Below, piece by piece: positions 1 through 50,899 of a stretch of 50,899 nt of DNA. Below the pieces are notes generated by a model. The model saw only the letters and a program-made list of their open reading frames with translations, had not been told where the DNA came from and made no database searches. The stretch's first letter is position 1; every line of letters starts with the position of its first letter. A program made the position numbers and the translations under genes. Where the stretch lies: assembly GCA_947304135.1 (NCBI GenBank), contig CAMYZZ010000001.1, forward strand, positions 88,872 through 139,770, given 5' to 3'. The stretch is from an uncultured Candidatus Saccharibacteria bacterium. GTDB lineage: Bacteria; Patescibacteriota; Saccharimonadia; Saccharimonadales; Saccharimonadaceae.

Positions 1-200
1 CGCGGCTCTTTTTTGGCAAAATCTTTTAGGATGTCTGGGCTGCTATCCGTGGAGCCATCATCAAGACAAAGGATTTCCATATCGTCTAGAATTTGGTTGT
101 GTAGACTCTCTAGGCACTGGAGAAGATATTTTTCTACATTATAAATCGGGACAAGGACGGTAACGCGAGGATTCTTGGCTGGTGCTTCTTTGGTCGCCAT
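1..200 (-). CDS. Glycosyltransferase family 2 (5' part only; runs off the window)
   Basis: Only the first 66 codons are in the window. They read as the start of a GT-A fold family 2 glycosyltransferase: after a short charged lead comes the nucleotide-binding strand VTVLVPIYNVEKYL, then LCLDDGSTDSSPDIL, the usual GT2 signature with its first metal/nucleotide-contact acidic residues. The family transfers sugars from nucleotide-sugar donors to surface glycans in the cytoplasm. The ATG at 200 lies 3 nt after the stop of the preceding minus-strand gene, so the two are probably cotranscribed. Substrate cannot be told. The lead resembles that of the complete GT2 at 4787-5806, so the two may be paralogues. 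Confidence 0.9.
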   Translation of the reverse strand, partial: MATKEAPAKNPRVTVLVPIYNVEKYLLQCLESLHNQILDDMEILCLDDGSTDSSPDILKDFAKKEP

Positions 201-203
201 AGC

Positions 204-2117
204 TTATCTTAGCCCCAATTTACCAAGCGCTTTTTTGGCGGCTTCGTTGCGACGTGAGCCTGGAGGCAAAAGCTTGGTCATTTTCCCACGCGCGCGACCA
301 TCCACTGGGAACAGTTTTGCTACGACTGGCTTTTTTGGGTTCTGATTTTTGATGGCAAAACGCATCTGGAAGGTCTGGAGGTTTTCGTAGAGAGGCGTCT
401 TTCTGGCATACTTCCAGAAATCTGCGTAGATGCGATTATATTCAAAGCCGAACGGATCGTCATCTACGTAGCAAATGACGGCTGGCGCGGACTGGGCTTT
501 TTGGAGTTCTTTGTATAGACTAAATGGGGCGTATGGGAGCTGCCTTTCTAGCTCGGCGTTACTGTCAAACCAGACGTTCCATTTTTGATCGATCCATTCT
601 ATATCGTCCTCGCAAAGAACATTCAGCATCTCTTCTTTGTGCCTTAGCTCGTCGGTCTTCCCTCTCCAGAAATAATACTTAACTATATCCTTGCAAGAAT
701 ACTTTTTGCGGTATTTTTCCATGTTCCAGACAAAGGCTGCGATACCAAAGAACAGTAGAGGATTTTTTAGCTGCTTTTTTAGATGTAGCTCAAGCGTTTC
801 TGGGTAGATGTCGTTGACTTTGGATATTGTGGCAACATTTTTGGCGGCGGCAACTAAGTTGCTAGTCTGGCCATATTTCTGCCAAAGCTCGACTGGGTCA
901 CTTTCTATAATGATGTTTTCGTCAAAGACGATGGCGCGGTTGATATCTTTGAAAAGAAGCGGGAGTATAGGGAGAACCGGAACGGTTGGGAGCTTGTCAA
1001 ATGGGTGCTTTACTTTTTTGCGCTTGATGATGGCGGACATTCTGTCGGAGCAGCGCTCATCAATCATATCTCTTAGCATTTTGGCGGCAACTACATTGAG
1101 GCAAACATTTTTGTTTGTGTTCATCTCTTGGTAGGTTTTTTCTAGCTCCTTGCTTAGATCGGCAATGAGAAAAACATTGTATTTTTGGGCTGGATTAATA
1201 TTATCAAGGAAAGATTGCCAGATTGGAGCAAACAAGGTTGGGTTGTTGTCGGCTTGGTTGAAAATAACTGGGACATAGCCTTTTTTGTCTTCGATCTGGA
1301 GAGGATCTGTGTAGTTGAAATAGACTAGTGGGATGTGTTTTACTTTGTATTTGCCTGATTTTTCGATGTAGTAGAAATATGAGCTGCTAATAATCTCGGC
1401 CATAAACCCGTAGATCCTGGTTAGCTGCTGGTGGTAGTTGGATAAGTCTACTTCTTTTTCTAGGCGAGACAAAGTCTCGAACTCGATTTCACAAAGCTCA
1501 TTGAATAAATCTTTTTTGGCGATGAAACAGTTGAAACCCAGGAACTCTTTGGTGTTTAGATATTCTCTGGCTGCTCTGCCAATCTTTGGAGAGACCTGGC
1601 TCAAAGTCTTAAGCATCTGATCTAGATCTTTTTTCATGATAAGTGCGCGGTCGTGCTGAGCCCAGTGCTGATAAGCTGTAAACTGAATCCCGCGGGGGGT
1701 GTATAGTTTTGGAACGCTCTGAGCATCGCCGATGATTAGATCGTATTTTTCGATCTCTTTTTGCATGTAATCTTCGTCTTCTAGGCCAAAGCGGTCAAAA
1801 TTGAACTGATCTGGGATAGTGGCCTGGATCTGGTTTCTTAGGTCTCTTTTGGCGCCTGGGTTTTTGAACGCTAGGAACCTGCGGTAGTGACATAAGCCAT
1901 AGTAGTCTGCTTTGACATTTTTCCAGAGCCAATACTGGGCAGTCAGCTCGCAGTATTCTGGGTTTTTTGCTGAGATGTTGTCCCCCGTGTCGTCGTGCTC
2001 CATACCTTCAAGTTTGGTCTTGGCAAGCTTAGAACCAACCTGGACAGGAAGAAATAGTTTGTTTTTTGGCAGGATAGAAGGCTTATGACAAGCCACAGCA
2101 ATTTTTATATCTGACAC
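204..2117 (-). CDS. DUF4422-type protein with a GT8-like C-terminal region (surface glycan glycosyltransferase)
   Basis: A protein of 637 aa. The first ~230 residues match the DUF4422 style found in polysaccharide clusters (IKIAVACHKP near the start, YCELTAQYWLWKN, YYGLCHYRRF). The second half resembles a family 8 glycosyltransferase: a YNVFLIADLS strand and a segment PLLFKDINRAIVFDENIII that aligns with the GT8 region normally carrying the YLDxD metal motif, here VFDEN, so metal binding may be altered. I chose the GTG at 2117 because AAAGGAGG lies 5 nt upstream; longer starts would run into the promoter of the divergent gene at 2179. It precedes a GT2 by 3 nt. A role in wall or capsule glycan assembly is inferred from family and neighbours; donor and acceptor are unknown. 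Confidence 0.8.
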   Translation of the reverse strand: MSDIKIAVACHKPSILPKNKLFLPVQVGSKLAKTKLEGMEHDDTGDNISAKNPEYCELTAQYWLWKNVKADYYGLCHYRRFLAFKNPGAKRDLRNQIQATIPDQFNFDRFGLEDEDYMQKEIEKYDLIIGDAQSVPKLYTPRGIQFTAYQHWAQHDRALIMKKDLDQMLKTLSQVSPKIGRAAREYLNTKEFLGFNCFIAKKDLFNELCEIEFETLSRLEKEVDLSNYHQQLTRIYGFMAEIISSSYFYYIEKSGKYKVKHIPLVYFNYTDPLQIEDKKGYVPVIFNQADNNPTLFAPIWQSFLDNINPAQKYNVFLIADLSKELEKTYQEMNTNKNVCLNVVAAKMLRDMIDERCSDRMSAIIKRKKVKHPFDKLPTVPVLPILPLLFKDINRAIVFDENIIIESDPVELWQKYGQTSNLVAAAKNVATISKVNDIYPETLELHLKKQLKNPLLFFGIAAFVWNMEKYRKKYSCKDIVKYYFWRGKTDELRHKEEMLNVLCEDDIEWIDQKWNVWFDSNAELERQLPYAPFSLYKELQKAQSAPAVICYVDDDPFGFEYNRIYADFWKYARKTPLYENLQTFQMRFAIKNQNPKKPVVAKLFPVDGRARGKMTKLLPPGSRRNEAAKKALGKLGLR

Positions 2118-2142
2118 GAGCGCCTCCTTTATACATATTACT

Positions 2143-2171
2143 TGTTTCATAATAACATAAAATGGTATAAT
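2143..2171 (+). promoter_or_regulatory. Promoter of the YfhO-family gene, leaderless geometry
   Basis: A TTGTTT (-35-like, 2143-2148), 17-nt spacer and exact TATAAT (2166-2171) stand directly before the ATG at 2179. The usual start of transcription, ~7 nt after the -10 box, falls on the start codon itself, and no Shine-Dalgarno sequence fits in between. Confidence 0.65.
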
Positions 2172-2178
2172 TTGTAAT

Positions 2179-4806
2179 ATGAAGGCGAGGGTCAAACAGT
2201 TATTACCTTATTTTCTTGCAGCCATAATTCCGATGACGGTGTTTGTCGTTGCTATTTTGATGATGCCGCTTTTTGGATTTGACCGATCTATATTGTTTCA
2301 AGACCCAGGCCAACAATATATAGATTTTCTCAACTACTACAAGTCTATTTTTAGCGGTGAGAATAGTCTTCTTTATACGTTTAATTCTGGCATGGGAGCT
2401 GGAACCATCCCGTTTTTTGCGTATTATCTACTCAGCCCATTTAATCTTGTTGTGCTACTTTTTCCAAATGCGCTCGTCGGCGTTGCCTATATAGTGATTG
2501 TTACATTAAAAATTGGGGCGATTGGGCTTGCGTCGTATTGGGCGTTCAAAAAACTATCGCAAAAGAGTGGGTATTTTCCTTTACTTTTTTCCCTGGCCTA
2601 CACACTAAGCGCCTATACACTGAACTACTTTATTCATTTTGAGTGGCTAGACGCAGTAATTTTGCTACCGATTATTTGCGTGGGTATCGACAGAATACTC
2701 AGCGGAAAAAAGTCTATACTGTATATCGTTTCGCTCGGGCTCACGCTAATTACGAATTACTATACCGGATTCATGGTTTGCATCTTTGCCGTGATTTGGT
2801 TTATCTTTAGGCTCGTAAATCGCCCTGATTTTTCAAAGAAACTGACCTTGATATCTTTGCGACGTTTTGTTATTGCGTCGCTAATTGCAGGTGGCATATC
2901 TGCAGTTGTTTTGGCCCCTACCGTGTTCGGAATGATGGGCGGACAAGGGCGTTTTAGCGCTGAGGCTTTTTTGCTTGATGACCGGTTTCCTTTGATAACC
3001 TTGATTGAACAGCTGACTAGTAATTCTTCGTTCAACTATCCTTTGCTGTTTGTCGGTATGCCCGTCATCCTACTATTAATTCTCTTCTTCGCTAACCCGA
3101 AAATTTCGCACAAAGAAAAAATATCTTCGGGGCTAATCTTGGCTTTCTTTGTACTAAGCGTATCCATCAATTTCTTCTGTGCGCTCTGGCATGCTGGCTC
3201 ACTTGAACGTGGCGCACCAGCAAGGTTTACTTTTGTTTGTGCGTTCTTTATTTGCTATCTAGCAATGCGGAGTCTGCAGGAGTGTAAACACCTCCGGGCA
3301 AAAACCGTCATGGCTGTCTGTTTTGGATTCGCAATCCTTTATCTGCTTGTTCTACAAAGGGAGTTGAGCGAGATCGAAACAGGGCTAATGCTAATTGATT
3401 TAGTTCTAATTGCTCTGACTGTTTGGATCTTAAACAGCTATATTTCAAAGAAGCTCCAAGGAAAACATCTGGTAGGATTACTGCTTGGGCTAAACCTGCT
3501 CTGTCTATCTATTTTCGCAATATACAGTCTGCCCGCTCTTGCTGAGCTCGAGCATGGATTAACCCCAATTAGAACAGTCTACAACAATATTCGTACGATT
3601 GCTCCTGTAATGGATGAATCTAAGAAGCAAAATCAGTCGTTTTGTCGGACTGAAAAAACTTTTGTCCGCTCAGAAAATGATGGCTTACAGTTCTTATATG
3701 ATGGTATTTCCGTCTATGCTTCATCTTCGAATGGCGGTGCAGACAATGCACTAAAAATACTTGGTGTAGAAGGCCAATATGGGTTAAACACAGTTTACGA
3801 CAATGCAAACAACGGTGCCGTGTCTTATGGCGATGTGCAGCCACTAACTACGACCAGTTTGCTCGGTATTTGCCAGATTGTGTCCAACAAAGAGTTGGGT
3901 CAGAAAAATTACACAAAAATTGGCGAAGCAAATGGATATGTGGTCTATAAGTTTAATAACGCTCTTGGCGTAGGGGTTATTAGCAAGGATAGCTTGGCTA
4001 GCTATGACCTAGAAGATGAGAGCCTTAGTGAAAATTCTTTTGCAAATCTAAATAAAATTTCGAGCGAGATAACTGGTAAGGAGCTTAAGATCTTCAAGCC
4101 AGTAGAAGAATACGAGAGAACTCTTAAGAATCTCGTTAAGAATGGTAACCGCTACACTAAAATCGACAGTGGCATAGACGGAGAAATAATATTAAAGATT
4201 CATAATCCTGCAAAAAATACCGTTTATTATCTTGAGAGATATCTTGAGACTGATCCACAGGCGCTTACGAGTAGAAGCACGATTTCTATTACCGATGTAT
4301 TAAAGAAGAATAAGGCCGGTGATTACGAACATTTGACCCATCTAAATAATGGCACACTCAGTTTTGGTTCGGACGAAGAAATTGAGATTAAGATTCGTGT
4401 GTTTACAGATGAGCTGACAATCGAGCCAGAAGAACTATACTATGAAGATGCTAAGGAGTTTGAAAAATTCTATGCGGTAGTTAGTAGCCAGCCTGTGGAG
4501 ATTACAAAGACTAGTAACACTTCCCTGCAGGTCAGGACGTCCACTGATGAGGATGAGTACCTACTACTAACCATCCCATACGACAAAGGCTGGAAGATTA
4601 TTGTCGACAGTACAGAAGTCCAGCCACAAAAAGCACTCGGAGCATTTATGTCGATCCCAATTTCTGCTGGTGAACACACTATTACTATGGAGTATAAGCC
4701 ACGTGGACTGGTTGCTGGCGGAGCTATTAGTGCTTTGTCTCTGCTGGCTTTTGTGTGGCTTTGCATAACTGAACGAAAGGACAAGAATGAAACAGCCAAA
4801 AATTAG
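2179..4806 (+). CDS. YfhO-family polytopic membrane protein (GT-C fold)
   Basis: An 875-aa membrane protein of the YfhO family (PF09586-like), proposed to glycosylate wall teichoic/lipoteichoic acid using polyprenyl-phosphate sugars. The first helix (about residues 10-33) is followed by a loop with D42 and D49 (FQDPGQQYID) and the LLYTFNSGMG...PFFAYYLLSPFN stretch typical of the family; acidic residues in this first extracytoplasmic loop are characteristic of GT-C enzymes. Roughly a dozen helices fill the first ~460 residues, then an extracytoplasmic region to about 840, and a last helix (VAGGAISALSLLAFVWLC) with a charged tail. Length fits the family. Its stop overlaps the next GT2 gene by 20 nt, so the two are coupled; the GT2 probably supplies a lipid-linked sugar or acts on the same polymer (inference). 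Confidence 0.88.
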   Translation: MKARVKQLLPYFLAAIIPMTVFVVAILMMPLFGFDRSILFQDPGQQYIDFLNYYKSIFSGENSLLYTFNSGMGAGTIPFFAYYLLSPFNLVVLLFPNALVGVAYIVIVTLKIGAIGLASYWAFKKLSQKSGYFPLLFSLAYTLSAYTLNYFIHFEWLDAVILLPIICVGIDRILSGKKSILYIVSLGLTLITNYYTGFMVCIFAVIWFIFRLVNRPDFSKKLTLISLRRFVIASLIAGGISAVVLAPTVFGMMGGQGRFSAEAFLLDDRFPLITLIEQLTSNSSFNYPLLFVGMPVILLLILFFANPKISHKEKISSGLILAFFVLSVSINFFCALWHAGSLERGAPARFTFVCAFFICYLAMRSLQECKHLRAKTVMAVCFGFAILYLLVLQRELSEIETGLMLIDLVLIALTVWILNSYISKKLQGKHLVGLLLGLNLLCLSIFAIYSLPALAELEHGLTPIRTVYNNIRTIAPVMDESKKQNQSFCRTEKTFVRSENDGLQFLYDGISVYASSSNGGADNALKILGVEGQYGLNTVYDNANNGAVSYGDVQPLTTTSLLGICQIVSNKELGQKNYTKIGEANGYVVYKFNNALGVGVISKDSLASYDLEDESLSENSFANLNKISSEITGKELKIFKPVEEYERTLKNLVKNGNRYTKIDSGIDGEIILKIHNPAKNTVYYLERYLETDPQALTSRSTISITDVLKKNKAGDYEHLTHLNNGTLSFGSDEEIEIKIRVFTDELTIEPEELYYEDAKEFEKFYAVVSSQPVEITKTSNTSLQVRTSTDEDEYLLLTIPYDKGWKIIVDSTEVQPQKALGAFMSIPISAGEHTITMEYKPRGLVAGGAISALSLLAFVWLCITERKDKNETAKN

Positions 4807-5806
4807 TATAGTGATTCCGATTTATAATGTAGAAAAATATCTTGAGGAATGCCTAACCAGTATCACAAAACAAACTCTAAAAGAAATCGAAATCATTGCG
4901 GTTGATGATGGCTCTACAGATTCTAGCGGGAAAATCTTGGATAGTTTTGCGGCGAAAGATAAAAGAATCAAGGCTATCCACCAAAAAAATACTGGCTATA
5001 GTGCGGCGGTGAATTTGGGAATTGAGAAGGCTTCTGGCGAATATGTCGGGATAGTCGAGAGTGATGATTTGATAGATAAAGCAATGTATGAAAAACTATT
5101 TGACGCAGCAAGGACTAGCGATGCGGACATTGCTAAGTGTATGTTTTATAAGTTCAATCCCCTTTCTAAGAAAGCGCCTCTACTTGTCTATAAGAATCCT
5201 GGCGGCGTAGACTTGGAGCTAGCACCATCGACATTCTCTCCAGAAGAATGGCCAGCGATAATTGCTTTTCATGCTTCTATTTGGTCTGCGATTTATAAAA
5301 AAGATTTGATCAAGCATAATCCTATCCCAGATACGCCAGGGGCTAGCTATCAGGATCTTCCATTTATGATGGGGGTGATGACAAAAGCAAAGAAGATTGC
5401 CGTCGTCAAAAAACCTCTTTATTATTGGCGAAACGAGCCTGGGCAAGTCCATTCTACAAGTGCTAACGGAGAGAAGGCCCTGCTCATGGCAAGAAACACA
5501 TTGCTTAGCCTGGATATTTTGAAAAAGAGTGGAAAATTTGGACAGCTAAAGGATGGTTTCTTTGCACAAGCATATTGGACGAACATCGCTTTCTTTTCTA
5601 GGATTCAGCCAAAATACCGCCAGCAATATTTTATCCTGCTTAAAAAGATTTTTGCCGACGTTAATCTAGACGAGCTGGATGGATACAGATACCTAAGACC
5701 AGAGGATAAATTTGCTATCAAGCAAATTTTGACTAAAAAGAATTGGAGAGCGCTGTTTACGGCTTACTCGCTGGGCCGCGCGAAAAGATTGATTTCTAGA
5801 GCTTAG
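4787..5806 (+). CDS. Glycosyltransferase family 2
   Basis: A 339-aa cytoplasmic GT2. The N-terminal ~110 residues carry the GT-A core: ISIVIPIYNVEKYL, IIAVDDGSTDSSGKI and the acidic ESDD at 91-94 corresponding to the metal-binding DxD. The C-terminal half (YYWRNEPGQVHSTSA and beyond) is typical of capsule/teichoic glycosyltransferases. It starts inside the end of the YfhO-family gene with AAAGGA a few nt before the ATG, implying translational coupling. No transmembrane segment is evident. Its stop is only 2 nt from the stop of the convergent gene at 5809. Donor sugar is unknown. Confidence 0.9.
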   Translation: MKQPKISIVIPIYNVEKYLEECLTSITKQTLKEIEIIAVDDGSTDSSGKILDSFAAKDKRIKAIHQKNTGYSAAVNLGIEKASGEYVGIVESDDLIDKAMYEKLFDAARTSDADIAKCMFYKFNPLSKKAPLLVYKNPGGVDLELAPSTFSPEEWPAIIAFHASIWSAIYKKDLIKHNPIPDTPGASYQDLPFMMGVMTKAKKIAVVKKPLYYWRNEPGQVHSTSANGEKALLMARNTLLSLDILKKSGKFGQLKDGFFAQAYWTNIAFFSRIQPKYRQQYFILLKKIFADVNLDELDGYRYLRPEDKFAIKQILTKKNWRALFTAYSLGRAKRLISRA

Positions 5807-5808
5807 CT

Positions 5809-7968
5809 TTAGAGCTTTGTTAGCTTCCACTTCTGGGACTTGGTGTCGTTTTGGTCCCAGATTTGGACATTGGTGCCACCTGCACTGACTCCACCACTAA
5901 CATCTAACGTCATATTAGAACAGGAAGAGATGAGGTAGTAGTAGCCGTCTACAGTTGGATAGATGTGCCAGAACTGTGCACAGACGGTTGGGTTGTATCC
6001 CCAAACCTGTACATTAGTGCCGGGTTTTGTGCCAGAATTACTTACATCGAAGACGCGGTCTGCAACTGCGTTCTTGATTAAATATGCTTTCTTTGTGGAA
6101 TTATAGCTGAGTGCGAACTTTTGAGCGTTAGTATTGTTGTCTGGCCAGATTTGAAGATTAGTGCCATCTATAGCAATCTCTGCGCCACCGGCAAGGTCGA
6201 GTGCTTTACTACTATCTAATGCGGTCGTTATTTTATAGTTTCCGTCAGCAACTGAGTTAAGCGTATGGAAATACCAATACTGCGCTGCGGTGTTGTTTTT
6301 GTCCCAGATTTGAAGTTTTTGGTTGTTCTGGCGAATATTACCATTTGGAACGTCTAGAGCCTTGCCAGAGCAAGTAGAGACTAGGACGTATTTGTTGTTC
6401 TCTTTTCTAATCATCCATTTTTGGGCGCAAGTTGTGGAATTGTAATCCCAAAGCTGGACTGCAGTCCCATTGTCGGTGCCGGCGTTCGAGACGTCTAGCA
6501 CTTTGCCGGATGTGACATTTTTGATTTGATAGAATCCATCAACCCCGCGAGAGACTATGTATTGCTGGTTAGAGCCGTAGGTAATGTCGTATGTGTGGAT
6601 CCTAGTGCCGTTTCTGGTGTTGCCAAATTCTATATCTGCGGCCTTGGTCCCGCTGTCCGTTAGAACGTAGTTGCCACTTTCGATGGCGGCAGCAGATAAG
6701 TCGACAAGGGTCCAGCGCTCGGTGCTGGCGCCTGTTGGGTTGTTAATTTGGAGTTTGGCGCCGTCCACTGTGGAGTTGCCGCCGGAAACGTTGATTGATT
6801 TGTATGAGCACTCTGATTTTAGACTGTAGCCGTCGCCGCTATTTCTGATTAGCCATTTTTGTGCGCAGGTACCGTTGCTGGAATATAGTTGCAGGTTAGT
6901 GCCATCATCCACATTGCCACCAACTACGTCTAATACTAAGCCCGTAGCAACATGCTTGATTGTATAGAAATCTCCGTTTCTGATAAGCTGGAATTTGCGG
7001 CTGGCCTCGCTGGCGTTACTTGAAATAATCATCTTTGAGCCCTGAGTGTTGCCGTCTGGGACGAGGTATTTTCCGGAATCAGCTTTGATCTCAAAAGTGG
7101 CACCATCATTAAAGTAGATACTGCCGATAGTCTTGTGCGTATCGCCAAACCAGCGTGTAAAATAGAAGTAGAAATTGCTATTGCCGTAAGCACCGCAAGA
7201 GACGACCACGCCCGGATTGCTGTTTAGGACAGCGCTATTTGGTTGGTATGGAGTGTATTGGTAGAGTGCAGAGGTGGCACGGTTTTTGACATAGACCGTG
7301 GAACTGCCACAGTTGCCGTTTGGATTGTACTTAATATTGTTATTCCCTACTGGGTAATATCTAGAGCCGTTGTCTAAAATATAGCGGAAGAAGTAGGCGG
7401 CGTTTCTGACCTGGTTCTTGAAACCATAATACTCGGAATCGCAGGCGGCTGTGTCTGGGCAGCCGTAGCCGGTGGCCGAGCGATATTGAAGGCTATTTGG
7501 AAAGGAATCTGTGACTAAGCCCTGCTCTTTTTCTAGGAGGACGATTAGGACACGCGGATTGATGCGATAGTCTTGAGCAGCGCGATAGATGATATGAGCG
7601 GCAGACTCGCCGTTGAAACTTTCGTCGGCCATACAAACATAGTGGCCATCCACAAGGTGGTGAGAGACTGGCAATCTATCGGAAAAATAGTTTACTTGAT
7701 TATAAGAAACGTGGTTGCCGTCTGGGCGCTGATCGCATTTGGCTTTGGATTTGAGAAAAGCCTGGATGGTGCCTTCGTCCATGGAATTGTAGTCGCTCAT
7801 GACATAGTCGGAAATGATGTTCCCTGCCTCAAACCCAGCATAGGCAGCATTGATAGCGCTGGTCTCTTCGCTGTTTTTGAAAGAGCTAAAACCAAAAGCT
7901 GCGGCGACAATAAATGCAAAAATAGCTAGCAGAAAACATCTTTTGTCGATGCGGCGTTTTGCTACCAT
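5809..7968 (-). CDS. Secreted lysozyme-like protein with three ricin-type (RICIN/CBM13) trefoil domains
   Basis: A 719-aa exported protein with a basic N-terminus and hydrophobic segment (residues 11-28) acting as signal peptide or anchor. Residues ~45-275 resemble the lysozyme-like domain found before ricin repeats in actinobacterial exported proteins (RINPRVLIVLLEKEQGLV, with E146/E148 as candidate acid catalysts; paired cysteines at GYGCPDTAACDS). From ~290 to the end come nine repeats of about 45 residues, each closing with a Q-x-W-like motif (CAQKWLIRN, CAQKWMIRK, CAQFWHIYP, SQKWKL), giving three beta-trefoils. Ricin trefoils bind galactose-type or other glycans. It shares a TAATG stop-start with the gene upstream. 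Likely role: binding and possibly trimming host or self surface glycan (inference). Confidence 0.85.
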   Translation of the reverse strand: MVAKRRIDKRCFLLAIFAFIVAAAFGFSSFKNSEETSAINAAYAGFEAGNIISDYVMSDYNSMDEGTIQAFLKSKAKCDQRPDGNHVSYNQVNYFSDRLPVSHHLVDGHYVCMADESFNGESAAHIIYRAAQDYRINPRVLIVLLEKEQGLVTDSFPNSLQYRSATGYGCPDTAACDSEYYGFKNQVRNAAYFFRYILDNGSRYYPVGNNNIKYNPNGNCGSSTVYVKNRATSALYQYTPYQPNSAVLNSNPGVVVSCGAYGNSNFYFYFTRWFGDTHKTIGSIYFNDGATFEIKADSGKYLVPDGNTQGSKMIISSNASEASRKFQLIRNGDFYTIKHVATGLVLDVVGGNVDDGTNLQLYSSNGTCAQKWLIRNSGDGYSLKSECSYKSINVSGGNSTVDGAKLQINNPTGASTERWTLVDLSAAAIESGNYVLTDSGTKAADIEFGNTRNGTRIHTYDITYGSNQQYIVSRGVDGFYQIKNVTSGKVLDVSNAGTDNGTAVQLWDYNSTTCAQKWMIRKENNKYVLVSTCSGKALDVPNGNIRQNNQKLQIWDKNNTAAQYWYFHTLNSVADGNYKITTALDSSKALDLAGGAEIAIDGTNLQIWPDNNTNAQKFALSYNSTKKAYLIKNAVADRVFDVSNSGTKPGTNVQVWGYNPTVCAQFWHIYPTVDGYYYLISSCSNMTLDVSGGVSAGGTNVQIWDQNDTKSQKWKLTKL

Positions 7969-8546
7969 TAGACATTGACCTCGCCGACAATTTTGCCGGT
8001 CTTGTTAGAACTTTTGACGATGATTTCTATTTTGTAGGTGCCAGATTTGACCGGGCCAAGATTGACAGAATCGATACAGAAGCTGGAAGATGGGCCAGCA
8101 TCAAGGCTGTTTGAGGCGCCGGTGATTGTCTCGCCGGACGGAGTGGTGATAGTAGCCTGGCAGGTGCCAGAAACGGTCTGGTCGATGGTGGCACGGATGG
8201 AAATCTTGGAGTCGGCAATCTCGGCGCTAACAATGCCGGTTAAGTCGGAATAAGAATTGGCATCTGGGCCGTCGTAGGCGGCAGGTTTTTTGTCGTTGAC
8301 TTCTTCTGCTGGAGTAGATTCTTTTGAGTCTGTACTGGACTTATCTGTGGAGGAACCTGAGCTAGTTGGGCTGGTGCTGGCAGACGAGTTATCTGTCTGC
8401 TCACTAGGCTGCCCGCCGTTTTGGCGGTTGATAAGATAGGCGATGCCAAACGAGCCTAAACCTACAAGAAGCGCCAAAAAGATGACAAGGATGACGTACT
8501 TTGCGTTGCTTCCAGAGCGGAGCTTTCTATGTTGCGCAGTATCCAT
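7968..8546 (-). CDS. Small membrane-anchored exported protein with Ser/Thr-rich linker
   Basis: A 192-aa protein of unrecognised family. A basic cytoplasmic stretch (to ~residue 16) leads to one helix (YVILVIFLALLVGLGSFGIAYLI), a ~55-residue low-complexity linker rich in Ser/Thr/Asp, then a compact ~95-residue beta-rich domain (SDLTGIVSAEIADSKISIRATIDQTVSGTCQATITTPSG...) with two cysteines that could form a disulfide. The topology is a stalked extracytoplasmic domain. Its stop TAA overlaps the ATG of the ricin-repeat protein (TAATG), so the pair is translationally coupled and may work together. A TAAAAT box lies 6 nt before the ATG, fitting a leaderless transcript. Confidence 0.75.
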   Translation of the reverse strand: MDTAQHRKLRSGSNAKYVILVIFLALLVGLGSFGIAYLINRQNGGQPSEQTDNSSASTSPTSSGSSTDKSSTDSKESTPAEEVNDKKPAAYDGPDANSYSDLTGIVSAEIADSKISIRATIDQTVSGTCQATITTPSGETITGASNSLDAGPSSSFCIDSVNLGPVKSGTYKIEIIVKSSNKTGKIVGEVNV

Positions 8547-8586
8547 ACTCTAATTTTACAACAGAAAATACAAAAAATCAAAAACC

Positions 8587-9666
8587 TTATGATTTGAAAA
8601 GACCGAGGTGTTTTTTGCCGTCATAGATGGCGGTTGGGATGCCTTTTGGCTTGATTTTTTCTGTGATAATCTGAGCGTCGGTGAGGAGCTGCTGCTCGAC
8701 GGTCTCAGAATAGGTCTCGGTCTTAATATTCTCTAGAGCGCTGCCGGTGATACCCCAGCCGATGAGCCAACTATCTATGAGCGCAGTGGCTTGGTCGCGG
8801 CCAAGATTATTATTGAAGACAGATTGGTAAATTACACCTTCGGTGTCATACTCTGCGAAGATACGGTTGAGAATCTTTTTGGAGACTGGAGCAGAATCGT
8901 CGCCAATAGTTATATCACTAGTAGCTAGCAGGTAGCGTGTGACGAGCTCGGAATTTTGGAAGCGGTATTCCCCGCTCGGGTTTTTGATTGGGTAGGCGAC
9001 AAAATAGACTGTGTGTTTGTTTAGAAATTCTGTATTGTCTAAAATATTTTTGTAGGACTGGAGGCAGACGGAGCAGCCTGGGTCAATAATTTCTAGAGCA
9101 ATATCGCTGCCGGTGCCTACGGTGAAGATTGGGGTGAGCTTGCCAGAGGTAGAGGCAGAATCGGCGCTAGTTGGGTCCGTATCGACATAGTCGGCGGCGT
9201 TCCAGGTCCTTACACGATCTGGGATGTTGCTAAAAATCTCGCCCCATTCGGTAAACCAGTTGAGGTTGTTTTCGTCTATGCTGCAAGACTCAGCACCAAG
9301 CGCACAGTTGCTTGGCTGAGAAACGTTACAGGTGCCAAACACCCAGAGTGCAAAGCCGGCTTTGACGGCCTCAATGATAGACCATGCGGTCAAAACAACA
9401 AGTAGAACTGAGGCGATTTCTATGCTGATGGAAAGCGGTTTGACTAACTTTGGTTTTTTGATAATAACTTTTTTGAGCAGGGCGGTTTTGACGTCGTCGG
9501 AAAAATTGGTGTCGCATTTTTGAAGACGGATACGCTTGCCAAAACAGTGGAAAGATTTTTTGAGAGCGGCAAGGTATTTGCGACCAAAGTCGCGATTGAA
9601 AATGGAGATAAAGATGGCGGCAACGCCAACAAGTACTAAAATAATAAATGCAGCTATACAAACCAT
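8587..9666 (-). CDS. Membrane-anchored thioredoxin-fold (DsbA-like) protein
   Basis: A 359-aa protein with a helix at residues ~1-22 and another around 82-110 (SIEIASVLLVVLTAWSIIEA...). A short Cys-rich loop follows (CNVSQPSNC...ESC, 113-128). Then comes a thioredoxin-like domain: LEIIDPGCSVC with CxxC at 198-201, a long helical insertion (210-330), and GIPTAIYDGKKHLG near the C-terminus, which supplies the cis-proline before a strand as in DsbA/DsbD-type folds. It probably oxidises or isomerises disulfides in exported proteins; several neighbours have paired cysteines. TATAAT sits 6 nt before the ATG (leaderless). No VKOR or DsbB partner is visible in the window, although the N-terminal helices plus Cys loop could play a redox-coupling part (speculative). 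Confidence 0.75.
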   Translation of the reverse strand: MVCIAAFIILVLVGVAAIFISIFNRDFGRKYLAALKKSFHCFGKRIRLQKCDTNFSDDVKTALLKKVIIKKPKLVKPLSISIEIASVLLVVLTAWSIIEAVKAGFALWVFGTCNVSQPSNCALGAESCSIDENNLNWFTEWGEIFSNIPDRVRTWNAADYVDTDPTSADSASTSGKLTPIFTVGTGSDIALEIIDPGCSVCLQSYKNILDNTEFLNKHTVYFVAYPIKNPSGEYRFQNSELVTRYLLATSDITIGDDSAPVSKKILNRIFAEYDTEGVIYQSVFNNNLGRDQATALIDSWLIGWGITGSALENIKTETYSETVEQQLLTDAQIITEKIKPKGIPTAIYDGKKHLGLFKS

Positions 9667-9721
9667 GTATCTATTATAGCACAGCTAGACCTGCCGGGCG
9701 GGCGCGGAAGGGGTGCCCAGG

Positions 9722-10894
9722 CTAGATCTTTTTTAGAATATCTATAACCTTGTCGATGTCAGACTCGCGAGTATGGTAGCCGAGCGAGAAGCGGATGAGT
9801 GGCGGATAGTGCTTGACGTGGTCAAGATAATAATGAACACAGAAATAACCGGTGCGAGCCATGATTCCCTCGTCGGCAAGGGCGGCGCCAAGCGTATGGC
9901 TATCGAAACCGACTTCTTTTTTGTCAACATAAAATGACATGGTGGAGGCTGGAGTTTTGTTGATTAGGTGCAGGTGCTTTTGGCCTTTGAGGAAATCGAA
10001 GAGCTTCTTTTCGCAATGTTCTAGGTTTTCTTTGTCGGCCTTAGTGCGAGAGTTTAGCCAGTCTATGGCGGCGCCAAGAGCGATAATCTCGCCCCAGGCC
10101 TGGAGGCCAGACTCAAATTGAGTGTAGGCGTGTTCTGGATTGTCTTTTGAGAGGAGGAAGGTTTCTTTGTCTACGTCGTCTACCATACCGCCGCCAATGA
10201 AATTGACGTCGATAAGTTTGGCAAAATCGCGACGAATGATGATGCCACCAAGAGACGGAGCGTACATTTTGTGGGCGGAAAAACAGATGGCGTCGGCCTC
10301 GGTCTTATGCAAAATATCTGAAGAATGCGCCATGGCCTGGGCGGCATCTATAATGATATAGCCACCGGATTTGTGGACTGCCTTGACAACGTCTTTGATA
10401 TTTATAAGCAAGCGGCCATCAATATTGGACGCACAGTTGACGACGACAAGAGCGTTTTTCGGAATATCCGCTAGTGGGAGTGAGCCATCGGCGTTTCTGG
10501 TGATAACTTTGCGTGGAAGATTGTTGCGCTTAGCACAAGAAATAGTAGAAAGAAATGGTGAGTTGTGTTCAATGTCTGATGTAACGATAGTTTTGATGCC
10601 AGCTGCCGCAATATTAATCTGACTGAGGAGAAGGTTTAGTCCATAGGTAGTATTGAGAGTAAAAGAAACAAAATATTTGCGTGGGCTGAGTTTTAAATAT
10701 TTTAGTAACTTGGCGCGAGTGGCCTCTACTTTTTCGTCAGTTTCGCGGCCCCACTGGTATTTGACACGCTCGCCGCAGGAATTGTGTTTAGTGTAATAAT
10801 TGTTCAAAGCATCAATTACTGGCTGCGGGCGAAGTGACTGGCAGGCAGAATCAAGATAAATATCGTTTTCGGATAGATAGGCAAAATCGTTCAT
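9722..10894 (-). CDS. Class V aminotransferase, cysteine desulfurase / selenocysteine lyase-like
   Basis: A 390-aa PLP enzyme of the SufS/NifS type that takes sulfur from cysteine to form a protein persulfide. Visible motifs: LDSACQSLRPQPV at the start, TSDIEHNSPFLS (PLP-contacting His region), IIDAAQAMAHS (Asp that pairs with the PLP nitrogen), FSAHKMYAPSLGG (the lysine binding PLP), and ARTGYFCVHYY near the C-terminus holding the candidate catalytic Cys. I start at the ATG at 10894 because TATAAT (10902-10907) lies 7 nt before it; the upstream in-frame ATG lies inside the promoter. It stands alone, without a SufU/IscU scaffold, so tRNA thiolation or general sulfur donation is as likely as Fe-S assembly. 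Confidence 0.87.
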   Translation of the reverse strand: MNDFAYLSENDIYLDSACQSLRPQPVIDALNNYYTKHNSCGERVKYQWGRETDEKVEATRAKLLKYLKLSPRKYFVSFTLNTTYGLNLLLSQINIAAAGIKTIVTSDIEHNSPFLSTISCAKRNNLPRKVITRNADGSLPLADIPKNALVVVNCASNIDGRLLINIKDVVKAVHKSGGYIIIDAAQAMAHSSDILHKTEADAICFSAHKMYAPSLGGIIIRRDFAKLIDVNFIGGGMVDDVDKETFLLSKDNPEHAYTQFESGLQAWGEIIALGAAIDWLNSRTKADKENLEHCEKKLFDFLKGQKHLHLINKTPASTMSFYVDKKEVGFDSHTLGAALADEGIMARTGYFCVHYYLDHVKHYPPLIRFSLGYHTRESDIDKVIDILKKI

Positions 10895-10915
10895 ATATAT
10901 TATTATAGCACGCAC

Positions 10916-10944
10916 AAAAAAGCACCGCGGGAAGTGGCGCTTTT
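10916..10944 (-). terminator. Rho-independent terminator of the LCP-lexA-GT2 operon
   Basis: On the minus strand an AAAAGCGCC / GGTGCTTTT stem (one G-U pair) with a short loop is followed by a T run, just after the stop of the glycosyltransferase at 10947. Confidence 0.6.
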
Positions 10945-10946
10945 AT

Positions 10947-11900
10947 TTATTTGAGGTTCTTGGATTTTTTACGATCAATAATATAGAGCGGGCGGCCCTG
11001 AGTCTCGGCATGGATATGAGAAATATAGAGAGCGATGGTAGCTTGGGAAATTAGCACGATGCCAACTAGGAAAGTGATAAAGATAGACATCTGGACGGCG
11101 CCGTTCCAGTAAAGATGGAGTGGGTCGCCAAGGATGTATTGGTTGATGATGCAAAAGAGGCCAAGACAGACAGAGAGAAAGGTGATGATTCCGCCGAGAT
11201 AACCAAGGATGACGAGCGGAGTGGTGGACATAGAAATGAAACTGTCCATGGCAAGGCGGAAAAGTTTTTTGAGACTATAGGAGGGCTTGCCAGCCATGCG
11301 GACGCCATAGGTATATTCTATGTATTGCTGGTTGAACCCAAGCCAATCAATGAGGCCGCGAGTGATGCGGTTGTGTTCCGAGAGATTATTGAACTCGTCT
11401 ATCACAACACGGTCTATTAGGCGGAAGTCGGTGCTGCCTGGAACGGTGTGCTTGTTCCCCATTTTGCGAAGGAGGAAGTAAAAAAGTTTGCTGCCGAGCT
11501 TCTGGATAAAGCCGTGCTTGGTGTAATGATCGCGGACGCCAGTGACGATCTCGGCGCCGTCTTCCCATTTTTTGATAAACTTTGGAATGAGTTCTGGAGG
11601 TTGCTGGCCGTCGGCATCGATGGTGATGGCGGCATCGCCTTCTGCGATTTTGAGACCAGCAGAAAGGGCTGGCTCTTTGCCAAAGTTGCGCGAGAGCGCG
11701 ACAACCTTGAACATTGGGTCTTTTTCTGCAAAGGATTGGAGAATTTTGAGCGAATCGTCGGTGGAGCCGTCATCAACAAGGATAATCTCGGTTTTGTAAT
11801 CCTTGATATCAGAGACAACCGGAAGTAGTTTTTTGTCCAAAAAATCTTTTATCCCTTCTGACTCGTTGTGGACTGGGATAATAATAGAGAGTTTTTTCAT
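10947..11900 (-). CDS. Polyprenyl-phosphate glycosyltransferase (GtrB/DPM1-like GT2) with two C-terminal helices
   Basis: A 317-aa membrane GT2 of the type that loads a sugar onto undecaprenyl phosphate at the cytoplasmic face, providing donors for GT-C enzymes such as YfhO proteins. Core motifs: IIIPVHNESEGI (6-17), LVDDGSTDDSL (41-51), ALSRNFGKEPALSAG with the phosphate-contacting Arg, and the metal-binding DADGQ at 95-99. After residue ~225 two helices (PLVILGYLGGIITFLSVC; AVQMSIFITFLVGIVLISQ) match the GtrB topology. GAGG precedes the ATG and it follows the LexA-like gene by 2 nt, as last gene of a three-gene operon with an LCP ligase. It could supply the lipid-linked sugar used by the YfhO protein at 2179 (inference). 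Confidence 0.9.
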   Translation of the reverse strand: MKKLSIIIPVHNESEGIKDFLDKKLLPVVSDIKDYKTEIILVDDGSTDDSLKILQSFAEKDPMFKVVALSRNFGKEPALSAGLKIAEGDAAITIDADGQQPPELIPKFIKKWEDGAEIVTGVRDHYTKHGFIQKLGSKLFYFLLRKMGNKHTVPGSTDFRLIDRVVIDEFNNLSEHNRITRGLIDWLGFNQQYIEYTYGVRMAGKPSYSLKKLFRLAMDSFISMSTTPLVILGYLGGIITFLSVCLGLFCIINQYILGDPLHLYWNGAVQMSIFITFLVGIVLISQATIALYISHIHAETQGRPLYIIDRKKSKNLK

Positions 11901-11902
11901 AA

Positions 11903-12238
11903 TTATTCCTCGGATTCAGATAAATCTATGTCTAATATTTTAGCAGATTTTCGGAGAATTTCAAGCTCCTCCTCTGTGGCGGTGGCCATTTTTTGGCGGA
12001 AAAGCGCGACGGTTTCTGGGTAGGTAATGTCTACTACTTCTAGAGAACGGGCGGCTTTAGGAGACTTCCTGAGAGCGCCCAGAGTGATAAGGTTGTCAAT
12101 ATGTTCGGCAACAGCGGAAACAGACGAGAGGCCAAGGCCGGCGCAGACCTCGCGGTAGGTTGGTGAGGTGCCGTGGTCTTTGACGTATTCGGCGATGTAA
12201 TCGTAGACGAGCTTTTGTTTTTTAGTTAGTTTGATCAT
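11903..12238 (-). CDS. LexA-like winged-helix DNA-binding protein lacking the S24 autoprotease domain
   Basis: A 111-aa protein whose first ~70 residues are a LexA N-terminal DNA-binding domain (PF01726 type): LTKKQKLVYDYIAEY, the helix-turn-helix around TSPTYREVCAGLGLSSVSAVAEHIDNL (24-50), and the wing GALRKSPKAARSLEV. The recognition helix (SSVSAV) resembles Bacillus LexA more than E. coli LexA. Full LexA is about 200 aa with a self-cleaving Ser-Lys peptidase; here only ~40 acidic residues follow and no cleavage site or catalytic Ser/Lys is present, so RecA-stimulated self-cleavage is impossible. Its start overlaps the end of the LCP gene by 17 nt, so it is translated with the envelope operon. 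A matching LexA-type palindrome sits between dnaA and dnaN at 25421-25434. Confidence 0.85.
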   Translation of the reverse strand: MIKLTKKQKLVYDYIAEYVKDHGTSPTYREVCAGLGLSSVSAVAEHIDNLITLGALRKSPKAARSLEVVDITYPETVALFRQKMATATEEELEILRKSAKILDIDLSESEE

Positions 12239-13916
12239 TGTTCTTTTCTCCTAGGATGATTACAAAATCGTAGCCATCTGCGTTGATGCCAGCTGGGAGC
12301 TCTGCGGCTGGGCGTGGCTCAGCAACGAGTTCTTCTTTCAGTATAATCAGCGAGCCGGTCTTGCCGTCGGTCATCTGGTAGAGATAGGCTGGCTCTGTGT
12401 ACTCGCCGGCAGGAGCGTCAGCAACGTCAACATTCTTGAATCCAGCATTTTCTAGTTCGGCCTGTTTGGTGCCGGCGAGGCCGTTGACGCCAGAGCCGTT
12501 CAAGACGAGGACATGGGCGTCTTCGCGGGTGGCAGGATTGCTGGAAGTCATCTGGTGGACATATTCTTGAATCTTAGAATAGTCACGGGTGCCAGCAGCT
12601 GGGACGACATAAGAGATGCCGTTCATATTGGCGGTGGAGAGATAATAAATACCATTTATGTAATCTACGAGTGGAATTTGGCGGACGCTATCCATGGAGG
12701 TGTCTTTGGCTAGATAGAAGACAGACTTGAGCTCATCCAAAGAGAAGTTCATGCGGACGTTATCGCCAATGACATCAACAAGTTTCAACACCGTGCCAAG
12801 ATCTACGCCGCCTTCCATAATTTTCTTTTGAAGTGCAGCAAGGATTTTTTGCTGAGATGCGCCACGGGTAAAATCGCCGGCCGCAGTGCCATGGCGAGCG
12901 CGGGCAAGGGCCACGGCATGCCAACCATCAAGAGTGACAGGTTCGCCGGCCTTGATATAGGTGCCGGTCCAATCGTCCTCAATATCCTCGTCCAAGGTGA
13001 CAGTGATGCCGCCAACGCCATCAACTAACTGCATCAAAGCACCCCAGTTGACGTGGACCCAATATTGAATATCCATGTCAAAAATTTCGGAAATAGTGTT
13101 CTGCAAAGCCTCGGCGCCAGATTTTTCGTCGTCGCCATATAGGTTAGAGCAATAGTAGACCTCGTTGACTTTGCCGGTGGCGGTGCAGGTGTTGCCAACA
13201 TAGAGATCACGAGGGAGGCTAACCATGGCAACATCATTGCTATCTTGGTCTACTGACAATAGCATGATAGAGTCTGTTAGCTGGGCTCCGTCGTGGACGT
13301 AATCACCATCGGTGCCTTCCATGTCAAAACCAGAGGTGCCAAAGATCAGGACATTGGTGCGGCCGTTTTTGTCGGTTTTTAGATCTACGTTGCTACCGAT
13401 AGCACCGATAAATTCTATCAGGCCAGAGTTACCGCCGGTGAGTTTAGAAATAAGACTATTGCCCCAAATCGCAAGGGCGCCAGCGCTAACAACGAGGATA
13501 GCTAGGACAGCAATGGCAAAATTGCGGAACTTGTGAGATTTCTTAGCTTTCTTGTGTTTTAGCTTGCCCTTTTTAAGCTTTGGTTGCTCGGAAAGGTCGC
13601 GTTTTTTGAGAGAATAATCAGGTTTTAGGTCTTTTGAGGATAAGTCAAATTCTAAAGTAGAAACTGGGGTGAGAAAATCTGAGGTGGCCTTGGCACGGAG
13701 CTCTTCCCTATCTAGTTCTAGCTCTTCTTGACCAATACTAGTTGGGGCTGGGCGGCGAACTTTGACCGGGCGAGGGGCCTGGCGCATGTGTTGCGCGCGT
13801 TTGATTTTTTCGGCTTGGCGACGCTCAGATTTGGTTGCACCAAAACCTACCGTCCTCCTAGATGGATCAACGGTACGCACTCTCATGCCATCAATGGTCC
13901 TCGCAGTTTTCTCCAT
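12222..13916 (-). CDS. LytR-CpsA-Psr (LCP) family wall-polymer ligase with LytR C-terminal domain
   Basis: A 564-aa protein that would attach undecaprenyl-linked glycopolymers to peptidoglycan. A basic, disordered cytoplasmic tail of ~130 residues (with KKGKLKHKKAKKSHK) precedes one helix (FAIAVLAILVVSAGALAIW). The LCP domain (about 185-415) shows the hallmark NVLIFGTSGFD, LTDSIMLLSVD, VSLPRDLYV (Arg contacting pyrophosphate) and ARARHGTAAGDFTRGASQQKIL (second Arg cluster). The C-terminal ~90 residues (VLVLNGSGVNGLAGTKQAELENAGF) are a LytR_C domain. TATAAT stands 8 nt before the ATG (leaderless geometry). It heads the operon with the LexA-like protein and GtrB-like transferase, linking polymer synthesis and anchoring. 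Confidence 0.93.
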   Translation of the reverse strand: MEKTARTIDGMRVRTVDPSRRTVGFGATKSERRQAEKIKRAQHMRQAPRPVKVRRPAPTSIGQEELELDREELRAKATSDFLTPVSTLEFDLSSKDLKPDYSLKKRDLSEQPKLKKGKLKHKKAKKSHKFRNFAIAVLAILVVSAGALAIWGNSLISKLTGGNSGLIEFIGAIGSNVDLKTDKNGRTNVLIFGTSGFDMEGTDGDYVHDGAQLTDSIMLLSVDQDSNDVAMVSLPRDLYVGNTCTATGKVNEVYYCSNLYGDDEKSGAEALQNTISEIFDMDIQYWVHVNWGALMQLVDGVGGITVTLDEDIEDDWTGTYIKAGEPVTLDGWHAVALARARHGTAAGDFTRGASQQKILAALQKKIMEGGVDLGTVLKLVDVIGDNVRMNFSLDELKSVFYLAKDTSMDSVRQIPLVDYINGIYYLSTANMNGISYVVPAAGTRDYSKIQEYVHQMTSSNPATREDAHVLVLNGSGVNGLAGTKQAELENAGFKNVDVADAPAGEYTEPAYLYQMTDGKTGSLIILKEELVAEPRPAAELPAGINADGYDFVIILGEKNNDQTN

Positions 13917-14011
13917 TACATATAATTATAGCATGAGCGGGAAGGTTTTGGGAAGAAATTGTGGGAAAACTTGAGGCTTGGCGTAGTCTCAAAAAACCCG
14001 GGTCCTGGCTA

Positions 14012-14117
14012 GACACGAATTTCCGACTGCCGACTAGAAACTAGAAAATAAATCATTACATGACTTATTTTCTAGTTTCTAATCTTCTTACGTTCAAAGG
14101 CAGTCGGAAATTGTGTC
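14012..14117. repeat. Nested palindromic element (outer and inner inverted repeats)
   Basis: Outer arms 14012-14031 (GACACGAATTTCCGACTGCC) and 14099-14117 are inverted copies differing by one base gap. Inner arms 14032-14051 (GACTAGAAACTAGAAAATAA) and 14065-14084 are inverted copies with one mismatch. The loop is 13 nt and a 14-nt one-sided bulge (14085-14098) separates inner and outer right arms. A short GGCGTAG/CTACGCC pair lies further out. It occupies the gap between the convergence-side end of the 1309-aa surface protein and the LCP promoter. It lacks the simple T-tract of a terminator, though it could still stop transcription; a non-autonomous mobile palindrome is the alternative. Confidence 0.85.
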
Positions 14118-14131
14118 TACGCCACCCGGTT

Positions 14132-17100
14132 TTAGCGAGCTGTGCATCTTACGGATAGCCCCTTTACTAATCCCCAGCGTGAGGTTGGAGAAATTCCCTC
14201 CGGTTCAATGCGAAGCCACAATATGCGAGCATTCTGCGCAAACTGTTCGCTACTATCATCTTTATAGCTTGTCCAATAATACGCCTGTTGTCCTTGGTTC
14301 TGCATTATTCCTGATGAGGAGGCAATGCCTCCAGCCAGTTGAAGGTTGACGGGTGAAGTAGTCAACTCGGCTAAAGTTTTGTATTCTTTTGTAATCGAGC
14401 TAAATGTCGATGGGAGCTTCCACCCCTTAGGACATATTGACTCTTGCGCTATCGCTCGCGGCGTAGGTGTATCATAGGTACCTGATGACGCTGTTGCTGT
14501 ATACCAATTGTAATATGCGCCATAATCGCTATTGCCGCTGTCATACATGATTGCTTTATCTGTGCAGCTTGCTGCATCCTCCGTGCACCAGTGGGTCACA
14601 CTAGGGTCGGTCGACGCTGGGACACTGAAAGACTTTCCACTTGCTATATCTGAATTTGAGGAAGTTATCGTTAGTGGCCCAACCAAGCGGAGATTCTCTG
14701 TCATCCAGCAGTTTTCGTCGGCGAGTTTGGCGACAGTGTAGGTGTTGTCGTCGCGGACATCGGTTAAGGTCTTGGTGCCGCCGACGTTCATGGCGTTACA
14801 GACGGAGGTTTGCATTTGCTGCATCTGGGTGATGTTTGACGGCGTGCGGAGGATATAGTATTTCTGAGCGGTGTTAGTTTTTACTCTAGTCTCAATTCCC
14901 GCGCTTGATGCTGTGAACGTCAGTATGTTTACAGTATTACTATCAACTTCTGTTGACGACCATGCTGCTGGCCCTACCCATCCAGTAGCAGTTTTTAGTG
15001 CACCGTCTGACCCATATATAGTAATGAGGTTCTCGAATTCTGCCTTTGTTGGAAGGGTGGCTCCTGCCGGACTCGTTGACATGGCACTGCTCCATGTAGT
15101 GCTTCCACCATTCATAGTATAACAGTTCCCGTCGGCGAGCTTCTTATATCTTGTTGTAGCATCCGCATAGAACCCTGCGCCCGTTACTGACGACTCGCAA
15201 GAAGCTATAGCCGGTAGATATCCAGGGGTAATCGTAAGGTCAAGGTCTCCGCTTGTCACGCTATTATTTGTAACCGTTATTGTCTGTTCTTCTGTATGGC
15301 TTTGCCCTGTACTATAGCCGGAACACGTAAACCCAGTTGGGCAGGTAACCGAATCTAGATATACACCCGTAGCAGGGGTGACCGTTATCGATACGCTTCT
15401 ACCTTTTCGCACGCTGATCTTTTTCCCGTTCACTGAACTGCCTGAAACTTTTACAGCCATAGCAGTACTCGTAGAAGTAGATGGGATTCCTGTGATATTA
15501 GGCACGAGGTTCGTAGTAGCTACATTTGCGATGCAACGCACTTGCGTACCGCGATACTTTTCCAAGAAATTATATGGGTTGACTTGGAGATTGGCAGTTG
15601 GATTAATGGCCAGTGTCCACGATTGATTTACTGTAGCAGTGGCTGTGCTAGACCAATAATAGCCTTGTGCCACCCCAAAAAAGGAATTCCGGCTCTCTGT
15701 GGCGTACCAGCCATAGAAGCCCTCCGATACGAAGTTTGGATTCGGGGATTGAATTTTTTCCGCCGTATCATAATATCCCTTTAGCCCAACATACTCCGAG
15801 TTTCTCGGCAATCTCCAGCCTTTAGGGCAGATTGATGAGGTTGCGTCTGCTCCACTAGCCATGGAACGAGTTCCGGTTCCGGCCGTAGCGGCATACCAGT
15901 TATACATGTAGCCTTTTCGTTTATCAAGAGCGCCATATATACCGTTAAACACGTAAACTGCATTAATACATTCATCGGTGTTATCAGCACACCATTGCGC
16001 ATCAGTATTCTGTAGTGTAAAACTAGATGATACATCGGAATCATCTGGAGTCAATACAATTCCCGTGCCCGCGTTAAGCCTTAGACTTTCCGTCATCCAG
16101 CAGTTGCCATCATTTAGCCTTACTACTAGGTAATCCTTGTGGACGTTTTCTCTTATGTCGACTAATCGCGCTGAGGAACCAATGCCTACATTATCACATA
16201 TAGTCCCTGTCATTTCTTGCATGTAGCTAATGCTAGCAAATGTCGCAGTCTCGCAAACTGCGTAAAAAGTAGTGTCTTCCGTAATAGTAATAGGAGTAAC
16301 AGCGCCACCAACGTACTTGGTACCAGATGCGGAACCTTTAGCCCATTTACAAGTATATCCGTCTTTCATAATAATCGGGAGCTTGAACCCATCTGAGGTG
16401 GTACTATACTGCGCAGTGAGCGTACCATTGCCTGCAGCGTAGGTATAAGTGCCACCTACAAATGTGCCGGAGCCGCTTAGCGACCAGGAAGTAAAGGAGC
16501 GATTGGCACTAGTTGGAGAAGCAGTATAAGTTGCGCCTTGACCGTTATCGTTATATGTTATAGTGTATTTTGCGCCGGCGGTTGGATTGGAGATAGTTTT
16601 GGTAGTGCCGTAGTTTTGGGAGAAATTCTGGCTACTGGTGGAGCCGCCCCAAGTACCACCGTTCGGGTTGACGGTGAGGGTATATTGGTTGACTGTGCAA
16701 ACGACATAAAATTCCGTATTGGCAGAGATTGTAACGTTTGCTTCCCCACTAGTATGAGAGGTGCCAGAGGCGGAACCTTCGTGCCAAGTACAGGTATGTC
16801 CGGTTTTGGTGACTTGCGGGAGGTTGAAGGTGTCTGATGTGGTATTATATCCAGCAGTTAAGGTGTCGCTAGCGATATTATAGGTATACGTGTTCGTAGT
16901 TGTATCGAAGGAGCCAGATGGGGAGCCACCACCAGTGGCTGTTAGGGACCAGCCGATGAAGGCTCTATTGATACTGGTTGGGGCTGGTGGGTTAGGACTG
17001 TAGGTTGCGCCTTGGGAATTGTCGTTGTAGGAGATGGTGTAGGAGGCTGACGGATTAGCTATAACCTTTGTATCTCCATAGTCTCCTGGGAAGGTCTGCG

Positions 17101-18061
17101 TAGAAGTGGAGCCGCTCCAGGTACCACCATTTGGATCTACTGTGAGAGTGGAGTTTATGATAGTCCAGCTAGCAACTAGCTCTAGAGAGCCAGACATTGT
17201 GGATGTAGATGGGTCAGCATAGACGGTGACGTTTTCTCCTGGGAGATATGGATTTTCTACACTTCCTTTCTCTCCTGGTTCAGCGTCTTCGTCAATAAAT
17301 CCGTTGAAGCTGTACCCAGTTTTGAGTGGTGGATTGGTTGGAAGAGTAAACGTATATGATGCGGCAGCTGCAGTAACGCTCCTGGTGGCATAGTCGCCTG
17401 GAGTTTGTTCTGAGCCTCCGTTTAGGTCAAAGGAGAGTGTATACCCGATGGACTCTGCATTGGCGATAGCAGTGAAGAGGAGTTGGTTGGTATAGGAACC
17501 GGCAGTGATGGTAGTATCTACGCCAACATTAATATCTACGTTAGACTTTGTAGAAGTGGTTGGCTCTAGGAGGTAACCAATCTGGTCTGGATTGCCATGG
17601 GCTGGGACTACCGTGGCAGTAGATGTAGCAGGGTTGACATAGTTCCAGAAGTTCTTGTTAGAAGAAGTACTGGTGGAGGTTGGAATAACGTGGGAATCTG
17701 CAGTGTCTCCTTGGACTAGGTCTGTAGTGTATTGGTTGTTGTGGTCTTTGCCATTAGCCTCTACATAGAGTTTGTAGCCGGTGATGTTACTGGTAGATAC
17801 GTCTACAATGGCGCGTTTGGTGGAGGTGACACCGGTGGCGGTTGGGGTGAGGTCAAATGAGAGGAGGGAGAGGTCGGAGGTGGCGGTGCTATCTAGGATA
17901 CGGACGGAGATGGAGTTGCCGAGAGTGAGGTTAACGTCTAAGGATTTGCTGGTCTGGTCGGCGAAAGCGGGAGTGGATGCGGCAATGCCAAGTGTGGCAA
18001 TAGCGCAAAAAGCGACAAATGATTTTAGTAGTTTAGAAAACAGTGTATCTGTTACTATCAT
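14132..18061 (-). CDS. Large secreted surface protein with InlB-type repeats and two FISUMP domains
   Basis: A 1309-aa exported protein. Signal peptide at residues ~8-35 (LLKSFVAFCAIATLGIAASTPAFA). An N-terminal beta-rich domain (36-200) is followed by three Listeria-Bacteroides (InlB B/Flg_new-like) repeats near 210, 305 and 462, recognisable by DLNGG / DPNGGTW / NPNGGTW. Two Fibrobacter major paralogous (FISUMP) domains start near 613 and 1077, each with the cysteine pattern MQxM...C, NCWMTE(S/N)LRL, WC...C, YNWYTAT/YNWYAAT, SICPKGW(R/K)LP and a C-terminal VRC. A shorter FISUMP-like segment lies between (DGNCYTM...LPTKAEFENL). No LPXTG or C-terminal helix is seen, so anchoring is unclear. 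FISUMP and InlB repeats are linked to surface adhesion; adhesion to the host bacterium is inferred. A jag terminator separates it from the next operon. Confidence 0.88.
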   Translation of the reverse strand: MIVTDTLFSKLLKSFVAFCAIATLGIAASTPAFADQTSKSLDVNLTLGNSISVRILDSTATSDLSLLSFDLTPTATGVTSTKRAIVDVSTSNITGYKLYVEANGKDHNNQYTTDLVQGDTADSHVIPTSTSTSSNKNFWNYVNPATSTATVVPAHGNPDQIGYLLEPTTSTKSNVDINVGVDTTITAGSYTNQLLFTAIANAESIGYTLSFDLNGGSEQTPGDYATRSVTAAAASYTFTLPTNPPLKTGYSFNGFIDEDAEPGEKGSVENPYLPGENVTVYADPSTSTMSGSLELVASWTIINSTLTVDPNGGTWSGSTSTQTFPGDYGDTKVIANPSASYTISYNDNSQGATYSPNPPAPTSINRAFIGWSLTATGGGSPSGSFDTTTNTYTYNIASDTLTAGYNTTSDTFNLPQVTKTGHTCTWHEGSASGTSHTSGEANVTISANTEFYVVCTVNQYTLTVNPNGGTWGGSTSSQNFSQNYGTTKTISNPTAGAKYTITYNDNGQGATYTASPTSANRSFTSWSLSGSGTFVGGTYTYAAGNGTLTAQYSTTSDGFKLPIIMKDGYTCKWAKGSASGTKYVGGAVTPITITEDTTFYAVCETATFASISYMQEMTGTICDNVGIGSSARLVDIRENVHKDYLVVRLNDGNCWMTESLRLNAGTGIVLTPDDSDVSSSFTLQNTDAQWCADNTDECINAVYVFNGIYGALDKRKGYMYNWYAATAGTGTRSMASGADATSSICPKGWRLPRNSEYVGLKGYYDTAEKIQSPNPNFVSEGFYGWYATESRNSFFGVAQGYYWSSTATATVNQSWTLAINPTANLQVNPYNFLEKYRGTQVRCIANVATTNLVPNITGIPSTSTSTAMAVKVSGSSVNGKKISVRKGRSVSITVTPATGVYLDSVTCPTGFTCSGYSTGQSHTEEQTITVTNNSVTSGDLDLTITPGYLPAIASCESSVTGAGFYADATTRYKKLADGNCYTMNGGSTTWSSAMSTSPAGATLPTKAEFENLITIYGSDGALKTATGWVGPAAWSSTEVDSNTVNILTFTASSAGIETRVKTNTAQKYYILRTPSNITQMQQMQTSVCNAMNVGGTKTLTDVRDDNTYTVAKLADENCWMTENLRLVGPLTITSSNSDIASGKSFSVPASTDPSVTHWCTEDAASCTDKAIMYDSGNSDYGAYYNWYTATASSGTYDTPTPRAIAQESICPKGWKLPSTFSSITKEYKTLAELTTSPVNLQLAGGIASSSGIMQNQGQQAYYWTSYKDDSSEQFAQNARILWLRIEPEGISPTSRWGLVKGLSVRCTAR

Positions 18062-18110
18062 TAAAATTAACCCTATATATGACGTTTAGCAATTTTATTA
18101 TAGCAAGCAT

Positions 18111-18146
18111 AAAAAATAAGCACAAGAGCTTTGTGCTTATTTTTTC
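18111..18146 (-). terminator. Terminator after jag
   Basis: A near-perfect inverted repeat, AAAAAATAAGCACAA / TTGTGCTTATTTTTT with a short loop, stands just downstream of the jag stop. It ends the rnpA-yidC-jag transcript on the minus strand and its symmetry could serve both directions. Confidence 0.85.
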
Positions 18147-18155
18147 TGGTTGCTT

Positions 18156-18632
18156 TTATTCTTCGGAGGAGCCGTCATCTGTTGGCTCGATGACGAGCTG
18201 ACGTTCGCGACCTTCACCCTCGGAGTGGGTGGAGATGCCGGAGTAATCCTCGGCAAGTTTGTGGACGACGCGGCGGTCGGCCGGAGAGAGGTCTAGGCGC
18301 ATTGGCTGGCCGGTCTCGCGGACTTTTTTGATCCAGCCCTCGGCTTTCTCGGCGATGCGGTCGGCGCGCTGACGCTTGTAATCCGCAACGTCGACGTTGA
18401 CACGGGTGACCTCGGCGCCTTTGGCGGTGAGAGCCTGAGAGACGACATATTGGAGGGCACGCAAGTTGTCGGCGTTCCTACCGATTAGAAGCGAGTTCAT
18501 TGAGGTGGATGGGACGGAAAGCTGGATGACTTCGTCGTCTATTGTGGAGTCTACGGCTACGTTGATACCAAAGAAGCTGAGCAGATCTTCTACGTATTTG
18601 GTCGCAAAGCGAACTGATTCATCTCTATCCAT
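18156..18632 (-). CDS. jag: Jag / KhpB RNA-binding protein (KH + R3H)
   Basis: A 158-aa RNA-binding protein normally encoded next to yidC. The KH domain (about 35-95) has the GxxG-like loop IGRNADNLRALQYVVSQAL, and the C-terminal R3H domain shows LSPADRRVVHKLAEDYSGISTHSEGEGRERQLVI with the conserved R-x3-H (RRVVH). The N-terminal Jag_N domain of Firmicute homologues is absent, as is usual for short versions. GGAG lies 9 nt upstream of the ATG, and the gene begins 2 nt after the yidC stop, so it is cotranscribed. Proposed family roles: RNA chaperoning tied to cell division and membrane-protein insertion. Confidence 0.93.
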   Translation of the reverse strand: MDRDESVRFATKYVEDLLSFFGINVAVDSTIDDEVIQLSVPSTSMNSLLIGRNADNLRALQYVVSQALTAKGAEVTRVNVDVADYKRQRADRIAEKAEGWIKKVRETGQPMRLDLSPADRRVVHKLAEDYSGISTHSEGEGRERQLVIEPTDDGSSEE

Positions 18633-18634
18633 TG

Positions 18635-19696
18635 TTATTTTCTCCTTTTCTTTTTAGTATCTTTGGCAGAAATTCTGGTGATTTTGGTTCCGGTTTTTTT
18701 GTTTTCTACAACTTCGGCTTCTTTGATTTTGCGGAGCTCTTTTAGGACAGCCTTGTCGGCGCCTTCTTCCATCTCGTCCTCGGCTTGCCTCAAAGCGATT
18801 CTCTGCTGGATGACGGAAATACCACTAGACAAGAGATAGTAAAATACGAGCGCGCCAGGCAAAGCAAACATGATAAAGAACATCATGATAGGCATAAGGC
18901 CGGTCATCTGGCGGGAGGCCAGAGCGTTGATCTCTGACTGGTCTGGCTCTTTGTCGGCGCTGGCGGCTTCTTTCATGAGCTGCTTGAAGCTCTTGCCTTT
19001 TTTCTTGTTTGATGGGTTGAGCTGGCGAGAAGTGATAAATTGGAGCACGGAGGCGCCAACTGCAAAGAGGAGGACGACAATGGTGCTGAGGTTGACCTTG
19101 CCATGGAAGACCTCGGACGGAGAGACGGCGAGATCTATCACGCCAAAGAGTTTTGGCTCGAACTCGTAGGTTGGCTCGGTGTATTCTTCGCCGGCGTCTT
19201 TGGCAGTTTGAGCCGCATCCTTTGCCTCGAAATAGTGGTTTTGCTTCTCGATGATATCTTTGACGTGGTCTAGGTTTCTGACTGGCTCGTAGGCACAGTT
19301 AGATACGTTGGTGTAGCCGCAGGTATCAGCAGATGGGCGAGGGTTGACCATGGCAGAGATAGACATAAAGAGGGCAAGGAAAATTGGGAGCTGGATCAAG
19401 GTGGTGACCACGGTGCGGAAAGGTTTGATGTTGTGGCGCTTGTAGAGATCCATCATCTGGAGAGATTCCATCTGACGGTTCCCTTTGCAATTCTTTTTGA
19501 TCTCGGTAAGCTCTGGCTGGATTTTTTTCATCAGCTTGGTCTGGTGGAGCTGGCGTTTGACAAGGGGCCACATCAGGAACTTGACAAGAATGGTGAAGAG
19601 GATGATGGCAAGGCCAAAATCACCCACAAAATTATAGATAACGAAAAGAATATTTACGATCGGACGAATGATAACAAAATCAATTAACCAAAACAT
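18635..19696 (-). CDS. yidC: Membrane protein insertase YidC/OxaA
   Basis: A 353-aa insertase with five expected helices: an N-terminal one (FWLIDFVIIRPIVNILFVIYNF), the conserved groove helix FGLAIILFTILVKFLMWPLV, a cytoplasmic hairpin (QLHQTKLMKKIQPELTEIKK), and the later helices (FRTVVTTLIQLPIFLALFMSI; STIVVLLFAVGASVLQFI; MTGLMPIMMFFIMFALPGALVFYYLLS). The basic groove residue that is Arg in Bacillus and E. coli is Lys here (ILVKF). An insertion around 120-190 forms an extra extracytoplasmic loop. The C-terminal tail is strongly basic (KKRRK), suited to ribosome docking. TATAAT 9 nt before the ATG could give an additional promoter; the gene also follows rnpA by 10 nt. Confidence 0.95.
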   Translation of the reverse strand: MFWLIDFVIIRPIVNILFVIYNFVGDFGLAIILFTILVKFLMWPLVKRQLHQTKLMKKIQPELTEIKKNCKGNRQMESLQMMDLYKRHNIKPFRTVVTTLIQLPIFLALFMSISAMVNPRPSADTCGYTNVSNCAYEPVRNLDHVKDIIEKQNHYFEAKDAAQTAKDAGEEYTEPTYEFEPKLFGVIDLAVSPSEVFHGKVNLSTIVVLLFAVGASVLQFITSRQLNPSNKKKGKSFKQLMKEAASADKEPDQSEINALASRQMTGLMPIMMFFIMFALPGALVFYYLLSSGISVIQQRIALRQAEDEMEEGADKAVLKELRKIKEAEVVENKKTGTKITRISAKDTKKKRRK

Positions 19697-19706
19697 ATTG
19701 GGGTAA

Positions 19707-20045
19707 TTATATCATACTCTGTTCTAAAAGTGAACGGATGAGGGCACGGAGCTCTGTAAACTCCATAGTTAAGATATCTTTGCTATAGATAACAAAAATA
19801 TTGTCGCGTGGCTCGCGGAAATGTTCGCGTTCCTGGCGGATGGCCTCGTAGACACGGCGGCGGATGCGGTTTCTGCCAACGGCGGTCTTTTCTATCTTCT
19901 TGGAGACAACGACGCCGTAGCGCTGGAACCCACGGGAATTATCATTATAGACTAGAGACATTTTGGGTGTGCGAATAGTCTTGCCGTGGGCGTAAGTGTA
20001 TCTCACTCCCCCGCGAGAATGGAACCGGTATTTTCTGGATAACAT
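19707..20045 (-). CDS. rnpA: Ribonuclease P protein component
   Basis: A 112-aa basic protein that helps RNase P RNA bind and process pre-tRNA 5' leaders. Recognisable are the N-terminal LSRKYRFHSRGGVRYTYAHGK, the strand RYGVVVSKKIEKTAVGRNRIRRRVYEAIR carrying the RNR box that binds RNA and metal, and a C-terminal helix. Length is normal. TATAAT lies 9 nt before the ATG. In most bacteria rpmH directly precedes rnpA; here two ABC transporter genes lie between them, so rnpA has its own promoter. Confidence 0.96.
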   Translation of the reverse strand: MLSRKYRFHSRGGVRYTYAHGKTIRTPKMSLVYNDNSRGFQRYGVVVSKKIEKTAVGRNRIRRRVYEAIRQEREHFREPRDNIFVIYSKDILTMEFTELRALIRSLLEQSMI

Positions 20046-20060
20046 ATATAATATATTATA

Positions 20061-21761
20061 TCATTTTTGGAGGAGCTGGTAAAACTTGTTGTGGAGGAGA
20101 TTCTGATGAGTGCCGCGACCAACCATTCTTCCCTCGTCTAGCACGATTAGCTCGTCCATGGCGCGCATAACCTCTGGCTTATGAGTGACAACTAGGACGG
20201 TGTGGTCTTTTTTGAGAAGTTTCAATACGCTGATAACTTGTTTGGTAGTATCGCTATCTAGCGTGGAAGTAACCTCGTCGAAGAGGAGGACCTCGGACTT
20301 ACTAAGCAAAGTGCGAGCGAGAGAAAGCAGCTGCTTGTGGCCAGCAGAGAGGTTGGCGCCGTCTTGGACAAGGACTGTGTCGTAGCCTTTTTCTAGACTC
20401 ATGATAAAATCGTGGATGCCAGCTTTTTTACAGGCGTCTATCTGGCGCTCTATGTTTCTATCTACCATATTGAGGTTTTCCCTGATGGAGAGATCGAAGA
20501 CAAAAGGTTTTTGAGTGACAATGCTGACGTTGGTAGCATAAACTTCTTTGTTGTAATCTTTGATGTTTTTGCCATCTATCGTGATCTTGCCGCGGGTTGG
20601 CTTGTAGAGGCGGAGGAGTAGACGGAGGATGGTGGATTTGCCAGAGCCGGATTTGCCAACGATACCAGTGAGGCTGCCTGGCTCTAGGGTGAAGCTAATG
20701 TCCCTAATGAGTGGTTTTCTACCATAGGTAAACGAGACACGATCAAAGCAAACCTCGCCTCTAATATAATCGTTGTCGTGTAGGCCGAATTTGAGTTTTT
20801 TGTTGGGGCGATAGTTCAATAATTTGTGGACACGGTTGATAGCAACCTTGGACTTAGACAACTCATAGAGGATACCAACTATACCATCATAGCCATCGTG
20901 CATGTTTTCGTAATAGCCGACAACAAGGACGAGAGTGGCGATGTTGTACTCCCCTTTTAGAATGAGTGTGCCAGCGATAAAATAGGCAAGGACGCGGCCA
21001 ATACCCTGAAGGAATGGGGTAAGTGCGCGGCCGAGGTCGTTGTGCCAGCGCTGCTTGAGATAGATACGTTTCCATTCGCGCTTTTCCCTGTTTAGAATTG
21101 TACGGAGGCTGTTTTCTAGATTGAAGGCATGGACTTCTTTGTGACCATCAATGATCTGGCTCATCAGCCCAGAAATCTCGTCTTGGTGAGCACGGCGGAG
21201 CTCGGCGTAGTGGTCGCGTTTTTTCATATGGGCGATGAAGATGACGATAGAGGCCGCGGTAAGGCCAAGAGTGATACCACCAATGAGTGGGTCGACAAAT
21301 ACCAAAATCACTGCATCCGCAATAATAGTGACGGTTTTTAAGATAATCTCAAAGAGGTAGTCTGGGATGCGTTGGCAGGTGGTGACGTCTTGAAAACCCG
21401 TGTTGACGATTTCGGCATGAGAGATAGATTTGGTGTAATCTTGATCTAGGGTGACGACCTTGTTTAAAATTTTGCGCTGAAGCGTATTGTGGATATAGTT
21501 GGCGTTTTTGGCATAAGCCTTGTAGTTGAGATGGCCAAAAATAATATAGGTTGTGGTAATTAATAAGAATATGCCAGTCATGATAAAGGCGCGAGGAAAA
21601 TCTTGGTCGGTGGCAGCATCAACAATGGCGGCAGCAGCGAGAGGAATCATAAGCCCGGTGATTGTGCGGAGGATTAGTGCAAAAAGGAGGCCGCCCAGGA
21701 GCTTTTTGTCTGTCACTCCAAAGCTAAAGAATTTTTTGACGAGATCTATGTAATATTTCAT
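20061..21761 (-). CDS. ABC exporter half-transporter, catalytically intact NBD
   Basis: A 566-aa type I (type IV fold) ABC exporter half: six helices in the first ~310 residues and a nucleotide-binding domain after ~330. NBD motifs: Walker A IVGKSGSGKST (~370), Q-loop SIVTQKPF, signature LSAGHKQ (a degenerate form of LSGGQ), Walker B LLFDEVTSTLD with the catalytic Glu, and H-loop VVTHKPE with the switch His. It overlaps the partner gene at 21758 by 4 nt (ATGA). Together they should form a heterodimer with one active ATP site. Substrate is unknown; peptide, lipid or drug export are all possible. Confidence 0.93.
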   Translation of the reverse strand: MKYYIDLVKKFFSFGVTDKKLLGGLLFALILRTITGLMIPLAAAAIVDAATDQDFPRAFIMTGIFLLITTTYIIFGHLNYKAYAKNANYIHNTLQRKILNKVVTLDQDYTKSISHAEIVNTGFQDVTTCQRIPDYLFEIILKTVTIIADAVILVFVDPLIGGITLGLTAASIVIFIAHMKKRDHYAELRRAHQDEISGLMSQIIDGHKEVHAFNLENSLRTILNREKREWKRIYLKQRWHNDLGRALTPFLQGIGRVLAYFIAGTLILKGEYNIATLVLVVGYYENMHDGYDGIVGILYELSKSKVAINRVHKLLNYRPNKKLKFGLHDNDYIRGEVCFDRVSFTYGRKPLIRDISFTLEPGSLTGIVGKSGSGKSTILRLLLRLYKPTRGKITIDGKNIKDYNKEVYATNVSIVTQKPFVFDLSIRENLNMVDRNIERQIDACKKAGIHDFIMSLEKGYDTVLVQDGANLSAGHKQLLSLARTLLSKSEVLLFDEVTSTLDSDTTKQVISVLKLLKKDHTVLVVTHKPEVMRAMDELIVLDEGRMVGRGTHQNLLHNKFYQLLQK

Positions 21762-23488
21762 AGATCACCTCCGGAGCTCTGCATAACTTGGAGGGCGCGA
21801 TAGAGCGCGCTTCTTTTGATGAGGCCGCCATGCGTACCAGAAGCAACAATCTCGCCATGATCTAAAACGATGATACGGTCAGCAATTTTCATAAGCTCCG
21901 GTTTTTTAGTAATCATAATGACGGTGTGGTCTTTGCGGATGTTCTTAATCAGCCTGGGGATGAGTTTGGCGGTGTCTGGATCTAGCGAGGTGGAGATGTC
22001 ATCCAAGAGGAAAATTTCGGCATTAGTCAAGAGAGTGCGGGCGATCGATATCATCTGGCGCTGGCCGCCAGAAATGTTGCCGCCGTTTTCTCTTAGTATC
22101 GTATTGTAGCCAAGCGGGAGGGTTTCTATGAAATTATGAATCCCGGCGGTTTTACAGGCGTCGATTTGATGCTTAATATCTGGATCGACAAGACCAAGGT
22201 TTTTTCTAATACTGGTATTAAAAATAAATGGAACCTGGTTGGCGACAGTGACGTTGGAAGCGTAAATATCCCTGGAGAATTCGTTGATATCGATGTTATC
22301 TAGTGTGATTTTGCCATGAGTCGGTTTATAAAGACGAAGGATGAGATCAAAGAGTTTAGTCTTGCCAGAGCCTGGGTAGCCAACTATGGCTACAACCTCG
22401 CGCGGGCGAATGTTAAAACTGATGTTTTTGAGGATTTTTTGATGATTAATATCTAGTGAGACGTTTTTCATAGAGAGCGCTCCAGAAATATGGTCGAGCT
22501 CTAGGTTGCCAAATTCGACTGGGGCCACCGCGCGGTAGTTCATGATTGAGTCTAGGCGTTTGACCGCTGCGTTGGTGAGGCGAATTTTAACCGAGCTGTC
22601 TATTAGATTGCCTGTGTAACTAATGATTTGCTCATGATATGCGACCAACATGATTAGGATATCTATCTCCATGTGGCCACTCATCATTGAGATAAGGCAG
22701 ACTATAAAAATTATTGTGCGAAAGAGATAGACGGTGTAGTTGACATCGTTGTCGCGGAGTGTCACTTGGCTTCGTTGGTTGGCGTAGTTTTTATCATAGC
22801 GGTCCTGAATCCTGTCTAGATGGCCGTGTAAGTGCGAGAGCATATTAAAGACTTTAACTTCTTGGAGTCCAGTTAGGATTTGGTTTAGGAAGCTACTAAA
22901 CTTATCGTTCTCTAGCTGGCATTTCCACCAGAAAAAGTTAAACCTGCGGTCTGCATGAGTGCGAATGGCTGCGTATACAAAAATGGAGGCTAACATAAGC
23001 AAAGAGACAAAAATATTAAAGCGGAAGGCGATAATGGCGACGACGATAATCTCTATGGTGGTGGTAAAAAACTCTACGACCTCATTGTTCATCTCGCCAA
23101 TTTCGAAAAGGTCGGTGTTGATGACGTTTAGGAGTTTGCCGCGGCTGATTTTTTTGTTGAAATTATAGTCTACAGATAGGAGCTTACTAAAAACCTTGTC
23201 CTGAAGGTTTTGGTAACTATAGATCATGTTGTGAGTAAAAACTCGCCAGTTTAAGAAAAGCATCGCTCGATAAAAAATATAAACAACCGCAAAAATACCT
23301 ATATACATATAAGTGTCGCCGGCGTTCTGCTCTGTCAGGGCTTTGATGATAAGAGCGGCGATAAATGGGCGGGCAACAGCGGCGGCTTTAGCAAAAACAG
23401 AAGTGAAAACGGCGCATGCAAAATAAAACGGGTTCAACTCCGCAACTTTCAGATACTCGCGAATGAACTTGCCCTGCTCCCTAAACAT
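21758..23488 (-). CDS. ABC exporter half-transporter, degenerate NBD
   Basis: A 576-aa partner of the next gene, same membrane-NBD layout. Its Walker A is IVGYPGSGKTK (~371), its signature ISGGQRQ is intact, but the Walker B is IFLLDDISTSLD (Asp where the catalytic Glu should be) and the H-loop is MITKKPE (Lys instead of the switch His). This is the expected non-hydrolytic half of a heterodimeric exporter such as TM287/288 or BmrCD. TACAAT (23496-23501) is 7 nt before the ATG, giving a leaderless start immediately downstream of the rpmH terminator, so the pair is a separate unit inserted into the rpmH-rnpA interval. Confidence 0.93.
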   Translation of the reverse strand: MFREQGKFIREYLKVAELNPFYFACAVFTSVFAKAAAVARPFIAALIIKALTEQNAGDTYMYIGIFAVVYIFYRAMLFLNWRVFTHNMIYSYQNLQDKVFSKLLSVDYNFNKKISRGKLLNVINTDLFEIGEMNNEVVEFFTTTIEIIVVAIIAFRFNIFVSLLMLASIFVYAAIRTHADRRFNFFWWKCQLENDKFSSFLNQILTGLQEVKVFNMLSHLHGHLDRIQDRYDKNYANQRSQVTLRDNDVNYTVYLFRTIIFIVCLISMMSGHMEIDILIMLVAYHEQIISYTGNLIDSSVKIRLTNAAVKRLDSIMNYRAVAPVEFGNLELDHISGALSMKNVSLDINHQKILKNISFNIRPREVVAIVGYPGSGKTKLFDLILRLYKPTHGKITLDNIDINEFSRDIYASNVTVANQVPFIFNTSIRKNLGLVDPDIKHQIDACKTAGIHNFIETLPLGYNTILRENGGNISGGQRQMISIARTLLTNAEIFLLDDISTSLDPDTAKLIPRLIKNIRKDHTVIMITKKPELMKIADRIIVLDHGEIVASGTHGGLIKRSALYRALQVMQSSGGDL

Positions 23489-23505
23489 TAGCTTTATTGT
23501 ACCAC

Positions 23506-23529
23506 AAAAAAGACCTCTTAGCGAGGCCT
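23506..23529 (-). terminator. Terminator after rpmH
   Basis: On the minus strand AGGCCTC-loop-GAGGTCT (one G-U pair) followed by a T run, directly after the rpmH stop. It isolates rpmH from the ABC transporter pair. Confidence 0.85.
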
Positions 23530-23535
23530 GTTTTG

Positions 23536-23673
23536 TTAAGCGGTGAGGCGGGCGCGGCCTTTGATGCGGCGGCGTTTTAGAACTTTTTGGCCATTTTTGG
23601 TGGCATTTCTTTTCATGAAGCCGTGCTCAACTTTGCGCTGGCGCTTGTGCGGCTGATAAGTGCGTTTTGGCAT
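23536..23673 (-). CDS. rpmH: 50S ribosomal protein L34
   Basis: A 45-aa, very basic protein reading [19 protein letters not shown] at its start, then [20 protein letters not shown] and ARLTA, which is ribosomal protein L34 at full normal length. An AGGA-type ribosome-binding site lies upstream of the ATG. It sits divergent from dnaA across the origin-side intergenic region, the classical bacterial arrangement, but is separated from rnpA by the ABC transporter pair. Confidence 0.97.
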
Positions 23674-23748
23674 GATAATTTCCTATTAGTTTAAATATTA
23701 GTAAAACTTTGTTATAGTATAGCACTTTTTTGCACAAAAATAAAGGAG

Positions 23749-23858
23749 TTTTCCACATTTTCCCCAGGTTTGAGGGTTTGTTTGTGGAAAAGTTCACCCC
23801 TGTTATGTAAATTTGTAGTTATGAAATATTATTTTTCTCCCTTGATTCTTGTGGAAAA
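23749..23858. promoter_or_regulatory. DnaA-box-like cluster upstream of dnaA
   Basis: Three copies of TTTTCCACA, one mismatch from the DnaA box TTATCCACA, lie at 23749-23757 (+), 23783-23791 (-) and 23850-23858 (-). The last one abuts the dnaA promoter, suggesting autoregulation by DnaA. Confidence 0.75.
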
Positions 23859-23879
23859 GTTGCCGATTTGGTGTATAAT
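23849..23879 (+). promoter_or_regulatory. dnaA promoter
   Basis: Exact TATAAT at 23874-23879, with a weak TTGTGG 19 nt upstream that overlaps a DnaA-box-like site. The leader is ~40 nt and ends with AGGAGG (23911-23916), 9 nt before the dnaA ATG. Confidence 0.7.
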
Positions 23880-23925
23880 GAGTTTAAGTATTTAGGTCAT
23901 GTAAAGAGGTAGGAGGTTGCCAATT

Positions 23926-25350
23926 ATGTTTGATGTGTGGAAAAATGTACTTGCCGAGGTAGAGCAAGCTATTCCTGCGTCAGCGTTTGCAACTTGGTTT
24001 AAGGATGTAAGTCTCGCCTCCATCTCCCCCGACGGGGTTGTAACAATTAAGACCCCTAATGTATTCAAAGAGGGGCAGATTCGTAAGAAGTACGACGACG
24101 TAATCCGTGATGCTCTGAAGCGGAACGGCGTAAAGTTTACCGACGTGACTTATATTGTCTCTGGCGAGCAGCGGATAAAACCGCGCTCGCGCGAGATTTC
24201 TCGCGAGGAGATATCTCGAGTAAACGATGGCGCAGCTAAAGCGCCGGTCAGTGATAATATTGCTAGCTCAGCTCCTCGCAATACAAAGCGTGGCTTTGCG
24301 TCATCTAGTTTTAATTCTTCGTCCAGGTTTGAATCTGGGTTAAATCCAGCCTATACAATGGATAATTTCGTGATTGGGTCTAATAATGACGTGGCGGCGG
24401 CGATTGCGCAGAGAGTAGTGAAAGACCCGGGCGGGAGATATAATCCGTTTTATCTCTATGGTGGACCGGGGCTTGGTAAAACCCACCTCGTACAAGCGAT
24501 TGGTAATGCGCTCCAGGCGGAGCACCCGGAGTTTAAGATTGCATATGTGCCGACGAATAGCTTCTATAATGAATTTATTTCCGATCTCAAATCGCGCCAG
24601 GCGGATAAGTTTACCAAGAAGTACCAGAGCGTTGACGCTTTAATTATTGACGATATCCAGATGATTATGGGGAAAGACGCAACCCAGAACGCATTCTTTG
24701 ATATCTTTAATGAGCTCCAGCAACATGGTAAGCAAGTGATTATCACATCGGACCGTCTGCCAGATCAACTTGAGCAGCTAGACCCAAGGCTTACCTCTAG
24801 GCTGGCTAGTGGTGGTTCGTTTGATATCCAGCTGCCAAAGTTTGAGGATAAGTGTGCAATTTTGCGCGTAAAAGCTGATTATGACGCAGTAGAGATTGAA
24901 GATGAGGCAATTGAATATATTGCAAACATGGTGAAAACCAATGTCCGCGACCTTGAAGGCGAGTATAAGAAGATATTAGCATTTGCAGAGTTTAAGGGTA
25001 TTACGCCACTAGCCGTAATAAATAGCGGAATGGTGAGCAGTGGGTCTTCATCACATAAGAATGTGGTTTCTCCGCGGCACGTTGTTGATACGGTGGCTAA
25101 GTGCCTGAATTTGACCGTGAAAGAGATGTGTGGAAAGAGTCGCGTAGCCCACATCAAGACCGCCAGGCAGATAGCGATGTATCTTCTCTCGGAGGAGCTC
25201 GGGATGAGCACTACTAAGATAGCACTAGAGGTGGGAGTAAAAGATCATACCACTGTGATGCACGGGATTAAAAAGATTCGCGAGGATATAAAATGTGATT
25301 TTGCACTGCGGGAGCAGGTTGCTTCGATTCGGGAGGAAGTTTATGCCTAA
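23926..25350 (+). CDS. dnaA: Chromosomal replication initiator DnaA
   Basis: A 474-aa AAA+ initiator that binds DnaA boxes and opens the origin. Domain I (residues ~1-75; MFDVWKNVLAEVEQAIPASAFATWF) is followed by a low-complexity linker (~85-140), the AAA+ domain with YTMDNFVIG, Walker A GGPGLGKT at 179-186, Walker B LIIDDIQ and sensor motifs SDRLPDQL and RLTSRLASG, and the C-terminal helix-turn-helix with KDHTTVMHGIKKI, the box-recognition signature. I use the ATG at 23926 because AGGAGG lies 9 nt upstream; the TTG at 23917 immediately touches that site. DnaA-box-like repeats lie on both sides of the gene. Confidence 0.97.
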   Translation: MFDVWKNVLAEVEQAIPASAFATWFKDVSLASISPDGVVTIKTPNVFKEGQIRKKYDDVIRDALKRNGVKFTDVTYIVSGEQRIKPRSREISREEISRVNDGAAKAPVSDNIASSAPRNTKRGFASSSFNSSSRFESGLNPAYTMDNFVIGSNNDVAAAIAQRVVKDPGGRYNPFYLYGGPGLGKTHLVQAIGNALQAEHPEFKIAYVPTNSFYNEFISDLKSRQADKFTKKYQSVDALIIDDIQMIMGKDATQNAFFDIFNELQQHGKQVIITSDRLPDQLEQLDPRLTSRLASGGSFDIQLPKFEDKCAILRVKADYDAVEIEDEAIEYIANMVKTNVRDLEGEYKKILAFAEFKGITPLAVINSGMVSSGSSSHKNVVSPRHVVDTVAKCLNLTVKEMCGKSRVAHIKTARQIAMYLLSEELGMSTTKIALEVGVKDHTTVMHGIKKIREDIKCDFALREQVASIREEVYA

Positions 25351-25617
25351 GTTGTGGAAAAACTTGCGAAAAAGCCTGGGGGAAAGTATGTTTAAAAAAT
25401 GCGAACAACTTTCCACAACACGAACATATGTTCGGTTTTTAAAAATACAGGGGTGGATAAGTTCGGTTTTCCACTTTGTTTTACGCAGGAATTACACGGA
25501 GATTTGCACGGGTTTTAATGCACAATCTTCCCTGTTTGGTAGGAGGTTTTGCACATTTTCCACATAGCTTATTACTATAATTACTATTTAATTAAATAAT
25601 ATAATAATATAAAAGGA
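25351..25617. other. oriC: Probable replication origin (oriC) between dnaA and dnaN
   Basis: This non-coding gap holds five DnaA-box-like 9-mers: 25353-25361 (-, TTTTCCACA), 25409-25417 (+, CTTTCCACA), 25452-25460 (-, TTATCCACC), 25467-25475 (+, TTTTCCACT) and 25556-25564 (+, TTTTCCACA). The last is followed by an almost pure A/T stretch (25566-25614), a plausible unwinding element, up to the dnaN ribosome-binding site. With the upstream cluster this makes a bipartite origin around dnaA, as in Bacillus. Confidence 0.78.
25421..25434. promoter_or_regulatory. LexA/SOS-box-like palindrome
   Basis: CGAACATATGTTCG is a perfect 14-bp palindrome identical to the Bacillus subtilis-type LexA operator (CGAAC-N4-GTTCG). 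It lies inside the probable origin between two DnaA-box-like sites. The window encodes a LexA-type DNA-binding protein at 11903-12238. I noticed no second full copy. Confidence 0.8.
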
Positions 25618-25623
25618 GTGAGT

Positions 25624-26730
25624 ATGGAGATTGAGGTTGCACAGGAAAAGCTAGCGAGAGCTTTAAATGTGGTAAGTAGAGTAGCTGTAGGAGCTAAGTC
25701 TACATTACCTATCTTGTCTAATGTCATGATAAAGGTAGATAGTGGTAAGGTTAGCTTGACTACAACCAATCTAGATATGGCAGTAGTAGATTATGTACCG
25801 GTGATAAATGCTAAAGACGGAGTAATTACTGTTCCCGCTAGGCTTTTAGCGGAGTTTGTACAGAATTTACCTCGTGGAGAAAAGATCACGATTTCCACTG
25901 ACGGTGTAAAAGTGAAAACTTCGGCTGGAAAGTATTCCTCTACTATCAATGGGGCGATTGCGGATGATTTTCCGGAATTACCAGAGATTAACGAAGAAAA
26001 AGCCGTGATTTATAAGATGGGGGTGGATGAGTTTAAGGCTGGATTGTCCCAAGTAGTTATCGCGGCGAGCGGTGATACTACCAGGCCATCACTTACGGGT
26101 GTGTATTTTAATACGGCGGATGAAAGCCTTTTTGTGGCAGCAACTGATGGATACCGGTTGGCGGAACGAAAGTTTATTGAAAAAGTTAAAAGTGAGGTGG
26201 CGGCAATTGTGCCGACCTCTTCCCTGCAAGAAGTATTGCGTTCTATTCCGGAAGAAGCGGATGAGATTGAGATTTTGTTTGATGATAATCAGGTCCGGTT
26301 TAGAGCGGCAGAAATCGAAGTGACTTCTAAACTGATTGATGGAACATTTCCAGATTATAGGCAGTTGATTCCGAAAGATAATGAGGTAAAGATTGAAGTT
26401 GATAGGAATGAGCTAAATCGCATAGTGAAGATTGCGGCATTATTTGCAAGAGAGTCTAACCGTGCAATCACTTGCGAAACAGACGCAGAGAAAAAAGTGT
26501 TTTCTGTATCTTCCATCTCTAACGAAGTTGGTGAAAATAAATCTGAGATTGAGACTGAGGTTGAGAAAACTGGAAAAGTCAAACTTGATTCTAGATTTTT
26601 GATTGATGCACTAAATGCGCTGACGGAAGAAAAAGTAAAAATTGAGTTTGCTTTGTCGAGTGCGCCAGTGCTTGTAACGAATGCAAAAAGTAAAGATTAT
26701 CGACATATTATTATGCCGCTAAATGTCTAA
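25624..26730 (+). CDS. dnaN: DNA polymerase III beta sliding clamp
   Basis: A 368-aa ring-forming processivity clamp of three repeated domains, beginning MEIEVAQEKLARALNVVSRVAV and including KSTLPILSNVMI, TTTNLDMAV, ATDGYRLAERK, GTFPDYRQLIP and a C-terminal KDYRHIIMPLNV, all typical of DnaN. The ATG at 25624 is preceded by AAAAGGAG with 6-nt spacing; the in-frame GTG at 25618 is part of that spacing and therefore unlikely. recF begins 2 nt after its stop. Confidence 0.97.
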   Translation: MEIEVAQEKLARALNVVSRVAVGAKSTLPILSNVMIKVDSGKVSLTTTNLDMAVVDYVPVINAKDGVITVPARLLAEFVQNLPRGEKITISTDGVKVKTSAGKYSSTINGAIADDFPELPEINEEKAVIYKMGVDEFKAGLSQVVIAASGDTTRPSLTGVYFNTADESLFVAATDGYRLAERKFIEKVKSEVAAIVPTSSLQEVLRSIPEEADEIEILFDDNQVRFRAAEIEVTSKLIDGTFPDYRQLIPKDNEVKIEVDRNELNRIVKIAALFARESNRAITCETDAEKKVFSVSSISNEVGENKSEIETEVEKTGKVKLDSRFLIDALNALTEEKVKIEFALSSAPVLVTNAKSKDYRHIIMPLNV

Positions 26731-26732
26731 CC

Positions 26733-27749
26733 ATGAATGATATTATTATCAAAAATGTGAAGCTAAATAATTTTCGGATTCACGAAAATTATGAGCAGGA
26801 TTTTGATGATAACACGACGCTAATTTTAGGTGAGAATGGGTGTGGTAAAACGTCTGTACTTGAGGCGATTTATATTGCGTTGCAGGGAAAAAGTTTTCGG
26901 GCGGTAGACCGGGAGATTATTCGGAAAAAAGCAGAATTTTATCGCGCGGAAATAAACTATTGTAACGGCGAAAAAGTGACGGTTTTTTATGACGGGTTAA
27001 AAGATAAAAAACAGTTTTTAATAAAGGACAAAAAAACTGCGCGACTTTCTAAACAAAATAAATATCCGATAATTTTGTTTTTGCCAGAAGATTTGCATCT
27101 TGTGATTAGCTCGCCAACTAGTAAGCGAGAATATTTCGATCGGTTAATTTCTCAACTGGACGATAAATACAGTAATTCCCTTTCGCGTTACAATAAAGTT
27201 TTAAAGCAGCGAAACGAAATTTTGAAACAGGAATATGTGGACGCGGACACACTCTTTTCTTGGAATATTTTACTTGCAAGATATGGGGTGGAGGCGCGTG
27301 AAAAAAGGCGAGAAATTGTTGCTCGGATTAATGAGTTTTTGACAGAGACTTACCGTTCGATTGCGAAGAATGATGATATGGTGGAGATAAAATACAAGAG
27401 TTATACGGGAGAAATTTTGGAAAGCGAATATTTGAGACTTCTTGCGATGGATTTTGAGCGTGACAAGATTACGGGGCATACAAATTTTGGTATCCATAAA
27501 GACGATTTTGAATTTATATTTAATGGGTTTAATGCGGACGGAAATGCGTCGCGCGGAGAAACTAGAAGTATAATTTTGGCATTAAAATTTATTGAAGCGA
27601 ATTTGATTTTTGAAACACTTGGCAAAAAGCCAGTAGTATTGCTTGATGACGTGTTTTCTGAGCTGGATAGTGTGCGGCAAAAAAGTTTGGTGGAAAATTT
27701 CAAAAATCATCAGGTGATTTTGACAAGCGTGAAGGGTGTAGAATTATAG
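26733..27749 (+). CDS. recF: DNA replication and repair protein RecF
   Basis: A 338-aa SMC-like ATPase that loads RecA at gaps. It starts MNDIIIKNVKLNNFRIHENYEQDF, has Walker A GENGCGKTS, the RecF pair LFLPEDLHLVISSPTSKREYFDRLI, an ABC-type signature region (ASRGETRSIILALKF) and Walker B VVLLDDVFSELD, ending ILTSVKGVEL. Slightly short of the ~360 aa norm but complete. It directly follows dnaN. Its last 6 nt overlap the end of the convergent gene at 27744. The usual downstream gyrB is absent here. Confidence 0.95.
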   Translation: MNDIIIKNVKLNNFRIHENYEQDFDDNTTLILGENGCGKTSVLEAIYIALQGKSFRAVDREIIRKKAEFYRAEINYCNGEKVTVFYDGLKDKKQFLIKDKKTARLSKQNKYPIILFLPEDLHLVISSPTSKREYFDRLISQLDDKYSNSLSRYNKVLKQRNEILKQEYVDADTLFSWNILLARYGVEAREKRREIVARINEFLTETYRSIAKNDDMVEIKYKSYTGEILESEYLRLLAMDFERDKITGHTNFGIHKDDFEFIFNGFNADGNASRGETRSIILALKFIEANLIFETLGKKPVVLLDDVFSELDSVRQKSLVENFKNHQVILTSVKGVEL

Positions 27750-28223
27750 CTTACTAATATCTACATTGATGTCGGTGTAAGACCAATCTGTGTCAAGCGA
27801 GACGAGAAACTCTTGCTTGGTGTCGGTGATAATTTTGAATTCAGACTTTGTGACTTCTTCTTCGGAGGTGTATTTAAAACTATCTTTTTCATAGCTAACT
27901 GTGGCGGCGGAAGGAGCTTCTTTTGTAATGTAGTCTTTTACAACATTATAGATTTCTTCTTGTTGAGAGGCGGAGAAACCAAAATCATATAGAACATTGA
28001 AGCCAATAATGACTAGCTCTGATTCTCCTTCTGGCTCAGCATTAGAATCATAAACGTCTAGACCGGATGGATCATTAACTTTAGTGGATGATTCGGTGAA
28101 ACCATTTTGGCCTGTGATATTGATTATTATTGCGGTGATACCAGCAATAATAATTGCGGCGCTGATAATTATTAATGTGATCTTGCCTGCTTTGGTTTTT
28201 AGAAAATTCTCTAAGCGTTCCAT
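27744..28223 (-). CDS. Small membrane-anchored protein, last gene of the secretion operon (unknown)
   Basis: A 159-aa protein with a short cytoplasmic lead, one helix at ~14-35 (ITLIIISAAIIIAGITAIIINI) and a ~115-residue extracytoplasmic alpha/beta domain (LVIIGFNVLYDFGFSASQQEEIYNVVKDYITKEAPSAATVSYEKDSF...). I do not recognise a family. It abuts the lysozyme/C39 protein (0-nt gap), so it is translated with it, and its stop overlaps the recF end by 6 nt on the other strand. Position suggests an accessory part of the envelope-spanning apparatus. Confidence 0.75.
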   Translation of the reverse strand: MERLENFLKTKAGKITLIIISAAIIIAGITAIIINITGQNGFTESSTKVNDPSGLDVYDSNAEPEGESELVIIGFNVLYDFGFSASQQEEIYNVVKDYITKEAPSAATVSYEKDSFKYTSEEEVTKSEFKIITDTKQEFLVSLDTDWSYTDINVDISKL

Positions 28224-29588
28224 TTATTTTACTCCTACTGCCCAAACATTGCCAACTTGCATGCCGGCATTGATGACAGCTTGTGGTTTATACTCTCCGC
28301 TTGGTCCGCGACTAGAAGAATCGGCGACTAACCAGTTGCCATTTTCTAAGTGGGAAACAATTGCGATGTAGTGACCACCGCGAGTGAACGGTGCGGAGCC
28401 TTTGCCAGAGGTATGAATCATGTAGCCCTGGTCTAGATACTTATTTATTTCCGTAATATTGCCGGCGATACGGATGACTTCTAGCCCGTAATGATTGCCG
28501 AGATAGTTGGTAATTTGGTGACTACTGCCAACGCCTTGGACATGCATTCCGCCAATGCCGGCGATATCGGAGGTCTCGGCGGGAGTGATGGATTTATGAA
28601 GAAGATTGGTTGCAATAACGGCGAATGAAGTTGGGCCACAACCAGATGAACAAATTGTGCCAATATTATTGTTTCCACGGACACCAGCTTTGCCGTAATT
28701 GAGGTTTTTCCAGGCTGGATCACACTGACTGTAGAAAACTAGAGAATCTGTATCAATTGGTTTGTGATTACAAACAACAGACTTGTCTTCGCTTAAAACT
28801 ACACTGGTTGGGGTGACACCAAGGAGCTTTTGGGCAGCATTGAAGGTCTTGGTGAGCTCATAATATACACCAGGGGTTTTGGTTTCGCTGACTTCGGAAA
28901 GACTGTTTGGAACGTAGTCGTTGTAATATTTTCCGTCATGCGTGTCATAAACCATGCGGGCCGGACCTTCATAGTAACGGCGAACCCTAAATACTGCTTC
29001 GTCAAGACCAAGGTTATTAAGTTTATCTGGGCTGACCGTAGAGCTATAAGCACCGGTGAGTTCACGAATCAGAAAACCAAGCTGAGCAGCCATAGTGGCG
29101 ACATTGAGATTCTTGGAATCGGCATATTCTTGAAGTTTACTAACGCGGCCAGCAGAAGTCCATTGGGCTAGGCCGAAGCCGCCGCTAAAAGTTTTGGAGC
29201 CGTTTCTATAGGCAACAAAATCATCGGAAACAATGGCGCCGCCTTGGAGTTTTTTAGGATTTACGCCAGATTCTACGAGGAGGTTGCCCACAATTGCAAC
29301 TGCGGCAGTTTGAGTGTAGCCATTTTGCATAAGGAAGCCAATGGCGGTGCTGGCATTGTCGTCGCCTAGCTCAATAGTATCCTCCACTCCACTGGCGATG
29401 TCGCCATACTCACAGCCGTAAGAAGTCTTTTCGTCTGGATTCCAGAACATAAGACCATTTTCTTTGAAAATGGTACGATGGCGGTCTGATAGGGCAAAAG
29501 AAGAAGTGGTGGAAACTGTAACTATGGTTACAGCAATTAAAAAGCAAGCAAGACAAGAAAGAAAGCGGTGCAACTTTTTATGACCCAT
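28224..29588 (-). CDS. Secreted wall hydrolase: phage-tail-type lysozyme domain plus C39-like cysteine peptidase
   Basis: A 454-aa exported protein with signal peptide (residues ~10-33). The first domain (about 75-200) resembles phage tail lysozyme (PF18013): GFLMQNGYTQTAAVAIVGNLLVESGVNP, with a candidate catalytic Glu in LLVESG, and GFGLAQWTSAGRVSKL. The second (about 285-445) is a C39-like cysteine peptidase: SSGCGPTSFAVIA with nucleophile Cys, RGGHYIAIVSHL with His and LVADSSSRG with Asp. Such bifunctional enzymes cut glycan and peptide parts of peptidoglycan, making room for a secretion channel (VirB1-like role, inferred from operon). TATAAT lies 9 nt before the ATG, giving an internal promoter. 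Confidence 0.85.
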   Translation of the reverse strand: MGHKKLHRFLSCLACFLIAVTIVTVSTTSSFALSDRHRTIFKENGLMFWNPDEKTSYGCEYGDIASGVEDTIELGDDNASTAIGFLMQNGYTQTAAVAIVGNLLVESGVNPKKLQGGAIVSDDFVAYRNGSKTFSGGFGLAQWTSAGRVSKLQEYADSKNLNVATMAAQLGFLIRELTGAYSSTVSPDKLNNLGLDEAVFRVRRYYEGPARMVYDTHDGKYYNDYVPNSLSEVSETKTPGVYYELTKTFNAAQKLLGVTPTSVVLSEDKSVVCNHKPIDTDSLVFYSQCDPAWKNLNYGKAGVRGNNNIGTICSSGCGPTSFAVIATNLLHKSITPAETSDIAGIGGMHVQGVGSSHQITNYLGNHYGLEVIRIAGNITEINKYLDQGYMIHTSGKGSAPFTRGGHYIAIVSHLENGNWLVADSSSRGPSGEYKPQAVINAGMQVGNVWAVGVK

Positions 29589-29616
29589 ATATTATATATT
29601 ATAGCACGGCTTATGC

Positions 29617-30258
29617 TTATTCTAGTGGGGTAATTGGTGTGTAGGTATAGACGATTTCGTAATTGTCGGGATTAATTCCCTGCTCCTTCATTTTTTGTTT
29701 AGCAACCTCGTAGTTGCCGCCAGTAGTGTCGGTGATTTTAAGACAAAAATCTGCGACACACTCGGAGAATTTTCCACCGTCAATGCGGTATTCTGTGTAA
29801 TTGTATTGATCGTCGTAGTTTGCATAAATGATAGGTAGTTTGGAGATTGCGTTATATGATTTTGTGAATTCTTGCGCCTCGATGTTTGCGTTGAAACTTC
29901 CAATTTTTGTAAGTAGCAAGGCGTCGGTTTCGTGATTTAGATACCAAGAATAAGTGCCATCGGTCTGCTCAAGATATTCATAAATTCTATCCGTATCATT
30001 GGTATTGAAAGAAAAATCTTTGGAGACGAAATTTTCTTTTTCTAGATGAACTTGATAAGTTCCCTCTTTAAACTTGTAGGTGCCGTTTTCGTAAGATTTG
30101 CCATCTATTTTGATAGTGGCGGAGGCTGGCGCGACCACAATTTCTATTTCTTTGGTTTGGCCAAGGTTAATCATTGCAATAATAATAACTATGGCAATAA
30201 AGATAAGCAGGGGTATAGTAATAAGCGCTATTGGTTTGGATTTTATGAGGGTTTTCAT
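29617..30258 (-). CDS. Membrane-anchored PEGA-like protein of the secretion operon
   Basis: A 213-aa protein: N-terminal helix (residues ~11-31; ALITIPLLIFIAIVIIIAMI), then a PEGA-like beta domain (IEIVVAPASATIKIDGKSYENGTYKFKEGTYQVHLEKENF) and a ~120-residue domain without clear family (SWYLNHETDALLLTKIGSF ... CVADFCLKI with one Cys pair). PEGA domains usually occur in extracytoplasmic surface proteins. Its ATG overlaps the stop of the glucosaminidase gene by one base, so it is translationally coupled. A structural part of the secretion envelope complex is likely but unproven. Confidence 0.75.
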   Translation of the reverse strand: MKTLIKSKPIALITIPLLIFIAIVIIIAMINLGQTKEIEIVVAPASATIKIDGKSYENGTYKFKEGTYQVHLEKENFVSKDFSFNTNDTDRIYEYLEQTDGTYSWYLNHETDALLLTKIGSFNANIEAQEFTKSYNAISKLPIIYANYDDQYNYTEYRIDGGKFSECVADFCLKITDTTGGNYEVAKQKMKEQGINPDNYEIVYTYTPITPLE

Positions 30259-31382
30259 TAGATTTTGGCTCCCTTAAATCTAAAAATACGATAGGCGGAG
30301 TCTGCGTAGTAGTTGATGGCGTGGTCGGAAGTGCGGTTACCATAGGAGGCGGAGGCGATTTTACCGTTGCCGTTTTCGTCGATAACATACATTTCTACGT
30401 GGGAAGGCTTAGCGCGGATATCGCCAGCCTGGAGGTTGGAGGTGTTGCCGAGATTTGGGATTTCTTCGTAGAGGCTGGAGTTTGCAAAATAATTGAGCAT
30501 GTTAGCTGCGCCGCAGCACCTAACGTTTGGATCGAGGCCGGAAAATCTAAGGACGGTTGCGACAAAGGCATCGCAGCTGGCACCAATTTGGACGAATTTG
30601 TCGCCATAGTTGCTAAGCCCCACAGTGGATAAGGCGGAAGTGTACGCTGCGATAGCATCGGTTATTGAGTGGTTGCGATCTGGCCAAGAAAGGGCTAGGG
30701 CGGTGGAGTTTAGGTCGCCATTACCATAGGTTGTGGATGAGCAGCCGTGGAAGAAATTGTAGGCTGAGGCCACAAGTGAGGCGACCCAATTTTTCTCGGA
30801 GGCGCGATTTTGGATAGCTTTGATCAGGCCGCTGATTTTTGGGACGTAGTTTGGATCGGTGGCATAGCCAGCATTTTTTATTGCTTGGATGTAGCCATAC
30901 GGATCGTTCTTGTAGTTAAAAGCACCGGCGGTGGCGTAGCGGGAGTTGTTTTTGATGAATTCGTAATAACCTTTCCATCCTTCTTGTGGGGTTGAGTAGG
31001 AAGTGGCTTTGTTTGGATCGCTATCTACGGCGTTGATACCAAAAAAGTTGTTGCGCTCACGGGCAAATTTTGAGGTGCCAGAAGCAGACTCTAAAATCCC
31101 CTGTGCCATGACGGCTTCCCAAGGGATACCGTATTCGCTGCTTAATTGGATGGCGATGGTGTGATATTTATCAACGAATTCTGATTGCAAAGCGGAGAGG
31201 CCAGCAGAGACAATACCATCGTAACTACCAAGGCCGACGAAGCAGCCACTAGAATAGCCATCTGGGTTGTAATAGTAAATGCCGTTTTTGCCAAAATAAT
31301 TTAGGAGTGATGGTGAAATTGCACCAACGGAAGAGGTGGTGAGGGTGGTCGCAAGGAGGATGGATAATATTAACTTTTTCAT
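30258..31382 (-). CDS. Secreted glucosaminidase with C-terminal NlpC/CHAP-like domain
   Basis: A 374-aa exported protein; signal peptide at ~3-22. Residues ~70-195 form a family 73-type N-acetylglucosaminidase domain: IAIQLSSEYGIPWEAVMAQGILESASGTSKFARERNNFFGI, with the catalytic Glu in LESASG, and the FxxGWxxY-like PQEGWKGYYEFIKN. The C-terminal region (~285-374) looks like an NlpC/CHAP amidase/peptidase: CDAFVATVLRFSG supplies Cys and SHVEMYVID the His. The gene overlaps the 828-aa gene by 4 nt and the PEGA protein by 1 nt. This is a second bifunctional wall hydrolase in the same operon, which points to peptidoglycan remodelling at the secretion apparatus. Confidence 0.85.
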   Translation of the reverse strand: MKKLILSILLATTLTTSSVGAISPSLLNYFGKNGIYYYNPDGYSSGCFVGLGSYDGIVSAGLSALQSEFVDKYHTIAIQLSSEYGIPWEAVMAQGILESASGTSKFARERNNFFGINAVDSDPNKATSYSTPQEGWKGYYEFIKNNSRYATAGAFNYKNDPYGYIQAIKNAGYATDPNYVPKISGLIKAIQNRASEKNWVASLVASAYNFFHGCSSTTYGNGDLNSTALALSWPDRNHSITDAIAAYTSALSTVGLSNYGDKFVQIGASCDAFVATVLRFSGLDPNVRCCGAANMLNYFANSSLYEEIPNLGNTSNLQAGDIRAKPSHVEMYVIDENGNGKIASASYGNRTSDHAINYYADSAYRIFRFKGAKI

Positions 31383-33865
31383 CCCGTAACCTCCGTAGTA
31401 CGACGCTTAACGAGTGAATTGGCGGCACCGGTCGTTCGGCCCGTCGTTACGGGCGAACTCCCTATCCTTCGCTCCCGTTGTCGCGAAAGATCCGCCAATT
31501 CACTCGTTTTCGCGTCGTTGAATAAGTAAGCTTCTTCGGGGTTGTAGGTGGCGATGAAGTTGTAATAGTCGATGAGGGCGAGGACGGTTTCAGAGTCGTC
31601 TTTGGTGAGACCGGAGATGCGGGCGAGGTAGCCAGAGCGGGAGTTGTCTAGTGGATGAGCGGCGTCGTATTCTTCGCGATAAGCGGTGAGAGGGCTTTTG
31701 CTATCTTTGTAAAAACCGAGGTTTTCTTTGACGCGAGTGTTCAAAACCCAGAGCTGATGATATTTTTCTGTTTCCCAATACGGATTTTCTTCGGAATTGA
31801 CATAGCGTGAGCCGTCAGCGACAGTCCTACAATACTCATTGTCAATAGATTTAACCATAGAAACGATGTCGGATAAAATTGGAATATTACCGGAAATGTT
31901 TTCTTTGCAGGCGTTGGCGATATTAGCGTCGTAGACTCCCGGCATGGAATAACGACCCATCCAATAAGTGATAAAATCGGCGAGTGGAGAGCCATCTTTG
32001 ACTTTTTCGTTCCCTTCTGAATCTATTTCGATTGAGTCGGAAATGACACTTTGATATGTTGAGTCATTTTCTGGAGTGTTTAAAATAGACGTGTCGTTTA
32101 TGGCGATCATGTTGCAAAAAGCGTTGCCGACAGCGCCGATGGCATCAACTTTACTACAATAGTTGCCAAAGGTGGTTAAGAATGAGGTGTTTTCGCCATC
32201 GGCATAGGTGGAGTTTAGTGAGGCTAGAGAGGTTCCGGAAATAGTAGACAAGGTGGAGACTGGTGATGCGATAGTGTTTGACGTGGTGGCGAGTGGAAGG
32301 AGTGAGCTTACAATAGAACCTAGGAAGGTGTTTGGGTTGCTAACATCAAGTGGGCTGTGGTTTTTGCGATCGATTTCGGCGAGGCTGGCAATGGTCTCGT
32401 TGTTAATTTTGTTGTAGGCTAAAATTTTTTGACGAGAGGCGCCGGTGGCGGCGGAGTTTTGTTGGCTGGCGAGCTGGTTAATATTTGCGGCGCCCATGCC
32501 AAACTCTTCTCCGCCGGAAATACCAATGGAGTTCTCGTGCGCGTTGCCATAGAGAACATCGGCAATTTCTGGAATGAGCAGACTGAGAGTGGTACTGGCA
32601 GAGATTTTGATGCCGTCGCCCAGGGTGGCATCTAGCAAAGTGCCAATAGTTGAGCGGATAAAGCTGCTGCCGGGGATGGCGTTGGCGCTTAGACTAATAA
32701 CAGTGTTGCTGGCGCGTTCATTGGCGCAAGAGTCGGTAGAAAGGCCGGCATTTTTGATGCTAGTATCGGTAGAGCTAAAGGAGCGTTCTAGAGAGTAGGC
32801 GGCGGTTTTTTCTTGATTGATTGGAGTGCTAGACAAGATACTTTTCATAGCTTCGGACTCTAGTGGCGAGCCGGTAATTTCGGTAGTTTCGCCAGTGGAA
32901 GGGTTGTAGACTTTGGATGTCTGGACGCCCGTGAACCAGTTGAGGACGGAGTTGATGGCGGAGCTATCACCGTCTCCGGCCATAGCTTTGCTGATACTTT
33001 CCATTTTAGTCATGAAGCTTTGGGCGTAAGTATATTTAGCATTGCTTGCAACAGCGGTTGCAACCATATCGCCAACCTTCTGTGCCGTACAACCTTCGGA
33101 CTGACTTGCAGTTTTGTCGCCAACGGAGTCAAGGAAGTTTTTGGCGCGTTCTTTGATGTCGGAGCCAGAAATGCTGCTTGCAGAAATGGCACCGGTAGAA
33201 GAAGTTGTCTCCGAGGTGGTTTTGCCGGAGGCATCTTTTTCTGTGGTGGTTTCAGCAGTATCGATTGTGGAGCCGGAGTCGACATCAAAATATTTGGTCA
33301 TGAGCTCATTATAAGTTTTGTTATCGGTGGTATCATCGCCGGTAGTTTTGTAATCGTGCAAAACGTCGCGCGAGAGGCCGAGTTTTTCGTAGAAAGTTTT
33401 GGCGGTATTGTCGTAGAAAAGTTCGGCGCGGCCACCGCGTGCATAAAGGACAGCTTCGCGGAAACCTACGTCGCCGTTATACATAGACATGTAATTATCA
33501 TAAGTGATGTCCTGGCCTTTATATTCTAGAGTTTGACTATCTTTGACTTTGATTCCCTCTTTTTCCAATGCGGACTTATATGTATCTGGCATAGATAAAT
33601 CACCATGTAAGATTTGGAGGGTGATATTGTTGGCCTCAGCATTGTAGGCGGCAAAATCGGTTTGGGTGGCTTCTGTGACAAGTGCGGAGATGTGTGGACC
33701 AAGTAGGGTACCTGAAGCGAAAATTGCAACAACGGCAATAATGACAAAGATGACTAAAATAAAAGCTGGAGTAGCTTTCAAAAAGGAAGTAGGCTTCTTA
33801 ACCTTAGACTTGGCGACAAAACGACGAGCCTCGCCGGAGCCGACATAAAGACCGCTACTGACCAT
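31379..33865 (-). CDS. Large membrane-anchored protein of the type IV secretion operon (unknown)
   Basis: An 828-aa protein. A basic cytoplasmic lead (KSKVKKPTSFLKATP) precedes one helix (residues ~31-52); most of the rest is hydrophilic and presumably extracytoplasmic, rich in Ser/Thr/Asn with several cysteines and a weakly hydrophobic segment near 400-420. I recognise no catalytic motif. The last ~40 codons (ELADLSRQRERRIGSSPVTT... region) lie in a palindromic insertion (31401-31517). It lies between virB4-like and the glucosaminidase genes with 4-nt overlap, so a scaffold or pilus-tip role is plausible. A TATAAT-rich stretch just before the ATG could provide an extra promoter in the 24-nt gap after the virB4-like stop. 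Confidence 0.8.
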   Translation of the reverse strand: MVSSGLYVGSGEARRFVAKSKVKKPTSFLKATPAFILVIFVIIAVVAIFASGTLLGPHISALVTEATQTDFAAYNAEANNITLQILHGDLSMPDTYKSALEKEGIKVKDSQTLEYKGQDITYDNYMSMYNGDVGFREAVLYARGGRAELFYDNTAKTFYEKLGLSRDVLHDYKTTGDDTTDNKTYNELMTKYFDVDSGSTIDTAETTTEKDASGKTTSETTSSTGAISASSISGSDIKERAKNFLDSVGDKTASQSEGCTAQKVGDMVATAVASNAKYTYAQSFMTKMESISKAMAGDGDSSAINSVLNWFTGVQTSKVYNPSTGETTEITGSPLESEAMKSILSSTPINQEKTAAYSLERSFSSTDTSIKNAGLSTDSCANERASNTVISLSANAIPGSSFIRSTIGTLLDATLGDGIKISASTTLSLLIPEIADVLYGNAHENSIGISGGEEFGMGAANINQLASQQNSAATGASRQKILAYNKINNETIASLAEIDRKNHSPLDVSNPNTFLGSIVSSLLPLATTSNTIASPVSTLSTISGTSLASLNSTYADGENTSFLTTFGNYCSKVDAIGAVGNAFCNMIAINDTSILNTPENDSTYQSVISDSIEIDSEGNEKVKDGSPLADFITYWMGRYSMPGVYDANIANACKENISGNIPILSDIVSMVKSIDNEYCRTVADGSRYVNSEENPYWETEKYHQLWVLNTRVKENLGFYKDSKSPLTAYREEYDAAHPLDNSRSGYLARISGLTKDDSETVLALIDYYNFIATYNPEEAYLFNDAKTSELADLSRQRERRIGSSPVTTGRTTGAANSLVKRRTTEVTG
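31401..31517. repeat. In-frame nested palindromic element at the 3' end of the 828-aa gene
   Basis: Arms 31409-31425 (AACGAGTGAATTGGCGG) and 31492-31508 are perfect inverted copies, extended outward by CGACGC/GCGTCG (31401-31406 and 31512-31517). Inside, GTTCGGCCCG...CGGGCGAAC makes a second small hairpin. The whole unit is 117 bp, exactly 39 codons, and is read through as protein. Confidence 0.85.
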
Positions 33866-33889
33866 ATATAATATATATTATAGCAAAAA

Positions 33890-35719
33890 CTAGCGTTGTT
33901 TGGTAGTGGCTGGATTGGTAGTGATAAGGGATTCTTCGGTTTCTGAAGCAATAACTTGGATGTGGACATGGTTTTGGCCAGCAAAGAAGAGACCTTGGCC
34001 AACTGGGAAGCTGGCGAGGCGCTTCTTTTCTTCGTTGGTGAGCTTGAAAACGTCGGACAAAACATCGACTGCGGAGCTAGATTGCTTTAAGAGGAGCTGC
34101 ATAGAGGAGTTACCAACAATGGCGCGGCCAAGTTTGGTGCCCATGAAATCTTCAACGTCCTGAGTGATGGTAGTAAGACCGAGATAGTATTTACGAGCGC
34201 GTTTAGCAAGGCTAAAGAGGAAGTTGGCAGAATCTTCGTATTGCATAAGTTGCCAGGCCTCATCAACAATAAGGATGCGGCGCTTCTGCTCGGCGCGAAC
34301 AATACTCCAAATATGGGAAAGGACGATATACATGGCGACTGGACGAAGTTCGTCTTCTAGGTCGCGGATATTGAAGACGACCATCTGGTTGTTGATATCG
34401 ACATTGGATTGTTGAGAGAAGATACCGGCAAAAGTTCCTGTAGTGTATTTGCGAAGACGTGCGGCAAGAGTTGGGCCAGAGCCGCCCATGTGAAGAAGGG
34501 TGTCGTAGAAGTTGGCGATGGTTGGTGGGGTAGACTGGTGAGTAAGTGGGTCGGAAGTGATACCAGCGCGAGCGTAAGTATCGATTAAGGCTTGGTCAAG
34601 ATCAGCCTCCTCGTTTGGTGTGAGAACCGGGGCGTTTGAAGCGCCTGGTTGATTGGAGGCGCCACCAAGCATAAGGCGGAAAAGGCCATGAAGTGTAACA
34701 AGGTTGGCGCGAAGGGCGTCGTTAGCATCCTCGGCGTCGATAACTTTTGGGAGATCAAATGGATTGATGCGGATATCAGAATTGAGGCTGAGGCGAATAT
34801 AAGAGCCGCCAACAGCATCGCAGAGTTTTTGATATTCGTTTTCTGGATCGAGAATGATGATTTCGCTGCCTGTCATCATGGAGCGAAGAGCCTCTAGCTT
34901 GACTGCAAAAGATTTACCTGCACCAGATTTGGCAAAGACGACCATGTTGGCGTTTTCTAGAGAGAAACGATCGAAGATGACGAGGCCGTTGTTGTGCATG
35001 TTGATGCCATAAAGAATGCCTTTTTCTTGGGTGAGGTCGGCAGAGGTGAATGGGAAGCTGGTAGAAATAGCGCCTGTGTTCATGTTGCGGCGGATGAGGA
35101 GCTGGTCGGTGCACTCTGGCATAGTACTATTCATTCCCTGCTCTTGTTGGGAGCTGGCAACCTTAGAAAAGACCATTTGCTGACCAAAGAGAGTTTCGAT
35201 TTTTCTCTGAACAAAGCTAAGCTCGTCTAAGGAATCGGCCCAAAGAGTGACATAGAGACCAAAGCGGAAGAATTTTTCTGCACCAACCTGGAGCTGGTCG
35301 CGAAGCTCTTCGGCGTCGGAGATGGCGGCTTCTAGTTCTGGGTCGCGAATTTTGCCGCGCTCGGTATTGACGGAAATACTAGCTTCTAGCTGAGTAACCT
35401 TTTTCTGGAGGTTTTTCATAACGACGGTAGTTTCTACTGGATAGATATACATAGAAATATCTAGAACCTCGTCGATGTTGATGAGCGGAGATAGCCAACC
35501 AGTAATAAGTGCGCGAGGGTAACCATAGATATAAAGAGTGCGGCCATATTTGGTGCCGAGGCGGAAATAATCAGAATGAATCTCTATGCTGGATGGAGAG
35601 ATGAGGTCGCGAAGGGTGGTGATGCCCTGCTCAAAGGCGCGCTGAATCTCTGCCTCTTCCATGGCTTGAGCCTGGGCGGCAATCTGAGCAGCGGTAAGCT
35701 GAGTTTCTTTTTTAGGCAT
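33890..35719 (-). CDS. VirB4/TraC-type secretion ATPase
   Basis: A 609-aa cytoplasmic motor of type IV secretion systems. After an N-terminal part (ITTLRDLISPSSIEIHSDYFRLGTKYGRTLYIYGYPR) and a coiled region (~105-160), the RecA-like ATPase domain shows Walker A AKSGAGKSFAVKLEALR (~265), a LDPENEYQKL switch, and Walker B RILIVDEAWQLM (~486), followed by ARKYYLGLTTITQDVEDF, typical of VirB4. It energises pilus assembly and substrate transfer. It overlaps the TraC-like gene upstream by 8 nt. Operon order PrgI - TraC-like - VirB4 matches Gram-positive conjugation-type systems. Confidence 0.93.
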   Translation of the reverse strand: MPKKETQLTAAQIAAQAQAMEEAEIQRAFEQGITTLRDLISPSSIEIHSDYFRLGTKYGRTLYIYGYPRALITGWLSPLINIDEVLDISMYIYPVETTVVMKNLQKKVTQLEASISVNTERGKIRDPELEAAISDAEELRDQLQVGAEKFFRFGLYVTLWADSLDELSFVQRKIETLFGQQMVFSKVASSQQEQGMNSTMPECTDQLLIRRNMNTGAISTSFPFTSADLTQEKGILYGINMHNNGLVIFDRFSLENANMVVFAKSGAGKSFAVKLEALRSMMTGSEIIILDPENEYQKLCDAVGGSYIRLSLNSDIRINPFDLPKVIDAEDANDALRANLVTLHGLFRLMLGGASNQPGASNAPVLTPNEEADLDQALIDTYARAGITSDPLTHQSTPPTIANFYDTLLHMGGSGPTLAARLRKYTTGTFAGIFSQQSNVDINNQMVVFNIRDLEDELRPVAMYIVLSHIWSIVRAEQKRRILIVDEAWQLMQYEDSANFLFSLAKRARKYYLGLTTITQDVEDFMGTKLGRAIVGNSSMQLLLKQSSSAVDVLSDVFKLTNEEKKRLASFPVGQGLFFAGQNHVHIQVIASETEESLITTNPATTKQR

Positions 35720-36776
35720 TTCTCTCTCCTTTCTTTACGTAGGTTGTGGCTAGTTTTGTAAAATCTACAAGCGGTTCGCGGACGGCGGTGTCTGGATTAT
35801 TAAAGTTGTAATAGAGTGCGCCAAGTTCGCGAGTGTTGAGGCGGACAGAACGGATGCCGATCTGGAAGAGGCCGGAGATGACGGATTCTACGCGGTTGTT
35901 GATCTCTGAGATGGCCTTGTCGTAGGTGGCGCGATCTATCTTGGTGACCTCTGGGGTTTTGGATTTACCAAAGGCGCTGAAGATGTTTTTGGTCTGGGTG
36001 AGGACCTTTTCGGCGTCGGCGGAGGTGTAATATGGAATGACAATAAAGAATGACTTGTCCATAATGTTTGCTTCTTGAGAAAGGATATCGATAAAGTTGA
36101 TATAATCATCCATTAAAACGCCAAGAAGCATATTGTCGTTGTTGCGGCGAATTTCGGAAAGGCGCTCGATGTATGGGCCAATATCTACGCGTTGGGAGCG
36201 AACAAGGATTTGGATGTTGAACGTGAGTGAGTTGAGAAAGTTTTGGTAAGAGTATTCAACAGCCTCGCGTTCGGTTTCACTCATGAGGTCAAAGTTGATA
36301 GATTGACAAGCGACAACCGCGCGGAAAGAACCGTCTTTCATGATGACGAGGCCATCGCGGAGCTCGGAAATGAGAAGTGTGGACTGAGTAGAAAGCGGTG
36401 CGTCGACTTGTTTGGAAGTGGCGCTAGTTGTTGGTTTGGCTGGCTGGGCTGGTTGGGCAACTTGTGTTGGCGCATTAGCAATTGGAGAGATTTGCTGAGC
36501 TTGGGCAGATTGATAGACCGGTTGGGCTTGTTGCGGATACTGTTGCTGCGGCTGTTGTGGGTAGGCAGGTTGTGGGTATTGTTGTTGAACTAGCTGTGGA
36601 GCGGCTGCCTGTGAATACTGAGGCTGGAAAGCAGCTTGAGGTTGTGTCGCCGGCTGTGCGGTTGGTTGTGCGGTTGGTTGTGTTGCTGGCTGTGAAAAGG
36701 CTTGCTGTGGCTGAGCAACCGGCTGTGGGACTGGCTGCGCGACTGGTTGCTGTGGATATTGTTGTTGTGGGTTCAT
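35712..36776 (-). CDS. TraC-like protein with Gln/Pro-rich N-terminal tail
   Basis: A 354-aa protein. The first ~125 residues are a low-complexity tract built on Gln, Pro and Ala (repeats of QQYPQQ, QPVAQP, QPTAQP type). The rest (about 130-350) resembles the TraC-like domain, i.e. the N-terminal accessory part of VirB4 proteins: ISELRDGLVIMKDGSFRAVVACQSINF, YQNFLNSLTFNIQILVRSQRVDI, FFIVIPYY, then SVISGLFQIGIRSVRLNTRELGALYYNFNNPD. No ATPase motif. It lies between PrgI (10 nt) and VirB4 (8-nt overlap). It probably docks VirB4 to the membrane complex; the Q/P-rich tail may bind partners (inference). Confidence 0.85.
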   Translation of the reverse strand: MNPQQQYPQQPVAQPVPQPVAQPQQAFSQPATQPTAQPTAQPATQPQAAFQPQYSQAAAPQLVQQQYPQPAYPQQPQQQYPQQAQPVYQSAQAQQISPIANAPTQVAQPAQPAKPTTSATSKQVDAPLSTQSTLLISELRDGLVIMKDGSFRAVVACQSINFDLMSETEREAVEYSYQNFLNSLTFNIQILVRSQRVDIGPYIERLSEIRRNNDNMLLGVLMDDYINFIDILSQEANIMDKSFFIVIPYYTSADAEKVLTQTKNIFSAFGKSKTPEVTKIDRATYDKAISEINNRVESVISGLFQIGIRSVRLNTRELGALYYNFNNPDTAVREPLVDFTKLATTYVKKGERNA

Positions 36777-36785
36777 CGTTTCTCC

Positions 36786-37520
36786 TTAGTTATTTCCTTC
36801 TATGCGCGCGGCTTCTTTAGATAAAGTGGCAACAGAATAATCTTTGTTGTTGGCAAGATCTCTTAAAGACTGGTCAGAAGAAAGAGGCTGAAGCATTGGG
36901 CTGCCATAAGATAACGGAGTGTTGTTTTCTGAAGCGCTGATAGCTTGGCGCATTTTGTTGAGAGCATCTTCGTGGCGGGCGCTTTGTTGGGCGGCAAGAA
37001 GCTGGTTGATAGTGGAAGAAGAGTCGGCGTCAAGAATGTCTGGAGCGGCGTTGGCTTCTGCAATGATTTGAGGTTGAACGGGAGCGTCGTTGATGGCGCC
37101 ACGGACAGCATAGCCCTCGGAATCTATGACATTAGCCAAGAAGGAAAGGCGATTCCCTGCTTCTTCTCCAGAAAGATCGCGAGTGCGAGGTTTTTCTACG
37201 AGTTTTGGTGCGGTGATCTCGATAGTGGATTCGCGTTGGCCGGGATGCCAGAGACGCTTATGAGGTTTGAGATGATAAGAAACAATAGCAGCAAGATATG
37301 TCTCCATTGGCTGATCACGCTTGATAGGGAGGGCGAGGATGCCAAAAAAGATGGCAAACGGAATAGGGATAATGGCCAGAAGTGGGAAAATTTGAAAGAG
37401 ACCAAAAGCAAGGCCAATACATCCACCCATAATCATAAGATAGATGAACTGGCGAAAGGTAAACGGACCGAGAAGCTTGTCGTCGGCTTCTACGTCCTGA
37501 GGGACCTTATATTGCGCCAT
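36786..37520 (-). CDS. PrgI-family membrane protein (VirB3-like)
   Basis: A 244-aa protein starting AQYKVPQDVEADDKLLGPFTFRQFIYLM, the PrgI (PF12666) signature, with two adjoining helices (residues ~25-66) and a long cytoplasmic tail of ~175 residues. PrgI corresponds to VirB3, the small inner-membrane partner of VirB4. It is the first gene of the operon; TAACAT lies 8 nt before its ATG, again giving a near-leaderless start. The tail beyond the helices has no recognised domain; ordinary PrgI proteins are shorter. Confidence 0.9.
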   Translation of the reverse strand: MAQYKVPQDVEADDKLLGPFTFRQFIYLMIMGGCIGLAFGLFQIFPLLAIIPIPFAIFFGILALPIKRDQPMETYLAAIVSYHLKPHKRLWHPGQRESTIEITAPKLVEKPRTRDLSGEEAGNRLSFLANVIDSEGYAVRGAINDAPVQPQIIAEANAAPDILDADSSSTINQLLAAQQSARHEDALNKMRQAISASENNTPLSYGSPMLQPLSSDQSLRDLANNKDYSVATLSKEAARIEGNN

Positions 37521-37601
37521 ATACTTTTATGTTAGCATAAAAAGATTGAAATTGGAAGAAGATTTGAGGGTGGTTTTAAGAGGTTTTGTAGGCTAAATTA
37601 G

Positions 37602-37630
37602 TTGACATTAGTGTTGTTTTATGATAGAAT
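37602..37630 (+). promoter_or_regulatory. Near-consensus sigma-70 type promoter of the 61-aa gene
   Basis: TTGACA (37602-37607), 17-nt spacer, TAGAAT (37625-37630). The expected RNA would begin near 37637 with two hairpins, GTGCG/CGCAC (37638-37652) and CTTTGTTTTT/AAAAGCAAAG (37652-37673), before the AAGGAGG ribosome-binding site. Confidence 0.8.
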
Positions 37631-37699
37631 AATGGAGGTGCGTATAGCGCACTTTGTTTTTGCAAAAGCAAAGAAGTACATTAGAAGGAGGAAAATGTT

Positions 37700-37885
37700 A
37701 TGAACAAAGAAGCAACTATCAAAAACCCAGAAGTGAAGAAAAATTTGGAGAGGCTTGATAACCTGCTGAAGACTTGCAAACCGGAAGAGTTTGTAAAAAA
37801 AGTTTCGGCTGAGTTTAATGTTCCAGAAAAGAATTTGAAGAAGACTTTGAAGGATTTCCAATTAAACGGACAGCCAGTAGTATAG
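37700..37885 (+). CDS. Small hydrophilic protein, 61 aa (unknown)
   Basis: A short, charged, mostly helical protein (NPEVKKNLERLDNLLKTC, KKVSAEFNVPEKNLKKTLKDF) without signal peptide or helix through the membrane. The second half could be a helix-turn-helix-like arrangement, but I cannot assign a family. An AAGGAGG 8 nt before the ATG, a strong promoter, a leader with two hairpins and a terminator make it a credible self-contained gene. It is divergent from the PrgI operon and its layout is copied by the next gene. Confidence 0.75.
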   Translation: MNKEATIKNPEVKKNLERLDNLLKTCKPEEFVKKVSAEFNVPEKNLKKTLKDFQLNGQPVV

Positions 37886-37897
37886 TTTCATAACATG

Positions 37898-37924
37898 AAC
37901 GCCGCAAATTGCGGCGTTTTTTCT
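37898..37924 (+). terminator. Terminator after the 61-aa gene
   Basis: AACGCCGC (37898-37905) and GCGGCGTT (37911-37918) pair around a short loop and are followed by a T run. The 3' segment GCGGCGTTTTTTCTTG recurs in the terminator of the next gene. Confidence 0.9.
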
Positions 37925-37954
37925 TGGGAAAAAGTAGTGCAAGGAGGAGTACGC

Positions 37955-38021
37955 TTGACAAAAATAGCTGTATATTGTAAAATCATATGCAGATAGTGGG
38001 CAATGCTGAAAAAGCATTGCC
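37955..38021 (+). promoter_or_regulatory. Promoter and leader hairpin of the 233-aa gene
   Basis: TTGACA (37955-37960), 17-nt spacer, TAAAAT (37978-37983). The leader carries a perfect 8-bp hairpin GGCAATGC/GCATTGCC (37999-38021) about 10 nt into the expected RNA, well ahead of the AAGGAGGA ribosome-binding site. Confidence 0.8.
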
Positions 38022-38049
38022 TTGATTTGTACTTTAAGGAGGAGAAGTT

Positions 38050-38751
38050 ATGGAAAAGCTAGATCAGGCAAAAATTTCAGTATTAAAACAAGATATTGAA
38101 TGCATCTTGAAATATCTTGGTCACAAGATTACCGAGAAGGATTTTCCGGAATACAATTCAAGTGAGGGGGCTTGGCAGGATAAGACCTTTAAAAACAATC
38201 AAATAACGCTTGTGAAAGCGGTGGATACTCATGGTATGCAGTGCTATTATTATGCCGAGTATGATGGAGAGACAGTGTTTTTCTATGACAGTAGTAGTGA
38301 AGCTGATACCGCTGCGCTTTATATCCAGGAGTTTATGAAAGCGCTAGAGCCATTAGTATGTCAAGCGCGTGAGTTGGAAAAGCGCGATCCTGAAGTGATG
38401 AAAGAAAGAGAAGAAAAAAGAAAAGCAAAAATACATGAGAAGTATTCAGGTATGGCAAGAATGGTTGCACTGGAATTAGGAATGAAAAGGGTAAAAAGTT
38501 CTGATGAATATTATGAATTTTATGAGCATTATTTTGAAGATAATAAAATAATAATCAAAACAGACGATACGGTAGATTTTGACACGGAAGTATGTGTAAA
38601 AATGAAAGATGGTACGCATTTGGTATTGGATGATAGCAACTGTCTCACTGGTAGTTGGACGGAATACTTAACGGAACTTTTTCAAAAGGCTAAAAAGATA
38701 AGATTGGATGCTAAAAATGGTTTTATTGATGATAAAGAACTTTTTCAATAA
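38050..38751 (+). CDS. Hydrophilic cytosolic protein, 233 aa (unknown)
   Basis: No family recognised. Two similar-sized halves: residues 1-105 (KYLGHKITEKDFPEY..., MQCYYYAEYDGETVFFYDSSSEADTAALYIQEFMKAL), a highly charged helical linker (~108-135, EKRDPEVMKEREEKRKAKIHEKY), and 135-233 (ALELGMKRVKSSDEYYEFYEHYFEDNKIIIKTDD... TEYLTELFQKAKK). The halves share a pattern of a leading helix, a strand-rich middle and a closing helix ending in QEF/LFQ, so an internal duplication is possible. Base composition is more A-rich than the flanking secretion genes. It has its own promoter, hairpin leader and terminator. Confidence 0.75.
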   Translation: MEKLDQAKISVLKQDIECILKYLGHKITEKDFPEYNSSEGAWQDKTFKNNQITLVKAVDTHGMQCYYYAEYDGETVFFYDSSSEADTAALYIQEFMKALEPLVCQARELEKRDPEVMKEREEKRKAKIHEKYSGMARMVALELGMKRVKSSDEYYEFYEHYFEDNKIIIKTDDTVDFDTEVCVKMKDGTHLVLDDSNCLTGSWTEYLTELFQKAKKIRLDAKNGFIDDKELFQ

Positions 38752-38752
38752 C

Positions 38753-38783
38753 AAAAAACGTCGCTAAGTTAGCGGCGTTTTTT
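38753..38783. terminator. Bidirectional terminator between the 233-aa gene and the VirB6-like gene
   Basis: AAAAAACGTCGCTAA and TTAGCGGCGTTTTTT form a 15-bp stem (one G-U pair) with almost no loop; T runs on either strand serve both convergent genes. Confidence 0.9.
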
Positions 38784-38794
38784 CTTGAAGTGAT

Positions 38795-41700
38795 TTAGTC
38801 TTGAAGGAAATCATTGAAGCAATCTTTGATGAAGCTGGCAATATCGTCAATATCACTGTCGGGGTTTAGGTCGAGATAACCATCTAGCGCTTCTATGATA
38901 TGATGCATACGATGATCTTCCGTTAATGCAAGGTCGAGATATCCCCGAACGGAGTCTAGGAACTTGTATTTATCGCCAACGCTTTCAGCTGCGATAAGGT
39001 CAATTTGGTTATAGCGATCAGTAGTGCCATCCATCCCCATTGCAAAGCCATTTTCTAATTCGAATTTCTCATACTCCTTATCAATAGCCTTCCCTTCTGC
39101 AGTCTCGCTGAATGGTTGAGAAGAAGCTTTGTCAGCTTTTCCAGAGCGAGCTTTTCTTTTTTCTAATTGTTCTCGCAAGTGGGGGTTCATGGCAACCTTA
39201 AGGTTGTTGGCCATGTTAAGCGTGTCGCCAGCCTTTTCATCGATAGGCTCTTTAAAGCCAATGTCTTTATATTTGGTATTGAGGTCCTTTTGGACTTGTT
39301 CGGCTTTTTTAATTGTTTCTGGATCCATGAGCTTGCGAACCTCTTCGTTATTGGTGAGAGTAAGCATATTTTGGAGAAGAATCTTCCAGTTATCTTGAGC
39401 GCTAGGCTTTTGGTTGTCAATAATGTTAGGGGTTGTGCGAGACATAAGGTTGAAGAATTTAGGAACGGCTTTATTGATAAACTTCTTAACAACTGCTTGT
39501 TTGAGCTCAGTGTCAGTAGCCTCCTCCGGCCTAATGGTGTCTTCAATTGATTTTCCATCGGAAGTTAGAATGAGGTTGCCATCTTTATCTCTGCGGACGC
39601 GCTTAATCTTGAGAGATTCGCTGTTGACGTTGACGTATGATTCAAGGGCTTTGCGATCAAAGAGCATATCATCCCAGTTCGATTCATCCATAAGGAGAGC
39701 TAGAGTTTGGAAAGCGGCAAAATCTTGTGTGTTAAAGCCGGATGGTTTTGCGGTCTTGATAAGATTGTCAAGGATAGCCAGATGCTGATGGATTGGGTTC
39801 TTAATCAAGCGTTGGCTAACAGAAGTTGCATACATTGGACCGGCAAAGGAGGCTTTTTCTTTGAATCCAGAGGATAAGAGCGCACGTCCGATAGTAGTGC
39901 TTAAGCTAGCGTTGCCAACAGCATCAAGACCGTATTTTGCGTACTCGCCTTGATAAACGCCGGAGAGCATACCATACATGCCATTGATTGGATCACAGAT
40001 TGGCATATCCCAGTTCTGTAGAACCTCTTTCATGGCGGGACCATCGCTTTTGTAGATGCGGCCAATAAATTTGCCTTGTTGATCTGTTGCATCAAAGTAA
40101 TATTCTTTTTTGCCATTTACGATTTCATACTTATCGTAGGCTGCAGGTTTGAGTTGCTCTGGGTAGTAATAGAGCAATTCTCCCTGGAATTTTTCTGTGC
40201 GTTTTACGCCATTCTTGTCAATAAATTGTAGTTTTTCTCCGGTTCTCGGATCGACTGCAAAGCCGTCATCATCGTTATAATAACCCAAGAACATGTTACG
40301 GAAGGCGCGTTTATTGTAGCCGTACTTTGCAAAAGAATAGTTGACGTATGCTTTGCGCTTTGCTTCGTTGGCAGCGGATTTACTAATAACTTCGCCAAGA
40401 ACAGTAAGATCGCCACGGTTGCCGAGAGCACCGGCAGCACCAACAACGTAGTGCTTAAAGTCATATTCACGTTGTTCGGCAGAGCGAGTATCTTTGCTAG
40501 AGGCGGCAGCATAACGACTACGATATTTATCGTATTCACCCATAACAAAATCTTCATCAGCAAAGGCGTCGTTTTCTTCGGCAAGAGTAGCACGATAGAA
40601 ATCAAGATAGTTTTTAGCACCGGTAGTGGCAAGGTTTCTATCTGTAGTAGTATGGAAGTGGTAATCGCCATAATTGCTGAGGACGTGTGCAGTATCCTTG
40701 GTGGCAGCCTGAGCGGCAAGGTCAAGGTTCATTGCTTCCTTGGCGGCACGGGTGGCAGCAGTAGTGCGGATACGATTCTTGCTGCGATTCCCTTTGGCGT
40801 CTTTGCCGGTCTTGTATTCATCAACAAAAGCTGGATCGTATTTTTGCGTACCAAGAATAGAACGCTGAGCATAGATCATAGAGCGAGCTTTGGTGCGCTT
40901 GGCCTCGTTTTCGTTTTCTAGGTCGAGCTTGGCAGCGCGGTTTTCCATGTAGCGGCGGAGACGAGCGGTTGGCTTAATAGAATCATTAGTACGGCGGCCT
41001 TTTGCAATCTCGGCGCGTCTCTGTGCCATGTCGCGGAGTCCGCTACGAGGCTTGTCGGCAAGCTTGTCGGCGAGGCCACTGATTTTACCAAGCATAGTGC
41101 CGCTCATCTTCATGAGAGAGATAGAGAGGATGAGTGGAATAACCTGGACGGCAAGACCAACAATAATACCAAAGAGGCTACCGGCGGCAACAGAGGAAGC
41201 AATTAGCGCCCAACCCGCAAGCTGAGAGGCGCCATATAGTAGACTGAACATTGGGTAGAAGAAGAGCATGGCGAAGAAAGCATCTTTCCAGCGACCAAAC
41301 CATTTTTCTGTGTTTGGTAAGAGATAGCAGACGAAGGCAATTGGCGAGATCATCACGAGCATAGAGATGAGGGCCTGACGAAGGCCAAGCATAAAGAGGC
41401 CAATAACTACGGAGATGACGGCACCAAGTACGGCAGCTAGGAATGGAAATAGGACGGCGCCGAGACCACCGGCTAGGCCGATAGAGACGCCGGCGATAGC
41501 GCCACCACCGATCATGGCGGTTGCGACGTCGGACCATGAAAGCATGGAGGCATCGCCGAGACCACCATTGTTAATAGCAGTGGTTTGGATACCCTCGAAG
41601 AGGCCGCGGAGGCCGGAACCGGTAATATTACTAATATCTACGCCAGCGGCACAGATAATATAGCTAAGGTTGACGAGCAGGGCTGCAACGATAATTTTTG

Positions 41701-42229
41701 GCAAAGCTTTTTTGATACCATAGTTGCTGATACCGACGCCGGTGAGCTGAGAATAGATAACTACGAGGATCATGATAACAAAGACGATATTGGTGATATC
41801 GCGCATGATCTGCCAAATTTGGAAGATAGGAGATTCGGAGTTGAAAGAGATTGGCTCGACTTTGAGGAGCTTTTCTATCTGAGAATAAATGGAATCGACG
41901 GCTTGACTAAGAGTGCCGGTGCCTGGACAGATAATAAATGCAAGGGCGCCGACTTGGGACTGGCAGGTTTCGGTATCGGCAGTGGTGTCGGTGGTAGATT
42001 CGGTAGAGTCTTCTGTTTTTTCGGCTGATTCGGTGGATTCTTCAGAGGTGGACGGCTCGGTTGTGGCTTTGGTCGTGTCGGTAGTTTCGGTGGCTGGGGT
42101 AGCGTAAGCGGTATTGACAGGAGCTATTAAAGTGTTAATGCTTAGAGCGCCAAAAATACCCACGATAGCAAAAAGCACACCAAAAATGGCGTTTTTAAAC
42201 CTTCGTAATAGGGGTTTTTTAACTCTCAT
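38795..42229 (-). CDS. VirB6/TrbL-like polytopic membrane protein with a long soluble C-terminal half
   Basis: A 1144-aa protein (start MRVKKPLLRRFK at 42229). N-terminal helix/signal (~13-35), a Thr/Glu/Ser-rich stretch (~40-95), then about seven helices between ~125 and 390, including IVFVIMILVVIYSQLTGVGISNYGIKKALPKIIVAALLVN, a Gly-rich pair, and SMLVMISPIAFVCYLLPNTEKWFGRWKDAFFAML, which is the VirB6/TrbL type channel region of Gram-positive systems. Residues ~395-1144 are hydrophilic and helical with unknown function. Earlier in-frame ATGs lie across the promoter, so I chose the internal start; the leader (TATAAT at 42272-42277) contains a GGGG/CCCC hairpin. It likely forms the inner-membrane channel fed by VirB4. 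Confidence 0.85.
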   Translation of the reverse strand: MRVKKPLLRRFKNAIFGVLFAIVGIFGALSINTLIAPVNTAYATPATETTDTTKATTEPSTSEESTESAEKTEDSTESTTDTTADTETCQSQVGALAFIICPGTGTLSQAVDSIYSQIEKLLKVEPISFNSESPIFQIWQIMRDITNIVFVIMILVVIYSQLTGVGISNYGIKKALPKIIVAALLVNLSYIICAAGVDISNITGSGLRGLFEGIQTTAINNGGLGDASMLSWSDVATAMIGGGAIAGVSIGLAGGLGAVLFPFLAAVLGAVISVVIGLFMLGLRQALISMLVMISPIAFVCYLLPNTEKWFGRWKDAFFAMLFFYPMFSLLYGASQLAGWALIASSVAAGSLFGIIVGLAVQVIPLILSISLMKMSGTMLGKISGLADKLADKPRSGLRDMAQRRAEIAKGRRTNDSIKPTARLRRYMENRAAKLDLENENEAKRTKARSMIYAQRSILGTQKYDPAFVDEYKTGKDAKGNRSKNRIRTTAATRAAKEAMNLDLAAQAATKDTAHVLSNYGDYHFHTTTDRNLATTGAKNYLDFYRATLAEENDAFADEDFVMGEYDKYRSRYAAASSKDTRSAEQREYDFKHYVVGAAGALGNRGDLTVLGEVISKSAANEAKRKAYVNYSFAKYGYNKRAFRNMFLGYYNDDDGFAVDPRTGEKLQFIDKNGVKRTEKFQGELLYYYPEQLKPAAYDKYEIVNGKKEYYFDATDQQGKFIGRIYKSDGPAMKEVLQNWDMPICDPINGMYGMLSGVYQGEYAKYGLDAVGNASLSTTIGRALLSSGFKEKASFAGPMYATSVSQRLIKNPIHQHLAILDNLIKTAKPSGFNTQDFAAFQTLALLMDESNWDDMLFDRKALESYVNVNSESLKIKRVRRDKDGNLILTSDGKSIEDTIRPEEATDTELKQAVVKKFINKAVPKFFNLMSRTTPNIIDNQKPSAQDNWKILLQNMLTLTNNEEVRKLMDPETIKKAEQVQKDLNTKYKDIGFKEPIDEKAGDTLNMANNLKVAMNPHLREQLEKRKARSGKADKASSQPFSETAEGKAIDKEYEKFELENGFAMGMDGTTDRYNQIDLIAAESVGDKYKFLDSVRGYLDLALTEDHRMHHIIEALDGYLDLNPDSDIDDIASFIKDCFNDFLQD

Positions 42230-42374
42230 AATTAACTTTCGGGGGATTTTGACCCCACAATACACCCTTTTATTATAGCACACATAAGCGGAATCGTCAA
42301 TAGGAATATGTGATTTTGGAGGGTTTATGGAAACTGGGGTGGTCGGATTATTTTAAGTGTGTTATTATATAGTC

Positions 42375-42827
42375 ATGAAAAAGATGTTTATTTCCCTAGT
42401 TGCGATTTTTGCAATGATTACAGGGGTGATGATGGTGCCAGCAACGGAAGTGAGCGCCGCGGCGATCCGAGAAGAAAACAACTGTGGAAAGGGCGAGTCG
42501 CCTTTTTTTGCACTGAAACCTTGGTATTATGGACTCACAACAAAAAGAAACGATAAATGCGAGATTGGTACGCCGGATGAAATTCCTCTGTTTGTTTGGA
42601 CGATTGTTCTAAATATTATGGCCGATATTTCCCTGTTGGTTGGCTATATTGCGATGATTATGGTAGCTTGGGGCGGATATTTATATATGTTCTCTAGAGG
42701 TATGCCGGATAGGGCCGAGAGAGGTAAAAAGACTTTGATTGCAGCTGGTGCTGGTTTGGCGGTAGCAATGCTTGCGAGTGTGATTATGAATACTGTCGTA
42801 ATAATTTTAACTGGCGGTCAGGGTTAG
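42375..42827 (+). CDS. VirB2/TrbC-like small membrane protein (pilin-like 1)
   Basis: A 150-aa protein with signal peptide (FISLVAIFAMITGVMMVPATEVSAAA), a ~50-residue extracytoplasmic segment with two cysteines (NNCGKG...DKCEIG), then two helices (WTIVLNIMADISLLVGYIAMIMVAWGGYLYMF; TLIAAGAGLAVAMLASVIMNTVVIIL) joined by a basic loop SRGMPDRAERGKK. That helix-basic loop-helix pattern is shared by five other genes here and matches VirB2/TrbC pilins. TATTAT lies 6 nt before the ATG (leaderless). It heads the plus-strand pilin-like cluster, divergent from the VirB6-like gene, and is the most distant member. Confidence 0.8.
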   Translation: MKKMFISLVAIFAMITGVMMVPATEVSAAAIREENNCGKGESPFFALKPWYYGLTTKRNDKCEIGTPDEIPLFVWTIVLNIMADISLLVGYIAMIMVAWGGYLYMFSRGMPDRAERGKKTLIAAGAGLAVAMLASVIMNTVVIILTGGQG

Positions 42828-42834
42828 GAGGAAG

Positions 42835-43152
42835 ATGAAAAATATTTTAGCAATCGTCGCAGATGCACAAAGCGATATTAATGATAAGATTAATGATTTG
42901 CCAAATTCTGGCGGTGTAGGAACCGGAACTCTAACCAATATCCTCTTTTGGGTATATGGTTTGGCTGGATTAATCGCTGTAGCGGTGATTGTTTATGGTG
43001 GTATTAAATATACGATGTCGCAAGGTGACCCTGGTAAGATGAAGCAGGCAAGTCAGATTTTGGCGTTTGCGATTGTTGGTCTGATTGTGGTTTTGCTTGC
43101 TGGAGCGATCACAGCGTTTACGACTGGCGTAATTGGAGGAGCAACACAATGA
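42835..43152 (+). CDS. VirB2/TrbC-like small membrane protein (pilin-like 2)
   Basis: A 105-aa protein with N-terminal amphipathic region and two helices around a basic loop: LAGLIAVAVIVYGGIKYTMSQGDPGKMKQASQILAFAIVGLIVVLLAGAITAF. No clear cleavable signal. The loop motif YGGIKYTMSQGDPGK recurs through the paralogues. AGGAGG is 6 nt upstream; it follows pilin-like 1 by 7 nt and overlaps the next gene by 4 nt. Confidence 0.8.
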   Translation: MKNILAIVADAQSDINDKINDLPNSGGVGTGTLTNILFWVYGLAGLIAVAVIVYGGIKYTMSQGDPGKMKQASQILAFAIVGLIVVLLAGAITAFTTGVIGGATQ

Positions 43153-43544
43153 TAAAAAAGTTTTTGTCGGCAATTTTGACACTAGTCTTGGCGTTTAGTA
43201 TTGCTGGGGTGGCAGCGCTGCCAGCTTTTGCAGAGAATGACTACACAAAGGAAGCTTGCGCTTCGGTGACCGATGAGGCTCAAAGGGCGACGCTTGGTTG
43301 CGATGATGGCGGCCAGACCGCGCCAGCAGTTGTAACGAATATTATCCGCGGAGTTATTTCTATTCTTGGGGTGGTAGCAGTGGTTGTAATTGTGGTGGCT
43401 GGCCAGCGTTATGTAGTGGCGCAGGGTGATCCTGGTAAAATTACGGCGGCGCGCAACATGTTAATCTATGCCGTGATTGGTCTTATTATTGCGATTTTGG
43501 CATTTGCGATCGTTTCGTTTGTTCAGACAAATGTTTTTAAATAA
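43149..43544 (+). CDS. VirB2/TrbC-like small membrane protein (pilin-like 3)
   Basis: A 131-aa protein with signal peptide (FLSAILTLVLAFSIAGVAALPAFA), a short extracytoplasmic segment with two cysteines (EACASVTDEAQRATLGCDDGG) and the helix-loop-helix core VVAVVVIVVAGQRYVVAQGDPGKITAARNMLIYAVIGLIIAILAFAIVSFV. ATG overlaps the stop of pilin-like 2 (ATGA), so the first three genes form one translationally linked unit. Confidence 0.82.
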   Translation: MIKKFLSAILTLVLAFSIAGVAALPAFAENDYTKEACASVTDEAQRATLGCDDGGQTAPAVVTNIIRGVISILGVVAVVVIVVAGQRYVVAQGDPGKITAARNMLIYAVIGLIIAILAFAIVSFVQTNVFK

Positions 43545-43563
43545 AAAATAGGGGTCTAAACTA

Positions 43564-43593
43564 TTGCACCTCAAGATATTTTTGTGTTATAAT
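43564..43593 (+). promoter_or_regulatory. Strong promoter of pilin-like 4
   Basis: TTGCAC (43564-43569), 18-nt spacer, exact TATAAT (43588-43593); leader of ~24 nt with AAAGGAAA before the ATG at 43623. Confidence 0.78.
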
Positions 43594-43622
43594 GAAGGCA
43601 AAATAATCTAAAGGAAAATTCT

Positions 43623-44006
43623 ATGAAGATTGCAGAAAAAGTAAAAACAGCAGCGATGGGCGTATCCGCAGCCGCCACTCTTGGTGTAGCTTCCGCTATT
43701 GCTCCAGCAGTGAGCGCTTCTACTCCAGCAGATAAATATATTGATGATGGCGCAAAAGCTGTTGGTGTAACGACTGACGCTATGTCTACCCTTAATACCA
43801 TTATCAACGTTGCTCTTGGTATTATTGGCTTTGTTGCTGTTGTGATGATCATCTTCGGTGGTATTCAGTATACAACTTCTGCTGGTGATGCAACAAAAGT
43901 CACAAAGGCTAAGAACACCATTCTTTATGGTATCGTTGGTCTTGTGGTTGCGCTTCTTGCATTCGCAATTGTCAACTTCGTACTTGTCAACATCTTTAAG
44001 AAATAA
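43623..44006 (+). CDS. VirB2/TrbC-like small membrane protein (pilin-like 4, possible major pilin)
   Basis: A 127-aa protein: signal peptide (~8-36, ending VSAS), short hydrophilic part, then two helices NVALGIIGFVAVVMIIFGGIQYTTSAGDATKVTKAKNTILYGIVGLVVALLAFAIVNFV. It has the strongest promoter of the set and codon choices (GGT, GTT, CGC, CTT) that look optimised compared with neighbours, suggesting high expression and thus the main subunit (inference). Pilin-like 5 follows after 24 nt. Confidence 0.83.
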   Translation: MKIAEKVKTAAMGVSAAATLGVASAIAPAVSASTPADKYIDDGAKAVGVTTDAMSTLNTIINVALGIIGFVAVVMIIFGGIQYTTSAGDATKVTKAKNTILYGIVGLVVALLAFAIVNFVLVNIFKK

Positions 44007-44030
44007 TCTCTAGAATAAGGAATTTAGATA

Positions 44031-44345
44031 ATGTCCTATACCTGCCCGAGTGGAACTTTGCGCGCTGGTGAAGCCGTTAGCAATTTGTCAGAATGTAATG
44101 TTGAGGCAAATACTTCCCTGATGCCGACAATTTGGAACGGTATCTCGGTAGCGATTGGCGTGATTGGGGTTGCTGCAGTAATAGTGATCATTATGGGCGG
44201 TGTAACTTATGTTACTTCCCAGGGTGATGCTGGCAAGGTTACCAAAGCAAAGAACACTATTATATATGGCGTCGTAGGTCTTGTGATATCGATTTTGGCT
44301 TTTGCAATCGTCAATTTCGTGCTACGAAACGTTTTCGTAAAATAG
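44031..44345 (+). CDS. VirB2/TrbC-like small membrane protein (pilin-like 5)
   Basis: A 104-aa protein without a clear signal peptide; N-terminal segment with two cysteines (YTCPSGTLRAGEAVSNLSECN), then IGVIGVAAVIVIIMGGVTYVTSQGDAGKVTKAKNTIIYGVVGLVISILAFAIVNFVLRNVF. The core is nearly identical to pilin-like 4. It ends just before a strong terminator and closes the plus-strand cluster. Confidence 0.82.
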   Translation: MSYTCPSGTLRAGEAVSNLSECNVEANTSLMPTIWNGISVAIGVIGVAAVIVIIMGGVTYVTSQGDAGKVTKAKNTIIYGVVGLVISILAFAIVNFVLRNVFVK

Positions 44346-44351
44346 ATTATC

Positions 44352-44381
44352 AAAAAACCGCCCTTCATTGGGCGGCTTTTT
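44352..44381 (+). terminator. Terminator of the pilin-like cluster
   Basis: AAAAAACCGCCC / GGGCGGCTTTTT stem around a 6-nt loop, right after the stop of pilin-like 5. The ~90 bp from here to the hsp20 terminator hold nothing I can name. Confidence 0.92.
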
Positions 44382-44469
44382 GATGTATTAGTATTTTGAG
44401 GTTTGCGCATAGGTGGCGTTAGTTGTGGTTTTGGTAAGACAGGAAGGCTCGGCGGGTTTAGTGGGACTA

Positions 44470-44494
44470 GAAAGCCCCCGACGTGCACGGGGGC
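44470..44494 (-). terminator. Terminator of the hsp20 gene
   Basis: On the minus strand GCCCCCG-TGCACGT-CGGGGGC followed by TTTCT, 22 nt past the Hsp20 stop. Confidence 0.8.
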
Positions 44495-44515
44495 GGTAAT
44501 TTCTAGGTAGATAGA

Positions 44516-44998
44516 TTAGTTGATCTGAATCTTCTTTGGTGCTTCGACTTTTTCCTTTTCGAAGGTGATTGTGAGGACACCGTCTTTTAGCTCGGCTTTG
44601 ACACTGTTTTCGTCTTCGCGAACTTGAACAGGAAGAGCGATGGTGCGAGAGAACTCACCCCAATAGCATTCCTGGATGTGCCAGCGAGTAGTGTGTTCGT
44701 CTTCCCCGCCAGAAAGAACACCGGAGATAGTTAAAATGTTGTCAGAGATGCTGACATCTAGGTCGGATTTAGAAATGCCGGCCGTGCGAGCTTTAACTAC
44801 TAATTGGTCCGCGGTTTCGTAGACATCTACTGCGAGTTGCCCTGGAAATTCGTCGGTATTGTCCCACCCGTCGTCATCTGCTGGAGCTTGGTCTAAGCCA
44901 CCGTCGTCCTGAACGGCAGGAGCACCGGCGCCGCCTTCATCGAGGAAAGCAGCTGCGAGTTCGTCCTCCATCAGCATGTCGTCGTTATTACGAGCCAT
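44516..44998 (-). CDS. Hsp20/alpha-crystallin small heat shock protein
   Basis: A 160-aa chaperone that holds unfolding proteins. The first ~50 residues are acidic and disordered (MEDELAAAFLDEGGAG, VQDDGGLDQAPADDDGW); the alpha-crystallin domain (about 55-145) shows DVYETADQLVVKARTAGISKSDLDVSISDNILTISG, WHIQECYWGEFSRTIALP and the GVLTITFEK motif, with a short tail ending KKIQIN that can act as the IxI anchor for oligomer assembly. GGAGG precedes the ATG. The promoter is shared back-to-back with comF over an ATTATAAT palindrome (45031-45038). No HrcA/CIRCE site seen. Confidence 0.93.
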   Translation of the reverse strand: MARNNDDMLMEDELAAAFLDEGGAGAPAVQDDGGLDQAPADDDGWDNTDEFPGQLAVDVYETADQLVVKARTAGISKSDLDVSISDNILTISGVLSGGEDEHTTRWHIQECYWGEFSRTIALPVQVREDENSVKAELKDGVLTITFEKEKVEAPKKIQIN

Positions 44999-45030
44999 AT
45001 AACCTCCAAAATATATTATTGTTATGCTTT

Positions 45031-45056
45031 ATTATAATGCCATCCCTTGATAAAAT
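45031..45056. promoter_or_regulatory. Divergent promoter region for hsp20 (-) and comF (+)
   Basis: The palindrome ATTATAAT (45031-45038) gives a TATAAT on each strand; the plus strand also has TAAAAT (45051-45056) 10 nt before the comF ATG at 45067. Confidence 0.55.
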
Positions 45057-45066
45057 CAAGACAATT

Positions 45067-45846
45067 ATGTGCTTTGATGTAAAAATTACAACGAGTTTTA
45101 ATGTTTTGGACCTGCTTGCTCCTTTCTCCTGTAGAGGTTGTGGGGTTCTGGGGAGCCTATTATGCGAATGTTGTAAAAAACACAACACTTCCCTGATTTC
45201 TGGCGTTTGTTGCCGTTGTAGAAAAAACATAAAAACGTGTTGTTGTGAGAACCCGGTGGTTTTTGTGGGGTATCGCGAGGGGGTGCTTATGCAGCTTGTG
45301 GAAGATTATAAATATAAGTCGATTCGAGCGACGGCGGGGGTGCTTTCGGAGGTTTTGGCGGAAGCGGTGGTGAAGGTTTGGGAGGCTGGGAGGCTGGGTG
45401 GAACTAGCAGGATTGACAGGACTAACGAGGCTGATGACTTGGCTGCGGTTGACGGTTCTGTTGTGGTTGTTCCCTTGCCGACAATTTCTAGACATATTCG
45501 TGAGCGTGGTTTTGACCATATGCGACTTTTGGCAAAAAAGTTAGTGCGAGTTTTAAAGAAAGATTACGAGTTGTCTAGTACTATGGCGCAGGTGCTTGAA
45601 AGGCGTAATAAAACCGTGCAGGTGGGGGCGAGTGGCGAGAAACGTAGAAGACAGGCTAGTGAGGCTTATGGTGTGTCCAGGAGGTGGCTGAGGCGAAACG
45701 GTGACGAATTGGACCCGGATACAACGTACCTTTTAGTGGACGATGTTTGGACGACTGGTGCGTCGATGGAAGCGGCAATTAAAAAGATGCGAGAGGCGGG
45801 GGCAAAGAAAATCGTAGGAGCGGTGATTTTGGCGGCGAAAGATTGA
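45067..45846 (+). CDS. comF: ComF-family phosphoribosyltransferase-like protein
   Basis: A 259-aa protein linked to natural competence. The N-terminal zinc-ribbon-like part has several Cys pairs (FSCRGCG, LCECC, VCCRCRK, CCCE), followed by the ComF core: FVGYREGVLMQLVEDYKY, VVVPLPTISRHIRERGFDHMRLLAKKL, QVLERRNKTVQVG and the PRPP-binding loop YLLVDDVWTTGASMEAAIKKMREAGA. ComF assists DNA uptake at the cytoplasmic face. A Gly/Ser/Arg-rich insert (~105-130) is not seen in typical homologues. Start choice is uncertain: ATG at 45067 is preferred; ATG at 45037 would overlap the -10 box. The transformation machinery is not in the window. Confidence 0.85.
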   Translation: MCFDVKITTSFNVLDLLAPFSCRGCGVLGSLLCECCKKHNTSLISGVCCRCRKNIKTCCCENPVVFVGYREGVLMQLVEDYKYKSIRATAGVLSEVLAEAVVKVWEAGRLGGTSRIDRTNEADDLAAVDGSVVVVPLPTISRHIRERGFDHMRLLAKKLVRVLKKDYELSSTMAQVLERRNKTVQVGASGEKRRRQASEAYGVSRRWLRRNGDELDPDTTYLLVDDVWTTGASMEAAIKKMREAGAKKIVGAVILAAKD

Positions 45847-45852
45847 GACACG

Positions 45853-45881
45853 AAAAAAGAGGCCTCTTAAGGCCTCTTTTT
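45853..45881. terminator. Bidirectional terminator between comF and pilin-like 6
   Basis: AAAAAAGAGGCC and GGCCTCTTTTT arms with a 6-nt loop; serves the two convergent genes. Confidence 0.9.
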
Positions 45882-46314
45882 ATTCTTTTTCGGCTTCTTG
45901 CGACGTTTCTGGGTTGGCGGCGGTGTTGGACTCGCCAGTGACGGCATTGATCACGAAGTTGACAATAGCGTACGCAAGAATAGAAATGATTAGACCGATG
46001 ATGGCGTATAAAATGGTGTTTTTTGCATCGGTGACTTTTTTGCTATCGCCACCAGATAGAACATAACGCATGCCACCATAGATAAGCATGACGACAGAGA
46101 TGATGCCAACAGCGAAAAGGACAGTGTTGGTAATCTGAGTAAAGACACCGGTTTTGCCGATTAGCTCGGCAGGCATGCCATCGGCACGGGCAACTTCGGC
46201 GCCAGCTTGGGCGGGAGAAGTAGCCATAACTTGCATAGCTTTGCCGGCAGCAAGAGTGGCGGCAGCGGCAATGCCAGTTAAAACTTGAATTGATGTTTTT
46301 AGGACTCTATTCAT
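45880..46314 (-). CDS. VirB2/TrbC-like small membrane protein (pilin-like 6)
   Basis: A 144-aa protein with a hydrophobic N-terminus (IQVLTGIAAAATLAAGKAMQV), a short hydrophilic stretch, and the family core VLFAVGIISVVMLIYGGMRYVLSGGDSKKVTDAKNTILYAIIGLIISILAYAIVNFV, plus an acidic tail (ESNTAANPETSQEAEKE) absent from the others. It is 1.5 kb away from the main cluster and on the other strand, with its own TATAAT (46335-46340) and ~20-nt leader. Its separation suggests independent expression, perhaps as a variant or minor subunit. Confidence 0.82.
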   Translation of the reverse strand: MNRVLKTSIQVLTGIAAAATLAAGKAMQVMATSPAQAGAEVARADGMPAELIGKTGVFTQITNTVLFAVGIISVVMLIYGGMRYVLSGGDSKKVTDAKNTILYAIIGLIISILAYAIVNFVINAVTGESNTAANPETSQEAEKE

Positions 46315-46344
46315 TTGTTCTCGCAGATTAATCTATTATAACAA

Positions 46345-46385
46345 TGGCGGAGGGAGGGAGAAACATGGTATCTCCTGCCTCCTTA
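46345..46385 (-). pseudogene. Internally deleted tRNA-Ser remnant
   Basis: The 17-mer TGGCGGAGGGAGGGAGA at 46345-46361 is identical to 46424-46440, the CCA, acceptor and T-stem end of the adjacent tRNA-Ser. On the minus strand it is preceded by GGAGATACC, resembling the tRNA 5' end GGAGGGATACC. This looks like a second tRNA-Ser with its middle lost, or an attachment-site duplication. It lies between the real tRNA and the pilin-like 6 promoter. Confidence 0.5.
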
Positions 46386-46423
46386 AATTATCCCAAGCAA
46401 AGCAAGCTTTGCTTGTGCTAATT

Positions 46424-46516
46424 TGGCGGAGGGAGGGAGATTCGAACTCCCGCTCCAGGTTTCCCCAGACTAACGATTTAGCAAACCGTCCCCTTCAGCC
46501 ACTTGGGTATCCCTCC
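46424..46516 (-). tRNA. tRNA-Ser (GCU anticodon), CCA encoded
   Basis: A 93-nt class II tRNA: acceptor GGAGGGA pairs with TCCCTCC, anticodon stem ACGGT/ATCGT around TTGCTAA (anticodon GCT), a long variable arm as in tRNA-Ser, T arm GGGAG-TTCGAAT-CTCCC, discriminator G and encoded CCA. A TATAAT lies ~10 nt upstream. It reads AGC/AGU codons. Confidence 0.95.
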
Positions 46517-46604
46517 AATGGCTCTTATTATAACACGAGTCGGAACAGATTGAAAGAGGAAGTAAAGACAAAAAAGAGGGGACCTATGCCCCTCCGAGTG
46601 TATA

Positions 46605-47348
46605 TTATAAGTTGATTATAGTTGTTTTTGATAATAGTGATGGCTTGTATTGAAGTTGTAGATTGCCTCCACCGGCAGGAATTTCAAAAATCATAAAACC
46701 TGACCACTTGCCGTTTCCTGCAAGCTCAATGGACTCGTAAAAGCCATTATCAATCATCATTGTTGTTGAGTAACTGATGTCTCTAATTACACCATCCCCA
46801 TCTTGGAGTTGCCAGTTAGACGGATAAAAAGTTTTCTTAGAAGTTGTAGTATTTACGAATCCTACGCCAATTTTAATGAATTCTTTTCCTTCTTCTGGTT
46901 TGTCAAACATATTTCCTGTTGAAAAATTCCTTTCGACATTAGAGATGGTGACTTTGCTGTCTTTTAGTTCAATAGTGTCGCCAACTTTATATCCTTCAGA
47001 ACTATTGGACTGAGAAGCGTCCGATGACTTGTCTTCTGATTGATTTGTAGGCTGCTCGGTGGATGATTGATTATTATCTGCTTGTGAAGATGACTGGTCG
47101 GTTGGAGCAGAGCTGTTTTTGTCACCTTCGTTTTTATCCGTAAGGCCACCTGAAGCAATTACTCCAATGGCGCCAAGTGTAAAAATTGCGATTATGACCC
47201 AGAACCACCATTTTTTGTAGATTGGTTCGGTAGTTTTTTGAGGTTTTTCCGTAGATACTTTTTCTGTTGCGTCATCGTTGCTAGTTTGAGTTGGGACGCT
47301 TTGGTTAGTGGTGCTCGCTATGTCCTTTTGGTTTTTGCCGCTTGGCAT
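46605..47348 (-). CDS. Membrane-anchored DUF4352-type (telokin-like) protein
   Basis: A 247-aa protein: Ser/Thr/Gln-rich cytoplasmic lead (~45 residues), one helix (KKWWFWVIIAIFTLGAIGVIASGG), a low-complexity Ser/Gln/Asn/Asp linker (~75-125), then a ~120-residue beta-sandwich: YKVGDTIELKDSKVTISNVERNF, EGKEFIKIGVGFVNTT, FYPSNWQLQDGDG, and the closing WSGFMIFEIPAGGGNLQLQYKP, matching DUF4352 (PF11611). Such proteins are exported ligand-binding or immunoprotective domains. I start at the ATG at 47348, with AAAGGAG 9 nt upstream. A ~180-nt structured leader precedes it (see 47402-47529). Confidence 0.85.
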   Translation of the reverse strand: MPSGKNQKDIASTTNQSVPTQTSNDDATEKVSTEKPQKTTEPIYKKWWFWVIIAIFTLGAIGVIASGGLTDKNEGDKNSSAPTDQSSSQADNNQSSTEQPTNQSEDKSSDASQSNSSEGYKVGDTIELKDSKVTISNVERNFSTGNMFDKPEEGKEFIKIGVGFVNTTTSKKTFYPSNWQLQDGDGVIRDISYSTTMMIDNGFYESIELAGNGKWSGFMIFEIPAGGGNLQLQYKPSLLSKTTIINL

Positions 47349-47529
47349 TTTAAGATCTCCTTTGGGCTCTTTGATATACCTGCCAGTCCTAGAGAACCCA
47401 ATAGGCACTCGCAGTGGTGTATCAAGACCATTTTCACAAACTAAAACCGTTGGCTTAGCCTGTTAGCGAGTGCCTAATTAGAGGGCTAAACTCGCCGATT
47501 TTAGTTAATAAAAATAGTCTTGATACACT
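47349..47529 (-). ncRNA. Candidate structured 5' leader with pseudoknot potential
   Basis: Minus-strand RNA order: B' GTGTATCAAGAC (47529-47518), C' AACTAAAATCGGCGAGTTTAGCC (47506-47484 region), A' TAGGCACTCGC (47475-47465), C GGCTAAGCC...TTTTAGTT (47460-47438 region), B GTCTTGATACAC (47427-47416), A GCGAGTGCCTA (47412-47402). B'/B pair perfectly over 12 bp (17 of 18 if extended), A'/A perfectly over 11, C'/C imperfectly. Since A' is in the loop closed by C'/C and B'/B and A is just outside, A'/A would make a pseudoknot. A further TTGGGTTCT/AGAGCCCAA hairpin runs up to the AAAGGAG of the DUF4352 gene. Confidence 0.6.
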
Positions 47530-47560
47530 TTTAGTATATCATAGTTTGCTTATGGTAAGA

Positions 47561-47962
47561 TTATTTAAGCTCTTTGGCGGAGGGGAGTTGGGCGGCAAGT
47601 TTTTTGTCAAAAGTGAGAAGGGGTTCGGCGGATTTTTCCTCGGCCATTAGTGCGAGGTAGCAATCGTTGATAGAAAGCTTTGGATGTTCGTAGTATAATT
47701 TGGCGATACGTTCAAAAAGCTTGCGGTCTACAGAGACGTTTTCTATACTACAAAGAAAATTGATATCGCGGGCGATATCAAGGCGCTCTTTGCCGTAGCA
47801 GGCTTCTAGGACGTGAGCCATCTCGAGAATGGCAGCGTCTTCTATAATGAAGGTTTGGTCTTCATTAGATAATAGTTCTACGACTTTTTTGTATTGAGAT
47901 GGCATGTCACCAGAAAAAAGGCGGATAAAAATGTTGGTATCGAGAGAGGAAGTATTAGGCAT
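47561..47962 (-). CDS. PIN-domain toxin (VapC-like ribonuclease)
   Basis: A 133-aa PIN-domain protein, the toxin of a type II toxin-antitoxin pair that cleaves RNA. Acidic active-site residues: SSLDTNIFIRLF (Asp at ~8), EDAAILEMAHVLE (Glu), SINDCYLALMAEE (Asp at ~101) and LLTFDKKLA (Asp at ~120). Length is typical. It overlaps the antitoxin gene by 8 nt, downstream of it, the usual order for these pairs. The partner carries an AbrB-type rather than VapB-type fold domain. Confidence 0.9.
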   Translation of the reverse strand: MPNTSSLDTNIFIRLFSGDMPSQYKKVVELLSNEDQTFIIEDAAILEMAHVLEACYGKERLDIARDINFLCSIENVSVDRKLFERIAKLYYEHPKLSINDCYLALMAEEKSAEPLLTFDKKLAAQLPSAKELK

Positions 47963-48281
47963 TTTTCACTCCGTATTTTTCGGCGTAATACCTTTTCCCT
48001 TCTTTGGAATTATCCCAATCAGCGCGTATTTCTGAGACGGACATGCCAGAATATTTTTTGGAGAATTTTTTAAGGTTATTTTTGGTGGTTTTTGAGTAGG
48101 AATTATGCAAAGCTTCGAGACGTTCGGACAAAGTGGCTTGGCGTTTTAAAGTAAGAGCTTTGGTTTTTTCGTCATAAGTATAAACCAAGCGGTCACCAGA
48201 GCCCACCTCAAGGAGCTGTTGTAAAGCCTTAGGTAAGGTGATTTGGCTGGCGCGGGTGAGAGTTGTTGTATAGGTTGTCAT
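47955..48281 (-). CDS. AbrB/SpoVT-type antitoxin
   Basis: A 108-aa antitoxin. The N-terminal ~48 residues form a swapped-hairpin AbrB DNA-binding domain (TTLTRASQITLPKALQQLLEVGSGDRLVY), and the remaining 60 residues (YSGMSVSEIRADWDNSKEGKRYYAEKYG) should wrap around the PIN toxin. It is expressed from a TTGACA-17-TAGACT promoter 6 nt before its ATG, overlapped by repeated operator-like sequences, consistent with autoregulation by the toxin-antitoxin complex. Confidence 0.88.
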   Translation of the reverse strand: MTTYTTTLTRASQITLPKALQQLLEVGSGDRLVYTYDEKTKALTLKRQATLSERLEALHNSYSKTTKNNLKKFSKKYSGMSVSEIRADWDNSKEGKRYYAEKYGVKNA

Positions 48282-48287
48282 ACATTG

Positions 48288-48361
48288 AGTCTATCATACT
48301 TCATTGAAAATGTCAATAACTCATTGAAAAAATGATAGTATTGGCTGTTTCAATGAAAAGA
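48288..48361 (-). promoter_or_regulatory. Toxin-antitoxin promoter with operator-like repeats
   Basis: Minus-strand TTGACA (48316-48311), 17-nt spacer and TAGACT (48293-48288) end 6 nt before the antitoxin ATG, a leaderless layout. The decamer TCATTGAAAA (plus strand) occurs at 48301-48310, inside the promoter spacer, and at 48321-48330, exactly 20 bp apart (two DNA turns); a palindromic variant TTTCAATGAAA is at 48349-48359. Binding there would block RNA polymerase. Confidence 0.75.
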
Positions 48362-48399
48362 AAAAATTAGGAAAAATGAAAGTGTGGTAAAATAAGGTT

Positions 48400-48864
48400 A
48401 TGGATAAGACAAAAGATATTTCTTGGGAAGCGGAGGAATATATTCCGCACGAGAAAAATATGGGGTGGTATATTGGTCTAGTGATTGTGGGCCTAGCGCT
48501 TTCGGCGCTTGGGGTCTGGCTCAAACAGTGGAGTTTTGTAGTTTTGGTTGTTGTCTCGGTGTTTGCGCTCATCGTCTATTCTGTGCGTCCACCACGCAAG
48601 GTAAAATATGCCTTGATTAATAAAGGACTAAAAGACGGAAATAAGACCCGTAATTTTGAAGAGTTTAAATCGTTTGGCGTGATCAATGACAATGGTCATT
48701 ATGCGATTGTGCTTACCCCTAGAAAGAGGTTTTCGCCAAGGACTTGGGTGTATTTCCCTGAGACTCAGGGTGAGCAGATTGTGGATGCATTTGGGATGAG
48801 ACTTCCGATGGAAGAAGTTAAGCGTGACATAATCGATAAAATTGTGAGAACGCTTAGGATTTAG
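48400..48864 (+). CDS. Two-helix membrane protein with a PH-like cytoplasmic domain
   Basis: A 154-aa protein: short hydrophilic lead (SWEAEEYIPHEKN), two helices (YIGLVIVGLALSALGVWL; FVVLVVVSVFALIVYSV), a basic turn RPPRK, then ~85 residues with a beta-rich PH-like pattern (VKYALINKGL, FEEFKSFGVINDNGHYAIVLTPRKRFSPRTWVYFP) and a C-terminal helix (EEVKRDIIDKIVRTL). Similar bacterial proteins have no defined role. TAAAAT lies exactly 6 nt before the ATG, giving a leaderless mRNA; the gene diverges from the toxin-antitoxin operon across its operator. Confidence 0.78.
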   Translation: MDKTKDISWEAEEYIPHEKNMGWYIGLVIVGLALSALGVWLKQWSFVVLVVVSVFALIVYSVRPPRKVKYALINKGLKDGNKTRNFEEFKSFGVINDNGHYAIVLTPRKRFSPRTWVYFPETQGEQIVDAFGMRLPMEEVKRDIIDKIVRTLRI

Positions 48865-48893
48865 CTAGCTGCGGCGAAATTGGCAAGAAAAGC

Positions 48894-48922
48894 TTGTCAA
48901 ACCAAAATGCTTGTGCTATAAT
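48894..48922 (+). promoter_or_regulatory. Promoter of the Pro/Ala-rich protein gene
   Basis: TTGTCA (48894-48899), 17-nt spacer, exact TATAAT (48917-48922); the leader is ~35 nt with AAGGGTGG before the ATG at 48964. Confidence 0.78.
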
Positions 48923-48963
48923 GACGGAAAAGTCATATATTTTAATTCAATAAGGGTGGTCTT

Positions 48964-49521
48964 ATGTTTAAGCAAACAAATAACCTACAAGAAGCAATAG
49001 ACAACGTAGCAAATAAGGATCAATTTGGCGTTCCGCCTGTTCCGCCAGCGGAGGGGGCACCTGCGCCGTTCTCTACTCCAGAGGCTCCGGCAGTGCCAGA
49101 AGCTCCGGCTGGTCCTTCGGCTGAGCAAATTTTGGCAGAAAGTCTAGCAAGTCCAGCCCCAACAACTGCACTTCCAGATATTCCAACCACCCCAGAAAAT
49201 CCTATTGAAACACCAGCTGCTGAAGAACCTGTGATTCCGCCAGCCCCAGAAGCCCCAATTGATACACCCGTTGAGACCGCTCCAGAGATTGGTGGTGACC
49301 TTGCTTCTATTCGTGAAAGTGTTGTGCGCGATCTTTTGCCAATTCTTGATAAGACCGATTCTACTCCTGAGGAGAAGTTTGATATCTATAAAGATGCGCT
49401 CAAGACTATGCACGATGCAAAGACGATAGAAGGTGCATACAAGACTGCTACGCAGATTGCTGACGAATCCAAGAAAGCTGAGGCTTTGATTGGGTTGATG
49501 AAAGCAATTGATAACGCCTAG
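48964..49521 (+). CDS. Pro/Ala/Glu-rich acidic protein with helical C-terminal domain (unknown)
   Basis: A 185-aa protein. Residues ~25-115 are low complexity, made of PAP, PEAP, PAAEEP and PETAPE units; residues 118-185 are a predicted helical domain (SIRESVVRDLLPILDKTDSTPEEKFDIYKDALKTMHDAKTIEGAYKTATQIADESKKAEALIGLMKAID). No signal peptide, so cytoplasmic. Strong promoter and good terminator suggest solid expression. Family unknown; a scaffold or binding protein is possible. Confidence 0.8.
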   Translation: MFKQTNNLQEAIDNVANKDQFGVPPVPPAEGAPAPFSTPEAPAVPEAPAGPSAEQILAESLASPAPTTALPDIPTTPENPIETPAAEEPVIPPAPEAPIDTPVETAPEIGGDLASIRESVVRDLLPILDKTDSTPEEKFDIYKDALKTMHDAKTIEGAYKTATQIADESKKAEALIGLMKAIDNA

Positions 49522-49524
49522 AAC

Positions 49525-49553
49525 AAAAAAGCTCCCTTTGCGGGAGCTTTTTT
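49525..49553. terminator. Terminator after the Pro/Ala-rich gene
   Basis: AAAAAAGCTCCC-TTTGC-GGGAGCTTTTTT, symmetrical, so it may also stop the convergent Mur-like gene ending at 49580. Confidence 0.92.
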
Positions 49554-49579
49554 GATGGTGGAATTTTTGGTAGCGGAAG

Positions 49580-50290
49580 CTATTCTTTGTTGATGCCGTC
49601 TGGATCGTAGTTGCTGATGCCTTCGGCAATTTTTTCTGGGGTGATATGCAAGGCATCGGCGATAGCAGTGGCGGCGGCCATATGGGAGGCGGTATCTTTA
49701 TCGGTTAAGAATGAACCAACAGTGAAGTTTGTGCTGCCGATGGTAAGCTTGGCCTCGGTACCATATTTGTAAGATTTAGCGGAGATAATTTCTATGTTGG
49801 AGGAGCGATCGCTGCCGTAAGATACAGTGGCGTCGCGTCCGGCGTATTTGCTGAAATCCTCGTAGTTTGAATCGTCATGATTGAGGACTACATAATTTGG
49901 GGTCATTTTAAAGAGGAGTGACTCGCTGGTAGGATTGGCGGAATTGGTAATAGCGGCGACATAGATAGGGAGGCTAAAGAAGGCCTCGTTTTCTAGAGAC
50001 GCGGTAGAAGCCGTAATGACGCAATAGTTGGAGCCAGCCTTCCAGGCAGTGGATAGAAACTTGTGGAGCTGACCAACTTTGATTTCGCCTTCTGAGGCGA
50101 GGATGGCGACAGGTTGGCCGGCGGATTTTAAAATCTCGTGGACGAAGTTAGCAACCTCGATTTTGCCGGTGGCGCCAGTAATACAAATGAGTTTCATGTC
50201 TTTGGCAGGGTTGCCATAGTAGGTGTTTAGAAGTTTTGCTTTGATCTTCCCCATTTTTGTTTTGGCGGTCTGAACTTCCTCTTTTGCCAT
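49580..50290 (-). CDS. Degenerate, truncated Mur-ligase-like protein
   Basis: A 236-aa protein resembling the central ATPase domain of MurE/MurT-type ligases: MKLICITGATGKIEVANFVHEILKSAG, EGEIKVGQLHKFLSTAWKAGSNYCVITASTASLENEAFF, YVAAITNSANPTSESLLFKMTPNYVVLNHDD, then TVSYGSDRSSNIEI, and the late IADALHITPEKIAEGISNYD. Full Mur ligases have ~430-490 aa. The P-loop, normally GTNGKTT/S, is GATGKIEV (39-46), lacking the Thr/Ser, and the C-terminal ligase domain is missing, so catalysis is doubtful. I start at the ATG at 50290, which has GGAGAAAATT before it. It could be a regulatory relic or a cofactor-binding paralogue. Confidence 0.78.
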   Translation of the reverse strand: MAKEEVQTAKTKMGKIKAKLLNTYYGNPAKDMKLICITGATGKIEVANFVHEILKSAGQPVAILASEGEIKVGQLHKFLSTAWKAGSNYCVITASTASLENEAFFSLPIYVAAITNSANPTSESLLFKMTPNYVVLNHDDSNYEDFSKYAGRDATVSYGSDRSSNIEIISAKSYKYGTEAKLTIGSTNFTVGSFLTDKDTASHMAAATAIADALHITPEKIAEGISNYDPDGINKE

Positions 50291-50340
50291 AATTTTCTCC
50301 AACTTATAAGATAAGTATAGCATAATTTTGAAAAATGTGT

Positions 50341-50346
50341 TATAAT
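50341..50346 (+). promoter_or_regulatory. Probable -10 box of the tRNA-Arg transcript
   Basis: Exact TATAAT (50341-50346) with no good -35; it would give a ~110-nt 5' leader before the mature tRNA. Between 50347 and 50463 I see no gene apart from an eight-codon leaderless ORF that I do not credit. Confidence 0.45.
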
Positions 50347-50463
50347 GGTCATGTCGCGCTTTGCGATGCTCATTTAATTTCTAGGTGGATAGATGAGATT
50401 CGTCTTGTTGATTCCACATTTGCATTGAAGGCCCTAAAGGCTGGATATGTACCAAAATGGTGT

Positions 50464-50540
50464 GCGCCCGTAGCTCAGCTGGATAGAGCGTTTGCTTGCG
50501 GAGCAAAAGGTCGTAGGTTCGAATCCTGTCGGGCGTACCA
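50464..50540 (+). tRNA. tRNA-Arg (GCG anticodon), CCA encoded
   Basis: A 77-nt class I tRNA: acceptor GCGCCCG with CGGGCGT, D arm GCTCAGCTGGATAGAGC, anticodon stem TTTGC/GCAAA around TTGCGGA (anticodon GCG, for CGC codons), T arm with GGTTCGAATCC, encoded CCA. Many genomes read CGU/CGC/CGA with an ACG anticodon, so a GCG-type tRNA-Arg is less usual. Confidence 0.95.
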
Positions 50541-50541
50541 A

Positions 50542-50648
50542 AATTCACGTTAGAACTGCCCAATAGGGCATTTTTTGTTGCTCGCTCGTCCATAAGACGC
50601 ACTTCGCAACAAGAAAATGCCCTCTTGAACAGTTCTATTCGTGAATTT
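50542..50648. repeat. Long inverted repeat containing the tRNA-Arg terminator
   Basis: The left arm from 50542 (AAATTCACGTTAGAACTGCC and on to TTTTGTTGC) is inverted at 50605-50648 with roughly 36 of 42 positions matching. The left arm includes the terminator TGCCC-AATA-GGGCA-TTTTTT (50557-50576) of the tRNA. The right arm is part of the first of the tandem repeats. Confidence 0.85.
50557..50576 (+). terminator. Terminator of tRNA-Arg
   Basis: TGCCC-AATA-GGGCA followed by six T, 17 nt after the encoded CCA. Confidence 0.85.
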
Positions 50649-50860
50649 CCATGGACTTTAAGTCGCGCTTCGCTCCAAGAAAACGCTCATCTGAACGATT
50701 TTACCTACGAATTTACCTACGAATTTAAGACGCGCTTCAATCAAAGAAATCACCAATCTTGGACGATTCTATTTGCAAATTTTCACTGGCTATAAGACGC
50801 GCTTCGCTCCAAGAAAACGCTCATCTGAACGATTTTGCCTACGAATTTCCGTGGTATAAT
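50594..50860. repeat. Four degenerate 66-67 bp tandem repeats downstream of tRNA-Arg
   Basis: Units start at 50594, 50660, 50727 and 50794 with spacing 66, 67, 67 bp. Each begins AAGACGCGCTTCGC-like (AAGTCGC in unit 2), continues CCAAGAAAACGCTCATCTGAACG-like, and ends near CTACGAATTT. Units 2 and 4 are the most alike; unit 1 and unit 3 have diverged. Unit 2 contains an extra 12-bp doubling of ACCTACGAATTT. The last unit runs into the promoter of the gene at 50867. No coding gene lies in this ~325-bp stretch. Confidence 0.85.
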
Positions 50861-50866
50861 TAAAGC

Positions 50867-50899
50867 ATGAAGGTTTCGGAGATTTCTGTGGGGGAGTTT
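50867..50899 (+). CDS. Start of an unidentified gene (runs off the window)
   Basis: Only 11 codons (MKVSEISVGEF) are visible. TATAAT (50855-50860) ends 6 nt before the ATG, matching the leaderless promoter layout seen elsewhere in the window. Too short to name. Confidence 0.6.
   Translation, partial: MKVSEISVGEF

Follow-up and report, generated by a model that had tools for sequence, protein, structure and literature searches.

The stretch at positions 47349-47529 of the window (the whole piece of 50,899 nucleotides analysed here, from an uncultured Candidatus Saccharibacteria bacterium) belongs, as a divergent copy, to a folded leader RNA that is strongly conserved but undescribed in Saccharibacteria, tiny bacteria that live on other bacteria. 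In the window it would form the 5' leader, i.e. the first ~140 nt, of the mRNA of a DUF4352 gene. The best explanation, to which we assign a probability of roughly 55%, is a family of cis-acting leader RNAs, largely of mobile islands, that acts as a terminator/antiterminator switch. The family matters because a complex leader has been kept by compensatory change across at least 20 genera, ahead of exchangeable genes, and is absent from Rfam. The host-dependent life of Saccharibacteria must be regulated with very few genes, and the leader provides a concrete target.

The leader copy in the window

The features of the window copy are collected in Table 1. The outer 12 bp of helix P1 are formed by GTGTATCAAGAC (47517-47528) and GTCTTGATACAC (47417-47428), which pair perfectly on the minus strand; in a repeat search, the P1 and P2 region appears as a single 33-nt inverted-repeat arm with 85% complementarity. 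P1 is crossed by the pairing of strands A and A' (11 bp, 100% paired in the window), with the helix order P1-A-P1'-A'. The interlocking complementary segments that the preliminary description of this DNA had read as a pseudoknot are hereby confirmed, and its fourth hairpin, adjoining the ribosome-binding site of the DUF4352-type gene, is present as hairpin III. Beyond that description, the fold contains a helix P4, which holds the 5' strand of the pseudoknot in its loop.

Such an arrangement is rare: Markov shuffles lead one to expect 0.025 interlocks of exact helices of at least 10 bp each per strand, or 0.05 for the two strands of the window together, and the sole interlock of this size in the window is the P1/pseudoknot of the leader. 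The predicted minus-strand fold of the leader reaches -79 kcal/mol (z = -8.2), and none of 200 shuffles folded equally well. The -10 hexamer TATACT ends at 47533 and P1 extends from 47528, with 4 nt between them; the transcript start is predicted at 47526-47528, within P1. This prediction, together with the strong covariation among homologues described below, supports the earlier proposal of a new structured RNA leader. The earlier impression that no known riboswitch can be recognised here agrees with Rfam 15, which yielded, at the gathering cut-off, two tRNAs only in the whole window, nothing but a chance lncRNA match in the leader even at E<=10, and tRNAs only in 26 homologous loci. Another interlocked pair in the window, at 8580-8724 with 9/9 bp, was rejected: it has no -10 box at its start, occurs at chance rate and is apparently coding.

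Table 1. Features of the leader copy and its neighbourhood in the window
Feature	Position	Strand	Remarks
Extended -10 promoter element TGATATACT	47533..47541	-	TG 47540-47541, TATACT 47533-47538; read from sequence
P1, 5' arm	47508..47528	-	outer 12 bp perfect, 21 bp in total; covaries in homologues
P1, 3' arm	47417..47437	-	complementarity search, predicted fold
P2, 5' arm	47496..47506	-	11 bp; covaries in homologues
P2, 3' arm	47439..47449	-	pairs with 47496-47506
P4, 5' arm GTTTAGCC	47484..47491	-	read from sequence; covaries in homologues
P4, 3' arm GGCTAAGC	47453..47460	-	read from sequence
Pseudoknot strand A TAGGCACTCGC	47466..47476	-	within P4 loop; covaries in homologues
Pseudoknot strand A' = IIb GCGAGTGCCTA	47402..47412	-	4 nt 3' of P1; duplex -24.7 kcal/mol
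Hairpin II remnant CACT GCG AGTG	47406..47416	-	4 bp, no U-tract; -1.3 kcal/mol
Hairpin III	47362..47401	-	47391-47401 with 47362-47370; adjoins Shine-Dalgarno sequence
Shine-Dalgarno sequence AGGAG	47357..47361	-	read from sequence
DUF4352 gene, single-pass membrane protein	46605..47348	-	behind leader; PF11611 E=1.8e-17
vapC-like (PIN) and AbrB/MazE-like antitoxin genes, VapBC-type pair	47561..48281	-	upstream of leader promoter; not in RNA
tRNA-Ser(GCT), island boundary	46424..46516	-	just 3' of DUF4352 gene

Evidence for a folded RNA

Thirty leaders were aligned with MAFFT without structure information (alignment A2). P1 (12 bp), P2, P3, P4 and the pseudoknot account for 48 pairs in this alignment, and 91.3% of the cells are paired. 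Changes on both sides occur in 30 of the pairs and in 190 cells, against 59 expected from shuffles; the covariation score of 0.419, which none of 500 shuffled alignments reached, compares with 0.203 in the shuffles and with at most 0.109 when the strands are slid. RNAalifold recovers P1 and P4 unaided. The pseudoknot persists in a second alignment of 65 order-wide members (A5), in which it is 90% paired and covaries with a score of 0.280, versus at most 0.153 for slid strands; the conserved letters GGGCAC and RCAGU flank strand A. Judged from these alignments, P1, P2, P4 and the pseudoknot keep their pairing through compensatory changes across homologues. The excess of G-U over A-C cells (130 to 30) is an indication that the sense strand of the leader acts as RNA.

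Other candidates for the conserved stretch were discarded. A conserved short ORF inside the leader (MKFRTLHSE...) does not keep its ATG in L027 and L028. A self-cleaving ribozyme finds no Rfam match and no fit to the HDV-like topology, and for a type III antitoxin no tandem repeats were seen in the leader.

Members of the family and their distribution

The leader's own DNA is without detectable relatives in 174 same-genus genomes; the family was found via the upstream DNA of DUF4352 homologues, which are present in 15 of 170 genomes of the genus. Upstream of several of them the same topology recurs in different letters, directly after a -10 box. The strands of L009 (GTTCAAGATATGCG / TGGGCTAGTGTT / CGTATATCTTGAAC / AACACTAGCCCA), L011 (GTCAAATATACA / AATGGGTTAATGTTT / TGTATATTTGAC / AAACATTAGCCCATT) and L013 (GTCTACACTAAACAATCA / AACGGCAACCGTT / TGATTGTTTGGTGTAGAC / AACGGTTGTCGTT) were judged members by eye, and the broader model R2 (see below) gives them no score. 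The type represented by L005/L006 (GTTCGAAGT / GTGGAGCACTCGCT / ACTTCGAAC / AGCGAGTGTTCCAC) is abundant: it occurs before unrelated genes in 38 of 170 genomes of the genus at E<=0.1, the weakest of these matches being chance, with up to three copies each. The DUF4352 homologues L007, L008, L010 and L012 have no leader upstream, and the DUF4352 gene is therefore not the leader's defining partner. The linkage to this gene implied by the preliminary description needs correction: the leader is not bound to it, but heads about 47 unrelated groups of genes.

A covariance-model search of Saccharibacteria, as the preliminary description had suggested, brought to light homologous leaders with pairs kept by compensatory changes. 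Model R1, built without the pseudoknot from 30 same-genus leaders and with the window left out, recovers the window leader at 47392-47524 on the minus strand (24.1 bits, E=0.0014), the runner-up in the 50.9 kb scoring 11.8 bits. Applied to 394 genomes of the bacterial family, R1 gave 35 matches in the genus and four in other genera; each of the latter immediately follows TATAAT and, in different letters, retains P1, P2 and the A/A' pairing. With the broader model R2, the training of which included the window and these four leaders, leaders were found in 47 of 393 genomes of the order, distributed over 20 genera and 4 families, the placement of members from other genera resting on kinship labels. 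Among 315 genomes of the phylum, R2 gave one real match outside the order, L152. R1 and R2 contain no information on the -10 box or on the pseudoknot pairing, both of which therefore serve as independent checks on the matches. Two weak antisense matches of the models inside known leaders are mirror images of the helices.

Among the named members in the window's genus, Candidatus Saccharibacteria MAGs from the gut of goat, sheep, yak and roe deer predominate. Searches for the leader in viral contigs (three exact patterns) and in phages and plasmids (blastn) gave no matches. A contig filed under Bacilli (L168) carries a near-typical leader (149.6 bits) and aligns in several stretches with Saccharibacteria contigs; it is probably mis-binned.

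Promoter spacing and downstream genes

A TAnnnT hexamer lies 4-8 nt before the leader in all 77 tested copies, and in 71 of them the spacing is 6 or 7 nt, against a background for both spacings of 4.8% of positions. By its position the leader RNA should be the very start (+1) of its mRNAs. Of 73 leaders, 72 have an ORF behind them on the same strand, at a median distance of 40 nt (minimum 13 nt). The proteins encoded there are unrelated and fall into 47 groups among 72: DUF4352 proteins stand behind the leader five times, a 75-aa TM2-like protein (TM2 being our own reading, with no Pfam match) nine times in several genera, and many others are orphan membrane proteins. Single cases include methyltransferases, HSDR_N, PD-(D/E)XK nucleases, YbjQ, a P-type ATPase, an epimerase and a serine recombinase.

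Of 14 loci with the TM2-like gene, from several genera, 11 retain the leader: ten score well for it, and L184, which the model misses, shows it clearly in the sequence. Outside the window's genus, the partner that most often accompanies the leader is an orphan protein of 75-80 aa (MKDRKTYKILT...NRWYLGNAKG) with no Pfam match, found at L102:1708-1932, L119, L120, L121, L123, L124, L125, L129 and L132. At L179 (1700-1830), the 5' half of the leader is lost and a terminator-like hairpin with U-tract is kept before the 75-aa gene.

A putative terminator/antiterminator switch

In most members, a local hairpin (II) can form just 3' of P1 between IIa (ACACC/ACACTC) and IIb (GGTGT/GAGTGT), and its 3' arm, IIb, is the same strand that pairs with A. 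A terminator-like hairpin II with at least 5 T of 8 is found in 30 of 31 leaders of other genera and in 27 of 34 of the window's genus. Tracts of at least 7 T of 8 occur in 88% of the leaders of other genera (1% in the background) and tracts of at least 6 T of 8 in 67% of those of the window's genus (6% in the background), where the U-tract is weaker and starts 3-5 nt after the hairpin. Strand A often extends as GAAAAGGG; as this is complementary to CCCUUUUU, the U-tract would also be taken into the pseudoknot. The predicted energy of hairpin II is -1.3 kcal/mol in the window, compared with medians of -9 to -11 kcal/mol in relatives; the hairpin is nearly absent in the window and absent in L152. 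Its own covariation, 0.151 versus 0.105 in shuffled alignments, does not clearly exceed that of slid controls, which reach up to 0.172.

According to the switch that we propose, the leader RNA would start at +1 with P1 and enclose P2, P3 and P4, with strand A presented in the P4 loop. A would then pair with IIb just 3' of P1, closing a pseudoknot of 7-17 bp; alternatively, IIb would pair with IIa to form hairpin II, followed by the U-rich tract as in an intrinsic terminator. By taking up IIb and often the U-tract, the pseudoknot would act as antiterminator, so that transcription would read through when the pseudoknot is formed and stop when hairpin II is formed. The P1-P4 domain would sense some condition (a ligand, a protein or the speed at which RNA polymerase moves) and thereby determine the choice of fold, and the leader would control whatever gene is behind it: in most cases one for a membrane or orphan protein, in a few a restriction or defence gene. 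The two pairings, the strand they share and the U-tract are features of the sequences; from these we infer that II terminates, that A prevents termination and that a signal shifts the balance.

As the predicted stability of the pseudoknot far exceeds that of hairpin II, the switch would need kinetic control or a signal, and read-through may be the default state. In the window copy, hairpin II has only 4 bp and no U-tract while the pseudoknot remains; with its decayed terminator-like hairpin and longer P1/P2, this copy probably reads through, and formation of its pseudoknot may require part of the long P1/P2 stack to open. Several points weigh against the switch. The U-tract is perhaps kept only through its pairing with strand A, and the shared strand is the 3' arm of the terminator, whereas most known antiterminators take the 5' arm. 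Hairpins that cover the ribosome-binding site in many copies would suit translational control equally well.

Association with mobile islands

Of 87 leaders, 32 have a large serine recombinase (PF07508) within 10 kb, versus 3.8 expected, the expectation assuming uniform placement and three of the 87 leaders having been found through the 75-aa gene. A pair of genomes illustrates the association: G032 and G073 (L153, L166) share the same locus, 89% identical through the leader, and differ by the presence or absence of a ~620-bp DUF4352 gene precisely at the 3' edge of the leader, which is identical in the two. At the end of the locus, a gene for a large serine recombinase runs into a tRNA-Asp gene.

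The similarity among copies of one genome does not exceed that to copies of other genomes, and in genomes with several copies the best match of nearly every copy lies in another genome. Because the copies stand at +1, are not more alike within genomes and keep their pairs by compensatory changes, the leader is, on these comparisons, not a mobile repeat in itself, but often rides on serine-recombinase islands. The preliminary description had held that the sequence would be a mobile repeat if it were scattered without linkage to the DUF4352 gene; it is indeed scattered before unrelated genes, but the copies are not mobile repeats themselves. In the window's own genome DNA similarity revealed no second copy, the only other match being the leader's own inverted repeat, and in 174 same-genus genomes it recovered the window leader only; the 12-bp termini are therefore not the ends of a dispersed repeat.

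The window leader lies between tRNA-Ser(GCT) and a core gene at 48400, and this interval (46424-48400) varies among relatives from 85 bp (L211) to ~1 kb of other DNA. It is a variable island site in the genus, with other content or another tRNA orientation in some relatives. The corresponding site of G040 contains a leader, a DUF4352 gene and a recombinase, and the window leader shares with it homologous promoter letters, a homologous gene and the locus. As a PF07508 search of the window's genome, the assembly of which is incomplete, gave no match, the window site looks like an island that no longer has its recombinase.

Alternative explanations

The main rival of the switch is a cis-acting leader that controls translation, in which the pseudoknot and the 3' extension would set hairpin III and so mask or expose the Shine-Dalgarno sequence, whether or not a ligand takes part. 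A hairpin that adjoins or covers the ribosome-binding site is seen in the window and in L026, L027, L042, L053, L060, L099, L102 and L109, the window copy has no terminator, and the U-tract is weak in the window's genus. We nevertheless regard this explanation as unlikely, since hairpin III is not found in all copies, has no common sequence and is seen by reading only, and since the U-tract of other genera would be left unexplained. The hairpin at the ribosome-binding site pointed out in the preliminary description is common among the copies, but lies outside the conserved core. Translational control may also coexist with a transcriptional switch. Quite improbable is a passive 5' stabiliser, with P1 at +1 and the pseudoknot shielding the mRNA from RNase attack at its 5' end and no switch involved: all copies have a helix at +1, the letters vary while the pairing stays, and unrelated genes are served, yet a simple hairpin would suffice for this purpose, with no need for P2-P4, for the letters GGGCAC and RCAGU conserved around strand A or for a shared strand IIb.

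The two remaining explanations appear highly improbable to us, and to the same degree. An independent small RNA gene that acts in trans and leaves the downstream gene a bystander would account for the leader's own promoter and for the terminator-like 3' end ~145 nt downstream in most genera, but hardly for the same-strand ORF behind the leader (72 of 73; median distance 40 nt, minimum 13 nt), or for the leader being kept with the TM2-like gene in 11 of 14 loci of several genera. A small palindromic mobile element (MITE/REP-like) or a folded recombination site, either of them without a role as RNA, would fit the dispersal before unrelated genes and near recombinases, as well as the cargo gene that is present or absent exactly at the 3' edge of the leader (G073 vs G032). 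MITE and REP elements should, however, form several similar copies that are more alike within than between genomes, which is not what we found: the window's genome has one copy, copies are not more alike within genomes, the -10 spacing is fixed in 77 of 77 copies, and G-U exceeds A-C 130 to 30. The idea that the perfect 12-bp termini mark such an element, offered as an alternative in the preliminary description, is contradicted by the single copy in its own genome, the +1 position and the compensatory changes.

Comparison with known RNA elements

The kind of element to which the switch would belong is already known: a cis-acting leader with terminator and pseudoknot. Riboswitches and attenuators of the terminator/antiterminator type have mutually exclusive terminator and antiterminator pairings. 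Like the present leader they are 5' leaders at +1 with a complex conserved fold, and have, upstream of genes, a terminator-like hairpin and U-tract that share a strand with an alternative helix; this attenuator anatomy is found in the family, but not in the window copy. The leader differs in its unrelated genes, which belong to no common pathway (47 groups among 72) as those of a riboswitch would, in sharing the 3' arm, and in lacking an Rfam riboswitch match.

The HMP-PP (thiS motif) riboswitch has a much smaller structure than the leader. Its aptamer is reported to be embedded in the terminator (PMC6478431). In both elements a conserved fold shares a strand with a terminator or terminator-like hairpin; compared by description only, the leader differs in its genes and has no Rfam match. 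HK022 put and Bacillus EAR are cis-acting RNA antiterminators that work processively on distant terminators. They resemble the leader as structured RNAs at or near the transcript start in a phage or operon context, and the leader, like them, could act on RNA polymerase; it has, however, no sequence or Rfam match to them, and its terminator-like hairpin lies inside the element. In attC sites of integrons, which are used by a tyrosine recombinase, structure is conserved beyond sequence next to exchangeable genes. The leader likewise conserves structure more than sequence and adjoins exchangeable genes, but it stands 5' of the genes with its own promoter at fixed spacing, and the recombinases linked to it are of the serine type; by eye, no attC boxes were noticed at its ends.

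As judged from Rfam and the open-access literature, what appears to be new is the leader family itself, together with its distribution across the order and its association with exchangeable cargo. Open-access full-text searches combining Saccharibacteria with pseudoknot or with noncoding RNA/riboswitch, and candidate phyla radiation with structured RNA, found no report, and neither was a report of regulatory RNAs native to Saccharibacteria found in this literature. A single paper on Patescibacteria was found to mention riboswitches, and only as a wished-for tool (PMC11665869). Since some Saccharibacteria are now genetically tractable (PMC11665869), the effect of the leader on transcription is directly testable. 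If the leader senses something, it would be a native inducible switch, a type of tool that these bacteria lack (PMC11665869), and it would show how new island cargo comes under control on arrival. It is conceivable, although rather doubtful, that a leader which senses a ligand or an infection moves through Saccharibacteria together with large serine recombinases and gates swapped-in cargo including anti-phage genes; if so, a leader RNA of mobile islands would be a general control slot for exchanged genes.

Defence-related genes near leaders

A defence regulon was considered and rejected: R-M or PADLOC candidates make up only a few of the 70 first genes, and defence is a theme of some islands only. 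The DUF4352 protein of the window (46608-47348) matches PHROG superinfection-exclusion families (phrog_4980, E=8e-9), mainly with its N-terminal membrane part, and matches phrog_806 over its length. A reading as superinfection-exclusion protein is not relied on, the PHROG matches lying mainly in the N-terminal membrane/low-complexity part. On G242 (L191:10400-15806), a leader heads a same-strand run of genes that includes Lamassu-like LmuA and LmuB. On G250 (L190:7590-10099), a reverse transcriptase (RVT_1) adjoins a DUF4238 protein between the leader-controlled gene and a second serine recombinase; it is possibly a defence reverse transcriptase.
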